Assembly (NCBI GenBank): GCA_949285835.1
Contig: CASEAR010000041.1
Location: 1 to 53,617 of the forward strand
From: an uncultured Verrucomicrobiota bacterium
GTDB lineage: Bacteria > Verrucomicrobiota > Kiritimatiellia > RFP12 > UBA3636
Reading direction: 5' to 3'
Length of the DNA: 53,617 nucleotides
A program made the translations under genes and the position numbers. How positions within the stretch are numbered: the stretch's first letter is position 1; each line of letters begins with the position of its first letter. This document shows positions 1 through 53,617 of this stretch, one piece after another. Below the pieces are notes generated by a model, which was not told where the DNA came from, did no database searches, and worked only from the letters and a program-made list of their open reading frames with translations.

Positions 1-157
1 AATCGTTACTCGTCAGCAATCCTGTAATCGGAACAACCGATTTCCGTCCACATCACTCATTTCATTCGGTGTCCATGCAAATGAACAATAGGAAACGGTC
101 TCTGAATGCTACGGTGTCTTTTCTATTTGACAAACTGCGAATGAAAAACGTGGGGAA

Positions 158-1254
158 AGCTGCAGGATGCGGTGTCCATCCCCAAAGGGAGAACAGGCGC
201 CATAAAAAGAAACGTCTGAAAGTGGAGCATTTCCATTGGCGTCATGCGGACAGGTCATTTCCGGAAAACAGAGATGTTTCGCTTTCCGCTGATAAAGGCA
301 ATCCACGCGGCAAGGAAACATCATTGGAAAGTATTCCAAATATTCTCATCCCCGGGCACATCTTAAGTTTGAAGGCCGCGAACGTCTGGGCAAGGCATGC
401 AATAATTGGCTCAGAACGAATACAGACAGCATTCTCATCCCGGTCTTTGCAAAGGCATACGGCGTTACGCGTACACTTTGAAAGCGCAAGCTGCGAAGGT
501 GTGCCTCAGGCGCAATTTTAACGCCTGACATCCGAAGACGAGACAAACGTGAACGAAGATTAAACTGCGTCAAGGCATAACGCCAAAGCGGCTGAGTGAA
601 CACAATGCCGCGCCGAGCAGCAAATGAAAAACAAAGGACCGCGGATCAAGACGTCTCCTTTCGCAGTAGAACAAATTTTCGGTCTTACTAACGATACCCG
701 GCCAGAACCATGCCTGAGCGGAACAGCATTGCCGACTGACCGGAGGAAGCCGACATTCGGTCATGTCCTGGGCTCCTGGAAATGAACACTGTCTTTTCTT
801 CGAGCAAAGGCAACGGCGGGATACTTTGCACCTATGACCGCAAATCGTGCAGATATTATGTTGAGAAGCTCAATGCCATATCTCTAACCGAAGTCATCCG
901 CGTTTTAAAGCACCTTCGCAAACGCGGTATTGTCCGTCACGACGGACAACGGATACGAATTCCTCAATCAGGCAGAGCTTGAGGACGCCTTGAGGTGCAA
1001 GGTTTACTGCACATGCGCCTTCGCCCCTTCTGAAAATGCGGGATCGAGAACATCAGCCGCCTTTTCAGAAGGTGGTTCCCCAAAGGAACGAACTTCTCCT
1101 GCGTCAGCAGCGAAGAACTCAGAAGTGTGGAAAATATTGTAAATAAAATTCCGTAAAATACATAAGAGAAAAGTATTCTAATGCAATTATTCACTTTTTA
1201 CCCGAATAAAAATATCTGTTTCTGAGAAAATAGTAGACGTTTCTCTTGCAATTC
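158..1254 (+). mobile_element. Degenerate IS30-family element, copy A
   Basis: This is a decayed insertion sequence whose transposase reads on the plus strand but is broken by stops, frameshifts and a deletion. It aligns base by base with the fuller copy B at 47640-48906 (opposite strand). Recognisable pieces are the start of the catalytic core at 782-940 (FSSSKGNGGILCTYDRKS, YYVEKLNAISLTEVIRVLKHL), a TTDNGYEFLNQAELED block near 936-985, and the end segment near 1035-1140. About 165 bp present in copy B are missing here near 690. The right end (about 1234-1254) matches the end of copy B: its reverse complement reads TTGCAAGAGAAACGTC. The left end near 161-180 carries GTCCAT. The D, D, E order and the DNGxEF motif fit the IS30 family. 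It cannot encode an active transposase. Confidence 0.8.
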
Positions 1255-1549
1255 ACCCTTAGGGTATGGAAAAGTCTGATGTACAATAAATATCCGGTGG
1301 ATAGCAAAACAATGGCTCGATCAGCCTTTTTCTCCTTTTTCGTTCGCTCTCAAAAGGGATGGCGGCACCAACTGGCCAAGGGTGTCGTCTGCGTGGGCGA
1401 ATTAGAATGAAGTTCACTGCAAAGCATTGATCCGATGAACAGGAATCCGGTATAAGGCATGAAATGTGGATGGGATGTCCAAAATCACAAGGTACGAAGC
1501 CTGTCTGGAAACGTTTCATGAAGATCGTATAGGCATAAATGTGAAAGTC

Positions 1550-2157
1550 ATGCGCGCAATTCGTGGAGGGCGGAGTTCCTTTTTAAGCTGGCGTATCAGA
1601 GATGCCGTGTGATGAGGGCGCAGAAGTGAGCCGAGGGCATAGCAGGCTGTTTAATCCGCGTGAAGTCCCGAACAAGCAAGGAGCAATGGAACCATCTTTT
1701 CGACGAAAATGAAAGAATCAGGAAATCTGTATAAATGACCGATTTCAAGCGGGATGGGACAGCACGGAACGCCGGAAGTATCGGTGTGGGATCGGCTGTC
1801 GTTACGTGAATGAATAGAGTACCAAAGCGTTGCGATCAACTTTTGTCAAGGATAGTTGAACTGGCCAACATGCATCAAACTTATTATAGGGTAGTCCAGA
1901 ATCGCAGTGTAGCCGGAGCTGTCAGCATGAGCGTTGTGGAGCTGAAAGACTATCTGGGGAAGAACTGGATGCGAATCAAAGAATTGCTGTGACGAGAAAA
2001 ACGAGCATTCACGAAACGCTGTTTCGACGATTTGGGTCTGGCGACCCTACTGGACGATGGGCTAAACGTCTCTAATACGGCTTGAACCTCCGGATAGAGA
2101 ACTGTACGTCCGGCGGCGTGAGAGGGGTGTAAAATTAAGAAAGACTCTTAAATTCAT
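1550..2157 (+). mobile_element. Remnant group II intron with gutted reverse transcriptase gene
   Basis: Three pieces appear in the order expected of a bacterial group II intron. First comes a structured 5' part with GTGAAGTCCCGAACA near 1660. Second is a reading frame at about 1810-1992 resembling the N-terminus of intron reverse transcriptases (LANMHQTYYRVVQNRSVAGA, then VVELKDYLGKNW). It breaks off before any catalytic motif and joins directly to residues resembling the maturase C-terminus (AFTKRCFDDLGLATLLD, 2006-2056). Third is a domain V-like hairpin at about 2084-2124, followed by a short hairpin with a bulged A at 2133-2154 that could be domain VI. The reverse-transcriptase palm and most of the maturase are deleted, so it cannot move by itself. 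The 5' boundary is uncertain. Confidence 0.7.
1810..1992 (+). pseudogene. N-terminal fragment of group II intron reverse transcriptase/maturase
   Basis: This 60-codon frame lies inside the intron remnant. It matches the leader part of intron-encoded reverse transcriptases, where 'ENM..AY.RV..NKG..GVDGM...EL..YL...W..I...L' is typical. Here the equivalent is LANMHQTYYRVVQNRSVAGA followed by SMSVVELKDYLGKNWMRIKELL and a TGA. The usual GVDGM reads GAVSM, a sign of decay. The fingers, palm and YADD catalytic block are absent. The next 70 bp, in a shifted frame, resemble the C-terminus of the same protein, so an internal deletion of most of the gene is inferred. Confidence 0.65.
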
Positions 2158-2263
2158 CTTCTGTCCGATATTCTCCTGCCAAAAAAAGTCGGCGGAAAAA
2201 TGCCTTGAGGTTCTTTTCCGTGTGGGATATGCTTTATGGGGAAATAGCTGGAAGGGTTTTTTG

Positions 2264-2905
2264 ATGAGGGGTAAACTGATCACATTCGAAGGCGTAGAGG
2301 GCGCCGGGAAGTCCACGCATGCCAAGCTGCTTGCCGACTGGCTCAAAAATGAAGCGGGCCTGGAAGTGATTTCCGCCAGAGAGCCGGGAGGGACACATAC
2401 CGGGGAGATCATTCGCGGAATATTGCAGTACGACGCCGCAAAAGAGCCTTTGAGCGACAACTCCGAAGCGCTGCTTTTCTGCGCAAGCCGCGCGCAGCTG
2501 TGTGCCAGCGTGATATCTCCTGCGCTGGAACGCGGTGCATGGGTTGTTTTGGACAGGTTCACCGATTCTACGCTGGCATATCAGGGATACGGACGCGGAT
2601 TCGACCTAGCAACCCTCAGGGCGATCAATGACTTTGCGACCGGAGGATTAAAGCCTGATTTGACTGTTTTGATAGACGTGAGCTTGGAGGAAGGTTTTCG
2701 CAGGGTGGCGCAGCGCAATACAGGAAAAGACAGGATAGAAAGCGCTTCCATGGACTTTCACAGACGGCTTTATTTCGGATATCGTCAAATCGAAGCATTT
2801 GAGCCGAGCCGATTTTTTCGCGTGGACGGCACCATGAGCATGGATGACGTGTCAAACTGTATAGTTAAAGAAATCTGCGCCAGGTTTGGCGTCGGCGTTC
2901 AATGA
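2264..2905 (+). CDS. tmk: Thymidylate kinase
   Basis: A 213-residue protein, normal length for bacterial Tmk, which phosphorylates dTMP to dTDP with ATP in the cytoplasm for dTTP synthesis. The P-loop is at residues 10-18 (GVEGAGKST). REPGGT follows, then the DR motif in LDRFTDSTLAYQGYG, which binds dTMP and closes the lid region. An in-frame upstream start at 2222 would add 14 residues. ATG 2264 is preferred because it follows GGAAG at 2249-2253 and places the P-loop correctly. The stop overlaps the start of holB by 4 bp (ATGA), so the two are translationally coupled. The tmk-holB pairing is common in bacteria. Confidence 0.96.
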   Translation: MRGKLITFEGVEGAGKSTHAKLLADWLKNEAGLEVISAREPGGTHTGEIIRGILQYDAAKEPLSDNSEALLFCASRAQLCASVISPALERGAWVVLDRFTDSTLAYQGYGRGFDLATLRAINDFATGGLKPDLTVLIDVSLEEGFRRVAQRNTGKDRIESASMDFHRRLYFGYRQIEAFEPSRFFRVDGTMSMDDVSNCIVKEICARFGVGVQ

Positions 2906-3870
2906 ATAGCGACGAAGCGTACAATATTGTCAGACGCTGTTTTGAGACGGGCAGGATGCCTCATGCGTATATCATAAAGGGCGCTCCGCGCGGCGAGGGG
3001 GAGAGTTTCGCGAAGCGTGTGTCGTGGCTGCTTCTATGCCGTACACCTGAGAATGGGGGGGCGTGCGGAAAGTGTCAGGACTGTCTTAACGTTGAAGCCG
3101 GACGGCATATGGATGTGCTCCGTATAGAACCGGAGTCTAAAAGCCGTCAGATATCTGTGTCCGTAATAAACGACATTGTAATCCCGTGGTCGATTCGCGG
3201 ATCTTTTCTAGGCGGTTGGAAAATCTGCATCATACTTTTTGCAGACAGGCTCAACGACAATGCTTCAAATGCACTGCTGAAGACGCTTGAGGAACCAGCG
3301 GAGCGCACATTGTTTCTTCTGGTGTCGGATACCCCGGAAATGCTTTTGCCGACTATCATTTCCAGATGTCAAAAACTTGACCTTTCGACAGGTCACCGTC
3401 TTCCTCCGGAACCGATCCGTTCGGAAACGGCTCGCATACTGGCCAGACACGGAACATCCTCAGAATTATCGATTTTTGCCACCGCCGGACGGTTCGAAGA
3501 ATTATTCGGAGGCATAGAAAAACAGGCGGAGAAGCAGGCGGCCGATGAGGCTGCCGCAGAGAAATACGCCGCTTCGGATGATTCCAGACTCAAGGCAAGA
3601 ACGGCGTCATTGTCAAAAGAATTAAGGCAGGCCGTTTATGAGGCTATGAAGGACTGGTACCGGGACATAATGATATGCGCGTCCGCTGGGCGGGGACAGC
3701 CGCTTTTTTTTGAAGAGTTCCGCCGAGAAATAGAGAAGAAAGCGGAGACAGTTTCAGCGGAAAAGGCCGCGGAGTGTCTTGATCTTGTCGACGGGTTGAT
3801 AAGGCATATGGAACTGCGCAATATCAAGTCTTCGATCGCCCTTCCTTACTGGATGGGGAGGCTCAGATAG
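2902..3870 (+). CDS. holB: DNA polymerase III delta-prime subunit
   Basis: A 322-residue clamp-loader subunit of the AAA+ fold, which helps load the beta clamp at primed sites. The four-cysteine zinc module is visible near residues 46-61 (LLCRTPENGGACGKCQDC). The P-loop position reads GAPRGEGES and lacks the lysine, as expected for delta-prime, which does not bind ATP. The sensor region has NASNALLKTLEEP and the SRC motif (ISRCQKL). An alanine/glutamate-rich stretch around residues 208-235 separates the AAA+ part from the C-terminal collar domain. It starts within the tmk stop and shares its transcript. Confidence 0.93.
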   Translation: MNSDEAYNIVRRCFETGRMPHAYIIKGAPRGEGESFAKRVSWLLLCRTPENGGACGKCQDCLNVEAGRHMDVLRIEPESKSRQISVSVINDIVIPWSIRGSFLGGWKICIILFADRLNDNASNALLKTLEEPAERTLFLLVSDTPEMLLPTIISRCQKLDLSTGHRLPPEPIRSETARILARHGTSSELSIFATAGRFEELFGGIEKQAEKQAADEAAAEKYAASDDSRLKARTASLSKELRQAVYEAMKDWYRDIMICASAGRGQPLFFEEFRREIEKKAETVSAEKAAECLDLVDGLIRHMELRNIKSSIALPYWMGRLR

Positions 3871-4789
3871 GCGTCCATGAGAGAGGCGCTGTCATGAGGG
3901 CGTGGAGTCGCCTCTGCCTGGGGCATTTTCGGCGCTTGTCTGCATCTGGTCCCAGCTGTCTGATATATTGCCACCCGCGGCGTCAGCCAGTCAGTGATGC
4001 AGCGGGTGAATTTGCAGTCTTTTTCGTTTCGGGGTTCAAAAGACGTGGGAAATGAATCTTCGTTTCAAAACAATGTGGACAAAGAAATAAAACAGGAAGC
4101 GGCGTGGGTGGAACCCGATCTAGCGAGGCCCGGGCATTACGTCCGAAACGAACCTCACAACTTTCCGCTTCCCAAAGGGAGAGTTTTGCATAACTCCAAA
4201 AGAAAGCGACAAAAATAATAATACTGCCAGGGAGTGAGACCGGGAGAGTCGGAGGGGAGCAGATCGCGCTGCCGGGCTGACATCTGAACGCGGACACGGC
4301 GGGATCCGGGTCGTATAAATCGTCGACAGAGACGCGGCGCAAAAGTATGCTCTCGATACGCTTCCCGCGCCCATTCAGGCGCATTGTAACGCTGTTCAAA
4401 AATATATTTGCGTCTGCCGTTTTTGAGGAGGGCCGAAAGCCAGGCGCTTGGATAGACTGCTGTCATCGGAAGAACCTTTTGTACAGGCATCGCGGACGGG
4501 ATAATGATTAATCTTTTCCGTATTCGGAATTATGCCGGCGCGGCAGTTCACAAACGCTATGTATTATACTTATACTACATGTCTGACGGCAAGTCCACGA
4601 TACGGCAGGGAATACAAACTGGCATTTTCGTATGTATGCGCCGTCATATTAGCCGTCACATTATTTGAAAGTGTCGTATGCGTGTTTCTGTCGGCCGGCG
4701 ATTTCGTGTTGCAACCTGAAAAATAATAACAGCATAAAAATTTTTCTTGTTTTTTCAGTCACATTACTGTAGTCTTCACGGAGTTTTTC
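3871..4789. other. Gene-poor stretch between holB and tRNA-Val
   Basis: About 920 bp without a recognised gene. Several short overlapping frames exist on both strands, none with a family signature. The least unconvincing is a minus-strand frame at 4155-4490, listed separately. No terminator with a clear T-run, no repeat and no IS30-like sequence was found here. It may hold a decayed gene. Confidence 0.5.
4155..4490 (-). CDS. Possible small protein of unknown function
   Basis: A 111-codon frame on the minus strand with a locally protein-like composition (aromatic and charged residues, e.g. NGRRKYIFEQRYNAPEWARE) in its first 60 residues. The second half is arginine/serine/leucine-rich and looks less like a protein. 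No Shine-Dalgarno sequence precedes ATG 4490; a second ATG eight codons later is no better. I recognise no family. It could be the remnant of a gene or a chance open frame. Confidence 0.2.
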   Translation of the reverse strand: MPVQKVLPMTAVYPSAWLSALLKNGRRKYIFEQRYNAPEWAREAYREHTFAPRLCRRFIRPGSRRVRVQMSARQRDLLPSDSPGLTPWQYYYFCRFLLELCKTLPLGSGKL

Positions 4790-4866
4790 GGGCGAGTAAC
4801 TCAGTTGGTTAGAGTACCTGGTTTACACCCAGGCTGTCATCGGTTCGAGTCCGGTCTCGCCCACCA
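4790..4866 (+). tRNA. tRNA-Val (anticodon TAC)
   Basis: A 77-nt cloverleaf. The acceptor stem is GGGCGAG/CTCGCCC with an encoded discriminator A and CCA. The D stem is ACTC/GAGT, the anticodon stem CCTGG/CCAGG with loop TTTACAC, and the T stem ATCGG/CCGGT with loop TTCGAGT. The anticodon TAC reads valine GUN codons. It stands alone, with no other tRNA or rRNA nearby. Confidence 0.97.
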
Positions 4867-5422
4867 GTTTTTTCAGACCTTTCGGATACTTTTTTCGGGA
4901 GAGGTTGAAGCTGCCTCGTATGTACGTCTTTATGAGCGTCTGTCTGTATCCGGAAGTTTTGTTTGGTCTCTGAAATAGTTTGTATTCTGTAATTTGTTGT
5001 CACAAGTCGATGTTGTCGTTTGTTCCCTGACACGTGCAAGAAGGCGTGAGCACGTTCAGATTTTGTTGTGACGGGACGAAACCGATTTTCGCTATAGCGA
5101 CGTGAAGGATAAGTGCTGAACGTGCGTTGATTCTCAACCCGCAGACAGTGAGATGGCGGTGTTGTGTCCTCGGGCTGCTTTTGCCGAAGAGGGTATGCGC
5201 TCGTGCGATGTCCACCTGTGGCCGCAGTCGCTTCAGAAACTGTCTAGCGCAGAAGGCGTAATTCCGACATTATGCCGCCGAGGATAGTGCGGTTATGATT
5301 GCGCCCGGGATAACAAACGCCGGAAGCGCTCAAGGAATCCTGTCCGGCAACGGTCGGGCAGGGGTGTGGCTTAGCGCGGCGCGGTTGTTTCCCGATGCAG
5401 GGACAACAAAACAGGCAAAACG
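4867..5422. other. Non-coding or decayed stretch after tRNA-Val
   Basis: About 550 bp without a gene I can support. On the minus strand around 5240-5400 a broken frame (ALPAFVIPGAIITALSSAA) looks like a membrane segment interrupted by stops and could be a leftover of a lost membrane-protein gene. This is weak. No second tRNA and no clear terminator was seen. Confidence 0.4.
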
Positions 5423-5776
5423 TCAGAAATTGTGCCTGTTTACAAAATATACGGCTCCGATTATGCAAAGGAAGGCCCACAAGTAGTCTGTATGCCATTT
5501 TTCCTTGAGAAATATCATGGCAAACGGAGCGAATACGCACAGCGTTATAATTTCCTGTGCAACTTTCAGCTGTGCGGCAGACATGCCGGCGCTGAATCCG
5601 AGTCTGTTTGCAGGAACCATGATGCAATATTCAAAGAAGGCAATCATCCAGCTTGTAAGGATAATTACGGGCACGGTCTTGCCGGACGATGCCCGCGAAT
5701 TGAGGTGCCAGTACCAGGCAGTTGTCATAAACATATTGCCCAGCACCATCATGCACAGCGTCAACAGGATTCTCAT
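5423..5776 (-). CDS. DUF486 family small membrane protein (DMT-like)
   Basis: A 117-residue inner-membrane protein with four predicted hydrophobic segments. It matches the DUF486 family, which resembles half-size drug/metabolite transporters. Family marks include FMTTAWYWHL near the N-terminus, the central SWMIAFFEYCIMVPANRLG, QLKVAQEIITLCVFAPFA, and the C-terminal YLWAFLCIIGAVYFVNR. Length is typical. The substrate of this family is unknown. It lies 35 bp downstream of the esterase gene on the same strand and may share its transcript. Confidence 0.85.
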   Translation of the reverse strand: MRILLTLCMMVLGNMFMTTAWYWHLNSRASSGKTVPVIILTSWMIAFFEYCIMVPANRLGFSAGMSAAQLKVAQEIITLCVFAPFAMIFLKEKWHTDYLWAFLCIIGAVYFVNRHNF

Positions 5777-5811
5777 TGCGGCCTGAAATACGTGGCGTAG
5801 TCGGAATTATT

Positions 5812-7086
5812 CTATTTCTGTGAGAATCCTGACTCGATGACTTCGACGTCCCAGTATTTGGGAACGGCGCCCCAGTGGTGATGTTCCGAACCCTGCACGT
5901 ATTTAATGCGTTTGGGGCATGAAAGGTTGTTGTAGAACAGCGTAATTCCGGAAGGAGGGCACGTATAATCGCCGAGCCCGGCGCGTTCGACATCGGTTTT
6001 GCATTTTATTCTTTTTGCGTGGATTACCGGGTCAAAGTACATGAGGGCGGCTGTGCACTCGGGTCTCCACCCCTTCATGCGGCCCGCTGTTTTATTGCCG
6101 GAGAAGTCGCACAGCCATGGGGCATTTGGTTTGCAGAGCGTGACATCTTTGTCGAGAGCGGCCATCAGTATGCATTGGAATCCGCCCTGACTGCCGCCGG
6201 AGACAGTCAGATCCCTGCCGTTCCATTGCGGGAGAGATTTAGCCCAGCGGATAACGATAAGGTCACGGACGATCATATCGTGAAAATACGTGGTTTTCGG
6301 ATCAGAATTCTGTTCGGCAGAAAATCCGTATTTGCCGTCTTTTTCCACTTTGGCCTTAAAGTCGTCGTAATATTCTTTGTCGCGTGCAAGTTCGAATCCG
6401 TGTGCATTGACTTGAACCGTAATTATACGGTCGCCCCAAGCGCCGCCAGGAGTCTGGCCGCTCCATCCGTATCCGTTGTAAAAAAAGCTGAGAGCAGAAG
6501 ATTTGTTTTCCGCATTTTTAGGTATGAAGACCCATGCCGTAGCGGCAGGCTTGCCTTCTTCATATGGGATGCGAAGCATAAACATGTCATAATTTGGGCG
6601 TTTATCGGCGAACTCCTTAGCGGCGGGTTCAAGCTGTGCTTTCGACAGATCCGCCGATGCAACAGTCTTTTTGATGCCATTCCAGAATTCATCGAAATCA
6701 GCGGGTTCCTCCGGCGGCGTAAGCTTGTTCATGTCTGCGCATGCGCCAGCTATGAACCTGACATCTTTTCCGTTATTGCCCTTCGTGTTGACAGTAAGTC
6801 TGACAAAACCCGGAGCGTTTAACTTTACGGGAACCTGCACAGGTTTCCCAGGAGCGGTCATGCCTTTCCCTTTCGCGGTTTCGGCAGTGCCTTTGTCTGC
6901 ATCGAGCGTCCAGGTGATCTCTGCGGCAATTGGCTCGCCGCCGTCCAGGGCGGTTATGGAAAAAGTGGCGGTATCTCCGGATTTATAATCCACCGGTTTC
7001 CTGTCTGTTGTGCAATTGAGGGCGACGTCTGCTTCCGCCCATAACGTCATTGCCGCAAAAGCAGCCATAACTAACATTTTTTTCAT
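5812..7086 (-). CDS. Secreted acetyl-xylan esterase-like alpha/beta hydrolase (CE7 type)
   Basis: A 424-residue protein with a Sec signal peptide (MKKMLVMAAFAAMTLWAEA). A beta-sandwich-like N-terminal domain (about 22-118) is followed by a CE7-like alpha/beta hydrolase domain. The nucleophile is Ser299 in SGGSQGG. The acid is probably Asp373 in AGLGDYTCPPSG and the base a histidine in EHHHWG (402-404), giving a complete triad. CE7 enzymes remove acetyl groups from xylan, xylo-oligosaccharides or other acetylated sugars. Export suggests action in the periplasm or outside the cell on acetylated plant or host glycans, inferred. It is divergent from the SBP gene at 7238, with a promoter candidate at 7164-7192. 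Confidence 0.85.
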   Translation of the reverse strand: MKKMLVMAAFAAMTLWAEADVALNCTTDRKPVDYKSGDTATFSITALDGGEPIAAEITWTLDADKGTAETAKGKGMTAPGKPVQVPVKLNAPGFVRLTVNTKGNNGKDVRFIAGACADMNKLTPPEEPADFDEFWNGIKKTVASADLSKAQLEPAAKEFADKRPNYDMFMLRIPYEEGKPAATAWVFIPKNAENKSSALSFFYNGYGWSGQTPGGAWGDRIITVQVNAHGFELARDKEYYDDFKAKVEKDGKYGFSAEQNSDPKTTYFHDMIVRDLIVIRWAKSLPQWNGRDLTVSGGSQGGFQCILMAALDKDVTLCKPNAPWLCDFSGNKTAGRMKGWRPECTAALMYFDPVIHAKRIKCKTDVERAGLGDYTCPPSGITLFYNNLSCPKRIKYVQGSEHHHWGAVPKYWDVEVIESGFSQK

Positions 7087-7163
7087 ATTCCAGTACCCCT
7101 GAACATTGTTGTGACGTGCAGCCGGACGTCATAAAACACGTCCGCATACCGCAGGAACTTTCC

Positions 7164-7192
7164 ATGCTAGCATACGTTTATTTTACATGCAA
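7164..7192 (-). promoter_or_regulatory. Sigma70-type promoter for the esterase gene
   Basis: On the minus strand TTGCAT (7187-7192) and TAGCAT (7164-7169) are separated by 17 bp. This leaves a leader of about 70 nt before the esterase start at 7086. Confidence 0.5.
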
Positions 7193-7201
7193 GTGCCGGC
7201 A

Positions 7202-7231
7202 TTGACGGAATGCCGTGCGAAATAGTATCAT
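7202..7231 (+). promoter_or_regulatory. Sigma70-type promoter abutting the SBP start
   Basis: TTGACG (7202-7207) and TATCAT (7226-7231) are 18 bp apart. Initiation would fall at about 7237-7239, on top of the ATG at 7238, so the message would be leaderless. No Shine-Dalgarno sequence precedes that ATG. Confidence 0.5.
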
Positions 7232-7237
7232 TTTGAC

Positions 7238-8998
7238 ATGATTTTCGGTGTTATATTCTGCGCTGCGTTTTTGTTCTGTACCGATGTACTGGTGGCCGGG
7301 ACCCCGACGCCATCCGGTCTAGCATCAGTGGATGAGGTGGCTCCTTTTGCTTCGGAATTTGCGAGACGGGGCGGTAAGATTACATTGATGGGCGGCAGCG
7401 TCCCGAAGAGCCTGAATGTGCTTCTCGACAATAACACATTCAGTGCGCAGGTCTTTGGACTGATGTATGAATCGCTCCTTGGTATGGACCCGGAGAGCGG
7501 GGATTATGCGCCTGGTCTTGCTTCTGCATGGGAGGTTTCCGAAGACGGCAGGGAGTTTACGTTCACAATAGATCCGGATGCGAAATGGAGCGACGGCCGT
7601 CCGGTGACGGCTTCGGATGTTGTCTGGTCGTACAAAGCGATAATGAATCCGGAGAATCTCACCGGACCGCATAAAGTATCGCTGGCTACGTTTGCAGCTT
7701 GTCCCCCGGAGGAATTGCCTGAGAATCGCGTTAGATTTCGTGCAGACGGCGTTCATTGGCGGAATCTGGGAGCTGCCGGAGGTTTTCCCGTGCTTCCGCG
7801 CCATGTGTTTGAGGGCATGGATTTCAATGCGCTCAATTTCTCTTTCCCAGTAGTGTCGGGGCCGTACAGGATTGGGGAACTCAAGGAGAATATATCACTT
7901 TTAATGCTGCGCAGAGACGACTGGTGGGCGGCGGACAAACCGCGCAATATGGGTTGCTACAACTTCGATGAAGTGGAGTTTCGTTTTTTCGGCGACAGGG
8001 AAAACGCGTGGGAAGCATTCAGAAAAGGAATTTTTGATGTTTTCCCGGTGTATACGGCTCGAATATGGGCTGAAGAATTATCCGGCGAGAGATTTGAGAA
8101 GAACTGGATTGTGTCCAAAGCCGTCAGAAACAGCAAGCCTGTGGGTTTCCAAGGGTTTGCCATGAACATGCGCAGGTTTCCGTATAACGACGAGCGAGTC
8201 CGAAGAGCGCTAGCGATGCTTCTGGACCGTAAGACGATGAATGAAACCATGATGTACGGGCAGTATTTTTTGCACAGGTCGTACTTCGAAGATCTTTATG
8301 ACAGCACTCGCGTGTGTACCAACGAATTTTTTGAGTATGACCCGGACGGCGCGGCGCAGCTGCTACGTGCGGCGGGGTGGATCCCCGACCCGCGTACAGG
8401 GATGCTTTCCAAGGACGGCAGGCCTTTGGTGGTGCGTTTTTTGTCGAATGACGGCGGGACTGCGGACAAGTTTCTGGCCAAATACAGGCTGGATTTGGCG
8501 GCGGCGGGAATAGGGTTTGAGGTGGACCGCAAGGACTGGGCCGCCTGGGCAAGGGATATGGATTCATTCAACTTTGACATGGCATGGTGCGCTTGGAGCG
8601 CAGGTCTGCATAAGGATCCTGAAGGAATGTGGTCGTCTGATCAGGCTTCAAGCCGCGGAGGCAACAATATAACCGGGTTTTGCGATCCGGAAGTGGACAA
8701 ATTGATTGAAATGCAGAAGACCGAGTTCAGTCTGTCTGCACGCAATGACATCTGCCGCAAAATAGATGCGGTCATCACGTCTAAAGTGCCGTATATTCTG
8801 CTCTGGAACGCTCTGGATGTCAGAATGCTTTGGTGGAACAAATTCGGAGTGCCGGACAGCATAATATCCAAGTATGGAAGCGCCGATGACGCTATTGTAT
8901 ACTGGTGGAGCGATCCGGATGCCGCCGCCGCCCTCAATGAGGCAATGAGGAGCGGAGGCGTCGTCCCGGCGCCATTCGAGACTGGGGCTTCGGAATGA
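7238..8998 (+). CDS. ABC transporter oligopeptide-binding protein (family 5, YejA-like)
   Basis: A 586-residue extracytoplasmic solute-binding protein of the family 5 (oligopeptide/dipeptide/nickel) type. An N-terminal hydrophobic segment (MIFGVIFCAAFLFC) is the export signal. A cysteine in it could be lipidated, but the lipobox is not clear. Family marks are LASAWEVSEDGREFTFTI followed by WSDGRPVTASDVVWS, and the late NITGFCDPEVDKLI block. The run VGFQGFAMNMRRFPYNDERV is like YejA, the peptide and microcin C-type binding protein. It presents peptides to a membrane permease. No permease lies beside it. gluQ overlaps it by 4 bp and an OppD-type ATPase follows; a candidate permease is at 40426. 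Confidence 0.9.
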   Translation: MIFGVIFCAAFLFCTDVLVAGTPTPSGLASVDEVAPFASEFARRGGKITLMGGSVPKSLNVLLDNNTFSAQVFGLMYESLLGMDPESGDYAPGLASAWEVSEDGREFTFTIDPDAKWSDGRPVTASDVVWSYKAIMNPENLTGPHKVSLATFAACPPEELPENRVRFRADGVHWRNLGAAGGFPVLPRHVFEGMDFNALNFSFPVVSGPYRIGELKENISLLMLRRDDWWAADKPRNMGCYNFDEVEFRFFGDRENAWEAFRKGIFDVFPVYTARIWAEELSGERFEKNWIVSKAVRNSKPVGFQGFAMNMRRFPYNDERVRRALAMLLDRKTMNETMMYGQYFLHRSYFEDLYDSTRVCTNEFFEYDPDGAAQLLRAAGWIPDPRTGMLSKDGRPLVVRFLSNDGGTADKFLAKYRLDLAAAGIGFEVDRKDWAAWARDMDSFNFDMAWCAWSAGLHKDPEGMWSSDQASSRGGNNITGFCDPEVDKLIEMQKTEFSLSARNDICRKIDAVITSKVPYILLWNALDVRMLWWNKFGVPDSIISKYGSADDAIVYWWSDPDAAAALNEAMRSGGVVPAPFETGASE

Positions 8999-9987
8999 GT
9001 GTCTTCGGGTTTTCGCACGCCCCAGTCGGACGGCTGGCTCCCAGTCCGACCGGGGCGCTTCATCTCGGTAATGCGAGGACCTTCCTCATAGCGTGGCTCA
9101 GCATAAGATCACGCGGAGGCAGGCTTATTCTCCGGATAGAAGATCTTGAACATCCGAGGGTGAAGCCCGGAGCGGCAGGGCAGGTTCTTGAGGATCTGCG
9201 CTGGCTCGGCTTGGATTGGGACGAGGGGCCTGATATCGGTGGAGACCGCGGTCCATACGTTCAAAGTGAGCGTTTGGAGATTTATGAACGCGCAATTCGG
9301 CGTCTTTCCGAGGCGGGGCGCATCTACCCGTGCGTGTGCTCAAGGAAGGAAACAGAAAATCTCCAGAGGGCACCGCATGCGGATGAGCATATTCTGGTGT
9401 ACCCAGGAACATGCCGTGGTAGATTTGCCTCGTGGGAAGATGCGCAGAAAGTAATGCCGGAAGGGCGTATCCCTGTATGGCGCTACAAAACTGAGCCTGG
9501 CGTATCTGAGTTCGACGACGCGCTGAACGGAACCGTTCGCGCTGACATGGAAAACGACATCGGAGATTTTGCGCTGGCAAGGGACCGAAGGGGCGCAGGC
9601 TACACACTCGCGTGCGTTGTGGATGACGCCGCCATGGGCGTCACAGAAGTCGTACGGGGCGATGATCTGCTTGTTGCGACGCACTCGCATATTGCTCTTC
9701 AGAGAGCCTTGAACCTGCCCGTGCCCGCGTACATGCATGTTCCGCTTGTGGTCTCTCCAGACGGCAGAAGGCTCGCAAAGCGCCATGGGGACACACGGCT
9801 GAGTTCGCTCAGAGAGTCCGGTGTAAGCCCCGAACGTGTAACCGGCCTGTTGGCATGGTGGTGCGGGTTCGCCAGCTTCGGGGATGAGATGATGCCGTAT
9901 GATCTTGTCGGCCGGGTATCGGTGATGAATATGAACCGTAACGCTGCGGTTCTCACGGACGAAATAAAGAAGTGGCTTGGAATATGA
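8995..9987 (+). CDS. gluQ: Glutamyl-Q tRNA(Asp) synthetase
   Basis: A 330-residue catalytic core of a glutamyl-tRNA synthetase without an anticodon-binding domain. This is the hallmark of GluQ-RS, which attaches glutamate to queuosine at the wobble position of tRNA-Asp. Visible are the HIGH-like signature LAPSPTGALHLGNART, the zinc-binding cysteines YPCVCSRKE and YPGTCR, and LAKRHGDTRL in place of KMSKS. It is wedged between an ABC binding protein and an ABC ATPase with 4-bp ATGA overlaps at both ends, so it is translationally coupled to both. A functional link to peptide uptake is not known. Confidence 0.92.
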   Translation: MSVFGFSHAPVGRLAPSPTGALHLGNARTFLIAWLSIRSRGGRLILRIEDLEHPRVKPGAAGQVLEDLRWLGLDWDEGPDIGGDRGPYVQSERLEIYERAIRRLSEAGRIYPCVCSRKETENLQRAPHADEHILVYPGTCRGRFASWEDAQKVMPEGRIPVWRYKTEPGVSEFDDALNGTVRADMENDIGDFALARDRRGAGYTLACVVDDAAMGVTEVVRGDDLLVATHSHIALQRALNLPVPAYMHVPLVVSPDGRRLAKRHGDTRLSSLRESGVSPERVTGLLAWWCGFASFGDEMMPYDLVGRVSVMNMNRNAAVLTDEIKKWLGI

Positions 9988-10937
9988 CGGAATCAGTGCT
10001 TCGAACGGACAATCTTGGCGTGGAGTTTGCAGTTCCCGGCGGAGGAACTGTAAAGGTGGTCAGGGGTGTGTCAGTCGAAATTCCGGCCGGTTCTTTTTAC
10101 GGGCTCGCAGGTGAAAGCGGGAGCGGCAAGAGCATCGCCTCAATGTCGTTTACCAGACTTCCGCCTACAGATACCGCGAAGGTGTCAGGGGCTGTGTACT
10201 TCAAAGGACGAAACATTCTGGATCTGGACGGCCGTGAACTGCGCGGAGTGCGTGGACGAGGCGGCATTACATACATCTTTCAGGACGCGATATCTGCGCT
10301 TGATCCCGTAATGAAAATCGGCGCGCAGCTTGCTGAGGCATATGTGCCCGGAGGCCGGACGGCGGAAGAAATGCTCGCAGAGGTCGGCCTTCCGCCGGAG
10401 GTAATGAAAGCATATCCGCACGAATTGAGCGGAGGGATGGCCCAGAGGGTGTGCATAGCGATGGCTATGCTTCCGGAACCGTCCCTCCTTATTGCAGACG
10501 AACCGACAACCGCTCTGGACCCGGTTGTGCAGCTTCGGATACTGCGTCTTTTGGACAAACTTCGCCGAAAGTCCGGCTCATCACTTTTGTTTATCACGCA
10601 TAATCTTGGCCTTATTGCTGGATTTGCAGACTTTTGTGCAGTGATGTATGCCGGGCGCGTGGTCGAATCCGGCAGCGTCGCAGATGTTTTGGGGTGTCCT
10701 GCGCACCCATACACGCGCGGTCTTCTGGAGGCGGTTCCCAAAATCGATCCCGAGGGCGGGGAATCCGCTGTAAGGCCGATTCCGGGGACAGTGCCGCCGC
10801 CGTCTGAATGGACGGAGCAATGCGTTTTTGCCGCGAGGTGCTCCCGGGCTTTGGAGCAGTGCTTCACGGATGTGCCCCCGCGGCTGCACAACGGCGGAAG
10901 ATACTGCGAGTGCCGCAACCCGTGTCACCGGACATGA
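9984..10937 (+). CDS. Oligopeptide ABC transporter ATP-binding protein (OppD/DppD type)
   Basis: A 317-residue ATPase that powers peptide import. It has Walker A at residues 43-50 (GESGSGKS), the Q-loop in YIFQDAISALDP, the signature LSGGMAQR, Walker B LLIADEPTTALD and the switch histidine in FITHNLG. The C-terminal extension carries the oligopeptide-transporter cysteine cluster (CVFAARCSRALEQC, then YCEC), which in some OppD/F proteins holds an iron-sulphur cluster. ATG 9984 overlaps the gluQ stop; a GTG at 9972 would add four residues. The usual partner OppF and both permeases are absent here. The gene is followed directly by an IS30 fragment. Confidence 0.92.
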   Translation: MTESVLRTDNLGVEFAVPGGGTVKVVRGVSVEIPAGSFYGLAGESGSGKSIASMSFTRLPPTDTAKVSGAVYFKGRNILDLDGRELRGVRGRGGITYIFQDAISALDPVMKIGAQLAEAYVPGGRTAEEMLAEVGLPPEVMKAYPHELSGGMAQRVCIAMAMLPEPSLLIADEPTTALDPVVQLRILRLLDKLRRKSGSSLLFITHNLGLIAGFADFCAVMYAGRVVESGSVADVLGCPAHPYTRGLLEAVPKIDPEGGESAVRPIPGTVPPPSEWTEQCVFAARCSRALEQCFTDVPPRLHNGGRYCECRNPCHRT

Positions 10938-10949
10938 CGGGCGCCGCGC

Positions 10950-11217
10950 AAGACGTTTGCCCGGCAGGCTTCGAGCCCCGTTTCCCGGCTTCAAAATCAT
11001 AATGTTCCTGAGGATGGGAATACTTGGTCTGTTCTCCCATGATGTTTCATTTCTGCGCGGATTGTGTTGAGATTTCCATTTCAGCATAAAGTGAAACATC
11101 TCTGCTTTCCGGAAATGATCTGCTCGCATGGCGGCAATGGGAAGCGCTTCTTTGTCGCGTTTTTTTCATTGCGCTTGTCCTTCCTGCGGGCATTGACGTT
11201 CCTTTTTGCAGCTTTCA
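10950..11217 (-). mobile_element. 5' fragment of the IS30-family element, copy C
   Basis: On the minus strand this aligns with the left end of copies A and B. It starts with an end-like AACGTC, includes an identical GCAGATCATTTCCGGAAA block and AAACATCATGG, and continues as ATTC.CATCC..G..ACAT....TTTGAAG. It stops soon after, so only about 270 of 1,260 bp remain. It fills the gap between the OppD-type ATPase and tadB. Confidence 0.7.
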
Positions 11218-11270
11218 GTTCCGGCTGGACTGTTTTTGTTTTGCGCAAAAGAGTCCTTTGGGTTAAAATA

Positions 11271-12200
11271 ATGCAGAAAAACTTATTATCCGGAGTTGTG
11301 TTACAGGATATGCTTACATCTCTTTTTTTCTGGATTGTCGTGCTTACCGGACTGTGTTTCGCGGGTCTGGCGTATGTTTCCATACACGCGTTTTCTGCTG
11401 CTGCCCTGTCGTACAATGGTGCGTACACCAAGGAGACATCCCGAAAGCTGGAAGATTTATTTCTTTTTATTCCACCAAGGCGGATAGCAGAGTTGTCATG
11501 GCTTGTTTCGGGGTGTGTGACGCTCCTTGTTTTCCTTGCCGCCGGAGGCATAAGCGGTTCCGCATCTGCGCTTTTTGTGAGGATCGTTTTTTCTCTGCTT
11601 CTGGGCGGTTTGTCGCTGCTGCTGCCGAGTGCGATTCTCAACGTGCTGAAAATCCGCCGCCGCCGCAAGTTTAATGAACAGCTTGTCGAGGCGCTCATAA
11701 GCATGAGCAACGCGCTCAAATCGGGATTCAGCATAATGCAGGCAATGGAGCATGTCGTGGAGAACGGAGAGAGTCCGATTTCTGAGGAATTTGAGACAAT
11801 GCTTCATCAGACGCGTGTCGGCGTCGGCTTTCAGGAAGCCATGCGGAATATGGACAGACGTGTCGGCAGCGAAGATTTGACGCTTGTGGTTCTGTCTGTG
11901 GAAACGGCCCGGAAAACGGGCGGAAACCTGACGGAAATTTTCAATTTGATAAGTGCGACGATACGTGAGCGTATGCGCATAGAAAACCGCATTCGCACGT
12001 TGACTGCGCAGGGTCGCCTTCAAGGAATAATACTGAGCATCATGCCTGTGGCCATAGGCGTCGTTTTAAATTTTCTTGAACCCGGACTGTTCGGTCCGTT
12101 TATAAAGTCAGCCGTCGGTATCGGAGTTGTTTTTGTGGTGGCAGTGATGATTATCCTTGGAGCCTTGGTGATACGCAAAATCGTGAACATCGATGTTTGA
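11271..12200 (+). CDS. tadB: Tad pilus assembly inner-membrane protein TadB
   Basis: A 309-residue member of the T2SF/GspF fold, which forms the inner-membrane platform on which the Tad/Flp pilus ATPase acts. Two N-terminal membrane segments (around residues 13-40 and 75-120) precede the cytoplasmic four-helix T2SF domain (FNEQLVEALISMSNALKSGF, MLHQTRVGVGFQEAM, LVVLSVETARKTGGNLTE). Two C-terminal membrane segments follow. The open frame extends upstream to 11064, but that part is IS30 fragment C, so ATG 11271 is chosen. Its Shine-Dalgarno sequence is weak. tadC and the pilin genes are not nearby. cpaB and cpaF are 30 kb away on the other strand. tex follows 72 bp downstream. Confidence 0.87.
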   Translation: MQKNLLSGVVLQDMLTSLFFWIVVLTGLCFAGLAYVSIHAFSAAALSYNGAYTKETSRKLEDLFLFIPPRRIAELSWLVSGCVTLLVFLAAGGISGSASALFVRIVFSLLLGGLSLLLPSAILNVLKIRRRRKFNEQLVEALISMSNALKSGFSIMQAMEHVVENGESPISEEFETMLHQTRVGVGFQEAMRNMDRRVGSEDLTLVVLSVETARKTGGNLTEIFNLISATIRERMRIENRIRTLTAQGRLQGIILSIMPVAIGVVLNFLEPGLFGPFIKSAVGIGVVFVVAVMIILGALVIRKIVNIDV

Positions 12201-12272
12201 GTCCGGCAGCGGGATTGTCCCGGATTTTTTTGACCGGCGTGGGCGCAACGCGTACTTCGGAGTATTTGTCAT

Positions 12273-14537
12273 ATGAGACACGCAGAGAAAATCGCCAGTG
12301 AAACTGGTCTTAAAGTTTTTCAAGTGGAGGCGGTATCCGGGCTGTTGGATTCGGGAGCAACAATTCCATTCATAGCCAGATACAGGAAAGAAATGACCGG
12401 GTCTCTGGACGAAGTCGGCATTGCTGTCGTGCGGGATCGTCTTGCGGCGCTGAGAGAGCTGGACGCCCGTAAGGAGGTTATAATTTCCTCGTTGAACGAA
12501 CGTGGCCTGATGACGGAAGAGCTATCTGAAAAAATTGAGGCTGCGCAGAACATGTCTGTACTTGAAGACGTGTATTTGCCGTACAGGCCGAAGCGCAGGA
12601 GCAGGGCGCAGACCGCCCGGGAACGCGGTTTGGAACCATTGGCGGATTTGATCTGGAACACGGATCCTACGGCAGATGCTCTGTATGAGGCAGCGGCAGA
12701 TTATGTTAATGAGGAAGCCGGTGTAACCGATGCCGACGCAGCGCTGTCCGGTGCGCGCGACATAATGGCTGAACGGGTTAACGAGGACGGCGACGCACGC
12801 GCCGCTGTAAGGGAGTACTTTGCGGCCGGAGCCGTGATAAAGTCTGAAGTCGTTCCGGGCAAGGAGGAAACAGGGGCAAAGTTCAGTGATTATTTTGACC
12901 TTGCCATACCGGCCCGCGGTGTTTCTGGGCACAGGCTGCTTGCTTTGTTCCGGGGAGAACGGGAGGGGGTTCTTGTTCTTTCTGTGAGGCCAGACCGGGA
13001 CGGTGCTGTAAGCTTGCTGAAGGAAATGTTTGTTAAAGGAAACAATGAAGGCTCCAGGCAGATATCGCGTGCGGTGGAATCCGCGTATGTGCGGCTTATG
13101 GCGCCTTCGATGGAAGTTGAGCTGAGGAGCTCGCTCTTCAGCGCGGCATGCGAGGAAGCGATTGGCGTTTTTGCGGCCAATCTGAGGGAACTTCTTATGG
13201 CTCCTCCTCTTGGACGCAAGGCGGTGCTCGCCATCGACCCGGGGATAAGAACCGGGTGCAAAGTCGTGTGTCTTGACAAGCAAGGAAAACTGCTGGATGA
13301 CTGCGTGATACAGATAGCACAGTCAGACGGTCTGCGCCGTGAAGCCGCCTGCGTGCTTAAGGATTTGTGCGCCAGATATTCCGTGGAGGCTGTGGCCGTG
13401 GGCAACGGCACATACGGACGGGAGACAGAGGCATTCGTGCGTTCTGCGGGACTCCCCGAAGGGGTAATCGTGGTTTCCGTAAACGAAAGCGGAGCTTCGG
13501 TATATTCGGCATCCGATGCGGCCAGAGAGGAATTCCCGGACAAGGATATTACGGTTCGCGGGAGCGTTTCTATCGGAAGGCGGCTTATGGATCCGCTGGC
13601 GGAGCTGGTGAAAATAGATCCAAAGTCAATAGGTGTCGGTCAATACCAGCACGACGTGGATCAGGCCAGACTGAAGAGCGCACTCGACAGTGTTGTAGAG
13701 TCTTGCGTTAATTCCGTGGGTGTTGAGGTTAATACGGCCAGCAGGCAGCTTTTGACGTATGTTTCGGGTATAGGGCCCTCGCTTGCCGAAAATATTGTCA
13801 AATATCGCGACGAGCACGGACCATTTAAATCGCGCAGCGAATTGGAGAACGTCCCGCGTTTGGGTGCAAAATCGTTCGAACAGTGTGCCGGGTTTATGCG
13901 CATTGCCGATTCGGAAGAGCCACTTGATGCCAGCGCCGTTCACCCGGAACGCTATGCGCTTGTGCATAAAATGGCGGAAGACGCTGGAAAAAGTGTTTCT
14001 GAGCTGATGGGCAATTCATCTCTCGCATCATCCATAGACATTCGCAGGTACGTCTCGGACGAAGTCGGAATTCCCACTTTGACTGATATAATTTCAGAAT
14101 TGGCCAAACCAGGGCGGGATCCGCGCAAGGAATTTGAAGTATTTAAATTTGCGGACGGCATTTCGTCGTTGGATGATCTGTCCCCGGGCATGGTGCTGCC
14201 CGGCATTGTGACAAATGTTACAAAATTCGGCGCATTTGTTGATGTGGGCGTTCATCAGGATGGTCTTGTCCACATAAGCGAACTTTCGGATGGCTTTGTT
14301 AATGATGCTGCAGCGGTTGTGAAAGTGGGGCAGAAAGTTGTAACAAAGGTTCTTTCGATCGACAAGGTGCGGGGACGTATTTCCCTGACGATGCGCACGT
14401 CCTCATCTCCTGAGGGGAAAAAACGCAGGGATGGAGAATGCCGCCGTCATCAGCCGGAAAAGTCCGGACCCGCGCGGCACAGCGGAGCCTTGGGCAATCT
14501 TGGGGCTGCGTTTGACAAAGCGTTCTCACGCAGATGA
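12273..14537 (+). CDS. tex: Tex family S1 RNA-binding transcription accessory protein
   Basis: A 754-residue protein related to eukaryotic Spt6. Domains in order are the N-terminal Tex helical region (IPFIARYRKEMTG near residue 30 is the family mark), a YqgF/RNase H-like domain (VLAIDPGIRTGCKVVCLD), and helix-hairpin-helix segments (LLTYVSGIGPSLAENIVKYR, FKSRSELENVPRLG). An S1 domain (GMVLPGIVTNVTKFGAFVDV) and a basic tail follow. Tex proteins bind nucleic acid and influence transcription and RNA stability. Length is usual. CGGAG at 12258-12262 precedes ATG 12273. Confidence 0.95.
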   Translation: MRHAEKIASETGLKVFQVEAVSGLLDSGATIPFIARYRKEMTGSLDEVGIAVVRDRLAALRELDARKEVIISSLNERGLMTEELSEKIEAAQNMSVLEDVYLPYRPKRRSRAQTARERGLEPLADLIWNTDPTADALYEAAADYVNEEAGVTDADAALSGARDIMAERVNEDGDARAAVREYFAAGAVIKSEVVPGKEETGAKFSDYFDLAIPARGVSGHRLLALFRGEREGVLVLSVRPDRDGAVSLLKEMFVKGNNEGSRQISRAVESAYVRLMAPSMEVELRSSLFSAACEEAIGVFAANLRELLMAPPLGRKAVLAIDPGIRTGCKVVCLDKQGKLLDDCVIQIAQSDGLRREAACVLKDLCARYSVEAVAVGNGTYGRETEAFVRSAGLPEGVIVVSVNESGASVYSASDAAREEFPDKDITVRGSVSIGRRLMDPLAELVKIDPKSIGVGQYQHDVDQARLKSALDSVVESCVNSVGVEVNTASRQLLTYVSGIGPSLAENIVKYRDEHGPFKSRSELENVPRLGAKSFEQCAGFMRIADSEEPLDASAVHPERYALVHKMAEDAGKSVSELMGNSSLASSIDIRRYVSDEVGIPTLTDIISELAKPGRDPRKEFEVFKFADGISSLDDLSPGMVLPGIVTNVTKFGAFVDVGVHQDGLVHISELSDGFVNDAAAVVKVGQKVVTKVLSIDKVRGRISLTMRTSSSPEGKKRRDGECRRHQPEKSGPARHSGALGNLGAAFDKAFSRR

Positions 14538-14564
14538 GCGCTCTATGAAGGAGGCACTGCTGTT

Positions 14565-15272
14565 ATGCTTTACATAGTGGCCACACCATTGGGCAATCTT
14601 GGAGACATTTCCCGTCGGGCGATTGACGTTCTCTCTGCCGTTCCTGTGATTGCGTGTGAAGATACGAGGAGGACTTGGGCTCTGCTTTCAAGTCTCGGCA
14701 TTCCGCGGCCTCAAATGATTTCGTACAGGGAGGGCGTGGAGGAGCGCGCGGGGGCGCGTTTGCTCGGATTGCTTTCCGACGGCACGGACGTGGCGCTCTG
14801 CACAGATGGCGGATATCCGGGAATAAGCGATCCCGGGTTCAGGCTTGTGCGTTCTGCGGCGGATGCCGACATAGGCATTACTGTAGTTCCCGGACCATGC
14901 GCAGCCGAAATTGCGCTTGTAATGTCCGGTCTGCCGACTTCAAGCTGGACATTTAAAGGTTTTCCTCCGCGAAAGCCGTCCGCACTCCGGAGGTATTTTT
15001 CCGATGAGGCGGATTCTCCGCATACACTTGTGGGGTATGAATCTCCGTTCAGGATCGCGGCCACGCTGAAAGCGGCGGCGGAATGCCTTGGAGAGAGAAG
15101 GGCAGTGGTTTGTTTTGAGCTGACAAAAATTCACGAGCATGTGGAGCGCGGCACCCTCGAAGAGCTGAGTGCCCGTATGTCGGATCGGAAGATAAAGGGA
15201 GAAATCACGTTTGTTATTGAAGGCAAACGGCGGGCAAAGGGCAAGTCCAATGAAGAGAACGATGAAGATTAG
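14565..15272 (+). CDS. rsmI: 16S rRNA (cytidine-1402-2'-O)-methyltransferase
   Basis: A 235-residue SAM-dependent methyltransferase of the tetrapyrrole-methylase fold. It carries the start LYIVATPLGNLGDIS, the CEDTRRT motif, CTDGGYPGISDPG (SAM loop) and VVPGPCAAEIALVMSGLPT. RsmI methylates the ribose of C1402 in 16S rRNA, tuning the P site. It is shorter than the E. coli protein (about 286) and lacks most of the C-terminal tail, as in many other phyla. GGAGG lies 9 bp before the ATG. It overlaps rnr by 23 bp. Confidence 0.94.
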   Translation: MLYIVATPLGNLGDISRRAIDVLSAVPVIACEDTRRTWALLSSLGIPRPQMISYREGVEERAGARLLGLLSDGTDVALCTDGGYPGISDPGFRLVRSAADADIGITVVPGPCAAEIALVMSGLPTSSWTFKGFPPRKPSALRRYFSDEADSPHTLVGYESPFRIAATLKAAAECLGERRAVVCFELTKIHEHVERGTLEELSARMSDRKIKGEITFVIEGKRRAKGKSNEENDED

Positions 15273-17343
15273 AAAGATTCCGCGGGCCGCTTCAAGCCGC
15301 CGACGAATCGAAGGAACAGTCAAGGGATTGTTGACTGTTGTCAAAAGCGGCAATGGATTTGTCAAGCCGGACAATTCACCTGATGCTGAGGATATAATGA
15401 TACCGTACAGCCGTCTGGGGACAGCTATGGACGGCGATATCGTCGAGGTTGAAGTGTCCTCAAAAAGAACAGGGAAAACAGAGGGACGCGTTGTGTCTGT
15501 GGCGGCGCGTTCCGGACGCAGCATTGTATGCACAATGCGAAGGGCGGGACGTTTTCTTGCTGCCGTTCCGATTTCCTCCAATTTCAAAAATTCTTTTTTT
15601 GTGGAGGATACGCACGGGGCGCTGGAAGGCGACAGGGTGATAGTTCGTTTCGTTTCGTGGAAAAATCCCGCTTTTAATCCCGAAGGGGAAATTACGGCAG
15701 TAATCGGGCCGGAAGACGATCCATCCACAGATACAATATCTGTGATAAAACAGTACGGTCTCCCGGAAGTGTTTCCAAAAGAGGTTGAAACGGAAGCGGA
15801 GTCAATACCGTTCCCTGTGTCTGATGAAGACGGAAGGATTGACTTACGGGATAAAGTAATATTTACGGTTGATCCCGGTTCGGCCCGTGATTTTGACGAT
15901 GCATTGTCTGTGTGGAAAGACAAATCGGGCAGGACGGTTCTTGGAGTTCACATTGCCGACGTTTCTCACTTTGTTCGTCCAGGTACGAATCTGGACCGAG
16001 AGGCAATGCGGCGCGGCACAAGCGTGTATCTCGTTGACAAAGTGATACCCATGCTGCCTGAGCAGCTTTCGAACGGAGTTTGCAGTTTGTCCCCGGATGA
16101 GGATCGTCTGGCCTTCTCGGTTTTTATAACTTTTGACAGTGACGGCAATCCGTTGGGCCGCAGCTTTTCAAAAACACTTATTCGGTCGAAAAAACGGCTG
16201 ACATATGAACAAGCGCAGGAAATAATAGACCTGCCTGACGGGACATACGGTCCGGTGGAGACGGCAGTCCGTGATGTATTTTCGCTTACTGAAAAGCTTC
16301 GGAGCAAACGTCTGGATGCGTTCTCTCTCGACCTTTCCTCTCCGGAGATTGAGATATTAATGGACGGGCATCTTATGACTGGTGTTCGCCCCGTCCCGCA
16401 TTACAGGTCGAATGAAATGATCGAAGAGGCAATGGTCGCCGCAAACGAAGCCGTGGCAACCGAGCTTAGTTCGCGCGGGATAAAGTATATCTCCCGATTT
16501 CATGACGCTCCAGATCATGACAGGCTTGACGAACTTTCCACAGGGCTTGCCATTTTGGGTATCAGCGGCAGCAGAATTTCCGGTCGTGAAGACATATGCC
16601 GCGTTCTGAAGTCTGTTCAGGGAACAGCTCTCGAACAGTACGTCTCCATGCTTGTCCTGAAAAGTATGAAACGCGCCGAATACAGTGCCGTTGAACACGG
16701 TCACTTCGGACTTGCCAAGAAGTACTATGCTCATTTTACATCTCCGATAAGACGTTATCCGGATCTGGTTACACACAGGCAGCTGCATGCATTGCTTACG
16801 GGTGGAGAGCAGCCGTCGTCCGGTGAATTATCTGCGGCGGCGCTGATATCAACTGACACCGAATACAGGGCGGAACAGGCATCCAGAGAACTTATCGAAA
16901 TAAAGAAATACAGGTTTTTGGAGCAGTGTCTGCGGAACGGAACGTATCTTGACTACAAGGCCATTGTGGTAAAAGTTGTGGAGTTCGGTGTATTTGTAGA
17001 AATTCCGGACCTGCAGATAGGCGGTATGATTCATGTATCTGCCTTGTCGGATAAGTTCCTCAGGTATGATCCCGCGAGGTCTTCCCTTTATGCCTCGGGA
17101 GTGTCATTTGCTCCTGGCGATAAGCTGGATGTTATACTGAACGCGGTAAAGGTGGATGAACGCAAGGTTGATTTTGTTTTGCCCATGACAGACGGCGGCA
17201 GTTCCGGAAGTGGAACTGGACATGGTTTTTCCGCTACGTCGTCCGAATATAGCGAGAAAGGACGCAAGCGTATTTCTGGAACCGGGAAGAGCGATCGCAG
17301 GGGACGTATGCATGGAGTTAGGCGCCGCCGCGGACGGAGATGA
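15250..17343 (+). CDS. rnr: Ribonuclease R (RNB family 3'-5' exoribonuclease)
   Basis: A 697-residue processive exoribonuclease that degrades structured RNA. An N-terminal OB/cold-shock-like part (VKSGNGFVKPD, AMDGDIVEVEV) precedes the RNB catalytic domain. Its active-site stretch is FTVDPGSARDFDDALSV, with four aspartates positioned to hold magnesium. ADVSHFVRPG and HFTSPIRRYPDLVTHRQLH follow. A C-terminal S1 domain (AIVVKVVEFGVFVEIPDLQIGGMIHVS) and a basic GRKR/RRGRR tail end the protein. Start ATG 15250 lies inside the rsmI end, preceded by AAAGGG. A second ATG 12 bp on is possible. Confidence 0.95.
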   Translation: MKRTMKIRKIPRAASSRRRIEGTVKGLLTVVKSGNGFVKPDNSPDAEDIMIPYSRLGTAMDGDIVEVEVSSKRTGKTEGRVVSVAARSGRSIVCTMRRAGRFLAAVPISSNFKNSFFVEDTHGALEGDRVIVRFVSWKNPAFNPEGEITAVIGPEDDPSTDTISVIKQYGLPEVFPKEVETEAESIPFPVSDEDGRIDLRDKVIFTVDPGSARDFDDALSVWKDKSGRTVLGVHIADVSHFVRPGTNLDREAMRRGTSVYLVDKVIPMLPEQLSNGVCSLSPDEDRLAFSVFITFDSDGNPLGRSFSKTLIRSKKRLTYEQAQEIIDLPDGTYGPVETAVRDVFSLTEKLRSKRLDAFSLDLSSPEIEILMDGHLMTGVRPVPHYRSNEMIEEAMVAANEAVATELSSRGIKYISRFHDAPDHDRLDELSTGLAILGISGSRISGREDICRVLKSVQGTALEQYVSMLVLKSMKRAEYSAVEHGHFGLAKKYYAHFTSPIRRYPDLVTHRQLHALLTGGEQPSSGELSAAALISTDTEYRAEQASRELIEIKKYRFLEQCLRNGTYLDYKAIVVKVVEFGVFVEIPDLQIGGMIHVSALSDKFLRYDPARSSLYASGVSFAPGDKLDVILNAVKVDERKVDFVLPMTDGGSSGSGTGHGFSATSSEYSEKGRKRISGTGKSDRRGRMHGVRRRRGRR

Positions 17344-17344
17344 G

Positions 17345-18265
17345 ATGTCGATCAAAGAGAAATTGTTTTGTCTAAAAAAGCTCTGTGAAATGGGACGGGA
17401 ACCCAGGATAGGGCTTGTTTTCGGCAGCGGAGGCGCCAGGGGGTGGGCGCATGTTGGCGTAATAAAAGCCCTTTCTGAGTACGGAATTGTGCCGGACATT
17501 GTTGTGGGAACAAGTTCCGGAGCTATTGCCGGCGCGGCATTGGTTTCCGGGAGTGTTGATGCTCTGACAGCTTTGTCCGAACGGACAAACGGCGATAAAA
17601 CAAAGTTTATTCCGCTGTTTATCGATTACGGTCTTCCGCGTTCCGGAGGTATATGCAGCGGAGAAAAGGTTTCTTCCTTCCTGCGTACGCTTATTCCGGA
17701 TCGCGACATGAGTTTATTCCCGATAAAATTCGCGGCTGTCGCCACAGATATTTTTGGAGAGGGGAAAGTTGTTCTCGACAGCGGCTCTATAATAGACGCT
17801 TTGCGTGCTTCTATTTCGATTCCCGGTTTCTTTTCTCCTGTACGCCGCGGCGGAACTTTTCTTGTAGACGGAGGAATTGCCGATCCCGTTCCGGTGGACG
17901 TGGCAAGGGATTATGGTGCGGATTTTGTCTTAGCGGTGAACATAAACGGGCTTCCGAACGTTTCGGGGTCTGTGCACGGCGCATCTGTGGATGAAGATGC
18001 GGGAAAAGCGCGTATCGGCATATTTGAGGTGCTGTCCAGAAGTTGGAAAATAACAGAAGACATCGTTTCCAGGAATTCTCTTCTGGCGTATCCTCCGGAT
18101 ATTTTGATAGAACCCGACGTCTCAAAAGTGGGAACTCTTGACTTTCATGTTTCCACCTTGGCTGTGAAGGCGGGGTACGATGCGGCAGTGACGGTGTTGG
18201 ATGCGCATTCGTGCGAAGTATCGTTCCTCCAGCGAATATGCGGACGCCGCGGTCGCAGACTGTAG
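17345..18265 (+). CDS. Patatin-like phospholipase, first of a tandem pair
   Basis: A 306-residue serine lipase of the patatin family. It has the oxyanion loop FGSGGARGWAHVGV, the nucleophile motif VGTSSGAIAG and the catalytic aspartate in VDGGIADPVP, so the Ser-Asp dyad is complete. No signal peptide is visible and the protein should be cytoplasmic, like the RssA-type patatins. The open frame runs upstream into rnr. ATG 17345, two bases after the rnr stop and just after GGAG, is chosen. Its substrate (phospholipid or acyl ester) is not predicted by sequence. Confidence 0.88.
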   Translation: MSIKEKLFCLKKLCEMGREPRIGLVFGSGGARGWAHVGVIKALSEYGIVPDIVVGTSSGAIAGAALVSGSVDALTALSERTNGDKTKFIPLFIDYGLPRSGGICSGEKVSSFLRTLIPDRDMSLFPIKFAAVATDIFGEGKVVLDSGSIIDALRASISIPGFFSPVRRGGTFLVDGGIADPVPVDVARDYGADFVLAVNINGLPNVSGSVHGASVDEDAGKARIGIFEVLSRSWKITEDIVSRNSLLAYPPDILIEPDVSKVGTLDFHVSTLAVKAGYDAAVTVLDAHSCEVSFLQRICGRRGRRL

Positions 18266-18299
18266 TTGTTCTGCACGTGTGTGATGTATTATTAAAGCC

Positions 18300-19277
18300 A
18301 TGAAGACAACATGCAGCACAGTATCACAGCTTAATGCGTGCGGGAAAAGGCCTAGGATAGGCTTGGCTCTAGGCAGTGGCGGTGCTCGCGGGTGGGCGCA
18401 TGTAGGTGCAATCCTTGAATTGTTAAAACATGGGATAATTCCTGAAATCGCAGCAGGCACGAGCGCAGGTTCTGTTGTTGCTGCGGCATATGCATCTGGC
18501 CGCCTGTTTGACCTGGTGTCCTTTGCAAATGAGGTTAACGGAAAACGTTCCAAATTCGCCGCTGTCTTCTCGGATCTTTCACTTGATTCCGTTTCGTTTC
18601 TTTCCGGTGATGCCGTAAACAGGATTCTTTACGGGTTTATCCCCGATATTAAAATTGAATCCATGGCTGTAAAGTACGCCGCCGTTGCCGCAGATCTGGT
18701 ATCCGGCGAAAGTATAGTCATGAAGCGAGGCGATATTCTTAAAGCTGTCAGAGCCTCGGTCTCTATCCCCGGGCTTTTTTCTCCCGTCAAACGAGGAGAA
18801 CGCCTCCTTGTGGACGGGGGAATAGTGGATCCTCTTCCGGTGGCGGCAGCGAGAGCTATGGGGGCAGATGTGGTTATAGCGGTTTCAATCGGCAATTATT
18901 CCTCCAGCTGGACGCCCTCGGGGACAAATATGCTTGGGCCAGCCGCTTTGGCGGCAGGCGGTTCGTGGCTGTTGTCAAAAAATACATTATTGTCTGGTTT
19001 GGCGGCTGCGGGTGGGGCTTCGCTTGCTAAAACGGCAGGAATTATTGAAATACTTGCACGCTCGTGGGAGGTTGCGAGCACAGCAATCCTGCGACAATCC
19101 ATAAATGCTTCTCGTCCGGATATTCTCATAGAACCTAAAGGCATCAGCATGATAGACACTCTTGATTTTCACAAATCTGCCCTTGGTATAAAACTTGGTG
19201 CGGATGCAGCTGCTCGCGTGCTTCAGTCAGATAAGATCGCATTGGAACTGAAACAGGCGCTTGCGGAGAATAAGTAA
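18300..19277 (+). CDS. Patatin-like phospholipase, second of a tandem pair
   Basis: A 325-residue paralogue of the preceding gene, 34 bp downstream. It keeps LGSGGARGWAHVGAI, AGTSAGSVVAAA and VDGGIVDPLP, so both catalytic residues are present. It differs by a glycine/alanine/serine-rich insertion (about residues 200-250, LAAGGSWLLSKNTLLSGLAAAGGASLAK). That insertion is hydrophobic enough to touch a membrane and is missing from the first copy. Both end with a similar block (RPDILIEP...TLDFHKSALGIKLGADAA). The pair arose by tandem duplication and has diverged well apart. Confidence 0.88.
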   Translation: MKTTCSTVSQLNACGKRPRIGLALGSGGARGWAHVGAILELLKHGIIPEIAAGTSAGSVVAAAYASGRLFDLVSFANEVNGKRSKFAAVFSDLSLDSVSFLSGDAVNRILYGFIPDIKIESMAVKYAAVAADLVSGESIVMKRGDILKAVRASVSIPGLFSPVKRGERLLVDGGIVDPLPVAAARAMGADVVIAVSIGNYSSSWTPSGTNMLGPAALAAGGSWLLSKNTLLSGLAAAGGASLAKTAGIIEILARSWEVASTAILRQSINASRPDILIEPKGISMIDTLDFHKSALGIKLGADAAARVLQSDKIALELKQALAENK

Positions 19278-20168
19278 GGGATGTTTTGCTGCTTGATCCA
19301 TGCGGTTGAAAACGTGTTTCCCCGTGAGAATATTATAAAGGTTGTCGTTGCATTTGAATACAGGATCCGATTTTTGAAACCTATATGGCGGACGGCACGG
19401 CATGAATTTAAAAAGTAAACATCGTACTATGGGTATGGACGGAATACGCATAATCTTAGCATAGAATGCATTCAAAAACGTGGAACTGCGTTTCAAAGCT
19501 CAGGCTTACACATTCCGGCGTAAATATGTGTTGAAGATTAAGTAAAACAACGGCATTTCTGACACCATTTGACGCAAATACTTATCACTTAGACAATAGA
19601 TATGGCGCATGGTTCCTGATTTTTACATGCATCGTGCAACATGTTAAAACGGGTACGCTCTTAGAAGACAGGAATTCTTAAAGCAATTTTCCATGTGTTA
19701 GAGGTTCAAACACTACGCAACGAACTCACTATCATAGGGTAGGGAACGTACGAAACTCGAGTAAAATGATGCGCCCAATGCGTTTTTTCTATCTTTGGCA
19801 GCAAATCCGGACAATGTCTCCGGCCTGTGCGGCTTTGAGCAATTTTTTTATGTTCGTAGACAGCACACCAGAGAGTTAACAATAGTTGTCCGTTATACAG
19901 TATTTGTAAACGGGCATTATCATATTGTGTACTGATTTTTGTTTTGTCGAACAAGATTACAGATTTAAGGCATTTAATTCACCGCACACTATTCTGTACA
20001 GCATGTTCTGCATGGCGGAAAACAGCATATTTGCAGATATTGCAAGCAGCTCACGGCAGGATATGAAGTTTTTTAGCCGAAGACTGCGCAATCAAAACGC
20101 GCGAATTCGGGTTAAAGCCGCCTGTTCCGGAGCGCTCCGCGCATGTACGCAAAATATACAGTGAAGCT
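19278..20168. other. Gene-poor stretch between convergent operons
   Basis: About 890 bp between the patatin gene and the convergent regulator gene. It is AT-richer than the flanks. Only short frames with no family signature are present, for example 19706-19954 on the minus strand. No IS30 sequence, tRNA or clear terminator was seen. Confidence 0.5.
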
Positions 20169-21260
20169 TCACTTATGGCGGCAATTTACACTTTCCCGGC
20201 ACATAAGATCCGGCGTAACGGCCAACTCTTTTTCTGTTTTTTCTCCAGAGATAACTCGCATTGCCAGATCGACAAGATTACCATGCGGGACGAAAACACT
20301 ACCAAGCCGCGGACAGTCATACCGTGCATATGGATGCTCAGGCGCACTTAAGAGGATACTTATATCGTCCGGCACTCGCAGTTCCATTTCCGTCAGGGCT
20401 CGAACGCCTGCGTGCGCCCCTGTTATGGCGTCGAAAATCAGAGCTGTTGGTTTAAACTTCCTGTGCATTACTTCAAATGTACGTTCATAACCTGCTTTTG
20501 CGGTATCCGTCCACGCAGTTGTTTTACCCTTCGGCAGAATAACAGAAGATGGCGGTAGGCCGAAGGTTTCCATGCCGTCGCGTATGCCTCTAAGCTGTTC
20601 TGCGCTGTCCATACTCCATGGTTCTTCCCTCATGTAGGCGATTTTTTTGTGTCCGCATTCGGTGAGGGTTTTCGTCTGAACAACCCCCAGAGCATGATAA
20701 TCCGGGTGTACGAAATGGACATTTCCAGGCACAAGATTGAGAGGAACTGGCGGAGTGAAGAGCATCACACATGTATGTCCCATACCATTGAGCAGCCCGA
20801 TGTCGGTCAGTGATGCGTTTCTGCCATGCGAAACAAAAAGAGTAGCCGTTGCCCTTTGCTCTTTTGCAATTGCTGCAATTTCGCTGAATTTGGTTTCCGG
20901 ATTTACAATCATCGGGACTATCGACATCTCGTAGCGCAAAGCAATTCGCTGTGCCGCCTCAACCTTCATCCAGCAGTCGTAAGAAAACCAGTTCGGATAT
21001 ACGACTAAAAGCCTGCCATTGGATTTACGAACGCCGTTCTGCAATATGAGATGTGCATCGTGCGATACAAATGTTCCCTGCTTCCCGTTTCGGACGACAA
21101 GTCCGTCTTCCCTCAGGTGTGTCACAGCCTTGTGGACAGTAAGCCGCGATACACCGAAAAGCTCCGCCAGTTTAAATTCCGTTGGAAGACGGCAGTTCGG
21201 CGGAGCATTTCTAATCTGTTCCAGAAGATATTCACGTATTACAAGATGTGCAGGCTTCAT
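20169..21260 (-). CDS. GntR-type transcriptional regulator with LacI-like sugar-binding domain
   Basis: A 363-residue regulator. The N-terminal winged helix is GntR-like (LPTEFKLAELFGVSRLTVHKAVTHLREDG, residues 25-55, then wing NGKQGTFVS). The rest is a periplasmic-binding-protein fold of the LacI/PurR type (TATLFVSHGRN, ALGVVQTKTLTECGHKKIAYM, RFTPTALIFDAI-like FKPTALIFDAITGAHAGVRAL). This architecture is common in sugar-responsive regulators of Lentisphaerota and relatives. It lies 15 bp after the secreted-protein gene upstream, as the last gene of the polysaccharide operon. It probably binds the palindrome at 27138-27155 and is released by a sugar from the same substrate, both inferred. Confidence 0.9.
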   Translation of the reverse strand: MKPAHLVIREYLLEQIRNAPPNCRLPTEFKLAELFGVSRLTVHKAVTHLREDGLVVRNGKQGTFVSHDAHLILQNGVRKSNGRLLVVYPNWFSYDCWMKVEAAQRIALRYEMSIVPMIVNPETKFSEIAAIAKEQRATATLFVSHGRNASLTDIGLLNGMGHTCVMLFTPPVPLNLVPGNVHFVHPDYHALGVVQTKTLTECGHKKIAYMREEPWSMDSAEQLRGIRDGMETFGLPPSSVILPKGKTTAWTDTAKAGYERTFEVMHRKFKPTALIFDAITGAHAGVRALTEMELRVPDDISILLSAPEHPYARYDCPRLGSVFVPHGNLVDLAMRVISGEKTEKELAVTPDLMCRESVNCRHK

Positions 21261-21275
21261 AACGACAAACAGACC

Positions 21276-22967
21276 TCATTTTATAAACAGAAACGTCGTG
21301 TATTCGCTGGCTGTTACAGCAAAAAAACCGAGACTGGAAACTTGTGTGGAAATCCGTCCGTCATCCGTTATTACGCTGTCTGCATCCTCCCAGCTTGAGG
21401 ATGCAGGGTTGTACTGTTTCAGCAAAACCGTTTTCCCTTTTGTCTGGATTGGATCGAGCTTAAACTCTACTCTGGAAGGAAACAGAGTGCTACTGCATTC
21501 AAATTCCCAGATGCCGGCACAACTGTCCGCGAGAAGCCCATCGGGAATGTCGGTTCTGTCGTTCGAAAGCAGGCTTCCACTTAGACTCCCTCCGGCGGAA
21601 TCTTCGCTGAACGTTATTTTTGCACTGTTGATCAGATCTATATCATCGTCATACATATCCTCGCCCCAGTTGGCGGAATATACGCCTTCCGGAACTGTAA
21701 TGCCAGGCAGGACAAGTCTGCCGCCTGAATACGCGTACCAGCCGTTTGTCGATACATTTTCCAACGTATTGGTTACGGATTTGAATCCGCTGCCGAAGAC
21801 AAGATCGTTTTCGCTTCCGCAACCGTCGGCAATAACAATCCCGTTATTAGTGATTTTTCTGTTGGGGGCATCACCATCCTTCCCGGAAGTGTTTATTGTG
21901 CCGTATCCGCGTATGAGTCCGAACGCATTTTCGCTTTCACGTATGGTGAATCCTTTTTTTGCGAAACTGAACTCTGTTCCGCTCATATGGAGTTCTCCAT
22001 GTCCATTTTTGCCGATTGTAGTTGCAGAAATGGATTGACTGTCTCCGTTATTGCAGGTTATTGCTACAGGACCGGTCCTTAGTATTCCATTGCCGGTTTC
22101 ATATTGTCCGAGAAAAAAACCTCTGGACATTGTTACATCGGAGGCAACGTCCATATACGCCGTCCCACGAACGCCGATGTATGACTCTCTTGAAACGGCA
22201 AGTTTTCCGCCTTCCCATACATTTATTGTACACTTGGAACCTTCTTCCTGAGCAGCATAAAAGGATCTGGACAGTTGGAGGCTGCCGCTTCCCGAGATTC
22301 TCAGATCAGCAGCTCCGCTGACTGCCAGATAAAGATAAAATGCGGGGCCGTACGAATTCAGCGTTCCCCCAGATATGTCGATATAAGCATATGAGGACGC
22401 ATTTACAGCGGCCTTGATACGCCTTTCTCCGCCGTTTCCTCCGAATGTCAGCAGCCCTCCGGTCTGCACATATTTTCCGGTTCCGGATTCGGCAATGGTC
22501 AAATCGTTTGACATTGCAAAATATCCGGAGATTATATCCATCTGTCCATTGGACGACGGCGAAAGGGCTACGTAGGACCTGCTCCCGCCGCTGGATGCAA
22601 TATTGCCACCGTTCAGAACAAATGTCCCATCGCCTGCTCTCCCTATGATGACGCCTGACTTAAACATAAGACTGGAACCTGCGTCCATCCGGACAAACCC
22701 GGCAGTGCCCGATTCGGAACCTATAGTAAGCTGCCCCAGTGCTGTACCCGGCTCATCTGCGGAAATGATCACAGGGGAGTCCGATCCGCCCCCATCTACA
22801 GTTACGTCATCACCTTCGACCGGCGCGGCGTCATCCTGCCAGTTTTCCGGCGTGCACCATAACATATCCGCACCATTCCCCGTCCAGACGGCGGCGCCGT
22901 CAGTCTCCGGAGAAAAAAGCACGCACATCGCAAACAGTGTAAAAAGCATTCGTTTTCGCATTTGCAT
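21276..22967 (-). CDS. Secreted beta-strand-rich surface protein
   Basis: A 563-residue exported protein (signal peptide MRKRMLFTLFAMCVLFSPETDGA). After a WTGNGADMLWCTPENWQDD block come many glycine-rich beta-strand repeats of about 20-25 residues (IGRAGDGTFVLNGGNIASSG, TIAESGTGKYVQTGGLLTFG, YIGVRGTAYMDVASDVTMSR). This pattern suggests a right-handed beta-helix. There is no C-terminal beta-barrel, LPXTG or PEP-CTERM sorting signal, so the way it is held or released is unclear. Position between a glycoside hydrolase and a sugar-type regulator suggests glycan binding or adhesion. The start may be at 22967 or six bases further on. Confidence 0.7.
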   Translation of the reverse strand: MQMRKRMLFTLFAMCVLFSPETDGAAVWTGNGADMLWCTPENWQDDAAPVEGDDVTVDGGGSDSPVIISADEPGTALGQLTIGSESGTAGFVRMDAGSSLMFKSGVIIGRAGDGTFVLNGGNIASSGGSRSYVALSPSSNGQMDIISGYFAMSNDLTIAESGTGKYVQTGGLLTFGGNGGERRIKAAVNASSYAYIDISGGTLNSYGPAFYLYLAVSGAADLRISGSGSLQLSRSFYAAQEEGSKCTINVWEGGKLAVSRESYIGVRGTAYMDVASDVTMSRGFFLGQYETGNGILRTGPVAITCNNGDSQSISATTIGKNGHGELHMSGTEFSFAKKGFTIRESENAFGLIRGYGTINTSGKDGDAPNRKITNNGIVIADGCGSENDLVFGSGFKSVTNTLENVSTNGWYAYSGGRLVLPGITVPEGVYSANWGEDMYDDDIDLINSAKITFSEDSAGGSLSGSLLSNDRTDIPDGLLADSCAGIWEFECSSTLFPSRVEFKLDPIQTKGKTVLLKQYNPASSSWEDADSVITDDGRISTQVSSLGFFAVTASEYTTFLFIK

Positions 22968-23043
22968 TTCTTTTACGGTTCGGCTGACTTGGCGTTTTCC
23001 GGATTAATACTCGGGATATCCCCGAGATCATGGGAAACGGGGT

Positions 23044-24465
23044 TTACAGTATCGTTATGACAGTCTGACGTTCTGCAGGAGGAGAAACTCCGATCAGAAC
23101 AATGGAATCCCCGTCAATTTCCAATGCCATCTCTGCCGAAGGCTGGAACCCTATGCCGGAAAAATCTATTTGCGGCGTCAGATTTGATCCGTCGGCGAGA
23201 TTAGAAAATATAAAAACAGTAGTTTCGCCTCCGTTTTTGTATTCTCCGGAAAGAGCAAGCTTCCATCCTTTGCGCAGATCGAGTGTCCCTCTTACTTCCG
23301 CACATGCATCCGTCCGCAGAACTAAAGTGGATCCATCCATCATCGTAAGGTCGGAATTAAGTACAAAATTCCCGTCTGGCCAGCCTGGCTTGATAAAAGC
23401 GTCTTTGTTTATTGTTGTCGGTCCGCCAAGCGTCCCGTTTCCGCCAAGTGTTGCTGAAGTTACCGTAACAGCGCCAGTTGCGGAGGAGGAATCGCCTGTA
23501 AAAAATAATTCGCCTCCAAGGACTTTTGTCGGACCGGAATATGTGTTTGTCGACGTCAGCGCCCAAACGGCCGTATCCGTAGATGTGTTGTTCACGGAAA
23601 GAGACGTTATTTCGCCATTCCCAAAGTCATAAACCGGACAGTTGACATAATTTGTTCCCGGGTTGTCGCCGTACAATCCGAACGTGCCATACGCTTCAAA
23701 TACAAGGGAACCGTTAATTTCAAGAGGACCGGAAGCTCCACGCGTGCAAATGGACTTGCTTCCGGTTCCTCCGCCGATTGTAAATGTCCGGTCTGTGGAT
23801 TCGCCGTTTCCGACGTATTGAAGCGTGGCATATCTGCTGCCTTTGTAGCCAATGGCGACTGTGTCTCCAGTTCCAAAATTTCCGGGTTCACCTTTATTCC
23901 CTATTTGCCGTACAATTATGGTATCCGAGTTTAATGAAGTTTTCCCAGAGTAAGTGTTCGTGCCTGTAATGTACCGTACACTGGAAGGAGATGTGCGGTC
24001 GTAGTACACGGAAGTTCCAGGCGTGTCTTCAGATATATTTCCAGCGATGTGGAGAACTCCGGTATCGCACTTGATGCGCTTTTCCCCGCCGCCGCTCAAG
24101 ATTATTCCCGTTTCCACCGTGTTCGTTGCAGCTGTGCCTTTCAATTTTGACGTAATGACTATCACTTCGTTATTCAGGCGAGTACCGGAAAGGATCAACG
24201 TTCCCGGTGTTTCTCCATTTTTTATCTCCGTCGGGTATTCCGTTGAAGTCATCTGCAATTCGGCGCACTGTATCTGCTGTGCGGCGAACACTTGCAAGTT
24301 ATAGTATGGGGAAAAGACAAGAGTATCGTTTTCAGACAACGCGCCCAGCGACCAGTTCCCCGCATCGCCCATGTCAGACGACACGTTCCCGATCCATGTG
24401 TTTTCCGCTCCGAACAAAATTGATGGAACAAAAAGAACGAGAATCCAGATTTTTTTGCTGTTCAT
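23044..24465 (-). CDS. Secreted protein with autotransporter-associated beta-strand repeats
   Basis: A 473-residue exported protein (signal MNSKKIWILVLFVPSILFGA) beginning, like its neighbour, with a WIGN...DAGNWSLG block. It contains at least two repeats of the autotransporter-associated type (TNTYSGKTSLNSDTIIV and TNTYSGPTKVLGGELFFTGD followed by ATLGGNGTLGGPTTI). These repeats usually belong to a passenger beta-helix. The outer-membrane autotransporter barrel is missing. A C-terminal beta-rich part ends in SPPAERQTVITIL without an anchor. Shine-Dalgarno GGAGAC precedes the start. It lies 56 bp after the glycoside hydrolase gene and 76 bp before the next. Confidence 0.78.
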   Translation of the reverse strand: MNSKKIWILVLFVPSILFGAENTWIGNVSSDMGDAGNWSLGALSENDTLVFSPYYNLQVFAAQQIQCAELQMTSTEYPTEIKNGETPGTLILSGTRLNNEVIVITSKLKGTAATNTVETGIILSGGGEKRIKCDTGVLHIAGNISEDTPGTSVYYDRTSPSSVRYITGTNTYSGKTSLNSDTIIVRQIGNKGEPGNFGTGDTVAIGYKGSRYATLQYVGNGESTDRTFTIGGGTGSKSICTRGASGPLEINGSLVFEAYGTFGLYGDNPGTNYVNCPVYDFGNGEITSLSVNNTSTDTAVWALTSTNTYSGPTKVLGGELFFTGDSSSATGAVTVTSATLGGNGTLGGPTTINKDAFIKPGWPDGNFVLNSDLTMMDGSTLVLRTDACAEVRGTLDLRKGWKLALSGEYKNGGETTVFIFSNLADGSNLTPQIDFSGIGFQPSAEMALEIDGDSIVLIGVSPPAERQTVITIL

Positions 24466-24521
24466 TATTTTGTCTCCATTTAGCTTTTTTTGAAAACTTG
24501 TAGCTGCCGTGTAACTTATTG

Positions 24522-27008
24522 TTACTCAACAACAATCCCAGAATACTCAACGCTTCCCGACGTTACGCCGTCAGGTTTCGGCACACTCATTACAAACGAC
24601 TTCAAAGGGAAGTGCACAAATCCGTCGTTCGCTCCTCCCCAACGTTCAAACTTTTTCTCCAGATCCCGATCTATACGTTCCCAATCTGAGGACGATGTCT
24701 TAATTTTCCATTGCAGGGTTTGATCTGTACTGTCTACCAGTCTGAACGTAAGCCGTTGCGGGACTGCGGTACGGACTTGGAAAGAGAGTTTTTTTCCTGC
24801 GGGAATATCAAGGGCTCGTGAAACAAGAACGTATGGGGTACTGTTTGATTTTGACTTGGAAAAGTCAAAATCAACGACGCCTATATTAACTCCGTTTTCG
24901 TCCTTTTTTGTGGAAAAACCTCCATCGCCTGTATTTTTTTCAAATTTCCACTCGGAAGCATCCGCAAAAATGTCTTTTTCGATCTTTCCCTTGAGTGCCG
25001 GCGCATTCTGAGGCTTAAGAGACGGCGCCGCTTTGTCTTCCGGCACGGCAGCAACGGTCGGCGTTTGCGGAATGAAAGCGGAAGGCAAGGGGACGTCGAT
25101 AATTCCCGTCATGACGAGTTTTCCGGTTTGTGCATCATACAGTTTGATGTTATGCCGGGCCTCTCCGGGCGTGGCAGCAGCCGGCTGCGGTATTCCAGTG
25201 CCTCCATTTCCTCCAATTGCGTATGCGCAGGCATACTCTACTTTTCCCTTTTCCGTCTGAGCGGGTTTGGGTACGCTGAACACGATCGACTTAAGTGGAA
25301 ACTTGGCAAAACCATCGTTAGCACCGCCCCAGCGCTCCATCCTTTTGTCAAGCGGAATCGTTATCTGTTCCCAAACTCCAAGCCCTTTGAGTCTTGTTTT
25401 GTACTGCAGATTTTGTCCTGTGGAATCCACTAATCTGAATGTCAGCTGCTGAGCAACAGACGATCTGGCCAGGAGTTTTATGGCAGAAGAATTTCCTGTT
25501 GAGATCGGGCATGATGCCAGAACATACGGTGTGGTTTTCGCTTTTGAACTGGAAAAATCATACTCCATAATACCGATACCGATGCCGGATTCGTCTTTGA
25601 CGACATTGAATGAGCCATCTCCTGTATTTTTCATAAAAGTCCACGCGGATTCTTCAGTGAAAATTCCCAAATCCTGCGCATTGTCAGGTATGGTCGTGGA
25701 GGCATCTTTGGGTGCAGGCCTTTTCGAAATAGTCACACTGCGTATAGGATCGCATTTTTTGTCTATCTTTACAAAGACCGGAGCACCCCCGACTTCTATT
25801 TCAACCGGTGCTCCAGCGTTCGTTTCCACTTTAATTTTATGGGACCATGTTTCATCAGGATTTCCTCCATCGGGAGGACAGGTCCATGCCGCAAGCTTGC
25901 TTTCTTCGTCTGCATTTTTCAGGACGAGTACGTAATCCATCGGAGAGTCTGATTCTATGCGTTTCTCTATGCTGTAGCCTGATAGCTCACGTGAAATTTT
26001 CTTCGCCATGGACATTATCGGACGTTCCGTACCGTCAGGCTCGAAGAAGCCGAATTCCTTTCCGTTCCATTCATACCACACGGAAAAACGCACATCGCAA
26101 AGCTGGTCAATGAGAAGCTGTCTGGCAAAATGCCAGGCCTGATACTGACGCGTCATATCCGCGCTGCCGCCGGACCAGCCTTCACCGGTCTCTGTTTTTG
26201 ACACCGCATATCCGCGCTCCGTGTTTACAATTGGCATATTCGGGGCTCCGTATTTTATCAGAAGGTCTCTCGTAACTTTGTGACCTTTTGCGTGATCCTC
26301 CGGCATTCGCACGCCGTATGGATGCACAGACCAGCCGCTGATTCCAGATTTAAGAACGCCGTTTTTAAAGCAGAATTCGGTCCATTCATAGCTTGGCTGC
26401 CAATAGTTTGACACAGATCCTGCCACAACTACGCATCCGGGAACCGCCTTGAGCATTTCTGGGACGACTGTATTCACGAGATCGGAGTATTCTTTTGCGT
26501 ATTCGGGTGTATTATGTTTGCCGTCTTTACGCCAGAATGTGCGTACATTTGGCTCGTTCCATATTTCCCAGACAACAGGCTGATCCGAATATCGTTTTGC
26601 CGCTTCAGCAGCAAATGCTGCAAAACCAAGTCTCCCAGCCTCTGTAAGCACTCCGCCTCCACGAGTATTTTCCTCGTACAGTTCATTGCCGCTGAAAAGA
26701 CATCCCACGACTGTAAGGCCAAGTTTTTTAGCATGAGCCATTTGTTCGTCAAATGCGCTGAAATCGTATTTACCCTTCTCCTTTTCGATTGCGTTCCAGT
26801 AAAACCCGCGGCGCACGATCTTGAACCCGATTTCGTTCACCTTATCAAGCGTTTCGGTGTTCCACCCGTCAGTTTTTAGCTGTATTCCCATGCTCTGCGG
26901 TATTCCGCATTCTGGGATGCAGTTCGAATCAGCCCATGCCGCAGTGCAAAGTAAGGCGCCTGCAGCCATAACACAGCATACAACAGCATTCGTCAGAGTT
27001 GTCGACAT
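24522..27008 (-). CDS. Secreted clan GH-A glycoside hydrolase with two C-terminal repeat modules
   Basis: An 828-residue secreted enzyme. The signal peptide is about residues 1-26. The TIM barrel (about 35-370) resembles GH39/GH5-type members of clan GH-A: the acid/base is Glu152 in WEIWNEPN and the nucleophile probably Glu264 in VNTERGY, so it should be a retaining enzyme. A small beta domain follows. Then come two copies of a beta-sandwich-like module of about 150 residues (starting near 455 and 685), each ending ERWGGANDGF..FPLKS.V.SVPKP and joined by a proline/alanine-rich linker. They may bind carbohydrate. Start ATG 27008 is chosen because it begins the signal peptide and follows GGAG; an upstream ATG at 27053 is possible. 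The substrate is not known. First gene of a four-gene operon. Confidence 0.85.
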   Translation of the reverse strand: MSTTLTNAVVCCVMAAGALLCTAAWADSNCIPECGIPQSMGIQLKTDGWNTETLDKVNEIGFKIVRRGFYWNAIEKEKGKYDFSAFDEQMAHAKKLGLTVVGCLFSGNELYEENTRGGGVLTEAGRLGFAAFAAEAAKRYSDQPVVWEIWNEPNVRTFWRKDGKHNTPEYAKEYSDLVNTVVPEMLKAVPGCVVVAGSVSNYWQPSYEWTEFCFKNGVLKSGISGWSVHPYGVRMPEDHAKGHKVTRDLLIKYGAPNMPIVNTERGYAVSKTETGEGWSGGSADMTRQYQAWHFARQLLIDQLCDVRFSVWYEWNGKEFGFFEPDGTERPIMSMAKKISRELSGYSIEKRIESDSPMDYVLVLKNADEESKLAAWTCPPDGGNPDETWSHKIKVETNAGAPVEIEVGGAPVFVKIDKKCDPIRSVTISKRPAPKDASTTIPDNAQDLGIFTEESAWTFMKNTGDGSFNVVKDESGIGIGIMEYDFSSSKAKTTPYVLASCPISTGNSSAIKLLARSSVAQQLTFRLVDSTGQNLQYKTRLKGLGVWEQITIPLDKRMERWGGANDGFAKFPLKSIVFSVPKPAQTEKGKVEYACAYAIGGNGGTGIPQPAAATPGEARHNIKLYDAQTGKLVMTGIIDVPLPSAFIPQTPTVAAVPEDKAAPSLKPQNAPALKGKIEKDIFADASEWKFEKNTGDGGFSTKKDENGVNIGVVDFDFSKSKSNSTPYVLVSRALDIPAGKKLSFQVRTAVPQRLTFRLVDSTDQTLQWKIKTSSSDWERIDRDLEKKFERWGGANDGFVHFPLKSFVMSVPKPDGVTSGSVEYSGIVVE

Positions 27009-27137
27009 ATAGTTCTCCAGTTTGTTATTGACAATCCGTTTCATGTGGCTCAAGAAATTCCAGCTGCCAATATTGCCAGAGCAAAGACTGTCGTCAGCTC
27101 ATGCTCTGCAACATTTTGGGTTAACCGGTCGGATATT

Positions 27138-27155
27138 TTATTGTATATACAATAA
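27138..27155. promoter_or_regulatory. 18-bp perfect palindrome, candidate operator of the polysaccharide operon
   Basis: TTATTGTATATACAATAA is self-complementary over all 18 bases. It covers the predicted -10 element (TATTGT, 27149-27154) of the minus-strand promoter. A dimeric repressor there would block initiation. The GntR/LacI regulator encoded by the fourth gene of the operon is the natural candidate. I found no second copy in the window. Confidence 0.6.
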
Positions 27156-27178
27156 CAGTTCGATTGTTTGCGTGTCAA
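27149..27178 (-). promoter_or_regulatory. Promoter of the glycoside hydrolase operon
   Basis: On the minus strand a perfect TTGACA (27173-27178) is followed after 18 bp by TATTGT (27149-27154). Transcription would start near 27142 and leave a leader of about 130 nt before the start at 27008. Confidence 0.55.
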
Positions 27179-27179
27179 G

Positions 27180-28178
27180 ATTAAACGTAAAAACGGGTGT
27201 TTAAGCATGCCAGACTGGAATCCAAGGTTTTTTATCTTTAACGGTTTCTAATTTTGCGTGCTGTGTCAAATTGAAAACGTACATACAAGCACAGCGGAAA
27301 TTCATATGGCGCGTTTAGTTTAAGTATCAAATGGAAAGACCGGTGATTCTTCGCTGAATGCAGGCCGATGCAGCGTATTGTCATTCGGTATGCCTCATTA
27401 AGGAACCGGCTTTAAAACGAAATAGTGGGAACCCGGAGGAATGAAAAAGATGCACATACGTTTGCCGCATATTTCAGCGTACAGCAAAAGCAACCTGCCT
27501 GCTTGTACTGCATTCAAGTTTATTGCAAACATTGCATGGGAAAGCAATATGCTGCAGGATATGCTCTGTCATATGAAATATTTCGTATTTACCAGAAGTA
27601 ATGAAGGCATCGCATTGGCTAATGGCTTGAGCGATCAAGCATAACGGAAAACTTCATATGATTCTGTACTTCCGGCAACAGGGAGAACTGCAAACGTAAA
27701 ACCTTGAATGCGCATGAAATGCGGAAGTCCTGAACTTTTTAATGTTGTTTTATACTGACGTTCAGCAGTATTTTGCTGTGTACGGCGCTATGCGGCATAG
27801 TCCCTGATACGAATTTTAATGTGAGTCTCTGACCGAAAGAGCTTTTACCTGCAGGTTTACACAGTTTCGAGAGGCTTCAAAGTGTTTCTCAAATCTTGTG
27901 TTTCCCATTTTATCAGCTTCCATTTGTTAAATGCGGAGTAATTCCGGCCTGCGCAAGACGCCGTTTCTGCCCTGATGATGCTCATTATTCGCAGTACGAA
28001 TATTTGGACAGACACGCTCCGTTGCAGCTTGCTCCATGGCCTGCTTCCAGGGATGGTTTAAACGGGGACTTGTATTCGCCGATTCCCCATACATGCAGCG
28101 CAATCACAAGTCATATAAGTAGTTGAAATTACACGTAAATTGTAAAAAAAGAAAAGTGGAGCAGTAAACACTCTATTC
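27180..28178. other. Gene-poor stretch between the polysaccharide operon and ppdK
   Basis: About 1 kb without a supported gene. A 67-codon frame at 27441-27644 (plus) has GGAGGA directly before its ATG, but the spacing is too short and the sequence matches nothing I know. The rest has scattered stops in all frames. Confidence 0.5.
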
Positions 28179-28207
28179 TTGACTGACTTTGGTCGGTAAT
28201 GTAGAAT
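28179..28207 (+). promoter_or_regulatory. Sigma70-type promoter of ppdK
   Basis: TTGACT (28179-28184) and TAGAAT (28202-28207) are separated by 17 bp. A leader of about 130 nt leads to the start at 28344. It is the best promoter match in this intergenic region. Confidence 0.6.
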
Positions 28208-28343
28208 GCGGCGCAGTTTTAGTGGTTAAAAGAAGAGAGAAAAGAGGAAGCGTTGCGGACTATGCGCTCTTTGTGGCACTCCTGCGGTGCAGGTTTGCTT
28301 CTGCCGGGAAATTGTGGTTCCGTTTCGTTTCCAGAGGAAAGTT

Positions 28344-31175
28344 ATGTCAGACGTAAAATATGTCTATTTTTTTGGCGCAGGCAAATCGGAAGGCCGCGCC
28401 GGAATGAGGGAAATTCTTGGCGGCAAGGGAGCGAACCTTGCTGAGATGGCGGAGTTAGGTCTGCCGGTACCGCCGGGCTTCACGATAACGACGGAAGCGT
28501 GCGCCAAATATTACGAAATAGGCCGCGAGAAGCTTTTTTCGGAAATTAGGCCGGAGGTTGAGCGCGCGCTTGCAGCTCTTGAGGAGGCAACCGGCAAGAA
28601 ATTCGGAAGCGGCCCCAATCCGCTTCTTGTTTCCGTTCGATCAGGCGCGGCTGCATCAATGCCAGGCATGATGGACACTGTGCTCAATCTGGGAATCAAT
28701 GAAGACACGGCAAAGGCACTGTCTGAGCTGACTGGCAATGTGCGTTTTGTACTCGATTCGAGGCGGCGCTTCATACAGATGTATGGAAATGTCGTTATGG
28801 GAGTAGAGCACTCCAAGTTTGAGGCTGTTCTTGAAAATGTCAAAGATGCGCGCGGAATAAGTCTGGACACAGAGCTTTCATGCGAAGATCTTGAGGAGGT
28901 GATCTGCCGGTATCTGGAGGTGGTTCGCACAGAAACAGGAAGGCTCTTCCCTGATGATCCGATGGACCAGCTCTGGGGCGGGATTGAAGCAGTTTTTGCA
29001 TCCTGGAACAATCCAAGAGCAATCAAGTACCGTGAATTGAATGACATCCGTGGATTGTTGGGAACGGCTGTAAACGTCCAGTCAATGGTATTCGGCAACA
29101 CGGGAATGAACTCTGCGACCGGTGTGGCGTTTACCCGTGATCCTTCTACCGGCGCTCACAAGTACTTCTATGGAGAGTACCTCATAAACGCGCAGGGCGA
29201 GGACGTTGTCGCTGGAATACGCACGCCTCAGCAGATTACTCTTGCTGGATCCAGAGAATGGGCGGCGTCGCATGAGGTCTCGGAAAGCGAAAGAAAGGAG
29301 AAATATCCTTCGCTGGAGGAGACAATGCCGGAAGTCTTTTCTCAGCTTGACTCAATAAGGTTCACGCTTGAGAAGCACTATCGAGACATGCAGGATATGG
29401 AGTTTACCATAGAGAACGGCAAGCTTTACATGCTGCAGACACGGAGCGGAAAGCGTACCGCCGCTGCTGCGGTACGCATCGCCATAGATCTTGTGTCAGA
29501 GAAACTTATAGACGAGTCTACGGCCGTGATGCGTGTTGAGCCGTCACAACTGGATCAGCTTCTGCATCCTGTTTTCGCGAAAGGAGCGGAAAAAGCGGCT
29601 GAAAAGGACGGGAAGCTGATTCTGCGTGGACTGAATGCTTCTCCGGGAGCTGCAGCCGGACGCATCGTATTTAATGCTCTTGATGCTGAGTCATGGAAGG
29701 CCCGCGGGGAGAGCGTAATACTGGTCAGAATGGAGACGAGTCCGGAGGATATTTCCGGAATGGTGGCCGCATCGGGTGTCCTGACGGCGAGAGGAGGCAT
29801 GACATCGCATGCGGCTGTAGTGGCTCGCGGCATGGGTAAGTGCTGTGTTGCAGGCGCCGGGGCGCTTCATGTTGACTATGCTTCTCGCAAGGCTTCAGTG
29901 GCGGACTCCGATATTGTACTGCGCGAAGGCGACTGGATTTCAATAAACGGTTCTACAGGCATGGTCTACTCCGGCAAATTGGAAACCGAGGATCCGGAGT
30001 TGACCGGGCCTTTTGCGGAGATAATGGCGCTGGCGGACAAGTTCCGTGTTCTCGGCGTGCGAACAAATGCCGACACGCCTGCAGATGTGGAACGTGCAGT
30101 AAAATTTGGTGCGGAGGGGGTTGGTCTCTGCCGGACTGAACATATGTTTTTTGACTCACCCGGAAATCCAGAGGGAAGGACCATTGCAATACGCCGGCTT
30201 ATTCTTGTTGCCGACACGGTAAAAAAACTTCGCAAACAGTATTCTCAAACAGGAGACGATGCTTTACGTGCGGAGATTTTAAAAAAATTGGAAAACCCCA
30301 AGAAGCAGTATGATGCGGCGATTCGTGCTCTGCTTCCTCTGCAGCGCGGGGACTTTGCTTCCATTTTCAAAGTCCTTAAAGGCCGTCCTTGCACAATACG
30401 TTTGCTCGATCCTCCTCTGCACGAATTCGTGCCGCATGACGCTGCCGGACAAAGGCAGATGGCGGACGAGATGGGTATGACGGTTGAGCAGGTAAAAGAG
30501 CTGGTGGATTCTCTTCATGAGTTTAATCCAATGCTCGGACACCGCGGATGCCGTCTCGGAATAAGCTATCCGGAAGTCACGGAAATGCAGGTTCGCGCCA
30601 TATGTGAGGCTGCTGTGTCGGTTCCAGGGTCAAAGCCTGAAATAATGATTCCTCTTGTGGGGGATGTCAAAGAGCTTGCATCGCAGAAAAAAATCGCGCT
30701 GGCGACAATTGCCAAGGTGCAAGAAGAGAGCGGATGCAAGCTGTCTGTGAAAATCGGAACTATGATTGAAGTCCCACGCGCTGCCATAACGGCTGACAAA
30801 ATTGCTACAGAGGCGGATTTTTTCAGTTTTGGAACAAATGACCTAACTCAGATGGGGATGGGTTTTTCGCGTGATGACGCCGGTAAATTCCTTGGAGAGT
30901 ACGTCGAAACAGGTGTTTATGAATACGATCCTTTCCAAGTGCTGGACCAGGAGGGTATCGGCGGACTTATACAAATTGCCGCTGAACGCGGGCGCAGGAT
31001 TAAATCCGGACTGAAGCTTGGGCTCTGCGGGGAACACGGAGGTGAGCCGAAGTCTGTGGAATTCTGTCATCGTATCGGGCTGAATTATGTCTCATGCAGT
31101 CCGTTCCGTGTTCCCATCGCCAGGCTTGCAGCTGCACAGGCTGCGATACGCGGAGCCAGAAGCAACAAAGGATGA
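28344..31175 (+). CDS. ppdK: Pyruvate, phosphate dikinase
   Basis: A 943-residue cytoplasmic enzyme interconverting pyruvate, ATP and phosphate with PEP, AMP and pyrophosphate. It allows pyrophosphate-linked glycolysis or gluconeogenesis. The nucleotide-grasp domain opens with GGKGANLAEMAELGLPVPPGFTI. The swivelling phosphohistidine domain has GGMTSHAAVVARGMGKCCVAGA (His in TSHAA). The PEP/pyruvate barrel has GVGLCRTEHMFF, GHRGCRLGISYPE and FSFGTNDLTQM. Start ATG 28344 is preferred over the upstream 28287 because AGAGGAAAG precedes it and MSDVKYVYFFGAGKSEG matches the family start. It is somewhat longer than the commonest form (about 870-890). Monocistronic by context. Confidence 0.96.
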   Translation: MSDVKYVYFFGAGKSEGRAGMREILGGKGANLAEMAELGLPVPPGFTITTEACAKYYEIGREKLFSEIRPEVERALAALEEATGKKFGSGPNPLLVSVRSGAAASMPGMMDTVLNLGINEDTAKALSELTGNVRFVLDSRRRFIQMYGNVVMGVEHSKFEAVLENVKDARGISLDTELSCEDLEEVICRYLEVVRTETGRLFPDDPMDQLWGGIEAVFASWNNPRAIKYRELNDIRGLLGTAVNVQSMVFGNTGMNSATGVAFTRDPSTGAHKYFYGEYLINAQGEDVVAGIRTPQQITLAGSREWAASHEVSESERKEKYPSLEETMPEVFSQLDSIRFTLEKHYRDMQDMEFTIENGKLYMLQTRSGKRTAAAAVRIAIDLVSEKLIDESTAVMRVEPSQLDQLLHPVFAKGAEKAAEKDGKLILRGLNASPGAAAGRIVFNALDAESWKARGESVILVRMETSPEDISGMVAASGVLTARGGMTSHAAVVARGMGKCCVAGAGALHVDYASRKASVADSDIVLREGDWISINGSTGMVYSGKLETEDPELTGPFAEIMALADKFRVLGVRTNADTPADVERAVKFGAEGVGLCRTEHMFFDSPGNPEGRTIAIRRLILVADTVKKLRKQYSQTGDDALRAEILKKLENPKKQYDAAIRALLPLQRGDFASIFKVLKGRPCTIRLLDPPLHEFVPHDAAGQRQMADEMGMTVEQVKELVDSLHEFNPMLGHRGCRLGISYPEVTEMQVRAICEAAVSVPGSKPEIMIPLVGDVKELASQKKIALATIAKVQEESGCKLSVKIGTMIEVPRAAITADKIATEADFFSFGTNDLTQMGMGFSRDDAGKFLGEYVETGVYEYDPFQVLDQEGIGGLIQIAAERGRRIKSGLKLGLCGEHGGEPKSVEFCHRIGLNYVSCSPFRVPIARLAAAQAAIRGARSNKG

Positions 31176-31217
31176 CGTTTGAAACCGTTTCGGTTATAGT
31201 ACGTCATTTTGACTCAT

Positions 31218-32627
31218 ATGGCTCTTTCGGAAGATAAAACACTGATATTGCGCTCCGGAACCGGTCAGGAACGATCCTGTTTCGGAGCGAGGCCATCGCT
31301 CCTTGTCGTGTCGGGGCCGGAACAGGGCCGCGAAATCGATGTCGGAGTGGAGCCTTTTTCAATAGGTTCATCGGAGGATTCTGATTTCAAAATCACAGAT
31401 CCTGCCGTTTCGCGCAGGCATTGCATTATTTCGATTGATTCTGGGGGCTATGTCATAACCGATACAAATAGCACGAACGGTACGTTCGTGCGCGGCGTCA
31501 GAGTAATGCGCGCGTATCTGCTCCATGGTGACGAAATCAGGATTGGTTCTACGCGCATGATTTTTAATCCGCCTCATGGTTCCGCGGAGATTCCGCTTAG
31601 CGAATCGTCGTCATTCGGAAACCTTCTGGGCGCAAGTCTTGCGATGCGCAGGATTTTCTATCTTGCGGAAACTTATGCCCCCACAGATGCATCTCTTATG
31701 CTGTGCGGGGAGACTGGTACAGGCAAGGAAATACTTGCGGAGGAGATACACAGGCACAGCCGGCGAGCATCAAAGCCATTCGTGGTAATAGACTGTTCGT
31801 CTATAGCGCATGACGTTGTCGAGAGTGAATTGTTCGGACATGTTAAGGGCGCTTTTACGGGAGCTGTCGCAGACAGAGCCGGTTCCTTCGCCATGGCTGA
31901 TGGCGGTACGGTTTTTCTAGACGAAATCGGAGAACTTCCTGTTGATTTGCAGCCCAAGCTGTTGCGTATAATTGAAAAGCGCGAAATAAAACCCGTCGGC
32001 GGAAATTCCTTCAGAAGAGTAAACGTCAGAGTTATATGCGCCACGAATAAAAACTTACGTGAAGAGGTGGCTGCAGGACGCTTCAGGGAAGATCTTTTTT
32101 ACAGGCTGTCTGTAGTAAATATAGAATTGCCGCCGCTTCGTAATAGAAAGGAGGACATACCTCTTCTTGCATCTTTTTTTGCAAAAACGCTTCACGGCGA
32201 CGGAGCCTTGTCGCAGATATCGGATTTTGACGGATCCATGGCGGAGCTGCAGCGGTATGATTGGCCCGGCAATGTGCGTGAACTCAGGAACCTTATTGAC
32301 CGAGCATTCTACAGCATAAGGCGTCCCGTAGATTTGACGCTATGCATGCGGTTGGGAAGCGGGGCGTATCAGGGTTTTGTTCGCCATGGTTTGCAAGATG
32401 ACGGAACAGAATCTGAAGCGGCTCTGAAACCCGATGTTTCCAAACCGTTTAAAGAAGAAAAAAACAAGCTGATCTGCGATTTCGAGAAAAAATACATCGT
32501 TGCTCTGTTGAAACGCAACGGCGGCAACGTCTCAAAATCTGCGAGAGAAGCCGATATCGAACGCGCTTATCTGCAGAGATTGATTCGCAAGTACGGTATA
32601 GCGGCGGCTTCTCACGACGGACTATAG
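31218..32627 (+). CDS. Sigma54-dependent activator with N-terminal FHA domain
   Basis: A 469-residue transcription activator. An FHA domain occupies about 25-117, with VSRRH and NSTNGTF intact as in phosphothreonine binders, though the usual arginine of GR is a serine (IGSSED). The AAA+ sigma54 domain has Walker A GETGTGKE (164-171), the sigma54-contacting GAFTGA loop, Walker B GGTVFLDEIGELP and the R-finger region FREDLFYRLSVVNI. A Fis-type helix-turn-helix ends the protein (NGGNVSKSAREADIERAYLQRLIRKYGI). It probably turns serine/threonine phosphorylation into sigma54 transcription. No kinase gene is adjacent. Start ATG 31218 is chosen; a TTG at 31209 is the alternative. No Shine-Dalgarno sequence; TATAGT at 31195-31200 would leave a very short leader. 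Confidence 0.92.
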   Translation: MALSEDKTLILRSGTGQERSCFGARPSLLVVSGPEQGREIDVGVEPFSIGSSEDSDFKITDPAVSRRHCIISIDSGGYVITDTNSTNGTFVRGVRVMRAYLLHGDEIRIGSTRMIFNPPHGSAEIPLSESSSFGNLLGASLAMRRIFYLAETYAPTDASLMLCGETGTGKEILAEEIHRHSRRASKPFVVIDCSSIAHDVVESELFGHVKGAFTGAVADRAGSFAMADGGTVFLDEIGELPVDLQPKLLRIIEKREIKPVGGNSFRRVNVRVICATNKNLREEVAAGRFREDLFYRLSVVNIELPPLRNRKEDIPLLASFFAKTLHGDGALSQISDFDGSMAELQRYDWPGNVRELRNLIDRAFYSIRRPVDLTLCMRLGSGAYQGFVRHGLQDDGTESEAALKPDVSKPFKEEKNKLICDFEKKYIVALLKRNGGNVSKSAREADIERAYLQRLIRKYGIAAASHDGL

Positions 32628-32717
32628 GATGCATTCGGAGTGAGATCCAGTTTCTCCTTTTTATTTTCTTGTTTCCGAAGTTGTTTCAGACGGAGAGTTT
32701 CGTCGCGCACAGCATCA

Positions 32718-33122
32718 ATGGAGACTGGTACGTGGGGAGAGGATATTGCCGAAGATTTTCTAGTCTCTGCTGGGCTGCGCATTTTGGCCCGCAACGTGGT
32801 ATGCGGCGGCGGGGAGCTTGATATCGTAGCGTTTGACAAAAGCCGCGGCGCAGCTGGGGAGATAGTCTTTGTTGAGGTTAAGACGCGGGCAAGCGATGCG
32901 TACGGCGGCGGCAAGGCCGCAATGACGTCTGCCAAGAGGCGTTGTGTGTGCAAAGCCGCTTCCGCATACATGAGAAAACATGATTTACTGCGGCGGGCTT
33001 TCAGGTTTGACCTTATCGAGGTAATCGGCAGAAAAGGTGGAGGCGACCCGCTTATAAGGCATTACCGAAATGCCTTTCCCATGAAAACTTCTTCTGTACG
33101 CCGTAACTGGAGGATGAGATAG
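32718..33122 (+). CDS. UPF0102 (YraN) family nuclease-like protein
   Basis: A 134-residue protein of the YraN family, which has a restriction-endonuclease-like fold. The core is present: WGEDIAEDFLVSAGLRILARNV, then GGGELDIVAFD, then FVEVKTRAS, with the E-D-EVK acidic/lysine pattern of a metal-dependent nuclease. Its cellular role is not settled. The open frame runs upstream to GTG 32640, but that stretch is hydrophobic-basic and unlike the family, so ATG 32718 is preferred. Neither start has a good ribosome site. It lies about 90 bp after the FHA-activator gene. Confidence 0.82.
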   Translation: METGTWGEDIAEDFLVSAGLRILARNVVCGGGELDIVAFDKSRGAAGEIVFVEVKTRASDAYGGGKAAMTSAKRRCVCKAASAYMRKHDLLRRAFRFDLIEVIGRKGGGDPLIRHYRNAFPMKTSSVRRNWRMR

Positions 33123-33124
33123 GG

Positions 33125-33300
33125 CGCGTCTGAAACCAAGTCCCAGAAGAGTATAAAAAGCGGTTGCAAATTGCGGTCCAGTCGCAGGCGATGCACCCGT
33201 AACGGTATGCTTGACCTAAAACATGGCAGAATTTAATTAGACTCTTGTCGTAAAAGCATTCTGCCTGCTCGCTAATATGAGGCGTTGCAGTATGAGGCTC
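33125..33300 (-). pseudogene. Possible transposase C-terminal remnant
   Basis: On the minus strand the translation around FYDKSLIKF...TAICNRFLYSSGTWFQTRP loosely recalls the C-terminal end of IS5-like DDE transposases (YDK.LY...., ..RIATRYDKTA..FL). The match is weak, interrupted, and has no visible terminal inverted repeats. The rest of 33123-33501 holds no gene I can support. Confidence 0.25.
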
Positions 33301-33501
33301 TGGATGAACAGTGCGCCTCAAGTTTTAAGATGGTCATATTCACAGATTAAATTTCGGCAAATTCTATAACGCACCTGTGTACGGGAGATATAATCGCCGT
33401 CCGTTCACACTTTCTTTCTCGCCTTGCTTAAGTGCGGCTGGATTGCCTCCCAGCGTGGTTTACCTTGTTGGCCAAAGTATTATGATGCCCGTTGTTTTGT
33501 C

Positions 33502-33531
33502 TTGACGAAGCAATTGCACATGGCATATTTT
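33502..33531 (+). promoter_or_regulatory. Sigma70-type promoter of the MscS-type channel gene
   Basis: TTGACG (33502-33507) and TATTTT (33526-33531) are 18 bp apart. This leaves a leader of about 45 nt before ATG 33582. Confidence 0.5.
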
Positions 33532-33581
33532 TTGTGTCTGTTTTTTCTGACCAGAATCCTCTGCAGTCACGGGAGCGTATA

Positions 33582-34712
33582 ATGAGCGTAGGTAATATAA
33601 CGAAAAAAATACTGGAATGGGTACTTAGTCACGGAAGTCAGGTCCTTTTTGTTTTAATTGCCGCGGTAGTCGTGTTCGCAGTCATCAGGCTTATTATGGA
33701 TTCGGTTCTGAAGAAAAATAATTTATCAGGAAGTTCTGATAATCTTCGGAAGCGGATCGGTGCCATACCATATATCGCTGCGTTAGCTGCAATAGCGGTG
33801 TTTGCCTTGTGCATAGGCGAGGGCAAGAGTTTTTCCGGCATTCTTCCTGGCATTGCGGATTGGATGTTCCATGGCGGAATAAAAATTCTTTTCATACTTG
33901 CTCTTACTGCGGTGCTTATAAAGGTTTCCGGCTCGATTATCGAGAAATTATTCGACAGGCTGGTTCCGAATAAGGACGGCGAAATGGTAAAACGTTCCGG
34001 AACTCTTAAATCCGTTTGTTTTGGAGCGATAAAAGTGTTTTTGATTACGATTGCTACAATAATCGCCCTCGATAATCTCGGAATCGATATCGGTCCTATT
34101 CTTGCCGGTGCCGGCGTATTGGGAATTGCCATCGGCTTTGGTGCGCAGCAGCTTGTCAGAGATTTGATAAACGGCTTTTTTATTTTGCTTGATGATCAGA
34201 TACGCATTGGCGACGTTGTGCAGATTGCCGGATGCAGCGGTGTGGTCGAGAGCGTGGATCTGCGTATGACAAAGTTGCGCGATGTGTCGGGAAACGTGCA
34301 TTTTGTAAGAAACGGAGAAATAACGGTTGTCACCAACATGACAAAGGACTACTCCTGCTGTGTATTGGACGTTGGCGTTGCATACAGGGAAAACGTTGAT
34401 GAAGTTGCTGAAGTTTTGAAGGACATAGGCGCGGAGATCATGTCGGATGAAAAATACAGCGGCGACATCCTTGCACCTGTTGAGGTTTTCGGCGTGGATA
34501 GGCTGGGGGACTCTTCTGTCGTCATACGGGCAAGGGTTAAGACTGTGCCGAACAAGCAATGGTCTATCGGCAGAGAGTTCAACCGCAGGATAAAGAATCG
34601 GTTCGATTCTCTGGGAATAGAAATACCATTCCCTCACATAACGGTATATCAGGGAATCGGCAAGGACGGCAAAGCGCCTCCGCTGAATGTTCAAAGTGCG
34701 GCAAAAGTGTAA
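33582..34712 (+). CDS. MscS family mechanosensitive ion channel
   Basis: A 376-residue inner-membrane channel. Hydrophobic segments lie near residues 18-38, 60-80, 95-115 and 150-170. The pore helix region GPILAGAGVLGIAIGFGAQQLVRDLINGFFILLDDQIRIGD contains the glycine/alanine-rich packing typical of TM3 in MscS. A cytoplasmic beta/alpha vestibule follows (GVVESVDLRMTKLRDVSGNVHFVRNGEI). Such channels open under membrane tension and release solutes during osmotic downshock. Start ATG 33582 follows GGGAG; the frame is open to 33492. It is convergent with the UroD-family gene. Confidence 0.92.
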   Translation: MSVGNITKKILEWVLSHGSQVLFVLIAAVVVFAVIRLIMDSVLKKNNLSGSSDNLRKRIGAIPYIAALAAIAVFALCIGEGKSFSGILPGIADWMFHGGIKILFILALTAVLIKVSGSIIEKLFDRLVPNKDGEMVKRSGTLKSVCFGAIKVFLITIATIIALDNLGIDIGPILAGAGVLGIAIGFGAQQLVRDLINGFFILLDDQIRIGDVVQIAGCSGVVESVDLRMTKLRDVSGNVHFVRNGEITVVTNMTKDYSCCVLDVGVAYRENVDEVAEVLKDIGAEIMSDEKYSGDILAPVEVFGVDRLGDSSVVIRARVKTVPNKQWSIGREFNRRIKNRFDSLGIEIPFPHITVYQGIGKDGKAPPLNVQSAAKV

Positions 34713-34742
34713 ACCATCGCCGGTATTCTCACAACTTTCAGG

Positions 34743-35882
34743 TCAGATCCGGCCTTCAGCCTGGCAGAGAAGACGGCAGTAGTGTACAAAATTCGGCCAT
34801 GAGACGTCCGACGGAACTCCGTGGTCACATCCGGGAATGTACCCGCCGTCTTTGATCACCGGACGCAGCCTCTGAATTTCATCTTCGATAAATCTCCCGC
34901 CCTTGGCCATGGCGCGCTTATCCACACCGCCGCGAAAAGCCATTGCATGGCCGTATTCCCGGCGCAACGCAGGCAGATCGTTCCCTGCTGCGACTTCAAC
35001 TGGTTCGCAAACATTGATCCCTGCCTCAATCCATAGAGGGATTAATTCGCCTATAAAACCGTCAGAATCCATGGAGTAAATACGGATTCCTGCTGCTCTG
35101 ATAAAATTTCCCCAGCGTTTCCATGTCGGCAGCAGGAATTTCCGCGTCATTTCCGGTGAAAGCATCGAGTGTCCTTTATAAGCCATGTCCTCTGAAATAA
35201 AAAACTCATCCGGTGTGACGTATTCAAGACCTTTTTCAAGCAGTTTGAGAACGTAGTCCTCCCAGAAATTGATCATTTCCATCACCAGGTCGGAATCGTC
35301 GTAAAACATAATGCTGAGATTTTCAAATCCGCACCACTCGCGCAGCTGCCAGTATGGACCGTTGAAATGCCAGACAATCGGGTTCACACGTTCGTCCCAG
35401 GAACCGGATGATGGCGGGGTAACCATACTGATTCTGTCCGGGTCGTCCGGGTTATAACGTTTTTTCATCTGTTCCCAGTCATCCCTGTTTTGTACAGGAC
35501 ATTTCAGCCAGTTTCGAGTAACGAAATCTGTCGCTGTACGCAAATACGAAGCGTCGAATTCTAAACCTATTTCACAAATATTCCCTTTCCAATCCTGGAC
35601 GACTTGTGAGTTGGTCCTCTTTTCAATAATTTTCTCCTCAAATTTTGGGCGCATTGTCTGATCAATGCTCAAATTCGCCTTAAAACCGTTGTCTGCCGGC
35701 ATCTTGTAACCGCACGCACAGTTGAATGCTTCTGCGATGAGAGCATTCCCTATCAATCCTGCCGGCAGGCCTTCTTTGTACCAGCGGTTCCTTGTTGATT
35801 CTCTTCCGTGTCCTGGTTCAAATGGTATATAATCAGGCTTTTCGAACAGAAGTGTTCTCAAATAGCGTTCTCTTGAATTCAT
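34743..35882 (-). CDS. Uroporphyrinogen decarboxylase family protein
   Basis: A 379-residue TIM-barrel protein of the URO-D/MtaA superfamily. Family features include MNSRERYLRTLLFEKPDYIPFEPG at the N-terminus, DFVTRNW, FISEDMAYKGHSMLSPEMTRKFLLP and the C-terminal DGGYIPGCDHGVPSDVSWPNFVHYCRLL. Because the N-terminal porphyrin-binding arginines of HemE are not evident and no haem genes are near, it is more likely one of the methyltransferase-like members. These expanded paralogues are frequent in Lentisphaerota and relatives. The substrate is unknown. Confidence 0.85.
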   Translation of the reverse strand: MNSRERYLRTLLFEKPDYIPFEPGHGRESTRNRWYKEGLPAGLIGNALIAEAFNCACGYKMPADNGFKANLSIDQTMRPKFEEKIIEKRTNSQVVQDWKGNICEIGLEFDASYLRTATDFVTRNWLKCPVQNRDDWEQMKKRYNPDDPDRISMVTPPSSGSWDERVNPIVWHFNGPYWQLREWCGFENLSIMFYDDSDLVMEMINFWEDYVLKLLEKGLEYVTPDEFFISEDMAYKGHSMLSPEMTRKFLLPTWKRWGNFIRAAGIRIYSMDSDGFIGELIPLWIEAGINVCEPVEVAAGNDLPALRREYGHAMAFRGGVDKRAMAKGGRFIEDEIQRLRPVIKDGGYIPGCDHGVPSDVSWPNFVHYCRLLCQAEGRI

Positions 35883-36187
35883 TTATATGTCTCCGCTTTC
35901 GGCAGAATGCTGTTAAGTGAGACGTCATTCTATATTTTTTTCGATCGTTCCTGACCGTCCTGTCCCACCCGCGAGACTGTAAGCTAAACCAGTTTCAAGC
36001 GCAATATAAATATTCATGCAAAGACACGGCGGAAAAGTTTAACATGTGCAGAGGAAAACACGATGTATGTCGTCCCATAACATATTGGATTTTTCACATA
36101 AATCCGCCGCGTCGCTTTTGGCTTTATAATGTAACGGGATTATTGTAGACTCAGAACGTTGTCATATTGAGTCAAGGGGCTTATACC
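35883..36187. other. Intergenic region upstream of pyrF
   Basis: About 305 bp between divergent genes. A TATAAT at 36125-36130 may serve pyrF but lacks a clear -35. Nothing else is recognisable. Confidence 0.4.
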
Positions 36188-36883
36188 ATGGACGGGAAAG
36201 TAATTGTAGCGTTGGATGTGCCAAGTATGCAGGAGGCGGCTCAGGTTGTATCCGAAATTGGCGAAGAAGTATCTTTTTACAAAGTTGGACTTGAGCTTTT
36301 CATCGCCGATGGTCCTGCGGTGCTGCATATGCTTAAGGAAGAAGGGAAAAATATTTTTCTGGATCTGAAGCTTCATGATATTCCGAGGACGGTCGAACGT
36401 GCGGTGTCATCCTGCATCAAGTTCGGTGTGGATATGCTCACCGTGCACTCATCAGGGGCAACTGCGATGGTTGCCAGCGCTGCGGCAGCGGTTAGGACCG
36501 CGGGAGCAGATACGAAGATACTTGCGGTTACAGTTTTGACCAGCCTGGATGACAAAGATTTGCACGACGTAGGCGTATCACGCCCGATGGAGGAGCAGGT
36601 ATGCGCGCTGGGGAAACTGGCGGTGGATTCAGGGGCTGATGGCCTTATATGTTCTCCGCGCGAGGTTGTCAAACTCAGGCAGACACTTGGACAGCGTCCG
36701 GTTCTGGTTACCCCAGGAGTACGCCCAGCAGGTGAAAATGCCGGCGACCAGAAAAGGATCGCCACGCCGGAACGCGCAATAGCTGACGGTGCTTCGTATG
36801 TTGTCGTAGGACGTCCAATAGTTCAGGCCGCCGACAGAAGGGCGGCAGCGAAAGCAATAAACAGCATGATTGCTTCCATTTAG
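36188..36883 (+). CDS. pyrF: Orotidine 5'-phosphate decarboxylase
   Basis: A 231-residue TIM-barrel enzyme making UMP in the last step of pyrimidine synthesis. It has VIVALDVPS at the N-terminus, KVGLELF, the catalytic LDLKLHDIPRTV with the Asp-x-Lys-x-x-Asp array, and VTPGVRP with the phosphate-binding VVGRPI at the end. ATG 36188 is chosen over the upstream TTG 36167 because AAGGGG sits 8 bp before it. It is not with other pyr genes; parB follows 37 bp later and probably shares its transcript. Confidence 0.95.
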   Translation: MDGKVIVALDVPSMQEAAQVVSEIGEEVSFYKVGLELFIADGPAVLHMLKEEGKNIFLDLKLHDIPRTVERAVSSCIKFGVDMLTVHSSGATAMVASAAAAVRTAGADTKILAVTVLTSLDDKDLHDVGVSRPMEEQVCALGKLAVDSGADGLICSPREVVKLRQTLGQRPVLVTPGVRPAGENAGDQKRIATPERAIADGASYVVVGRPIVQAADRRAAAKAINSMIASI

Positions 36884-36920
36884 GTTTTTACGGTATCTCA
36901 AAATATTTGCCGGGCAAAAT

Positions 36921-37988
36921 ATGGAAACTGCAAAATCTGGGAAAAAAACTAAGAAAAACCCCGCTCATGGGAAGGATGTTCGCGCGGGATTGAAGGCCAC
37001 GACGGCGGGGTTGAAACATCACGGCGGACGCCATGGAGGTCTTGGCCGCGGACTTGATGCACTTTTCTCCCGCGAAACTACAAAGATGGTTTCTGATGCG
37101 GCGGTCGGAGTCAATCCAGACGATTCCGGACATGTCTCCAAGACGGTTTTAGATGTCCCCGTTGAACGAATTGTGGCCGGTAAGTGGCAACCACGCACAG
37201 ATTTCGATGAGAATTCTTTAAACGAATTGGCGGACTCAGTAAAAACACATGGAATAATCCAGCCGCTTTTGTGCAGACCTGCTTCCGGCGGTAACTATGA
37301 GCTTATAGGGGGTGAGCGCCGTCTGCGCGCGGCAATCCGCGCTGGTTTGTCATCGGTTCCTGTGATTTTAATGGAGTCTGAAGACAAAATGGCCGCGGAG
37401 CTGGCACTCGTAGAAAATTTGCAGCGCGAGGACCTGAATGTGATCGACGAGGCGGAGGGCTACAAAACTCTTGCTGATACATTTGGTATGTCGCAGGCTG
37501 ACATCGCTGAACGTGTAGGGAAAGCCAGAGCCACCGTCACCAATGTCATGCGTATGCTGAGTCTGCCTGATGAAGTAAAGCAACTGCTCAGAACAAGCGG
37601 AACACAGGGAGCAGAAGACAGGCCAAAGAACGATTTTTCACCCGGGCATGCAAAAGTTTTACTTGGTCTTGCGGATGAGTCTGAAATGATCAGACTGGCC
37701 AGCGAATGTGTACGGCGCGGATGGTCCGTCCGGATGCTTGAAGATCATGTAAAACGCGTAATAAAACCGAAATCCGAGCGGACATATTCCGCAGATATTC
37801 CTGAGTGGTATCTGAATGATATCTGCGACCGTTTGCGGCGATACTTCAAAACAGAGGTAACCGTAGTTTCAAGCCTCAGAAATAAGAATGGAAGAACCAT
37901 CACAAATGGAAGGGTCGAGATTGAATTTCGAGACAACGACGACTTGGGACGCCTTTTGGAGATGTTCGGCATTGAGGTAAACGACTGA
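36921..37988 (+). CDS. parB: Chromosome partitioning protein ParB
   Basis: A 355-residue CTP-dependent DNA clamp of the ParB/Spo0J family. A lysine-rich N-terminal extension ends in GGLGRGLDALFS, the ParA-contacting motif. The CTP-binding domain has QPRTDFDENSLNELADSVKTHG and GGERRLRAA. The parS-binding helix-turn-helix reads MSQADIAERVGKARATVTNVMRML. A C-terminal dimerisation domain closes the protein (RVEIEFRDNDDLGRLLEMFG). parA, usually immediately upstream, is absent; pyrF takes its place. I found no 16-bp parS match in the window. ATG 36921 gives the family start. Confidence 0.93.
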   Translation: METAKSGKKTKKNPAHGKDVRAGLKATTAGLKHHGGRHGGLGRGLDALFSRETTKMVSDAAVGVNPDDSGHVSKTVLDVPVERIVAGKWQPRTDFDENSLNELADSVKTHGIIQPLLCRPASGGNYELIGGERRLRAAIRAGLSSVPVILMESEDKMAAELALVENLQREDLNVIDEAEGYKTLADTFGMSQADIAERVGKARATVTNVMRMLSLPDEVKQLLRTSGTQGAEDRPKNDFSPGHAKVLLGLADESEMIRLASECVRRGWSVRMLEDHVKRVIKPKSERTYSADIPEWYLNDICDRLRRYFKTEVTVVSSLRNKNGRTITNGRVEIEFRDNDDLGRLLEMFGIEVND

Positions 37989-38196
37989 ACAGTCTTTTGA
38001 TGCGGCAATCAAGGCTGGCAGCGGATATTGAGCCAATTCATCGATGGGCCGGGCAGTGCATAATTTCACTGCATGGGAGGCAACCGTTCCAGCTTTCGCG
38101 GCAACACCTTCCGCTATGATTCCAGAAATTTTACCGCATGAGTTTCGCGGTGCAGATATGCCGTGTTTACTGGGTGTTCAGCGAAGTCTCGTTTCT
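37989..38196. other. Gap between convergent parB and the 728-residue protein gene
   Basis: About 210 bp. A 57-codon frame starts at ATG 38044 and overlaps the end of the convergent gene, but it has no ribosome site and no family signature. Confidence 0.4.
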
Positions 38197-40383
38197 TCAG
38201 CATCTTTTCATCAGTGATGCGTATCCAGGGGAAAGATGAGTTTGAGCTCTTGTTTCATCATTCAGCATATCTAAAGACCTGTTATGAAGGAATGAGGCTG
38301 CATTACTGCCAGTATTTACTGCGAGAATGTATGTGAAACCGTCCTCTGCTTTTATTTCGGCGTATGCTATGTCATCGTTAATTCTTGAAAAATAAGCGCA
38401 GCATTCGGTATCCGAAATGCCTGCGGTTACGGCAAAAGCTTCGTCAGTGATTATTTCCCCGAATTTGCGCAGGCGTACTTCCGTATCAGCGAAGGAGCAT
38501 ATCCTTTCCGCGTAAAGAGACGCCGGACATGGATATGTGCGCTTAAAAAGGACATTTTGTTCGGACGATCTCGCTATTTTTATTGTATGTTCCGCATTGA
38601 GGGTTGTCACACGCACAACTCCGTCTATGTTTATGGACTTTGCACCTGTATCTATAAGGCCATCTGCGCGAAATTCCGCATTGAGAGGTATGATTTCCCC
38701 GCGAGAAGTTGTGATGGTCCGGTTAAAACAATTGAAAACATCATTAGGAACAAGCAAATTAAGCCCGAAAACTGAATGAACAACTGTGTCTTTTATCATT
38801 TGAGCATATTGAACAGACAGAATAGTTTTCCCGTCCGGGAGCGCGGCGTGCGCAGTTATTACGCGGGCAATGTCGTAGTTTGAGACGCCTTCGCCAATTG
38901 TATTTGTTTCGACAAGATTGTATCTAGCTGTGCACAGGAAACCATTTTTATATGCGACAGTCTGCGAATCGATTTTAGAGCATCCAACGGCGATCCCATT
39001 CACACACAAATTGATATTTCCCTGCCATTCTGCCATGTCGCTTCTGTTCAGAGGAAGACATAATGAAGTGGGTCCCTGAGCACCGGCACACACGTGTGTT
39101 CGGACGACGCCATGACTGCGTATGCATGCCGCGCCATGAAAATCGTCTTTCCAAACGAAGCTTTCGTTCCTTGTGCCGACGGACGCTTCTGACGGAATGT
39201 TGAAGATGGAACGCCAGTAAGCTCCGTATGAAAGTGAAAGAATGTGATCGGACTCGAGTCGTCTGAGGTAGAAAGGGGAGAGTCGTCCAAGAGGGAACAG
39301 GCGGCGCGAGAAGCATGTGCCGTCGCCGGAATAGTCCATTTCAGTTTTCACCTGCTGGAGCCAGCCTGACTCAAATGCGGGAGCGTCACCGTCCTTAAAC
39401 TTGTCCGCGGCCATTATGTAAACAGGAAGTGCATAACATTGACAATACGTATATCTCGCACGTGTGTCTCCGCCCAGCCGAAGCAATCTGCCATCCGGGA
39501 AAATAAAGTTGCGCACGATATTCCAAAGGTTTTCGGCATTATGAAACAGAGGATCCGGAACGGGTTCTGATGTTTCGCGGAAGCCATACCACGACATTGC
39601 AACATGCGACAGAGATATGAACGAGTAGCCGATATTCATATAGCCGTGATGATCAAGAGAGTAATTTTCCGTAAAATTCGCTCCGACCCATAAGTCCTTT
39701 ACGAGACGTCCACGGTATTCTTTTTCTGAGGTTTCATCTGAGGGGTGAGAGATGCCGGCGGTCAGGAGCCTGTCCGCCTTGTCAAGAATGACATCTCGGA
39801 TTACATCATGCGGGAACTCACTGAGGGTTCGGTAAAGGAAGCACCCGTTCCATATGTTCGATTCCGGATGGTTTCTCCCGGAACTGTTGGGAATTCCTGC
39901 GACAACATCCCAATTTTTTAAGATGGATTCAGCTTCGGACAGCATGACTGTCTTGTACATTTCCATGTCGTTATCCGTCATGTACGGTTTAAGCAGGCGA
40001 ATTCCGTGAGCTGCACGTTCCAATCCGAGCACAGATATCCAGTGCTGTCCCCAAAAGTTTGCATCCGTTGCTGGAAGCTTTGCTACGCTTTTATGGGAAC
40101 GCAATGCATAGCGCAGGAAAGCAAGAGCCGTTTCACGTACCTCATCTCTTGAAATTGCTGGAGAAAACTCGTCTGTTTCCAAATTCTCTGACATAACAGC
40201 CAATGCGGCTGAAACATTGAGATTGCTTTGCACTGCCCAGTGGGCGCTTTCACCTGTTCCGTAGAAAATTTGCCGGGGATCGTATGGAGACACCGAAGTG
40301 AACCTGCGAAGCGAACGAAGCCACGGAATCATCAGAGAAAGGTAATCTCTGTTTGTTACAGCTGGTGTTTTTGGAATCTTCAT
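38197..40383 (-). CDS. Large cytoplasmic protein, possible alpha/alpha-toroid polysaccharide lyase-like enzyme
   Basis: A 728-residue protein without signal peptide. The first ~330 residues are helical with Trp/His-rich segments typical of alpha/alpha-toroid carbohydrate enzymes (TDANFWGQHWISVLGLERAAHG, GRNHPESNIWNGCFLYRTL, LDHHGYMNIGYSF). The second half is beta-rich (SFVWKDDFHGAACIRSHG), as in heparinase-like lyases. The conserved His/Tyr/Asn in NYSLDHHGYMNIGY are candidates for catalysis. This assignment rests on layout, not a clear family match. Start ATG 40383 follows AGGAG at a good distance. It lies 42 bp after the permease gene, so it may act on an imported oligosaccharide. Confidence 0.55.
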   Translation of the reverse strand: MKIPKTPAVTNRDYLSLMIPWLRSLRRFTSVSPYDPRQIFYGTGESAHWAVQSNLNVSAALAVMSENLETDEFSPAISRDEVRETALAFLRYALRSHKSVAKLPATDANFWGQHWISVLGLERAAHGIRLLKPYMTDNDMEMYKTVMLSEAESILKNWDVVAGIPNSSGRNHPESNIWNGCFLYRTLSEFPHDVIRDVILDKADRLLTAGISHPSDETSEKEYRGRLVKDLWVGANFTENYSLDHHGYMNIGYSFISLSHVAMSWYGFRETSEPVPDPLFHNAENLWNIVRNFIFPDGRLLRLGGDTRARYTYCQCYALPVYIMAADKFKDGDAPAFESGWLQQVKTEMDYSGDGTCFSRRLFPLGRLSPFYLRRLESDHILSLSYGAYWRSIFNIPSEASVGTRNESFVWKDDFHGAACIRSHGVVRTHVCAGAQGPTSLCLPLNRSDMAEWQGNINLCVNGIAVGCSKIDSQTVAYKNGFLCTARYNLVETNTIGEGVSNYDIARVITAHAALPDGKTILSVQYAQMIKDTVVHSVFGLNLLVPNDVFNCFNRTITTSRGEIIPLNAEFRADGLIDTGAKSINIDGVVRVTTLNAEHTIKIARSSEQNVLFKRTYPCPASLYAERICSFADTEVRLRKFGEIITDEAFAVTAGISDTECCAYFSRINDDIAYAEIKAEDGFTYILAVNTGSNAASFLHNRSLDMLNDETRAQTHLSPGYASLMKRC

Positions 40384-40425
40384 TGAATGTTCTCCTCTTG
40401 GTTGAAGATGTATCTGCAATGCGGA

Positions 40426-41346
40426 TCAGGACAATCTGACGCGTGGGTCCATCCAGGCATATGCCACATCCGCCGCCAGATTGCATATCTGGTAAAGAAA
40501 TGCTCCTATCAGAACGACCGCCCGTACCATCGCAAGATCAGATGAATTCACAGCATTCAGTCCAATTCCGCCGAGACCGGGAATACCGTAGAAACTTTCG
40601 AGCAATATGCTGCCGGTAAAAAGAAACGGAACCGACAGGCTCACATTTGTTACAACGGGGATCATACTGTTGCGCAGCACGTGCTCAAACAGCACTTTAT
40701 ACGGTGGTAAGCCTTTGGCTAAGGCAGTACGTATGTGCGGACGCCGTGTCTCCTCAAGTATAACCGTTCTGTAAAATCGTACATCCTGGCCAAGACCGCT
40801 CACGATGCCTATGAGAATTGGCAGGCAGAGATATGTCCAATTCTCAAAACCCCATACAGGGAAAAGGCCAAGTTTGAATGCCAGAAAATATTGTCCTGCA
40901 GCAACCCATATTACATAGTTGATGCTCATCAGAGCGGTTGTAGTTCCCAATGCTATTTTATCGAACATCCCCCCATTGCTCGCAGCGCACAACAGTCCAA
41001 TAAGAACAGCCGCGATGGTTCCGATCACCATAATAGGCACAGTCAGCGACAGTGATATGAATACTCCGCTGCGTATTACTTCCCAGACAGGTTGCTTATA
41101 CTCTACTGAATATCCGAAATCACCGCGAACAATGTCATAGATGAAATAAAGGAACTGGATAAGTATCGGACGGTCGTATCCATGAATATGATTGTATTCC
41201 GCTATTGATTCGGCTGTCGCATTTTTGCCGAGTTCAATCATTGCCGGAGAATCGCCGGCCACATTGAAAAGAATAAAAGTTAGAAGCGCCGCTCCAAACA
41301 GCGTTGGAATCATTTGCAGCAGGCGACAAAGTATGTAACGAAGCAT
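40426..41346 (-). CDS. ABC transporter permease (OppB/DppB type)
   Basis: A 306-residue inner-membrane permease. The start MLRYILCRLLQMIPTLFGAALLTFILFNVAGDSP is characteristic of DppB/OppB. The EAA loop, where the ATPase docks, is HIRTALAKGLPPYKVLFEHVLRNSMIPV. LLESFYGIPGLGGIGLNAV and PRVRLS close the protein. Six hydrophobic segments are expected. The partner permease (OppC), binding protein and ATPases are not adjacent; a binding protein and one ATPase are at 7238-10937 on the other strand. The start lies one base after the cpaF stop. Confidence 0.9.
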   Translation of the reverse strand: MLRYILCRLLQMIPTLFGAALLTFILFNVAGDSPAMIELGKNATAESIAEYNHIHGYDRPILIQFLYFIYDIVRGDFGYSVEYKQPVWEVIRSGVFISLSLTVPIMVIGTIAAVLIGLLCAASNGGMFDKIALGTTTALMSINYVIWVAAGQYFLAFKLGLFPVWGFENWTYLCLPILIGIVSGLGQDVRFYRTVILEETRRPHIRTALAKGLPPYKVLFEHVLRNSMIPVVTNVSLSVPFLFTGSILLESFYGIPGLGGIGLNAVNSSDLAMVRAVVLIGAFLYQICNLAADVAYAWMDPRVRLS

Positions 41347-41347
41347 A

Positions 41348-43114
41348 TCAGTCCTGCGGTTGGAACATCGCCGGATCCAATTGTATTCCTCTAGGAGCCA
41401 AATCTCCGAAGAATGTTGGGACGGCTCCGGTGGGTCTGAAATGTCCAACTATCTTTCCGCCTGCAGTTATGCCTGTTTGCGTGTACTCGAAAATATCCTG
41501 CATCGTTATCTGGCTACCTTCAAGTCCGACAACCTCGGAAATGCAAGTGACCTTACGCGAACCGTCGCTCATACGCGACTCATGAACAATTATATCTACT
41601 GCTGAAGCAATCTGTTCACGAATAGCTCTGGAAGGCAACTCCATGCCGGACATAAGCACCATGGTTTCGAGACGGGAAATAACATCCCTTGGAGTATTGG
41701 CATGGACAGTAGTAAGAGAACCGTCGTGTCCGGTATTCATTGCCTGAAGCATATCGAGCGCCTCTCCTCCGCGGCATTCTCCCACAATAATACGATCAGG
41801 ACGCATTCTTAGGGCGTTTCTTACCAGATCTCTTATTGTGATCGCGCCTCTTCCTTCGATATTTGGCGGCCTGGCCTCCAACCTTACAAGATGCGGCTGA
41901 TTGAGTCTAAGCTCTGCAGCATCCTCAATCGTCAGAATCCGTTCATTGTGAGGCAAATAGTTGCTCAACACGTTAAGCAGCGTTGTTTTGCCGGATCCAG
42001 TTCCTCCAGAAACCACAATATTTTTGCGCATACGAACGCAGACATTGAGAAATTCCGCCATCTGCGCGGTAAGTGTTCCAAATCCGATAAGATCTGTGTC
42101 GAAAAGTTTACGTTTTGAAAACTTTCGTATTGTAATACACGGACCAACAAGTGAAAGCGGATGAATAACGCAATTTACACGGGAACCGTCTGCCAGACGT
42201 GCATCAACATACGGCTGACTTTCGTCGACGCGTCGTCCGAGAGGGGATACGATACGCTCAATAACCGCCATTACTGATTGTTCATCAGTAAACGACATAT
42301 CAGTTAATTGAAGCTTTCCGGCGCGTTCGACGTATACGTTGTCACACCCATTGACCATTATTTCCGTAACACTGTCATCCGCGAGCAGGTCCTCAAGTGG
42401 GCCGAGGCCTAGAGCTTCATTAAGGATTTCTGTGCCTATCCGGTCTGGGTCTATGCCTTCCGGCAGTCTGTTTCTGACGTCCTCAATTATGTCGCGTACC
42501 GTATCTCTGGCGCGCTGGCGCAGTTCATCTGTATTGATTCGTGAAGCCGAAAGTCGCTTGATATCAAGACGGTCCACAAGCTCCCGGTGTATTTGCACTT
42601 TGACAGAGCGACGTGTTTCCGCCAGAGGATCGTGGCGTCGAGACTGTTGCGAGGCATCAGATTGAGGCTCAGGGACGGCGGAACGTTCCAGTTCCTTCTG
42701 CTGCGGAACTTGCGTTGCATGTTGCTGTTTTTCCTCCGCCTCATATTCTGCGCGCGAAACGCTGTATGGCTGCGAAACAGAATCCTGCTGTGGTCCAGTG
42801 GGATGCGTTTCTCTTTCTTCCTCCGGGAGGTCTGTAAGCATCAGCGTAAACGGACCGATAGAAACGGGCGTTGTCGGCAGTACTTCTGTGGCCCTTCCCG
42901 CCGGGATGGCGTTTACAAAAGTTCCCGTTTCGGATCCAATGTCGTCTATTCTGTATTTCCCGTTAGAGATCGTAAGCAGGGCGTGGCGCTCCGCTACTGC
43001 CGGGTCATTCAGCACGATGCGGCACCTCTCACTCCGTCCTATTGTGTATGCGCCGTTTCTCAGCGATAATTTGATCGGAGTGTGTTTATCGCGGTATATT
43101 GTGAGGACTGTCAT
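41348..43114 (-). CDS. cpaF: Tad pilus ATPase CpaF with N-terminal FHA domain
   Basis: A 588-residue secretion ATPase that powers Tad/Flp pilus assembly. An FHA-like domain spans about 5-95 (GAYTIGRSERCRIVL, AERHALLT, SETGTFVN). The usual Ser of SRxH and Asn of NGT are changed (AERH, ETGT), so phosphothreonine binding may be lost. A glutamine-rich linker (100-165) follows, then the CpaF core. The core has LEDLLADDSVTEIMVNG, Walker A VSGGTGSGKTT (370-377), the Asp box TIEDAAELRL, Walker B RPDRIIVGECRGGEALDML and the His box NTGHDGSLTTVHAN. All catalytic parts are present. It follows cpaB on the same strand and is 1 bp from the next gene. Confidence 0.93.
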   Translation of the reverse strand: MTVLTIYRDKHTPIKLSLRNGAYTIGRSERCRIVLNDPAVAERHALLTISNGKYRIDDIGSETGTFVNAIPAGRATEVLPTTPVSIGPFTLMLTDLPEEERETHPTGPQQDSVSQPYSVSRAEYEAEEKQQHATQVPQQKELERSAVPEPQSDASQQSRRHDPLAETRRSVKVQIHRELVDRLDIKRLSASRINTDELRQRARDTVRDIIEDVRNRLPEGIDPDRIGTEILNEALGLGPLEDLLADDSVTEIMVNGCDNVYVERAGKLQLTDMSFTDEQSVMAVIERIVSPLGRRVDESQPYVDARLADGSRVNCVIHPLSLVGPCITIRKFSKRKLFDTDLIGFGTLTAQMAEFLNVCVRMRKNIVVSGGTGSGKTTLLNVLSNYLPHNERILTIEDAAELRLNQPHLVRLEARPPNIEGRGAITIRDLVRNALRMRPDRIIVGECRGGEALDMLQAMNTGHDGSLTTVHANTPRDVISRLETMVLMSGMELPSRAIREQIASAVDIIVHESRMSDGSRKVTCISEVVGLEGSQITMQDIFEYTQTGITAGGKIVGHFRPTGAVPTFFGDLAPRGIQLDPAMFQPQD

Positions 43115-43140
43115 TTTATTATTGAGACGGCAGGGGAACG

Positions 43141-43959
43141 TCAGATGGAATGCGAACGCCGCATTTTCTGCCGCGCCTCATTCAGTTCCTGAAGTTCTTT
43201 TTCAACTTTATCGAAATCAATTCTAGGCAAATCACGTTCAAACGAAGTGTCTGACTGGTTACGAAGAGAAAGAACAAGTTTACCCTTCATTTGCTGTGCA
43301 AACACAAGCAGTTCCGCTTCGCGCGGCGTTACCTGCAGCGTTACCGTTCCGTAGTTCGATGCTTGTCTGTTGTTTGCCGAAATTGTGCGGAAGGTGTCGC
43401 TACCTGTCGCCAGCACAGTTACATTCTGAAGAACCGTGAACGTTACTAGTTCTGTTTCGCTGTAACCATCCGAACTCGTGTTCGGCAAAGCAAAAGAACC
43501 GAGAACATCGACGCAATCGTTAGGTCGGATCATCCCGGAAACAGCAGCCGCTCCTGATACGGGTATGGACACAGCTCTCATTCCCTCCTTCACATCGTCA
43601 GAGAGTGTTCGTGTTCTGGTTCGTCCGCCCTCTATGTCGGTCCACAATATAGGCGAGCGTGCAGAAAGCGGATTTTTAAGTTTTCGTCCGATAATACGCT
43701 GATATTCCTCAAGTCTTATAGCATCATCGCGTATATCTCCGGCAAAAACCGTCATTTTCCCGATATCCTCTTCCTGAATTACGGTTCCCTGCGCAAGCTG
43801 CCTGGAAGTACCGACTACAGCGACCTTCTCAGCGTTTTTATAAAGCCGCTCGTATTCCTGTCTGAATTTTCGTTCATGTGCATCAAGCCAGGCCCTTGAT
43901 GCCGCGGCCGCGAGCAGACCCAGAGCCACAGATATGATGAGAATAAATTTTTGTTTCAT
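43141..43959 (-). CDS. cpaB: Tad pilus assembly protein CpaB
   Basis: A 272-residue protein with an N-terminal membrane anchor (residues 5-22). An SAF domain (about 45-115: VVGTSRQLAQGTVIQEEDIGKM) follows, then the RcpC/CpaB domain (EGMRAVSIPVSGAAAVSGMIRPNDCVDVLGSF and TVTLQVTPREAELLVFAQQMKGKLVLSLR). CpaB works in the periplasm with the outer-membrane secretin. It ends with a charged coiled tail (EKELQELNEARQKMRR). It is 26 bp before cpaF. The secretin gene (cpaC) that usually follows is missing; cpaF is here directly. Confidence 0.92.
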   Translation of the reverse strand: MKQKFILIISVALGLLAAAASRAWLDAHERKFRQEYERLYKNAEKVAVVGTSRQLAQGTVIQEEDIGKMTVFAGDIRDDAIRLEEYQRIIGRKLKNPLSARSPILWTDIEGGRTRTRTLSDDVKEGMRAVSIPVSGAAAVSGMIRPNDCVDVLGSFALPNTSSDGYSETELVTFTVLQNVTVLATGSDTFRTISANNRQASNYGTVTLQVTPREAELLVFAQQMKGKLVLSLRNQSDTSFERDLPRIDFDKVEKELQELNEARQKMRRSHSI

Positions 43960-43974
43960 TTCAAAGGCTCCCGT

Positions 43975-45102
43975 TTAGTCGTTCAGCGCATCCTTATAGA
44001 GACTTAGTGCAGCTTTTGCGACATTGCTCCATGTGTAATTTTTTGCTCGTTTGGGGCCCTCCGTGCGCAATCGGTCACGAAGCGAGGTATCCAGAGCGAT
44101 TCTTACAATTGCCTGCGACATGTCATCTACACTTTCCGGATCAAAGTAAAGAGCAGCACCATTGTCTCCGCCTCCCAGATCAAGCAGGGCAGGGGTCGCC
44201 GACGCAGCGACCGGAGTTCCTGCCGACATGGCCTCGAGCATCGGAAGTCCGAATCCTTCATGAATGCTTGGCAAAATCATCGCGTGAGCCGAACTTATGA
44301 TATACGGCACATCGGAAGGGATAATTTCAGGCAGGAAACGCACATGCTGCCCAATGCCGAGAGAGTCAGAAAACTGCTTGAGTTTCTGCAGCTTGGCAGG
44401 GGTTCCGTACACGCCTAGAACAAGATCTATCCCGTGTACCAGAGTAACAGCTTTTGAATAAGCCTTGAGCATGTTGTAGAGGTTTTTGTGAGGCTCTGCG
44501 CCGCCCATGTACAGCAGGCACGGGCGTGTGTAGTCGTAGCTCAGGGAGATCCGGTCGCAGGTTTCCTCGTCATATTCGTGGAACTCAGGCCCGACACCAG
44601 GAGGAACTGTAACGCATTTGTAAGCCAGATCCGGAAAAATGGACCTGACGTCCTCAAGCGTGGCATTGGAAACGGTCATCGCCCTTGTACATGCTTTCAG
44701 AGATGCGCTGAGCGACTCCATAAAGGCGATACTTTCCTGCGGGGAGGTTTCATACCGGCATTTTATCGGAGCACAGTTATGTATCGTGAGGACAATCGGC
44801 GCATTGTACCCGATAGAGGGACATATCCTGTGCGGGGTATGGTAGATGTCCGGTTTCAGGCGTTCTGCCAATTTGCGCATTGGCAGCTGGGCAGAGGGAT
44901 CCTCAGGAGGTGCGACACATGTAGTCTGGAGAACATTCTCCATGTCCGGGAGCCGAAACTTACATGACGGATGACGCACCACAGTAAGCCTGTCACCTGT
45001 TGTTTTGAACAAATCCGCAAGTGCAGTGGCCAACCCGGATGCATAACGTATGATGCGAGGGTATTTTGCCGTGGCCAGCCTGGCATCGAACAAAACATGC
45101 AT
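43975..45102 (-). CDS. Glycosyltransferase family 4 protein
   Basis: A 375-residue GT-B fold enzyme transferring a sugar from a nucleotide donor with retention. The N-terminal domain has DIYHTPHRI and IHNCAPIKC. The C-terminal donor-binding domain has LLYMGGAEPHKNLYNMLKAY and the family EX7E motif in SIHEGFGLPMLEAMSAGTPVAAS. It lies 4 bp after glmM and 15 bp before cpaB. It may therefore build surface glycan or decorate pilus components, an inference from position only. Confidence 0.88.
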   Translation of the reverse strand: MHVLFDARLATAKYPRIIRYASGLATALADLFKTTGDRLTVVRHPSCKFRLPDMENVLQTTCVAPPEDPSAQLPMRKLAERLKPDIYHTPHRICPSIGYNAPIVLTIHNCAPIKCRYETSPQESIAFMESLSASLKACTRAMTVSNATLEDVRSIFPDLAYKCVTVPPGVGPEFHEYDEETCDRISLSYDYTRPCLLYMGGAEPHKNLYNMLKAYSKAVTLVHGIDLVLGVYGTPAKLQKLKQFSDSLGIGQHVRFLPEIIPSDVPYIISSAHAMILPSIHEGFGLPMLEAMSAGTPVAASATPALLDLGGGDNGAALYFDPESVDDMSQAIVRIALDTSLRDRLRTEGPKRAKNYTWSNVAKAALSLYKDALND

Positions 45103-45106
45103 TTCA

Positions 45107-46468
45107 TTAAACTCCGATTTCTTCCTTGATAGCTACTGCAATGTCATCTGCCAGCTTATGCGCCGTGGCATCGTCCACGGCTTCCACCATCACTCTGCAC
45201 ATCGGCTGTGTTCCTGAATAACGAACCAGTACCCGGCCGCATCCGGAGAGAGCCTCTTCCGCTGCTTTAATTGCTGATGATGTTTTTGGAAGGGTTTTCA
45301 TTTCGGGTTTTTCTCTGACGGTGACATTTATCAGCCGCTGCGGAGCAGTTTTGAATATCTGCGCAAGTGTTGAGAGTTTTTCACCGCTTGTACGTATTGC
45401 AGTGAGCAGTTGCAGAGCCGTTACAATTCCGTCGCCGGTAGTGTGTTTGTCGAGGAAAATAACATGCCCGGATTGCTCTCCGCCCAGACACGCGCCTTCC
45501 CGTTGCATCATTTCAAGTACGAGCCTGTCTCCCACGCCTGCGTCCATCCATCTTATCCCCATTCTGTCGAAGGCCAGTCGAAGCCCAAGATTACTCATGG
45601 GAGTAATCACCACGAGCTTATTTTTAAGCTGTCCTGCGTCCAACAATTGCTTCGCACATATGGCGATTACATGATCCCCGTCAACCTCCTGACCTTTCTC
45701 GTCGACCGCAATAAGTCTGTCGGCGTCGCCGTCAAATGCCAGACCGATATCTGCTCCGAGCTCTACAACCTTGCGCTTCAAGTCGTCGGTAAACTGCGAT
45801 CCGCAGTTTTCATTTATGTTGAATCCGGAAGGTTCATCATGTATTGTGCAAACTTCTGCTCCTAACTCTGAAAACACCGTTGGCGCAACCTTGTATGACG
45901 CACCGTTGGCACAATCAAGGACGATTTTCATCCCTGCAAGAGTCAGCGAAGCAGGAAACGTCGCCTTGCAAAACTCAATGTAACGTCCGGCTGCATCGTC
46001 AATGCGCTTTGCACGTCCTATTTCCGAATTGGCAGGAATCTTGTCAGAAAAATCCCCGGAAAGAACAATCTCTTCAATTTCTTTCTCGATACTGTCATTA
46101 AGTTTAAAACCATAAGAGGAAAATATCTTTATGCCATTGTCTTCAAACGGGTTGTGGGATGCTGAAATTACGATTCCGGCAACGCAGCGCATTGTTCGCG
46201 TCAGGAAGGCGATCCCAGGGGTGGGAAGGGGACCGGTAAGCATCACATTTACACCCATTGAACATATTCCGGATGTTAGAGCGTTTTCGAGCATATATCC
46301 GCTCAGCCGTGTATCTTTCCCTACGAGTATACGGTTCAGTCCCTGATGATTACGCTTGAGCACGTAGGCTGTCGCCCTGCCCACTGCAAGTGCCGTTTCT
46401 GCCGTTATAGGATATTGATTGGCCGTTCCTCTGATACCATCCGTGCCGAAAAGCTTACCCATTGCCAT
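45107..46468 (-). CDS. glmM: Phosphoglucosamine mutase
   Basis: A 453-residue enzyme converting glucosamine-6-phosphate to glucosamine-1-phosphate for peptidoglycan and lipopolysaccharide. It starts GKLFGTDGIRGTANQYPI, has the active-site serine loop GIVISASHNPFEDNGIKIF, the metal loop FDGDADRLI and the sugar-binding GEQSGHVI. The phosphate-binding loop reads RYSGTQPMCRVMVE, with Gln in place of the commoner Glu; function is probably kept. ATG 46468 and ATG 46462 both follow AGGAG. The open frame upstream to 46642 is not used. First gene of the minus-strand run to cpaF. Confidence 0.94.
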   Translation of the reverse strand: MAMGKLFGTDGIRGTANQYPITAETALAVGRATAYVLKRNHQGLNRILVGKDTRLSGYMLENALTSGICSMGVNVMLTGPLPTPGIAFLTRTMRCVAGIVISASHNPFEDNGIKIFSSYGFKLNDSIEKEIEEIVLSGDFSDKIPANSEIGRAKRIDDAAGRYIEFCKATFPASLTLAGMKIVLDCANGASYKVAPTVFSELGAEVCTIHDEPSGFNINENCGSQFTDDLKRKVVELGADIGLAFDGDADRLIAVDEKGQEVDGDHVIAICAKQLLDAGQLKNKLVVITPMSNLGLRLAFDRMGIRWMDAGVGDRLVLEMMQREGACLGGEQSGHVIFLDKHTTGDGIVTALQLLTAIRTSGEKLSTLAQIFKTAPQRLINVTVREKPEMKTLPKTSSAIKAAEEALSGCGRVLVRYSGTQPMCRVMVEAVDDATAHKLADDIAVAIKEEIGV

Positions 46469-47630
46469 TATCTCCTCAAAAACAAAAACACACCGCCACA
46501 TCCCAACGAAAACATGCCGCAAAGAGGCGAACATCCCCGCCTCGTAAAACGCGGGCTCATTGTAACAGAAGACGCGGTGTTTTCGCAAGCTCCCGAGTTT
46601 GACTAGGTTTATAAGCACGATGAACCAATTGCTCAGCATCATGCGCAGTCAGTTGCATAAACGTAAAGTTCTCGCGTCACAGAAACAAAAGGATTTACGT
46701 TAGTCTTCTGTGAGATGTCGGCAGTCTGTCGTGTGTTTGCGGATGCCGTAATTTTTGTCGAGTTCAAATAGCAATTAAATTGGTCACAGTAATGGCTTCT
46801 GCAACGTACTTGCTGGGCGCAAATCTTTGCTTCCGTCGGTGATATATCGCAGGCGTCATAAAAAGAACGCAATGTATTAAGATCATATAAACATTACAGG
46901 GAAGCAATGCATAGCCGCATAGCCGGACTAACTTTAACGTCCGAACAATAACTCGCGTACGCGGACCTTGCGGTTTGTCCTTCCGATTCTCAGACTGTCA
47001 GACCGCATAGCGGTGACTTACATAGAAGTACGTGCAAGAAACGAACGATTTTTTTTATCAAAGGTTTGGGGCTGTCCCCTCCAACTTTCACGTCGGAAAG
47101 TGCAACTGTCAAAGACGACATTGTGCGTAAACCTCGATGGCGGGTGTAACAGGTTGCATGCATGTTTATGAAACTGCTACATCGTGTCCCCTAACTTTGA
47201 TTGGACTGTCTCCCCCCGCAACGCGCCTGAGAAATCATTGTCGAGACACTTCCCCAAGTTGTTTGTTCTCTTTTGTAAATCACCAATTTCGATACATTAT
47301 TTTCTCTATCTGACAGAATATTTGACAATTGATCGTCGGACGCAGTGCATAAAAGAAAATCAGGTTACAGGTGTGGTTTTTCGTTACATGTTAAAGTTTT
47401 TGCTCCTTCTGCTGTTTGGCGAAAGTCACGTGTTTCGGTGCATCATGATTTATTCTAGCCTCCTGCGCACGGGGTCTAGCTTTCTATTACTCGTTAGTTG
47501 GTTCGTTCTTACCTGATCATAATGGACGTGATCATAATGGACGTGGTTTACTTGGTTTACCGCCATGGGCGGGAAGGAGAAGAGCGACCAATTCTCTCGT
47601 TTCTGCCCTTCACCGAGTATCCCGCCGCAC
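46469..47630. other. Gene-poor region between glmM and IS30 copy B
   Basis: About 1.15 kb with no supported gene. It includes a perfect 15-bp tandem duplication (47514-47543) and, near the IS end, a 14-bp palindrome (47631-47644). Short frames on both strands have no family signature. Confidence 0.5.
47514..47543. repeat. Two perfect tandem copies of a 15-bp unit
   Basis: TGATCATAATGGACG occurs at 47514-47528 and again at 47529-47543, directly followed by a near-duplicate TGGTTTACT / TGGTTTACC. It lies about 100 bp from the end of IS30 copy B. Confidence 0.9.
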
Positions 47631-47644
47631 ATTAAACGTTTAAT
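47631..47644. repeat. 14-bp perfect palindrome at the IS30 copy B end
   Basis: ATTAAACGTTTAAT is self-complementary and overlaps the first bases of the terminal repeat of copy B (TAATGGCAAGAGAAACGTCC). IS30-family elements often choose palindromic targets. Confidence 0.75.
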
Positions 47645-48906
47645 GGCAAGAGAAACGTCCACTAATTTTTTTTCAGAGACAGATATTGGTATTCAGGCAG
47701 TAAGTGAATATACGCATTGGAACACTTTCCGCCGAGGGATTTTCTCGGCATGTTGTTTATGATATTTTCCACTCTTCTGAGTTCTTCGCTGCTGACGCGG
47801 GAGAAGTTGGTTCCTTTTGGGAACCATCTTCTGAAAAGGCGGTTGCAGTTCTCAATTCCGCCTTTCTCGTTGGAGTCGTAGGCACGTGTATAGTAAACCT
47901 TGCACTTCAAGGTGTCCTCAAGCTTTGTCTGGTTGAGGAATTCGCATCCGTTGTGACGGACAAGGCATTGATGATAACGCTGCGTTTGCGTAGGCGCTTT
48001 AAAGCGCGGATGACTTCGGCTTGAGATACAGCATTAAGCTTCTCAACACAGTACCTGCGCGATTTGCGGTCATAGGTGCAGAGTATTCCGCCCTTGCCCT
48101 TGCTCGAAGAAAAGACGGCATCCATTTCCAGATGTCCAAGACATGCCCGGCTGTCGGCCTCTTTTGGCCGGTCGGCAATGCTGTTCCGACTAGGCACGGT
48201 TTTGGCCGGATATGGTATAATCCGAAGTTTCTTTTTCTGCCCGGGATGATATGGCGTGCCGCCATGTTTTGCCTTAAGAAGCCCCGCATCAATGATGTTG
48301 TAAATCGTACGCGGCGACGGAATGTATTTATTTTGATATTTTCTTTGAGTATCATAGAGACGCTGTAAGGAGACATTTTATCGTTGAGAATAAGGTTGGA
48401 AAATTGTTCTGCTGTGAAAGGAGACGTCTTGATCCGCGGTTTTTTGTTTGCTGCTCAGCGTGGCATTGTGTCCACCCCGCCGCCCCAGCGTCATGCCTCG
48501 ATGTAGTCGAATCTTCGTTCATGTTTGCCACGCCTTCGGATGTCAGGCGTTAAAATTGCCCCTGAGGTACGCCTTTGCAGCTCGCGTCTCCAAAGTGTCT
48601 GCGAGACGCCGTGTGTCTTTGCAAAAGCCAGAATGGAAATGCTGCCTGGCTTCGTCCTGAGCTAGTTATTCCATGCCTTGCCCAGACGTTCGCGGTCTTC
48701 AAACTTAAGATGTGCCCGTGGATGAGAATATTTGCTATACTCCGCCATGATGTTTTTCCCCGCGTGGATTGCCTTTATTAGCAGAAAGCGAAACATCACT
48801 GTTTTCCGGAAATGATCTGCCCGCACGGCGGGAATGCGCATCTCCAGGGCGTTTCTTTTCATGTCTGCAATCCTTCCTTTAGGTATGGACGTTACATTCT
48901 GCAACC
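47640..48906 (-). mobile_element. Degenerate IS30-family element, copy B (fullest copy)
   Basis: A near full-length but broken element of about 1.26 kb read on the minus strand. Imperfect terminal repeats are visible: GGCAAGAGAAACGTCCA at 47645-47661 and GCAGAATGTAACGTCCATA (reverse complement) at about 48884-48902. The transposase can be pieced together in order. The helix-turn-helix part is GKAWNN, stop, RTKPGSISILAFAKTHGVSQ. Then come the YNIIDAGLLKAK block and the catalytic core with LEMDAVF, VTTD(N)GCEF and NEKGGIENCNRLFRRWFPKG, the D-D-E triad of IS30. It ends LPEYQYLSLKKN. In-frame stops (TAG after GKAWNN, TGA after YIEA) and several frameshifts make it a pseudogene. Confidence 0.85.
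47662..48197 (-). pseudogene. IS30 transposase catalytic core, frameshifted
   Basis: Two overlapping frames encode the core. 48197-47907 gives CLGHLEMDAVFSSSKGKGG through VTTD. A frameshift near 47910-47945 then moves the reading to 47910-47662, which carries KVYYTRAYDSNEKGGIENC, RRWFPKGTNFSRV and the C-terminus. All three acidic residues survive, but in different frames. Confidence 0.8.
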
Positions 48907-48936
48907 TTCCCTGAAATCGTTTCATGATGCATTGTC

Positions 48937-48965
48937 TTGACGGAGTATGTATCTTATGGGATAAT
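48937..48965 (+). promoter_or_regulatory. Sigma70-type promoter of the radical SAM gene
   Basis: TTGACG (48937-48942) and GATAAT (48960-48965) are separated by exactly 17 bp. The leader is about 30 nt, with AAGGGG before GTG 49001. The promoter begins only about 30 bp outside the left end of IS30 copy B. Confidence 0.65.
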
Positions 48966-49000
48966 GATACGTATTTCTTCGGAACACAGTAAGGGGCAAC

Positions 49001-49924
49001 GTGTTGGAATCGGTTGAAATAAAAAGTTGTCAGCTTTGTCCGCGGCTATGCAGGGCGGACAGGAGCGGTGGCCGTGTGGGCTATTGCCGTGCAGGAAGCA
49101 CGGTTCGCGTGTTCCGTTGGGGTCCGCACAACGGCGAAGAGCCGCCGATTTCCGGCAGCCGCGGATCTGGGACAATTTTCTTTTCTCACTGTTCTTTAGG
49201 TTGTCTTTATTGTCAAAACTATCCATGGAGCGCTGGCGGGCAGGGGGATGATGTCGGAATAGACGGCCTTTGTGAGATAATGAATGAGCTTCATTCTTCA
49301 GGATGTCACAATTGGAATCTTGTCACGCCGGGGCCCTGGCTGCCATACATTGAAATCGCAGCTGAGAAGGTTCGCGGCGGAGGTGTGGATCTTCCTTTTG
49401 TATACAACACGAGCGGCTACGAAGTTGTCGATGTAGTTTCAGAATATAAGGACTTGATGGATATCGTTCTCACTGACCTGAGGTATTCCTCGGACGAAAC
49501 TGCGCGTGAGGCGTCAAATGCGCCGGATTACATACGGTATGCGCGTGAGTTTGTGAAGTGGTGTACAAAAGAAATCGGGCCGTTGGAGATAGACGGCAAC
49601 GGTGTCGCTGTTCACGGTACAGTTGTAAGGATACTTGTTCTTCCCGGTCATGCGGACGAGGCGGTAAAGAGTCTGGAATGGATAGCCGACGAGTGTGGAA
49701 CAGACACCTCTATAAGTGTGATGGCTCAGTATACTCCGGTTCATAAAGCGCTTGAGAATCCGGGATGGGACAGGTGCATAACGAAAGAGGAATACGAACA
49801 GGTGACTGAAAGCGTTGAGCGCCTAGGTTTTGAAAATGGGTGGATACAAGAATTCGGGGTACCGCCGCCGCCTGACTTAGTCGGGTGCAACATGAGTCCG
49901 GGAGGACCTTCGCACGGCATTTGA
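49001..49924 (+). CDS. Radical SAM protein, PflX/pyruvate formate-lyase-activase-like
   Basis: A 307-residue radical SAM enzyme. The cluster-binding motif is CSLGCLYCQN (Cys-x3-Cys-x2-Cys), preceded by an N-terminal cysteine group (CQLCPRLCRADR.GG..GYCRAG) typical of PflX-like proteins. SAM-binding parts are NLVTPGPWLPYI and LVLPGHADEAVKSLEWI. This group resembles the activases that install glycyl radicals or modify small partners, but the substrate is unknown and no glycyl-radical enzyme lies nearby. It starts with GTG 49001, preceded by AAGGGG. It ends 133 bp before yebC. Confidence 0.88.
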   Translation: MLESVEIKSCQLCPRLCRADRSGGRVGYCRAGSTVRVFRWGPHNGEEPPISGSRGSGTIFFSHCSLGCLYCQNYPWSAGGQGDDVGIDGLCEIMNELHSSGCHNWNLVTPGPWLPYIEIAAEKVRGGGVDLPFVYNTSGYEVVDVVSEYKDLMDIVLTDLRYSSDETAREASNAPDYIRYAREFVKWCTKEIGPLEIDGNGVAVHGTVVRILVLPGHADEAVKSLEWIADECGTDTSISVMAQYTPVHKALENPGWDRCITKEEYEQVTESVERLGFENGWIQEFGVPPPPDLVGCNMSPGGPSHGI

Positions 49925-50057
49925 CAGTGTGATTCCCATACGGATCGGATGTTGAGGAAAAGATGCGGTATCGCAACGACGGTTGGAAAATACATTAGAA
50001 TACACAATGAGTTGAGACGGTTAAGATGGACCGTCCACCAAATACACGGAGAGACAG

Positions 50058-50810
50058 ATGAGCGGTCATAGTAAATGGGCTACGATCAAACACAAGAAGG
50101 GCGCGGCGGATGCAAAGCGCGGCAAGATGTTCAGCAAGCTTGCCAAGGAAATCATGATTGCTGCCAAATCTGGCGGTGATCCGTCAATGAATCCTACGCT
50201 TCGCACGGTTATCCAGAAGGCAAAAGCAATCAACATGCCCAATGATAACATAAATAACGCCATTAAAAAGGGCACCGGCGGCGGGTCTTCTGCAAACATT
50301 GAGGAGATCACGTATGAGGGGTATGCTGCCGGAGGAATTGGTCTGATAGTTAATGTTCTCACCGACAATAAGAACCGTGCTGCGGCGGAGATTGGACACA
50401 TATTCAAGCGCAATGGTTCTGAATTTGCAACGCGTGGTTCTGTAGCACGCAATTTTGAAAGGCGTGGTCAGATTATAGTTGAGAAATCTGCTGCAGAAGA
50501 AGACAAGCTTATGGAGATTGTCCTCGAAGCGGGGGCTGACGATATGAGCACGGATGACGAGGGATATGAGATACTTACACAGCCGAATGCATATCAGGCT
50601 GTAGCGTCCGCGCTTGAGGAAGCTGGTGTGCCTACCGTAAGTTCTGATATCGTCTATCTGCCTATGGTGACGAAAGAGCTTACAGATCTTGCAAAGGTCA
50701 AAGCTCTTCTTAAGTTTGTTGACGTCCTTGAGGATAATGACGACGTTCAGAATGTTTATCATGATGCGGATATTCCGGACGATCTGCTGGCACAGGCAGA
50801 AGAAGACTGA
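50058..50810 (+). CDS. yebC: YebC/PmpR family transcriptional/translational regulator
   Basis: A 250-residue protein of normal length. The start MSGHSKWATIKHKKGAADAK is the family signature. RGKMFSKLAKEIMIAAKSGG and NMPNDNINNAIKKGTGG follow, and the middle domain has YEGYAAGGIGLIVNVLTDN. Members act as DNA-binding regulators or, as shown for relatives, help the ribosome through difficult proline stretches. GGAGAG precedes ATG 50058. Confidence 0.95.
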   Translation: MSGHSKWATIKHKKGAADAKRGKMFSKLAKEIMIAAKSGGDPSMNPTLRTVIQKAKAINMPNDNINNAIKKGTGGGSSANIEEITYEGYAAGGIGLIVNVLTDNKNRAAAEIGHIFKRNGSEFATRGSVARNFERRGQIIVEKSAAEEDKLMEIVLEAGADDMSTDDEGYEILTQPNAYQAVASALEEAGVPTVSSDIVYLPMVTKELTDLAKVKALLKFVDVLEDNDDVQNVYHDADIPDDLLAQAEED

Positions 50811-50928
50811 TTATGCTTGAGAACCCGCCGCACTGCCAATGTACGATGTGCGTTTTTGTGCCGGGCGGCGGGTTTCGTGCACCGGCATTCTTTTACTGAC
50901 GTTTTTGCGTGCGCAGGGAAAGATATGT

Positions 50929-52068
50929 ATGAAAGAATTGGCATATGTGCTGATAAATCCGTATACGATAAGAAAGTCACGTCTGGGCGGAGTAATTGCT
51001 CGTTATCTCAGCAGGACTGATCTGCGGCTTGTCGCTGCCAGGATGTTTGGCCCTAGCATGGAGTTGGCGGAGGGATATGCGCGCTGCGTCGTTGAGCGTG
51101 AAGACGGCACCCCTGAAATGAACAGGCTGATAGCAGATTACGTAACGAAGGAATACGCCCCGAATGTTTCTACAGGCCGTTCCCATCGATGTATGTGTCT
51201 GCTTTTTGAAGGAGAAGACGCCATTCGCAAAATATGGGAGGTTACGGGGTCGGTAACGCTCAGGTGGGGATGCGGACAAACTGTGCGCGAGACGTATGGC
51301 GACTATATTCAAAATGACAGCGGTGAGGTTACGTATTTTGAGCCGGCGGTTCTTGTCGGTCCTACAAAGGATTTCGTAAACAGGACACTTCGGCTTTTAT
51401 GTGAACATATACCGGGTGAGTCCGGGTTGGTGAATTCGCATAACGAAGAGAAAACACTTGTGATGCTTAAGCCGGACAACTTCCAACGGCCATCACTGAG
51501 AGCCGGAAATATAATCGACTTGCTTTCGTCGTCCGGATTGCGCATTGTCGCCACAAAGAAGTTTTCAATGACGGTCTCTCAGGCAGAGTCTTTCTATGGT
51601 CCTGTCGTCAAGTCGTTGACAGAAAAATTCCCGGTTTTCGGCGCTGCTCGTGTGGCGTCTGCCGTGAGCCGGGAGTTGGGGTTCAGCGTTACGGATGAAG
51701 AGGCTGCCGGACTTTGCACAAAAATTGCCGAACGTTTCGCTCGTAATCAGTTTGAAGACATTGTCGAGTTTATGACCGGGTACCGCCCTTCAGACGTCCC
51801 GGAACGGGAGAAGGATATCAGAGCCGGAGCGGAGTGCCTTGGACTCGTGTATGAGGGCGAGAATGCCGTTGCAAAAATAAGGGACATCCTCGGCGCGACA
51901 GATCCTAGCAAGGCTCGTCCTGGTTCGGTACGCAGGGAGTTTGGCACAAATATAATGGTAAATGCGGCTCACGCTTCGGATTCTCCTGAGAATGCCGAGC
52001 GGGAGATGAAAATAATTGATATTCTCGGGGACAATATGTCTCCGTTCATCAGGAAATATTGTTATTAA
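50929..52068 (+). CDS. Double-domain nucleoside diphosphate kinase, N-domain catalytically dead
   Basis: A 379-residue protein made of two NDK-like halves, whereas bacterial NDK is usually about 140 residues. The C-terminal half (about 175-379) has MLKPDNFQRPSLRAGNII, VYEGENAVAKIRDILGATDP, RREFGTNIMVNAAHASDSPE and the phosphohistidine His348. It carries an extra ~45-residue insertion (about 240-285). The N-terminal half (1-150) keeps the fold pattern (VLINPYTIRKSRLGGVIARYL, LLFEGEDAIRKIWEVTG, GCGQTVRETYGDYI). It lacks the KPD motif, the active histidine and the HxSDS loop, so it should not be catalytic. It may be a regulatory or dimerising half. ATG 50929 fits the domain start; yebC is 118 bp upstream. 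Confidence 0.85.
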   Translation: MKELAYVLINPYTIRKSRLGGVIARYLSRTDLRLVAARMFGPSMELAEGYARCVVEREDGTPEMNRLIADYVTKEYAPNVSTGRSHRCMCLLFEGEDAIRKIWEVTGSVTLRWGCGQTVRETYGDYIQNDSGEVTYFEPAVLVGPTKDFVNRTLRLLCEHIPGESGLVNSHNEEKTLVMLKPDNFQRPSLRAGNIIDLLSSSGLRIVATKKFSMTVSQAESFYGPVVKSLTEKFPVFGAARVASAVSRELGFSVTDEEAAGLCTKIAERFARNQFEDIVEFMTGYRPSDVPEREKDIRAGAECLGLVYEGENAVAKIRDILGATDPSKARPGSVRREFGTNIMVNAAHASDSPENAEREMKIIDILGDNMSPFIRKYCY

Positions 52069-52139
52069 TTTCACATGCGTTGTCCGGTGCTGTTCCGGAG
52101 GATTCCAGCATATGATATTTTCATGACAGGGAACGGACG

Positions 52140-53309
52140 ATGAATGAGCGTCTAAAATACATACAGCCATCGGCCACGCTGGCAATAAGTGCAAAGGCTA
52201 AGCAACTCGCAGCCGATGGAGTTCGTGTTTGTAATTTTGCAGCCGGAGAGCCGGATTTTGATACTCCGCAAATAATTAAAAACGCATGCTGCAAAGCATT
52301 AGACAATGGATTGACAAAGTACACTCCTGTGCAGGGGATTCCCAAGCTTTGTTCTGTGATATCTGAAAAATTGCGCAAATGCAATAATTTGAATTATTCC
52401 CCGGAGCAGGTAATTGTCAGCGGAGGAGGAAAGCAGTCGCTTTCGACGGCGTTTCTGGCTTTGCTTAATCCAGGAGACGAAGTTATAATACCAGCTCCGT
52501 ACTGGCTCAGCTACCCGGAAATGGTGAGAATAGCCGGCGGGGTGCCCGTTTTTGTTGAAGGAGACGAATCGGACGGCTTCCGGCTGTCGCCGAAAAAACT
52601 GGAGGCGGCTATAACGGATAGGACAGTCGCGTTTGTTTTGAACTCACCATCCAATCCGACCGGTTTAGTTTACAGTGCAGGAGAATTGCGTCAATTTGGT
52701 GAGATTTGTGTCCGCCGTAATGTATGGATTATTTCGGACGAGATGTACGAGCGCATGATTTACGGCGGGGAAAAGCATGTAAGCATAGCTTCCCTCTCCG
52801 ATGAAATCTACGAACATACCCTTACAGTCAATGGCGTATCCAAGGCTTATGCAATGACGGGATGGCGGATAGGATATGCTGCAGGTCCTCTGCCATTTAT
52901 AAAGGCTATGTCAAAGGTTCAGAGTCACTTGTCTTCTGCTCCGGCGACATTCTCTCAAATGGGGGCCATGGAAGCACTTATGAATGCAGAGAAAGATATT
53001 CAGCCTATGCTGAAGGCCTTTGCGGAGCGCAATGAGCTTATGTTCAGACTGCTGTCCGAAATCGATGGGATCAGGTGTCAGCGTCCGATGGGTGCGTTTT
53101 ATATGTTCCCGAACATATCTGCATTCGGAATGAATTCCGTGGATTTCGCCACAAGATTAATCACAGAGAAACATGTTGCGGCGGTGCCCGGAGTTTCTTT
53201 TGGAAGTCCGGAAAATCTCAGGTTCAGTTATGCCTGCGGCAAAGAGGAAATTGAAGAGGGGATGCGGCGTCTCAAAGAGTTTTGTGACACGCTTCCGCGT
53301 GTGTCGTGA
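52140..53309 (+). CDS. Class I PLP-dependent aminotransferase (aspartate aminotransferase type)
   Basis: A 389-residue fold-type I aminotransferase. It opens MNERLKYIQPSATLAISAKAKQL and has AAGEPDFDTP (substrate arginine loop), FVLNSPSNPTG, ISDEMYERMIYGG, and the PLP lysine in VNGVSKAYAMTGWRIGY. The C-terminal SFGSPENLRFSYA supplies the carboxylate-binding arginine. This matches thermophile-type aspartate aminotransferases (subgroup Ib), which exchange amino groups between aspartate and 2-oxoglutarate; related members use prephenate. 54 bp lie between it and the cmk start. Confidence 0.93.
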   Translation: MNERLKYIQPSATLAISAKAKQLAADGVRVCNFAAGEPDFDTPQIIKNACCKALDNGLTKYTPVQGIPKLCSVISEKLRKCNNLNYSPEQVIVSGGGKQSLSTAFLALLNPGDEVIIPAPYWLSYPEMVRIAGGVPVFVEGDESDGFRLSPKKLEAAITDRTVAFVLNSPSNPTGLVYSAGELRQFGEICVRRNVWIISDEMYERMIYGGEKHVSIASLSDEIYEHTLTVNGVSKAYAMTGWRIGYAAGPLPFIKAMSKVQSHLSSAPATFSQMGAMEALMNAEKDIQPMLKAFAERNELMFRLLSEIDGIRCQRPMGAFYMFPNISAFGMNSVDFATRLITEKHVAAVPGVSFGSPENLRFSYACGKEEIEEGMRRLKEFCDTLPRVS

Positions 53310-53362
53310 TCTTTGGCTGTGTGTCAGGGACAAAGTGCTGTCTATTTCTGCATGGGAAGTGT

Positions 53363-53617
53363 ATGTCTTACGTAATATGTGTTGACGGCCCAGCGGCCTC
53401 AGGAAAATCTACAGTTGGCAGGCTTGTGTCCAACAAGTTGGGATGTTTATATGTTGATTCCGGTGCGTTATACCGTATTGTTACGTGGCGCGCGCTGATG
53501 TCTGGCATTGACACAGATGATGCTGGGGCTGTGGCCTCCTTTGCTTCTGCGATTTGTCCGGTATTCAGAATAAGGGACAATCGTGTTGTTTGTGAGACAA
53601 ACGGAGAAGAGCCTGGC
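53363..53617 (+). CDS. cmk: Cytidylate kinase, N-terminal part (runs off the window)
   Basis: The first 85 codons of a (d)CMP kinase. MSYVICVDGPAASGKSTVGRLVS supplies the P-loop (GPAASGKS), followed by YVDSGALYRIVTWRAL, where CMP kinases have the conserved D(T/S)G(A)(L/M)YR substrate loop. It recycles CMP and dCMP to the diphosphates. GGAAG precedes the ATG. The C-terminus lies beyond the window edge. Confidence 0.9.
   Translation, partial: MSYVICVDGPAASGKSTVGRLVSNKLGCLYVDSGALYRIVTWRALMSGIDTDDAGAVASFASAICPVFRIRDNRVVCETNGEEPG

Follow-up and report, generated by a model that had tools for sequence, protein, structure and literature searches.

A two-domain protein of Verrucomicrobiota in which a pseudo-NDK half is fused to a predicted nucleoside diphosphate kinase

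Two NDK domains in one reading frame

The window, which is the whole stretch of DNA analysed (53,617 nucleotides), carries a gene whose 379-residue product is composed of two nucleoside diphosphate kinase (NDK) halves, the first without catalytic residues and the second with a complete NDK active site. This protein is referred to here as the double NDK. The features of the locus are listed below. Conservation is given for a set of 97 proteins of 330–430 amino acids that remained after exact copies were dropped (112 reduced to 97), with partial and frameshifted rows lost by length; six rows were excluded: three that repeated the window's own locus, two that duplicated other hits and one that was truncated.

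50929..52068, + strand: fused pseudo-NDK/NDK gene (379-residue open reading frame; PF00334; start common to relatives)
50929..51420, + strand: N half, residues 1–164, NDK fold without catalytic residues (PF00334 E=2.7e-6; residues 2–159 align with NDKs)
51286..51288, + strand: R120 of the N half, equivalent to the active-site arginine of the Kpn loop (kept in 93/97)
51301..51345, + strand: N-half hairpin, residues 125–139, ending in E138-P139 and replacing the histidine loop (model strands 125–128 and 134–138; 93/97)
51442..52065, + strand: C half, residues 172–379, complete NDK active site (PF00334 103.8 bits; fold alone Z 17.9)
51469..51477, + strand: KPD motif, K181–D183 (K181 in 96/97)
51607..51744, + strand: insertion, residues 227–272, lengthening the alphaA-alpha2 hairpin (long form in 92/97; helices 216–250 and 256–283)
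51970..51972, + strand: His348, predicted phosphohistidine (96/97)
52140..53309, + strand: aminotransferase class I/II gene, conserved downstream neighbour (PF00155 1.6e-73)

The ATG at 50929 (MKELAYVLINPY...) is also the start in close relatives, which suggests that the longer frame from 50839 is probably not in use. The whole protein matches PF00334 with 125.8 bits against a gathering score of 27, and the initial annotation of two NDK-like halves in one open frame was borne out by searching them separately: the first 164 residues alone match over residues 5–129 (E=2.7e-6, 27.7 bits, cut-off 27), the last 215 residues give 103.8 bits, and both halves align with solved NDKs. In profile-profile comparisons the N half matched 29 canonical Verrucomicrobiota NDKs at 97.8% over 135 columns and the C half at 98.2%. 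NDK was the sole family found in a Pfam search of the whole protein, in which DM10 was not matched. Structure comparison finds the NDK fold and a Kpn loop in both halves, and fold and active site together assign the double NDK to the NDK family. Its score against the NCBIfam equivalog for canonical NDK (NF001908) is 119.9 bits, below the 155-bit cut-off. The family name is the right one for a protein whose architecture is not that of the textbook enzyme, a blind spot in annotation.

The aminotransferase gene lies directly after the double NDK gene in 44 of the 63 loci whose downstream DNA is long enough and after canonical ndk in none of 30, counts that are not independent since many loci come from close relatives. 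A yebC gene lies upstream in the window; it was dropped as a conserved neighbour, being found in just 3 of the 57 loci with enough upstream DNA. Elsewhere in the window, what is probably left of an IS30-family transposase, its frames broken, lies on the minus strand at 47662–48376. The stretch 47662–47910 matches NF033563 (2.7e-17) with 63.4 bits, below that model's cut-off of 80, and the two adjoining frames have no Pfam match.

Catalytic residues and predicted structure of the two halves

The active-site residues of NDK, in the numbering of the Mycobacterium tuberculosis enzyme, are K10, Y50, R104, N114, H117, S119 and E128 (PMC7554756, in part). Their equivalents in the C half, read off the profile alignment, are K181, Y223, R335, N345, H348, S350 and E359, so that every one of them is present. 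The KPD motif (residues 181–183) and His348 are accordingly where they had first been noted in the second half. Y223 and S350 are found in all 97 relatives and the other five residues in 96, and on this residue content the double NDK is inferred to be enzymatically active. Every miss falls in a single row, L148 (genome G369), in which the lysine is replaced by R, the asparagine by G, the histidine by Q and the glutamate by A, while the conserved motifs of the N half are intact. No further NDK was found in that genome (80% complete), and L148 may be either a gene in decay or a double in which the two halves are both inactive.

The insertion that had also been recognised in the second half is real and can now be described as a longer alphaA-alpha2 hairpin, with helices at residues 216–250 and 256–283 of the model. 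It has the long form in 92 of the 97 rows and a short form in five; these five sit at two places within long-form groups, also in a tree built without the insertion, which points to two losses. In NDK, the alphaA-alpha2 hairpin and the Kpn loop clamp the nucleotide (PMC7554756, in part), and the lengthened hairpin of the active half would extend the wall that flanks the nucleotide.

The N half presents a very different pocket. It lacks KPD, as had been claimed for it, and reads N10-P11-Y12 at this point; the position of the P-loop lysine is occupied by N in 59 rows, T in 34, S in three and P in one, and by K in none of the 97. The histidine loop is likewise absent. The initial annotation needs one refinement in that the Kpn motif G-x-T-x-R, with R120, is kept, leaving one arginine of the pocket and no NDK active site. 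R120, E138 and P139 are each present in 93 of the 97 rows, and R25 is present in all. The three former residues are jointly missing from the same four rows (L150–L153), which belong to one genus and are best counted as one event, and whose C halves are complete. One possible reading of this joint absence is that R120 and E138 come together in the dead pocket, which the Glu-Pro hairpin would fill. The loss of the Kpn motif and Glu-Pro from L150–L153 beside complete C halves, together with the broken C half and retained N half of L148, indicates that the link between the two halves is not a strict one.

The whole chain was modelled with AlphaFold2 from 19 family sequences (pLDDT 86.3, pTM 0.84), the weakest parts of the model being the histidine loop (pLDDT below 50 at residues 342–344) and residues 111–140 of the N half (block means 68–75). 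The initial annotation of the first half as NDK-like is upheld by the predicted model, in which the region of residues 1–150 adopts the NDK fold. Residues 2–159 superimpose on solved NDKs with Z of about 15 at 2.1–2.5 Å, for example on 3evo_A (Z 15.4, 132 residues, 2.3 Å) and 4ane_D (Z 15.2, 128 residues, 2.1 Å). Folded alone, the C half (pLDDT 82.4, pTM 0.74) matches 6ay1_A with Z 17.9 over 138 residues at 2.2 Å and 40% identity. The best matches of the whole chain are NME7/FAP67 chains, with 6u42_5O superimposing on model residues 1–369 (Z 22.9, 275 residues, 3.5 Å, 22% identity), and on the strength of this superposition the two halves are predicted to be placed much as are the two NDK domains of NME7. 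In an analysis of coevolution at the interface, 4 of 156 beta2-beta2 pairs were in the top 1% (91 rows, Neff 69, no null run).

Distribution of the double NDK and of canonical ndk

The same fusion occurs in many other genomes of the phylum. Among 387 Verrucomicrobiota genomes, 169 contain the double NDK, 122 contain canonical ndk, two contain both and 98 contain neither. A double was defined as a whole-protein match at E 1e-30 or better and a canonical gene as an NDK match in a genome without a double, with the addition of the two genomes that have both; partial genes at contig ends and the one broken C half (L148) are counted among the 169. The two forms are close to mutually exclusive (Fisher p about 5e-36, uncorrected for shared descent), and of the nine genomes that carry the double and are listed as a single contig, eight have no canonical ndk. 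Nor was a second PF00334 protein found in the window's own genome, which is 91.43% complete, so that one could have been missed.

The named relatives come from metagenome assemblies labelled Kiritimatiellae, Lentisphaerae, Verrucomicrobia, Spartobacteria or PVC group, and 18 of them that were aligned share 41–83% identity with the double NDK. Genes joined in assembly, or a decaying duplicate, can be discounted almost entirely as the source of the fusion, and nothing was found in favour of either: the same full-length frame recurs across numerous separate assemblies at identities as low as 41%, which rules out an assembly artefact, and the N half retains a mean pairwise identity of 49% across 86 of the 97 rows, the sample used for identity means. 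An unrooted domain tree was built from 29 of the 97 doubles, 29 of the 30 fetched canonical loci (L075, which does not match KP[DE], being omitted) and, in addition, L158 and L058. In this tree a single branch sets the N halves apart from the rest, and the same is true of the C halves and of the canonical NDKs; the separation of N and C halves from canonical NDKs has a support of 97/69, which is not firm, and the double may have arisen either through internal duplication or from two NDKs that became joined.

The 98 genomes with neither form, exemplified by genus g9, many members of which are 84–95% complete, indicate that NDK of this family is dispensable in the phylum. They also lend some weight to the proposal that the double NDK is not the housekeeping enzyme and is instead a kinase that acts on another substrate or has another role, the balance of NTPs being kept by adenylate kinase or other enzymes. 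The window's genome encodes a protein of the adenylate kinase family, and the shortfall against the canonical NCBIfam model points the same way. Nevertheless, the intact NDK active site of 96 of the 97 relatives, a C-half fold that closely matches those of working NDKs and an occurrence nearly exclusive of canonical ndk make this proposal improbable.

Among genomes without either form, the loci L160 and L162–L165 (and also L159 and L161) encode NDK-related proteins in open reading frames of 240–403 residues. PF00334 matches the L159–L165 group over the last third of the profile only, with 22–27 bits, and L165 reaches 24.7 of the 155 bits required by NF001908. L160 and L162–L165 have in common the stretches HQFVLFLKPE, HYGVIN and NGxHLSAGPLEGM, the last of which looks like a histidine loop, and these NDK-related proteins possibly represent a divergent NDK family. 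Weak PF00334 matches in G007, G073, G169, G192, G200, G230 and G243 were considered to be other NDK-related proteins and were not counted as NDK.

Strong matches to a profile of the N half are confined to double-carrying genomes. In six canonical-ndk genomes the matches are all weak (E 8e-5 to 9e-4) and are taken for cross-hits to the genomes' own NDK. No stand-alone N half occurs among the matches listed, all of which lie in open frames of at least 364 residues. This counts against the alternative in which the chief task of the N half is docking or regulation, through binding of another protein or a nucleotide, and replacement of a partner subunit is secondary, as does the fact that the sole conserved neighbour seen, the aminotransferase, suggests no docking partner. 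The alternative draws on the strict conservation of R25 (97/97) and of E138 and P139 (93/97), which exceeds what a bare spacer requires, and on NME7, whose dead domain B is required for function and whose Arg-322 binds the gamma-tubulin ring complex (PMC13256974, in part). On balance we consider it unlikely.

Proposed function and relation to known NDKs

We propose instead that the double NDK is the organism's housekeeping NDK in an asymmetric, fused form in which the dead half serves as a permanent partner subunit, a reading to which we assign a probability of roughly two in three. The C half would carry out ping-pong phosphate transfer via His348, and the N half would be an NDK domain that has lost catalysis and been retained as a built-in partner. 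By packing against the C half it would make each chain a permanent active/dead pair, which could stand in for the symmetric dimer of ordinary NDKs. Since NDK oligomers are always based on dimers (PMC7554756, in part), the simplest role for a dead domain that has been conserved is that of a built-in partner. The initial annotation had suggested that the dead half may replace a partner subunit; this is consistent with the compact single-chain model superimposed on the two NDK domains of NME7, with the finding that none of the matches listed is a stand-alone N half and with the replacement of canonical ndk. Its other suggestion, that the dead half may sense a nucleotide, concerns a pocket that has kept one arginine and is without both the lysine and the histidine loop. 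A widespread bacterial NDK with a fused dead half would offer a natural test of the role of the partner subunit in catalysis and stability.

A bolder proposal can be offered tentatively: that a large part of the phylum has swapped the symmetric NDK for an obligate active/dead pair that is convergent with NME7. In such a pair the Glu-Pro hairpin would plug the dead pocket, with E138 and R120 together at the nucleotide phosphate site, and the dead half would control the assembly or activity of the working half.

Three known systems can be compared with the double NDK. The C half shares with canonical bacterial NDK its fold, the KPD motif, the histidine loop and the active-site residues; the canonical enzyme, however, is a protein of about 140 residues without a dead half and without the lengthened hairpin. 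The NDK of Pyrobaculum aerophilum (1xqi) is a longer NDK that can be aligned to the C half over 164 residues (Z 17.2, 2.7 Å). This is the greatest alignment length among the rows listed, and part of the insertion may therefore be common to the two proteins; its solved chain, however, has 182 residues, and so it has no dead half.

The closest likeness is to NME7/FAP67, a eukaryotic ciliary protein of DM10-NDK-NDK architecture, in which DM10 stands ahead of an active first NDK domain and a dead second one (PMC13256974, in part). Both proteins combine an active and a dead NDK in one chain, and the model predicts the same tandem packing. In the bacterial protein, by contrast, the dead half comes first and the active half second, as judged from residue content, no DM10 is matched, with NDK beginning at residue 2 of the model, and the hairpin of the active half is longer. 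The double NDK is not filed as NME7 because the domain order and DM10 do not agree. Within the open-access literature, a coverage that excludes most subscription journals and preprints, no account of a bacterial active/dead NDK fusion was found. A two-domain active/dead NDK is already known in NME7, and the bacterial double with its reversed order appears to be new, perhaps representing a second origin of the pairing of active and dead NDKs.
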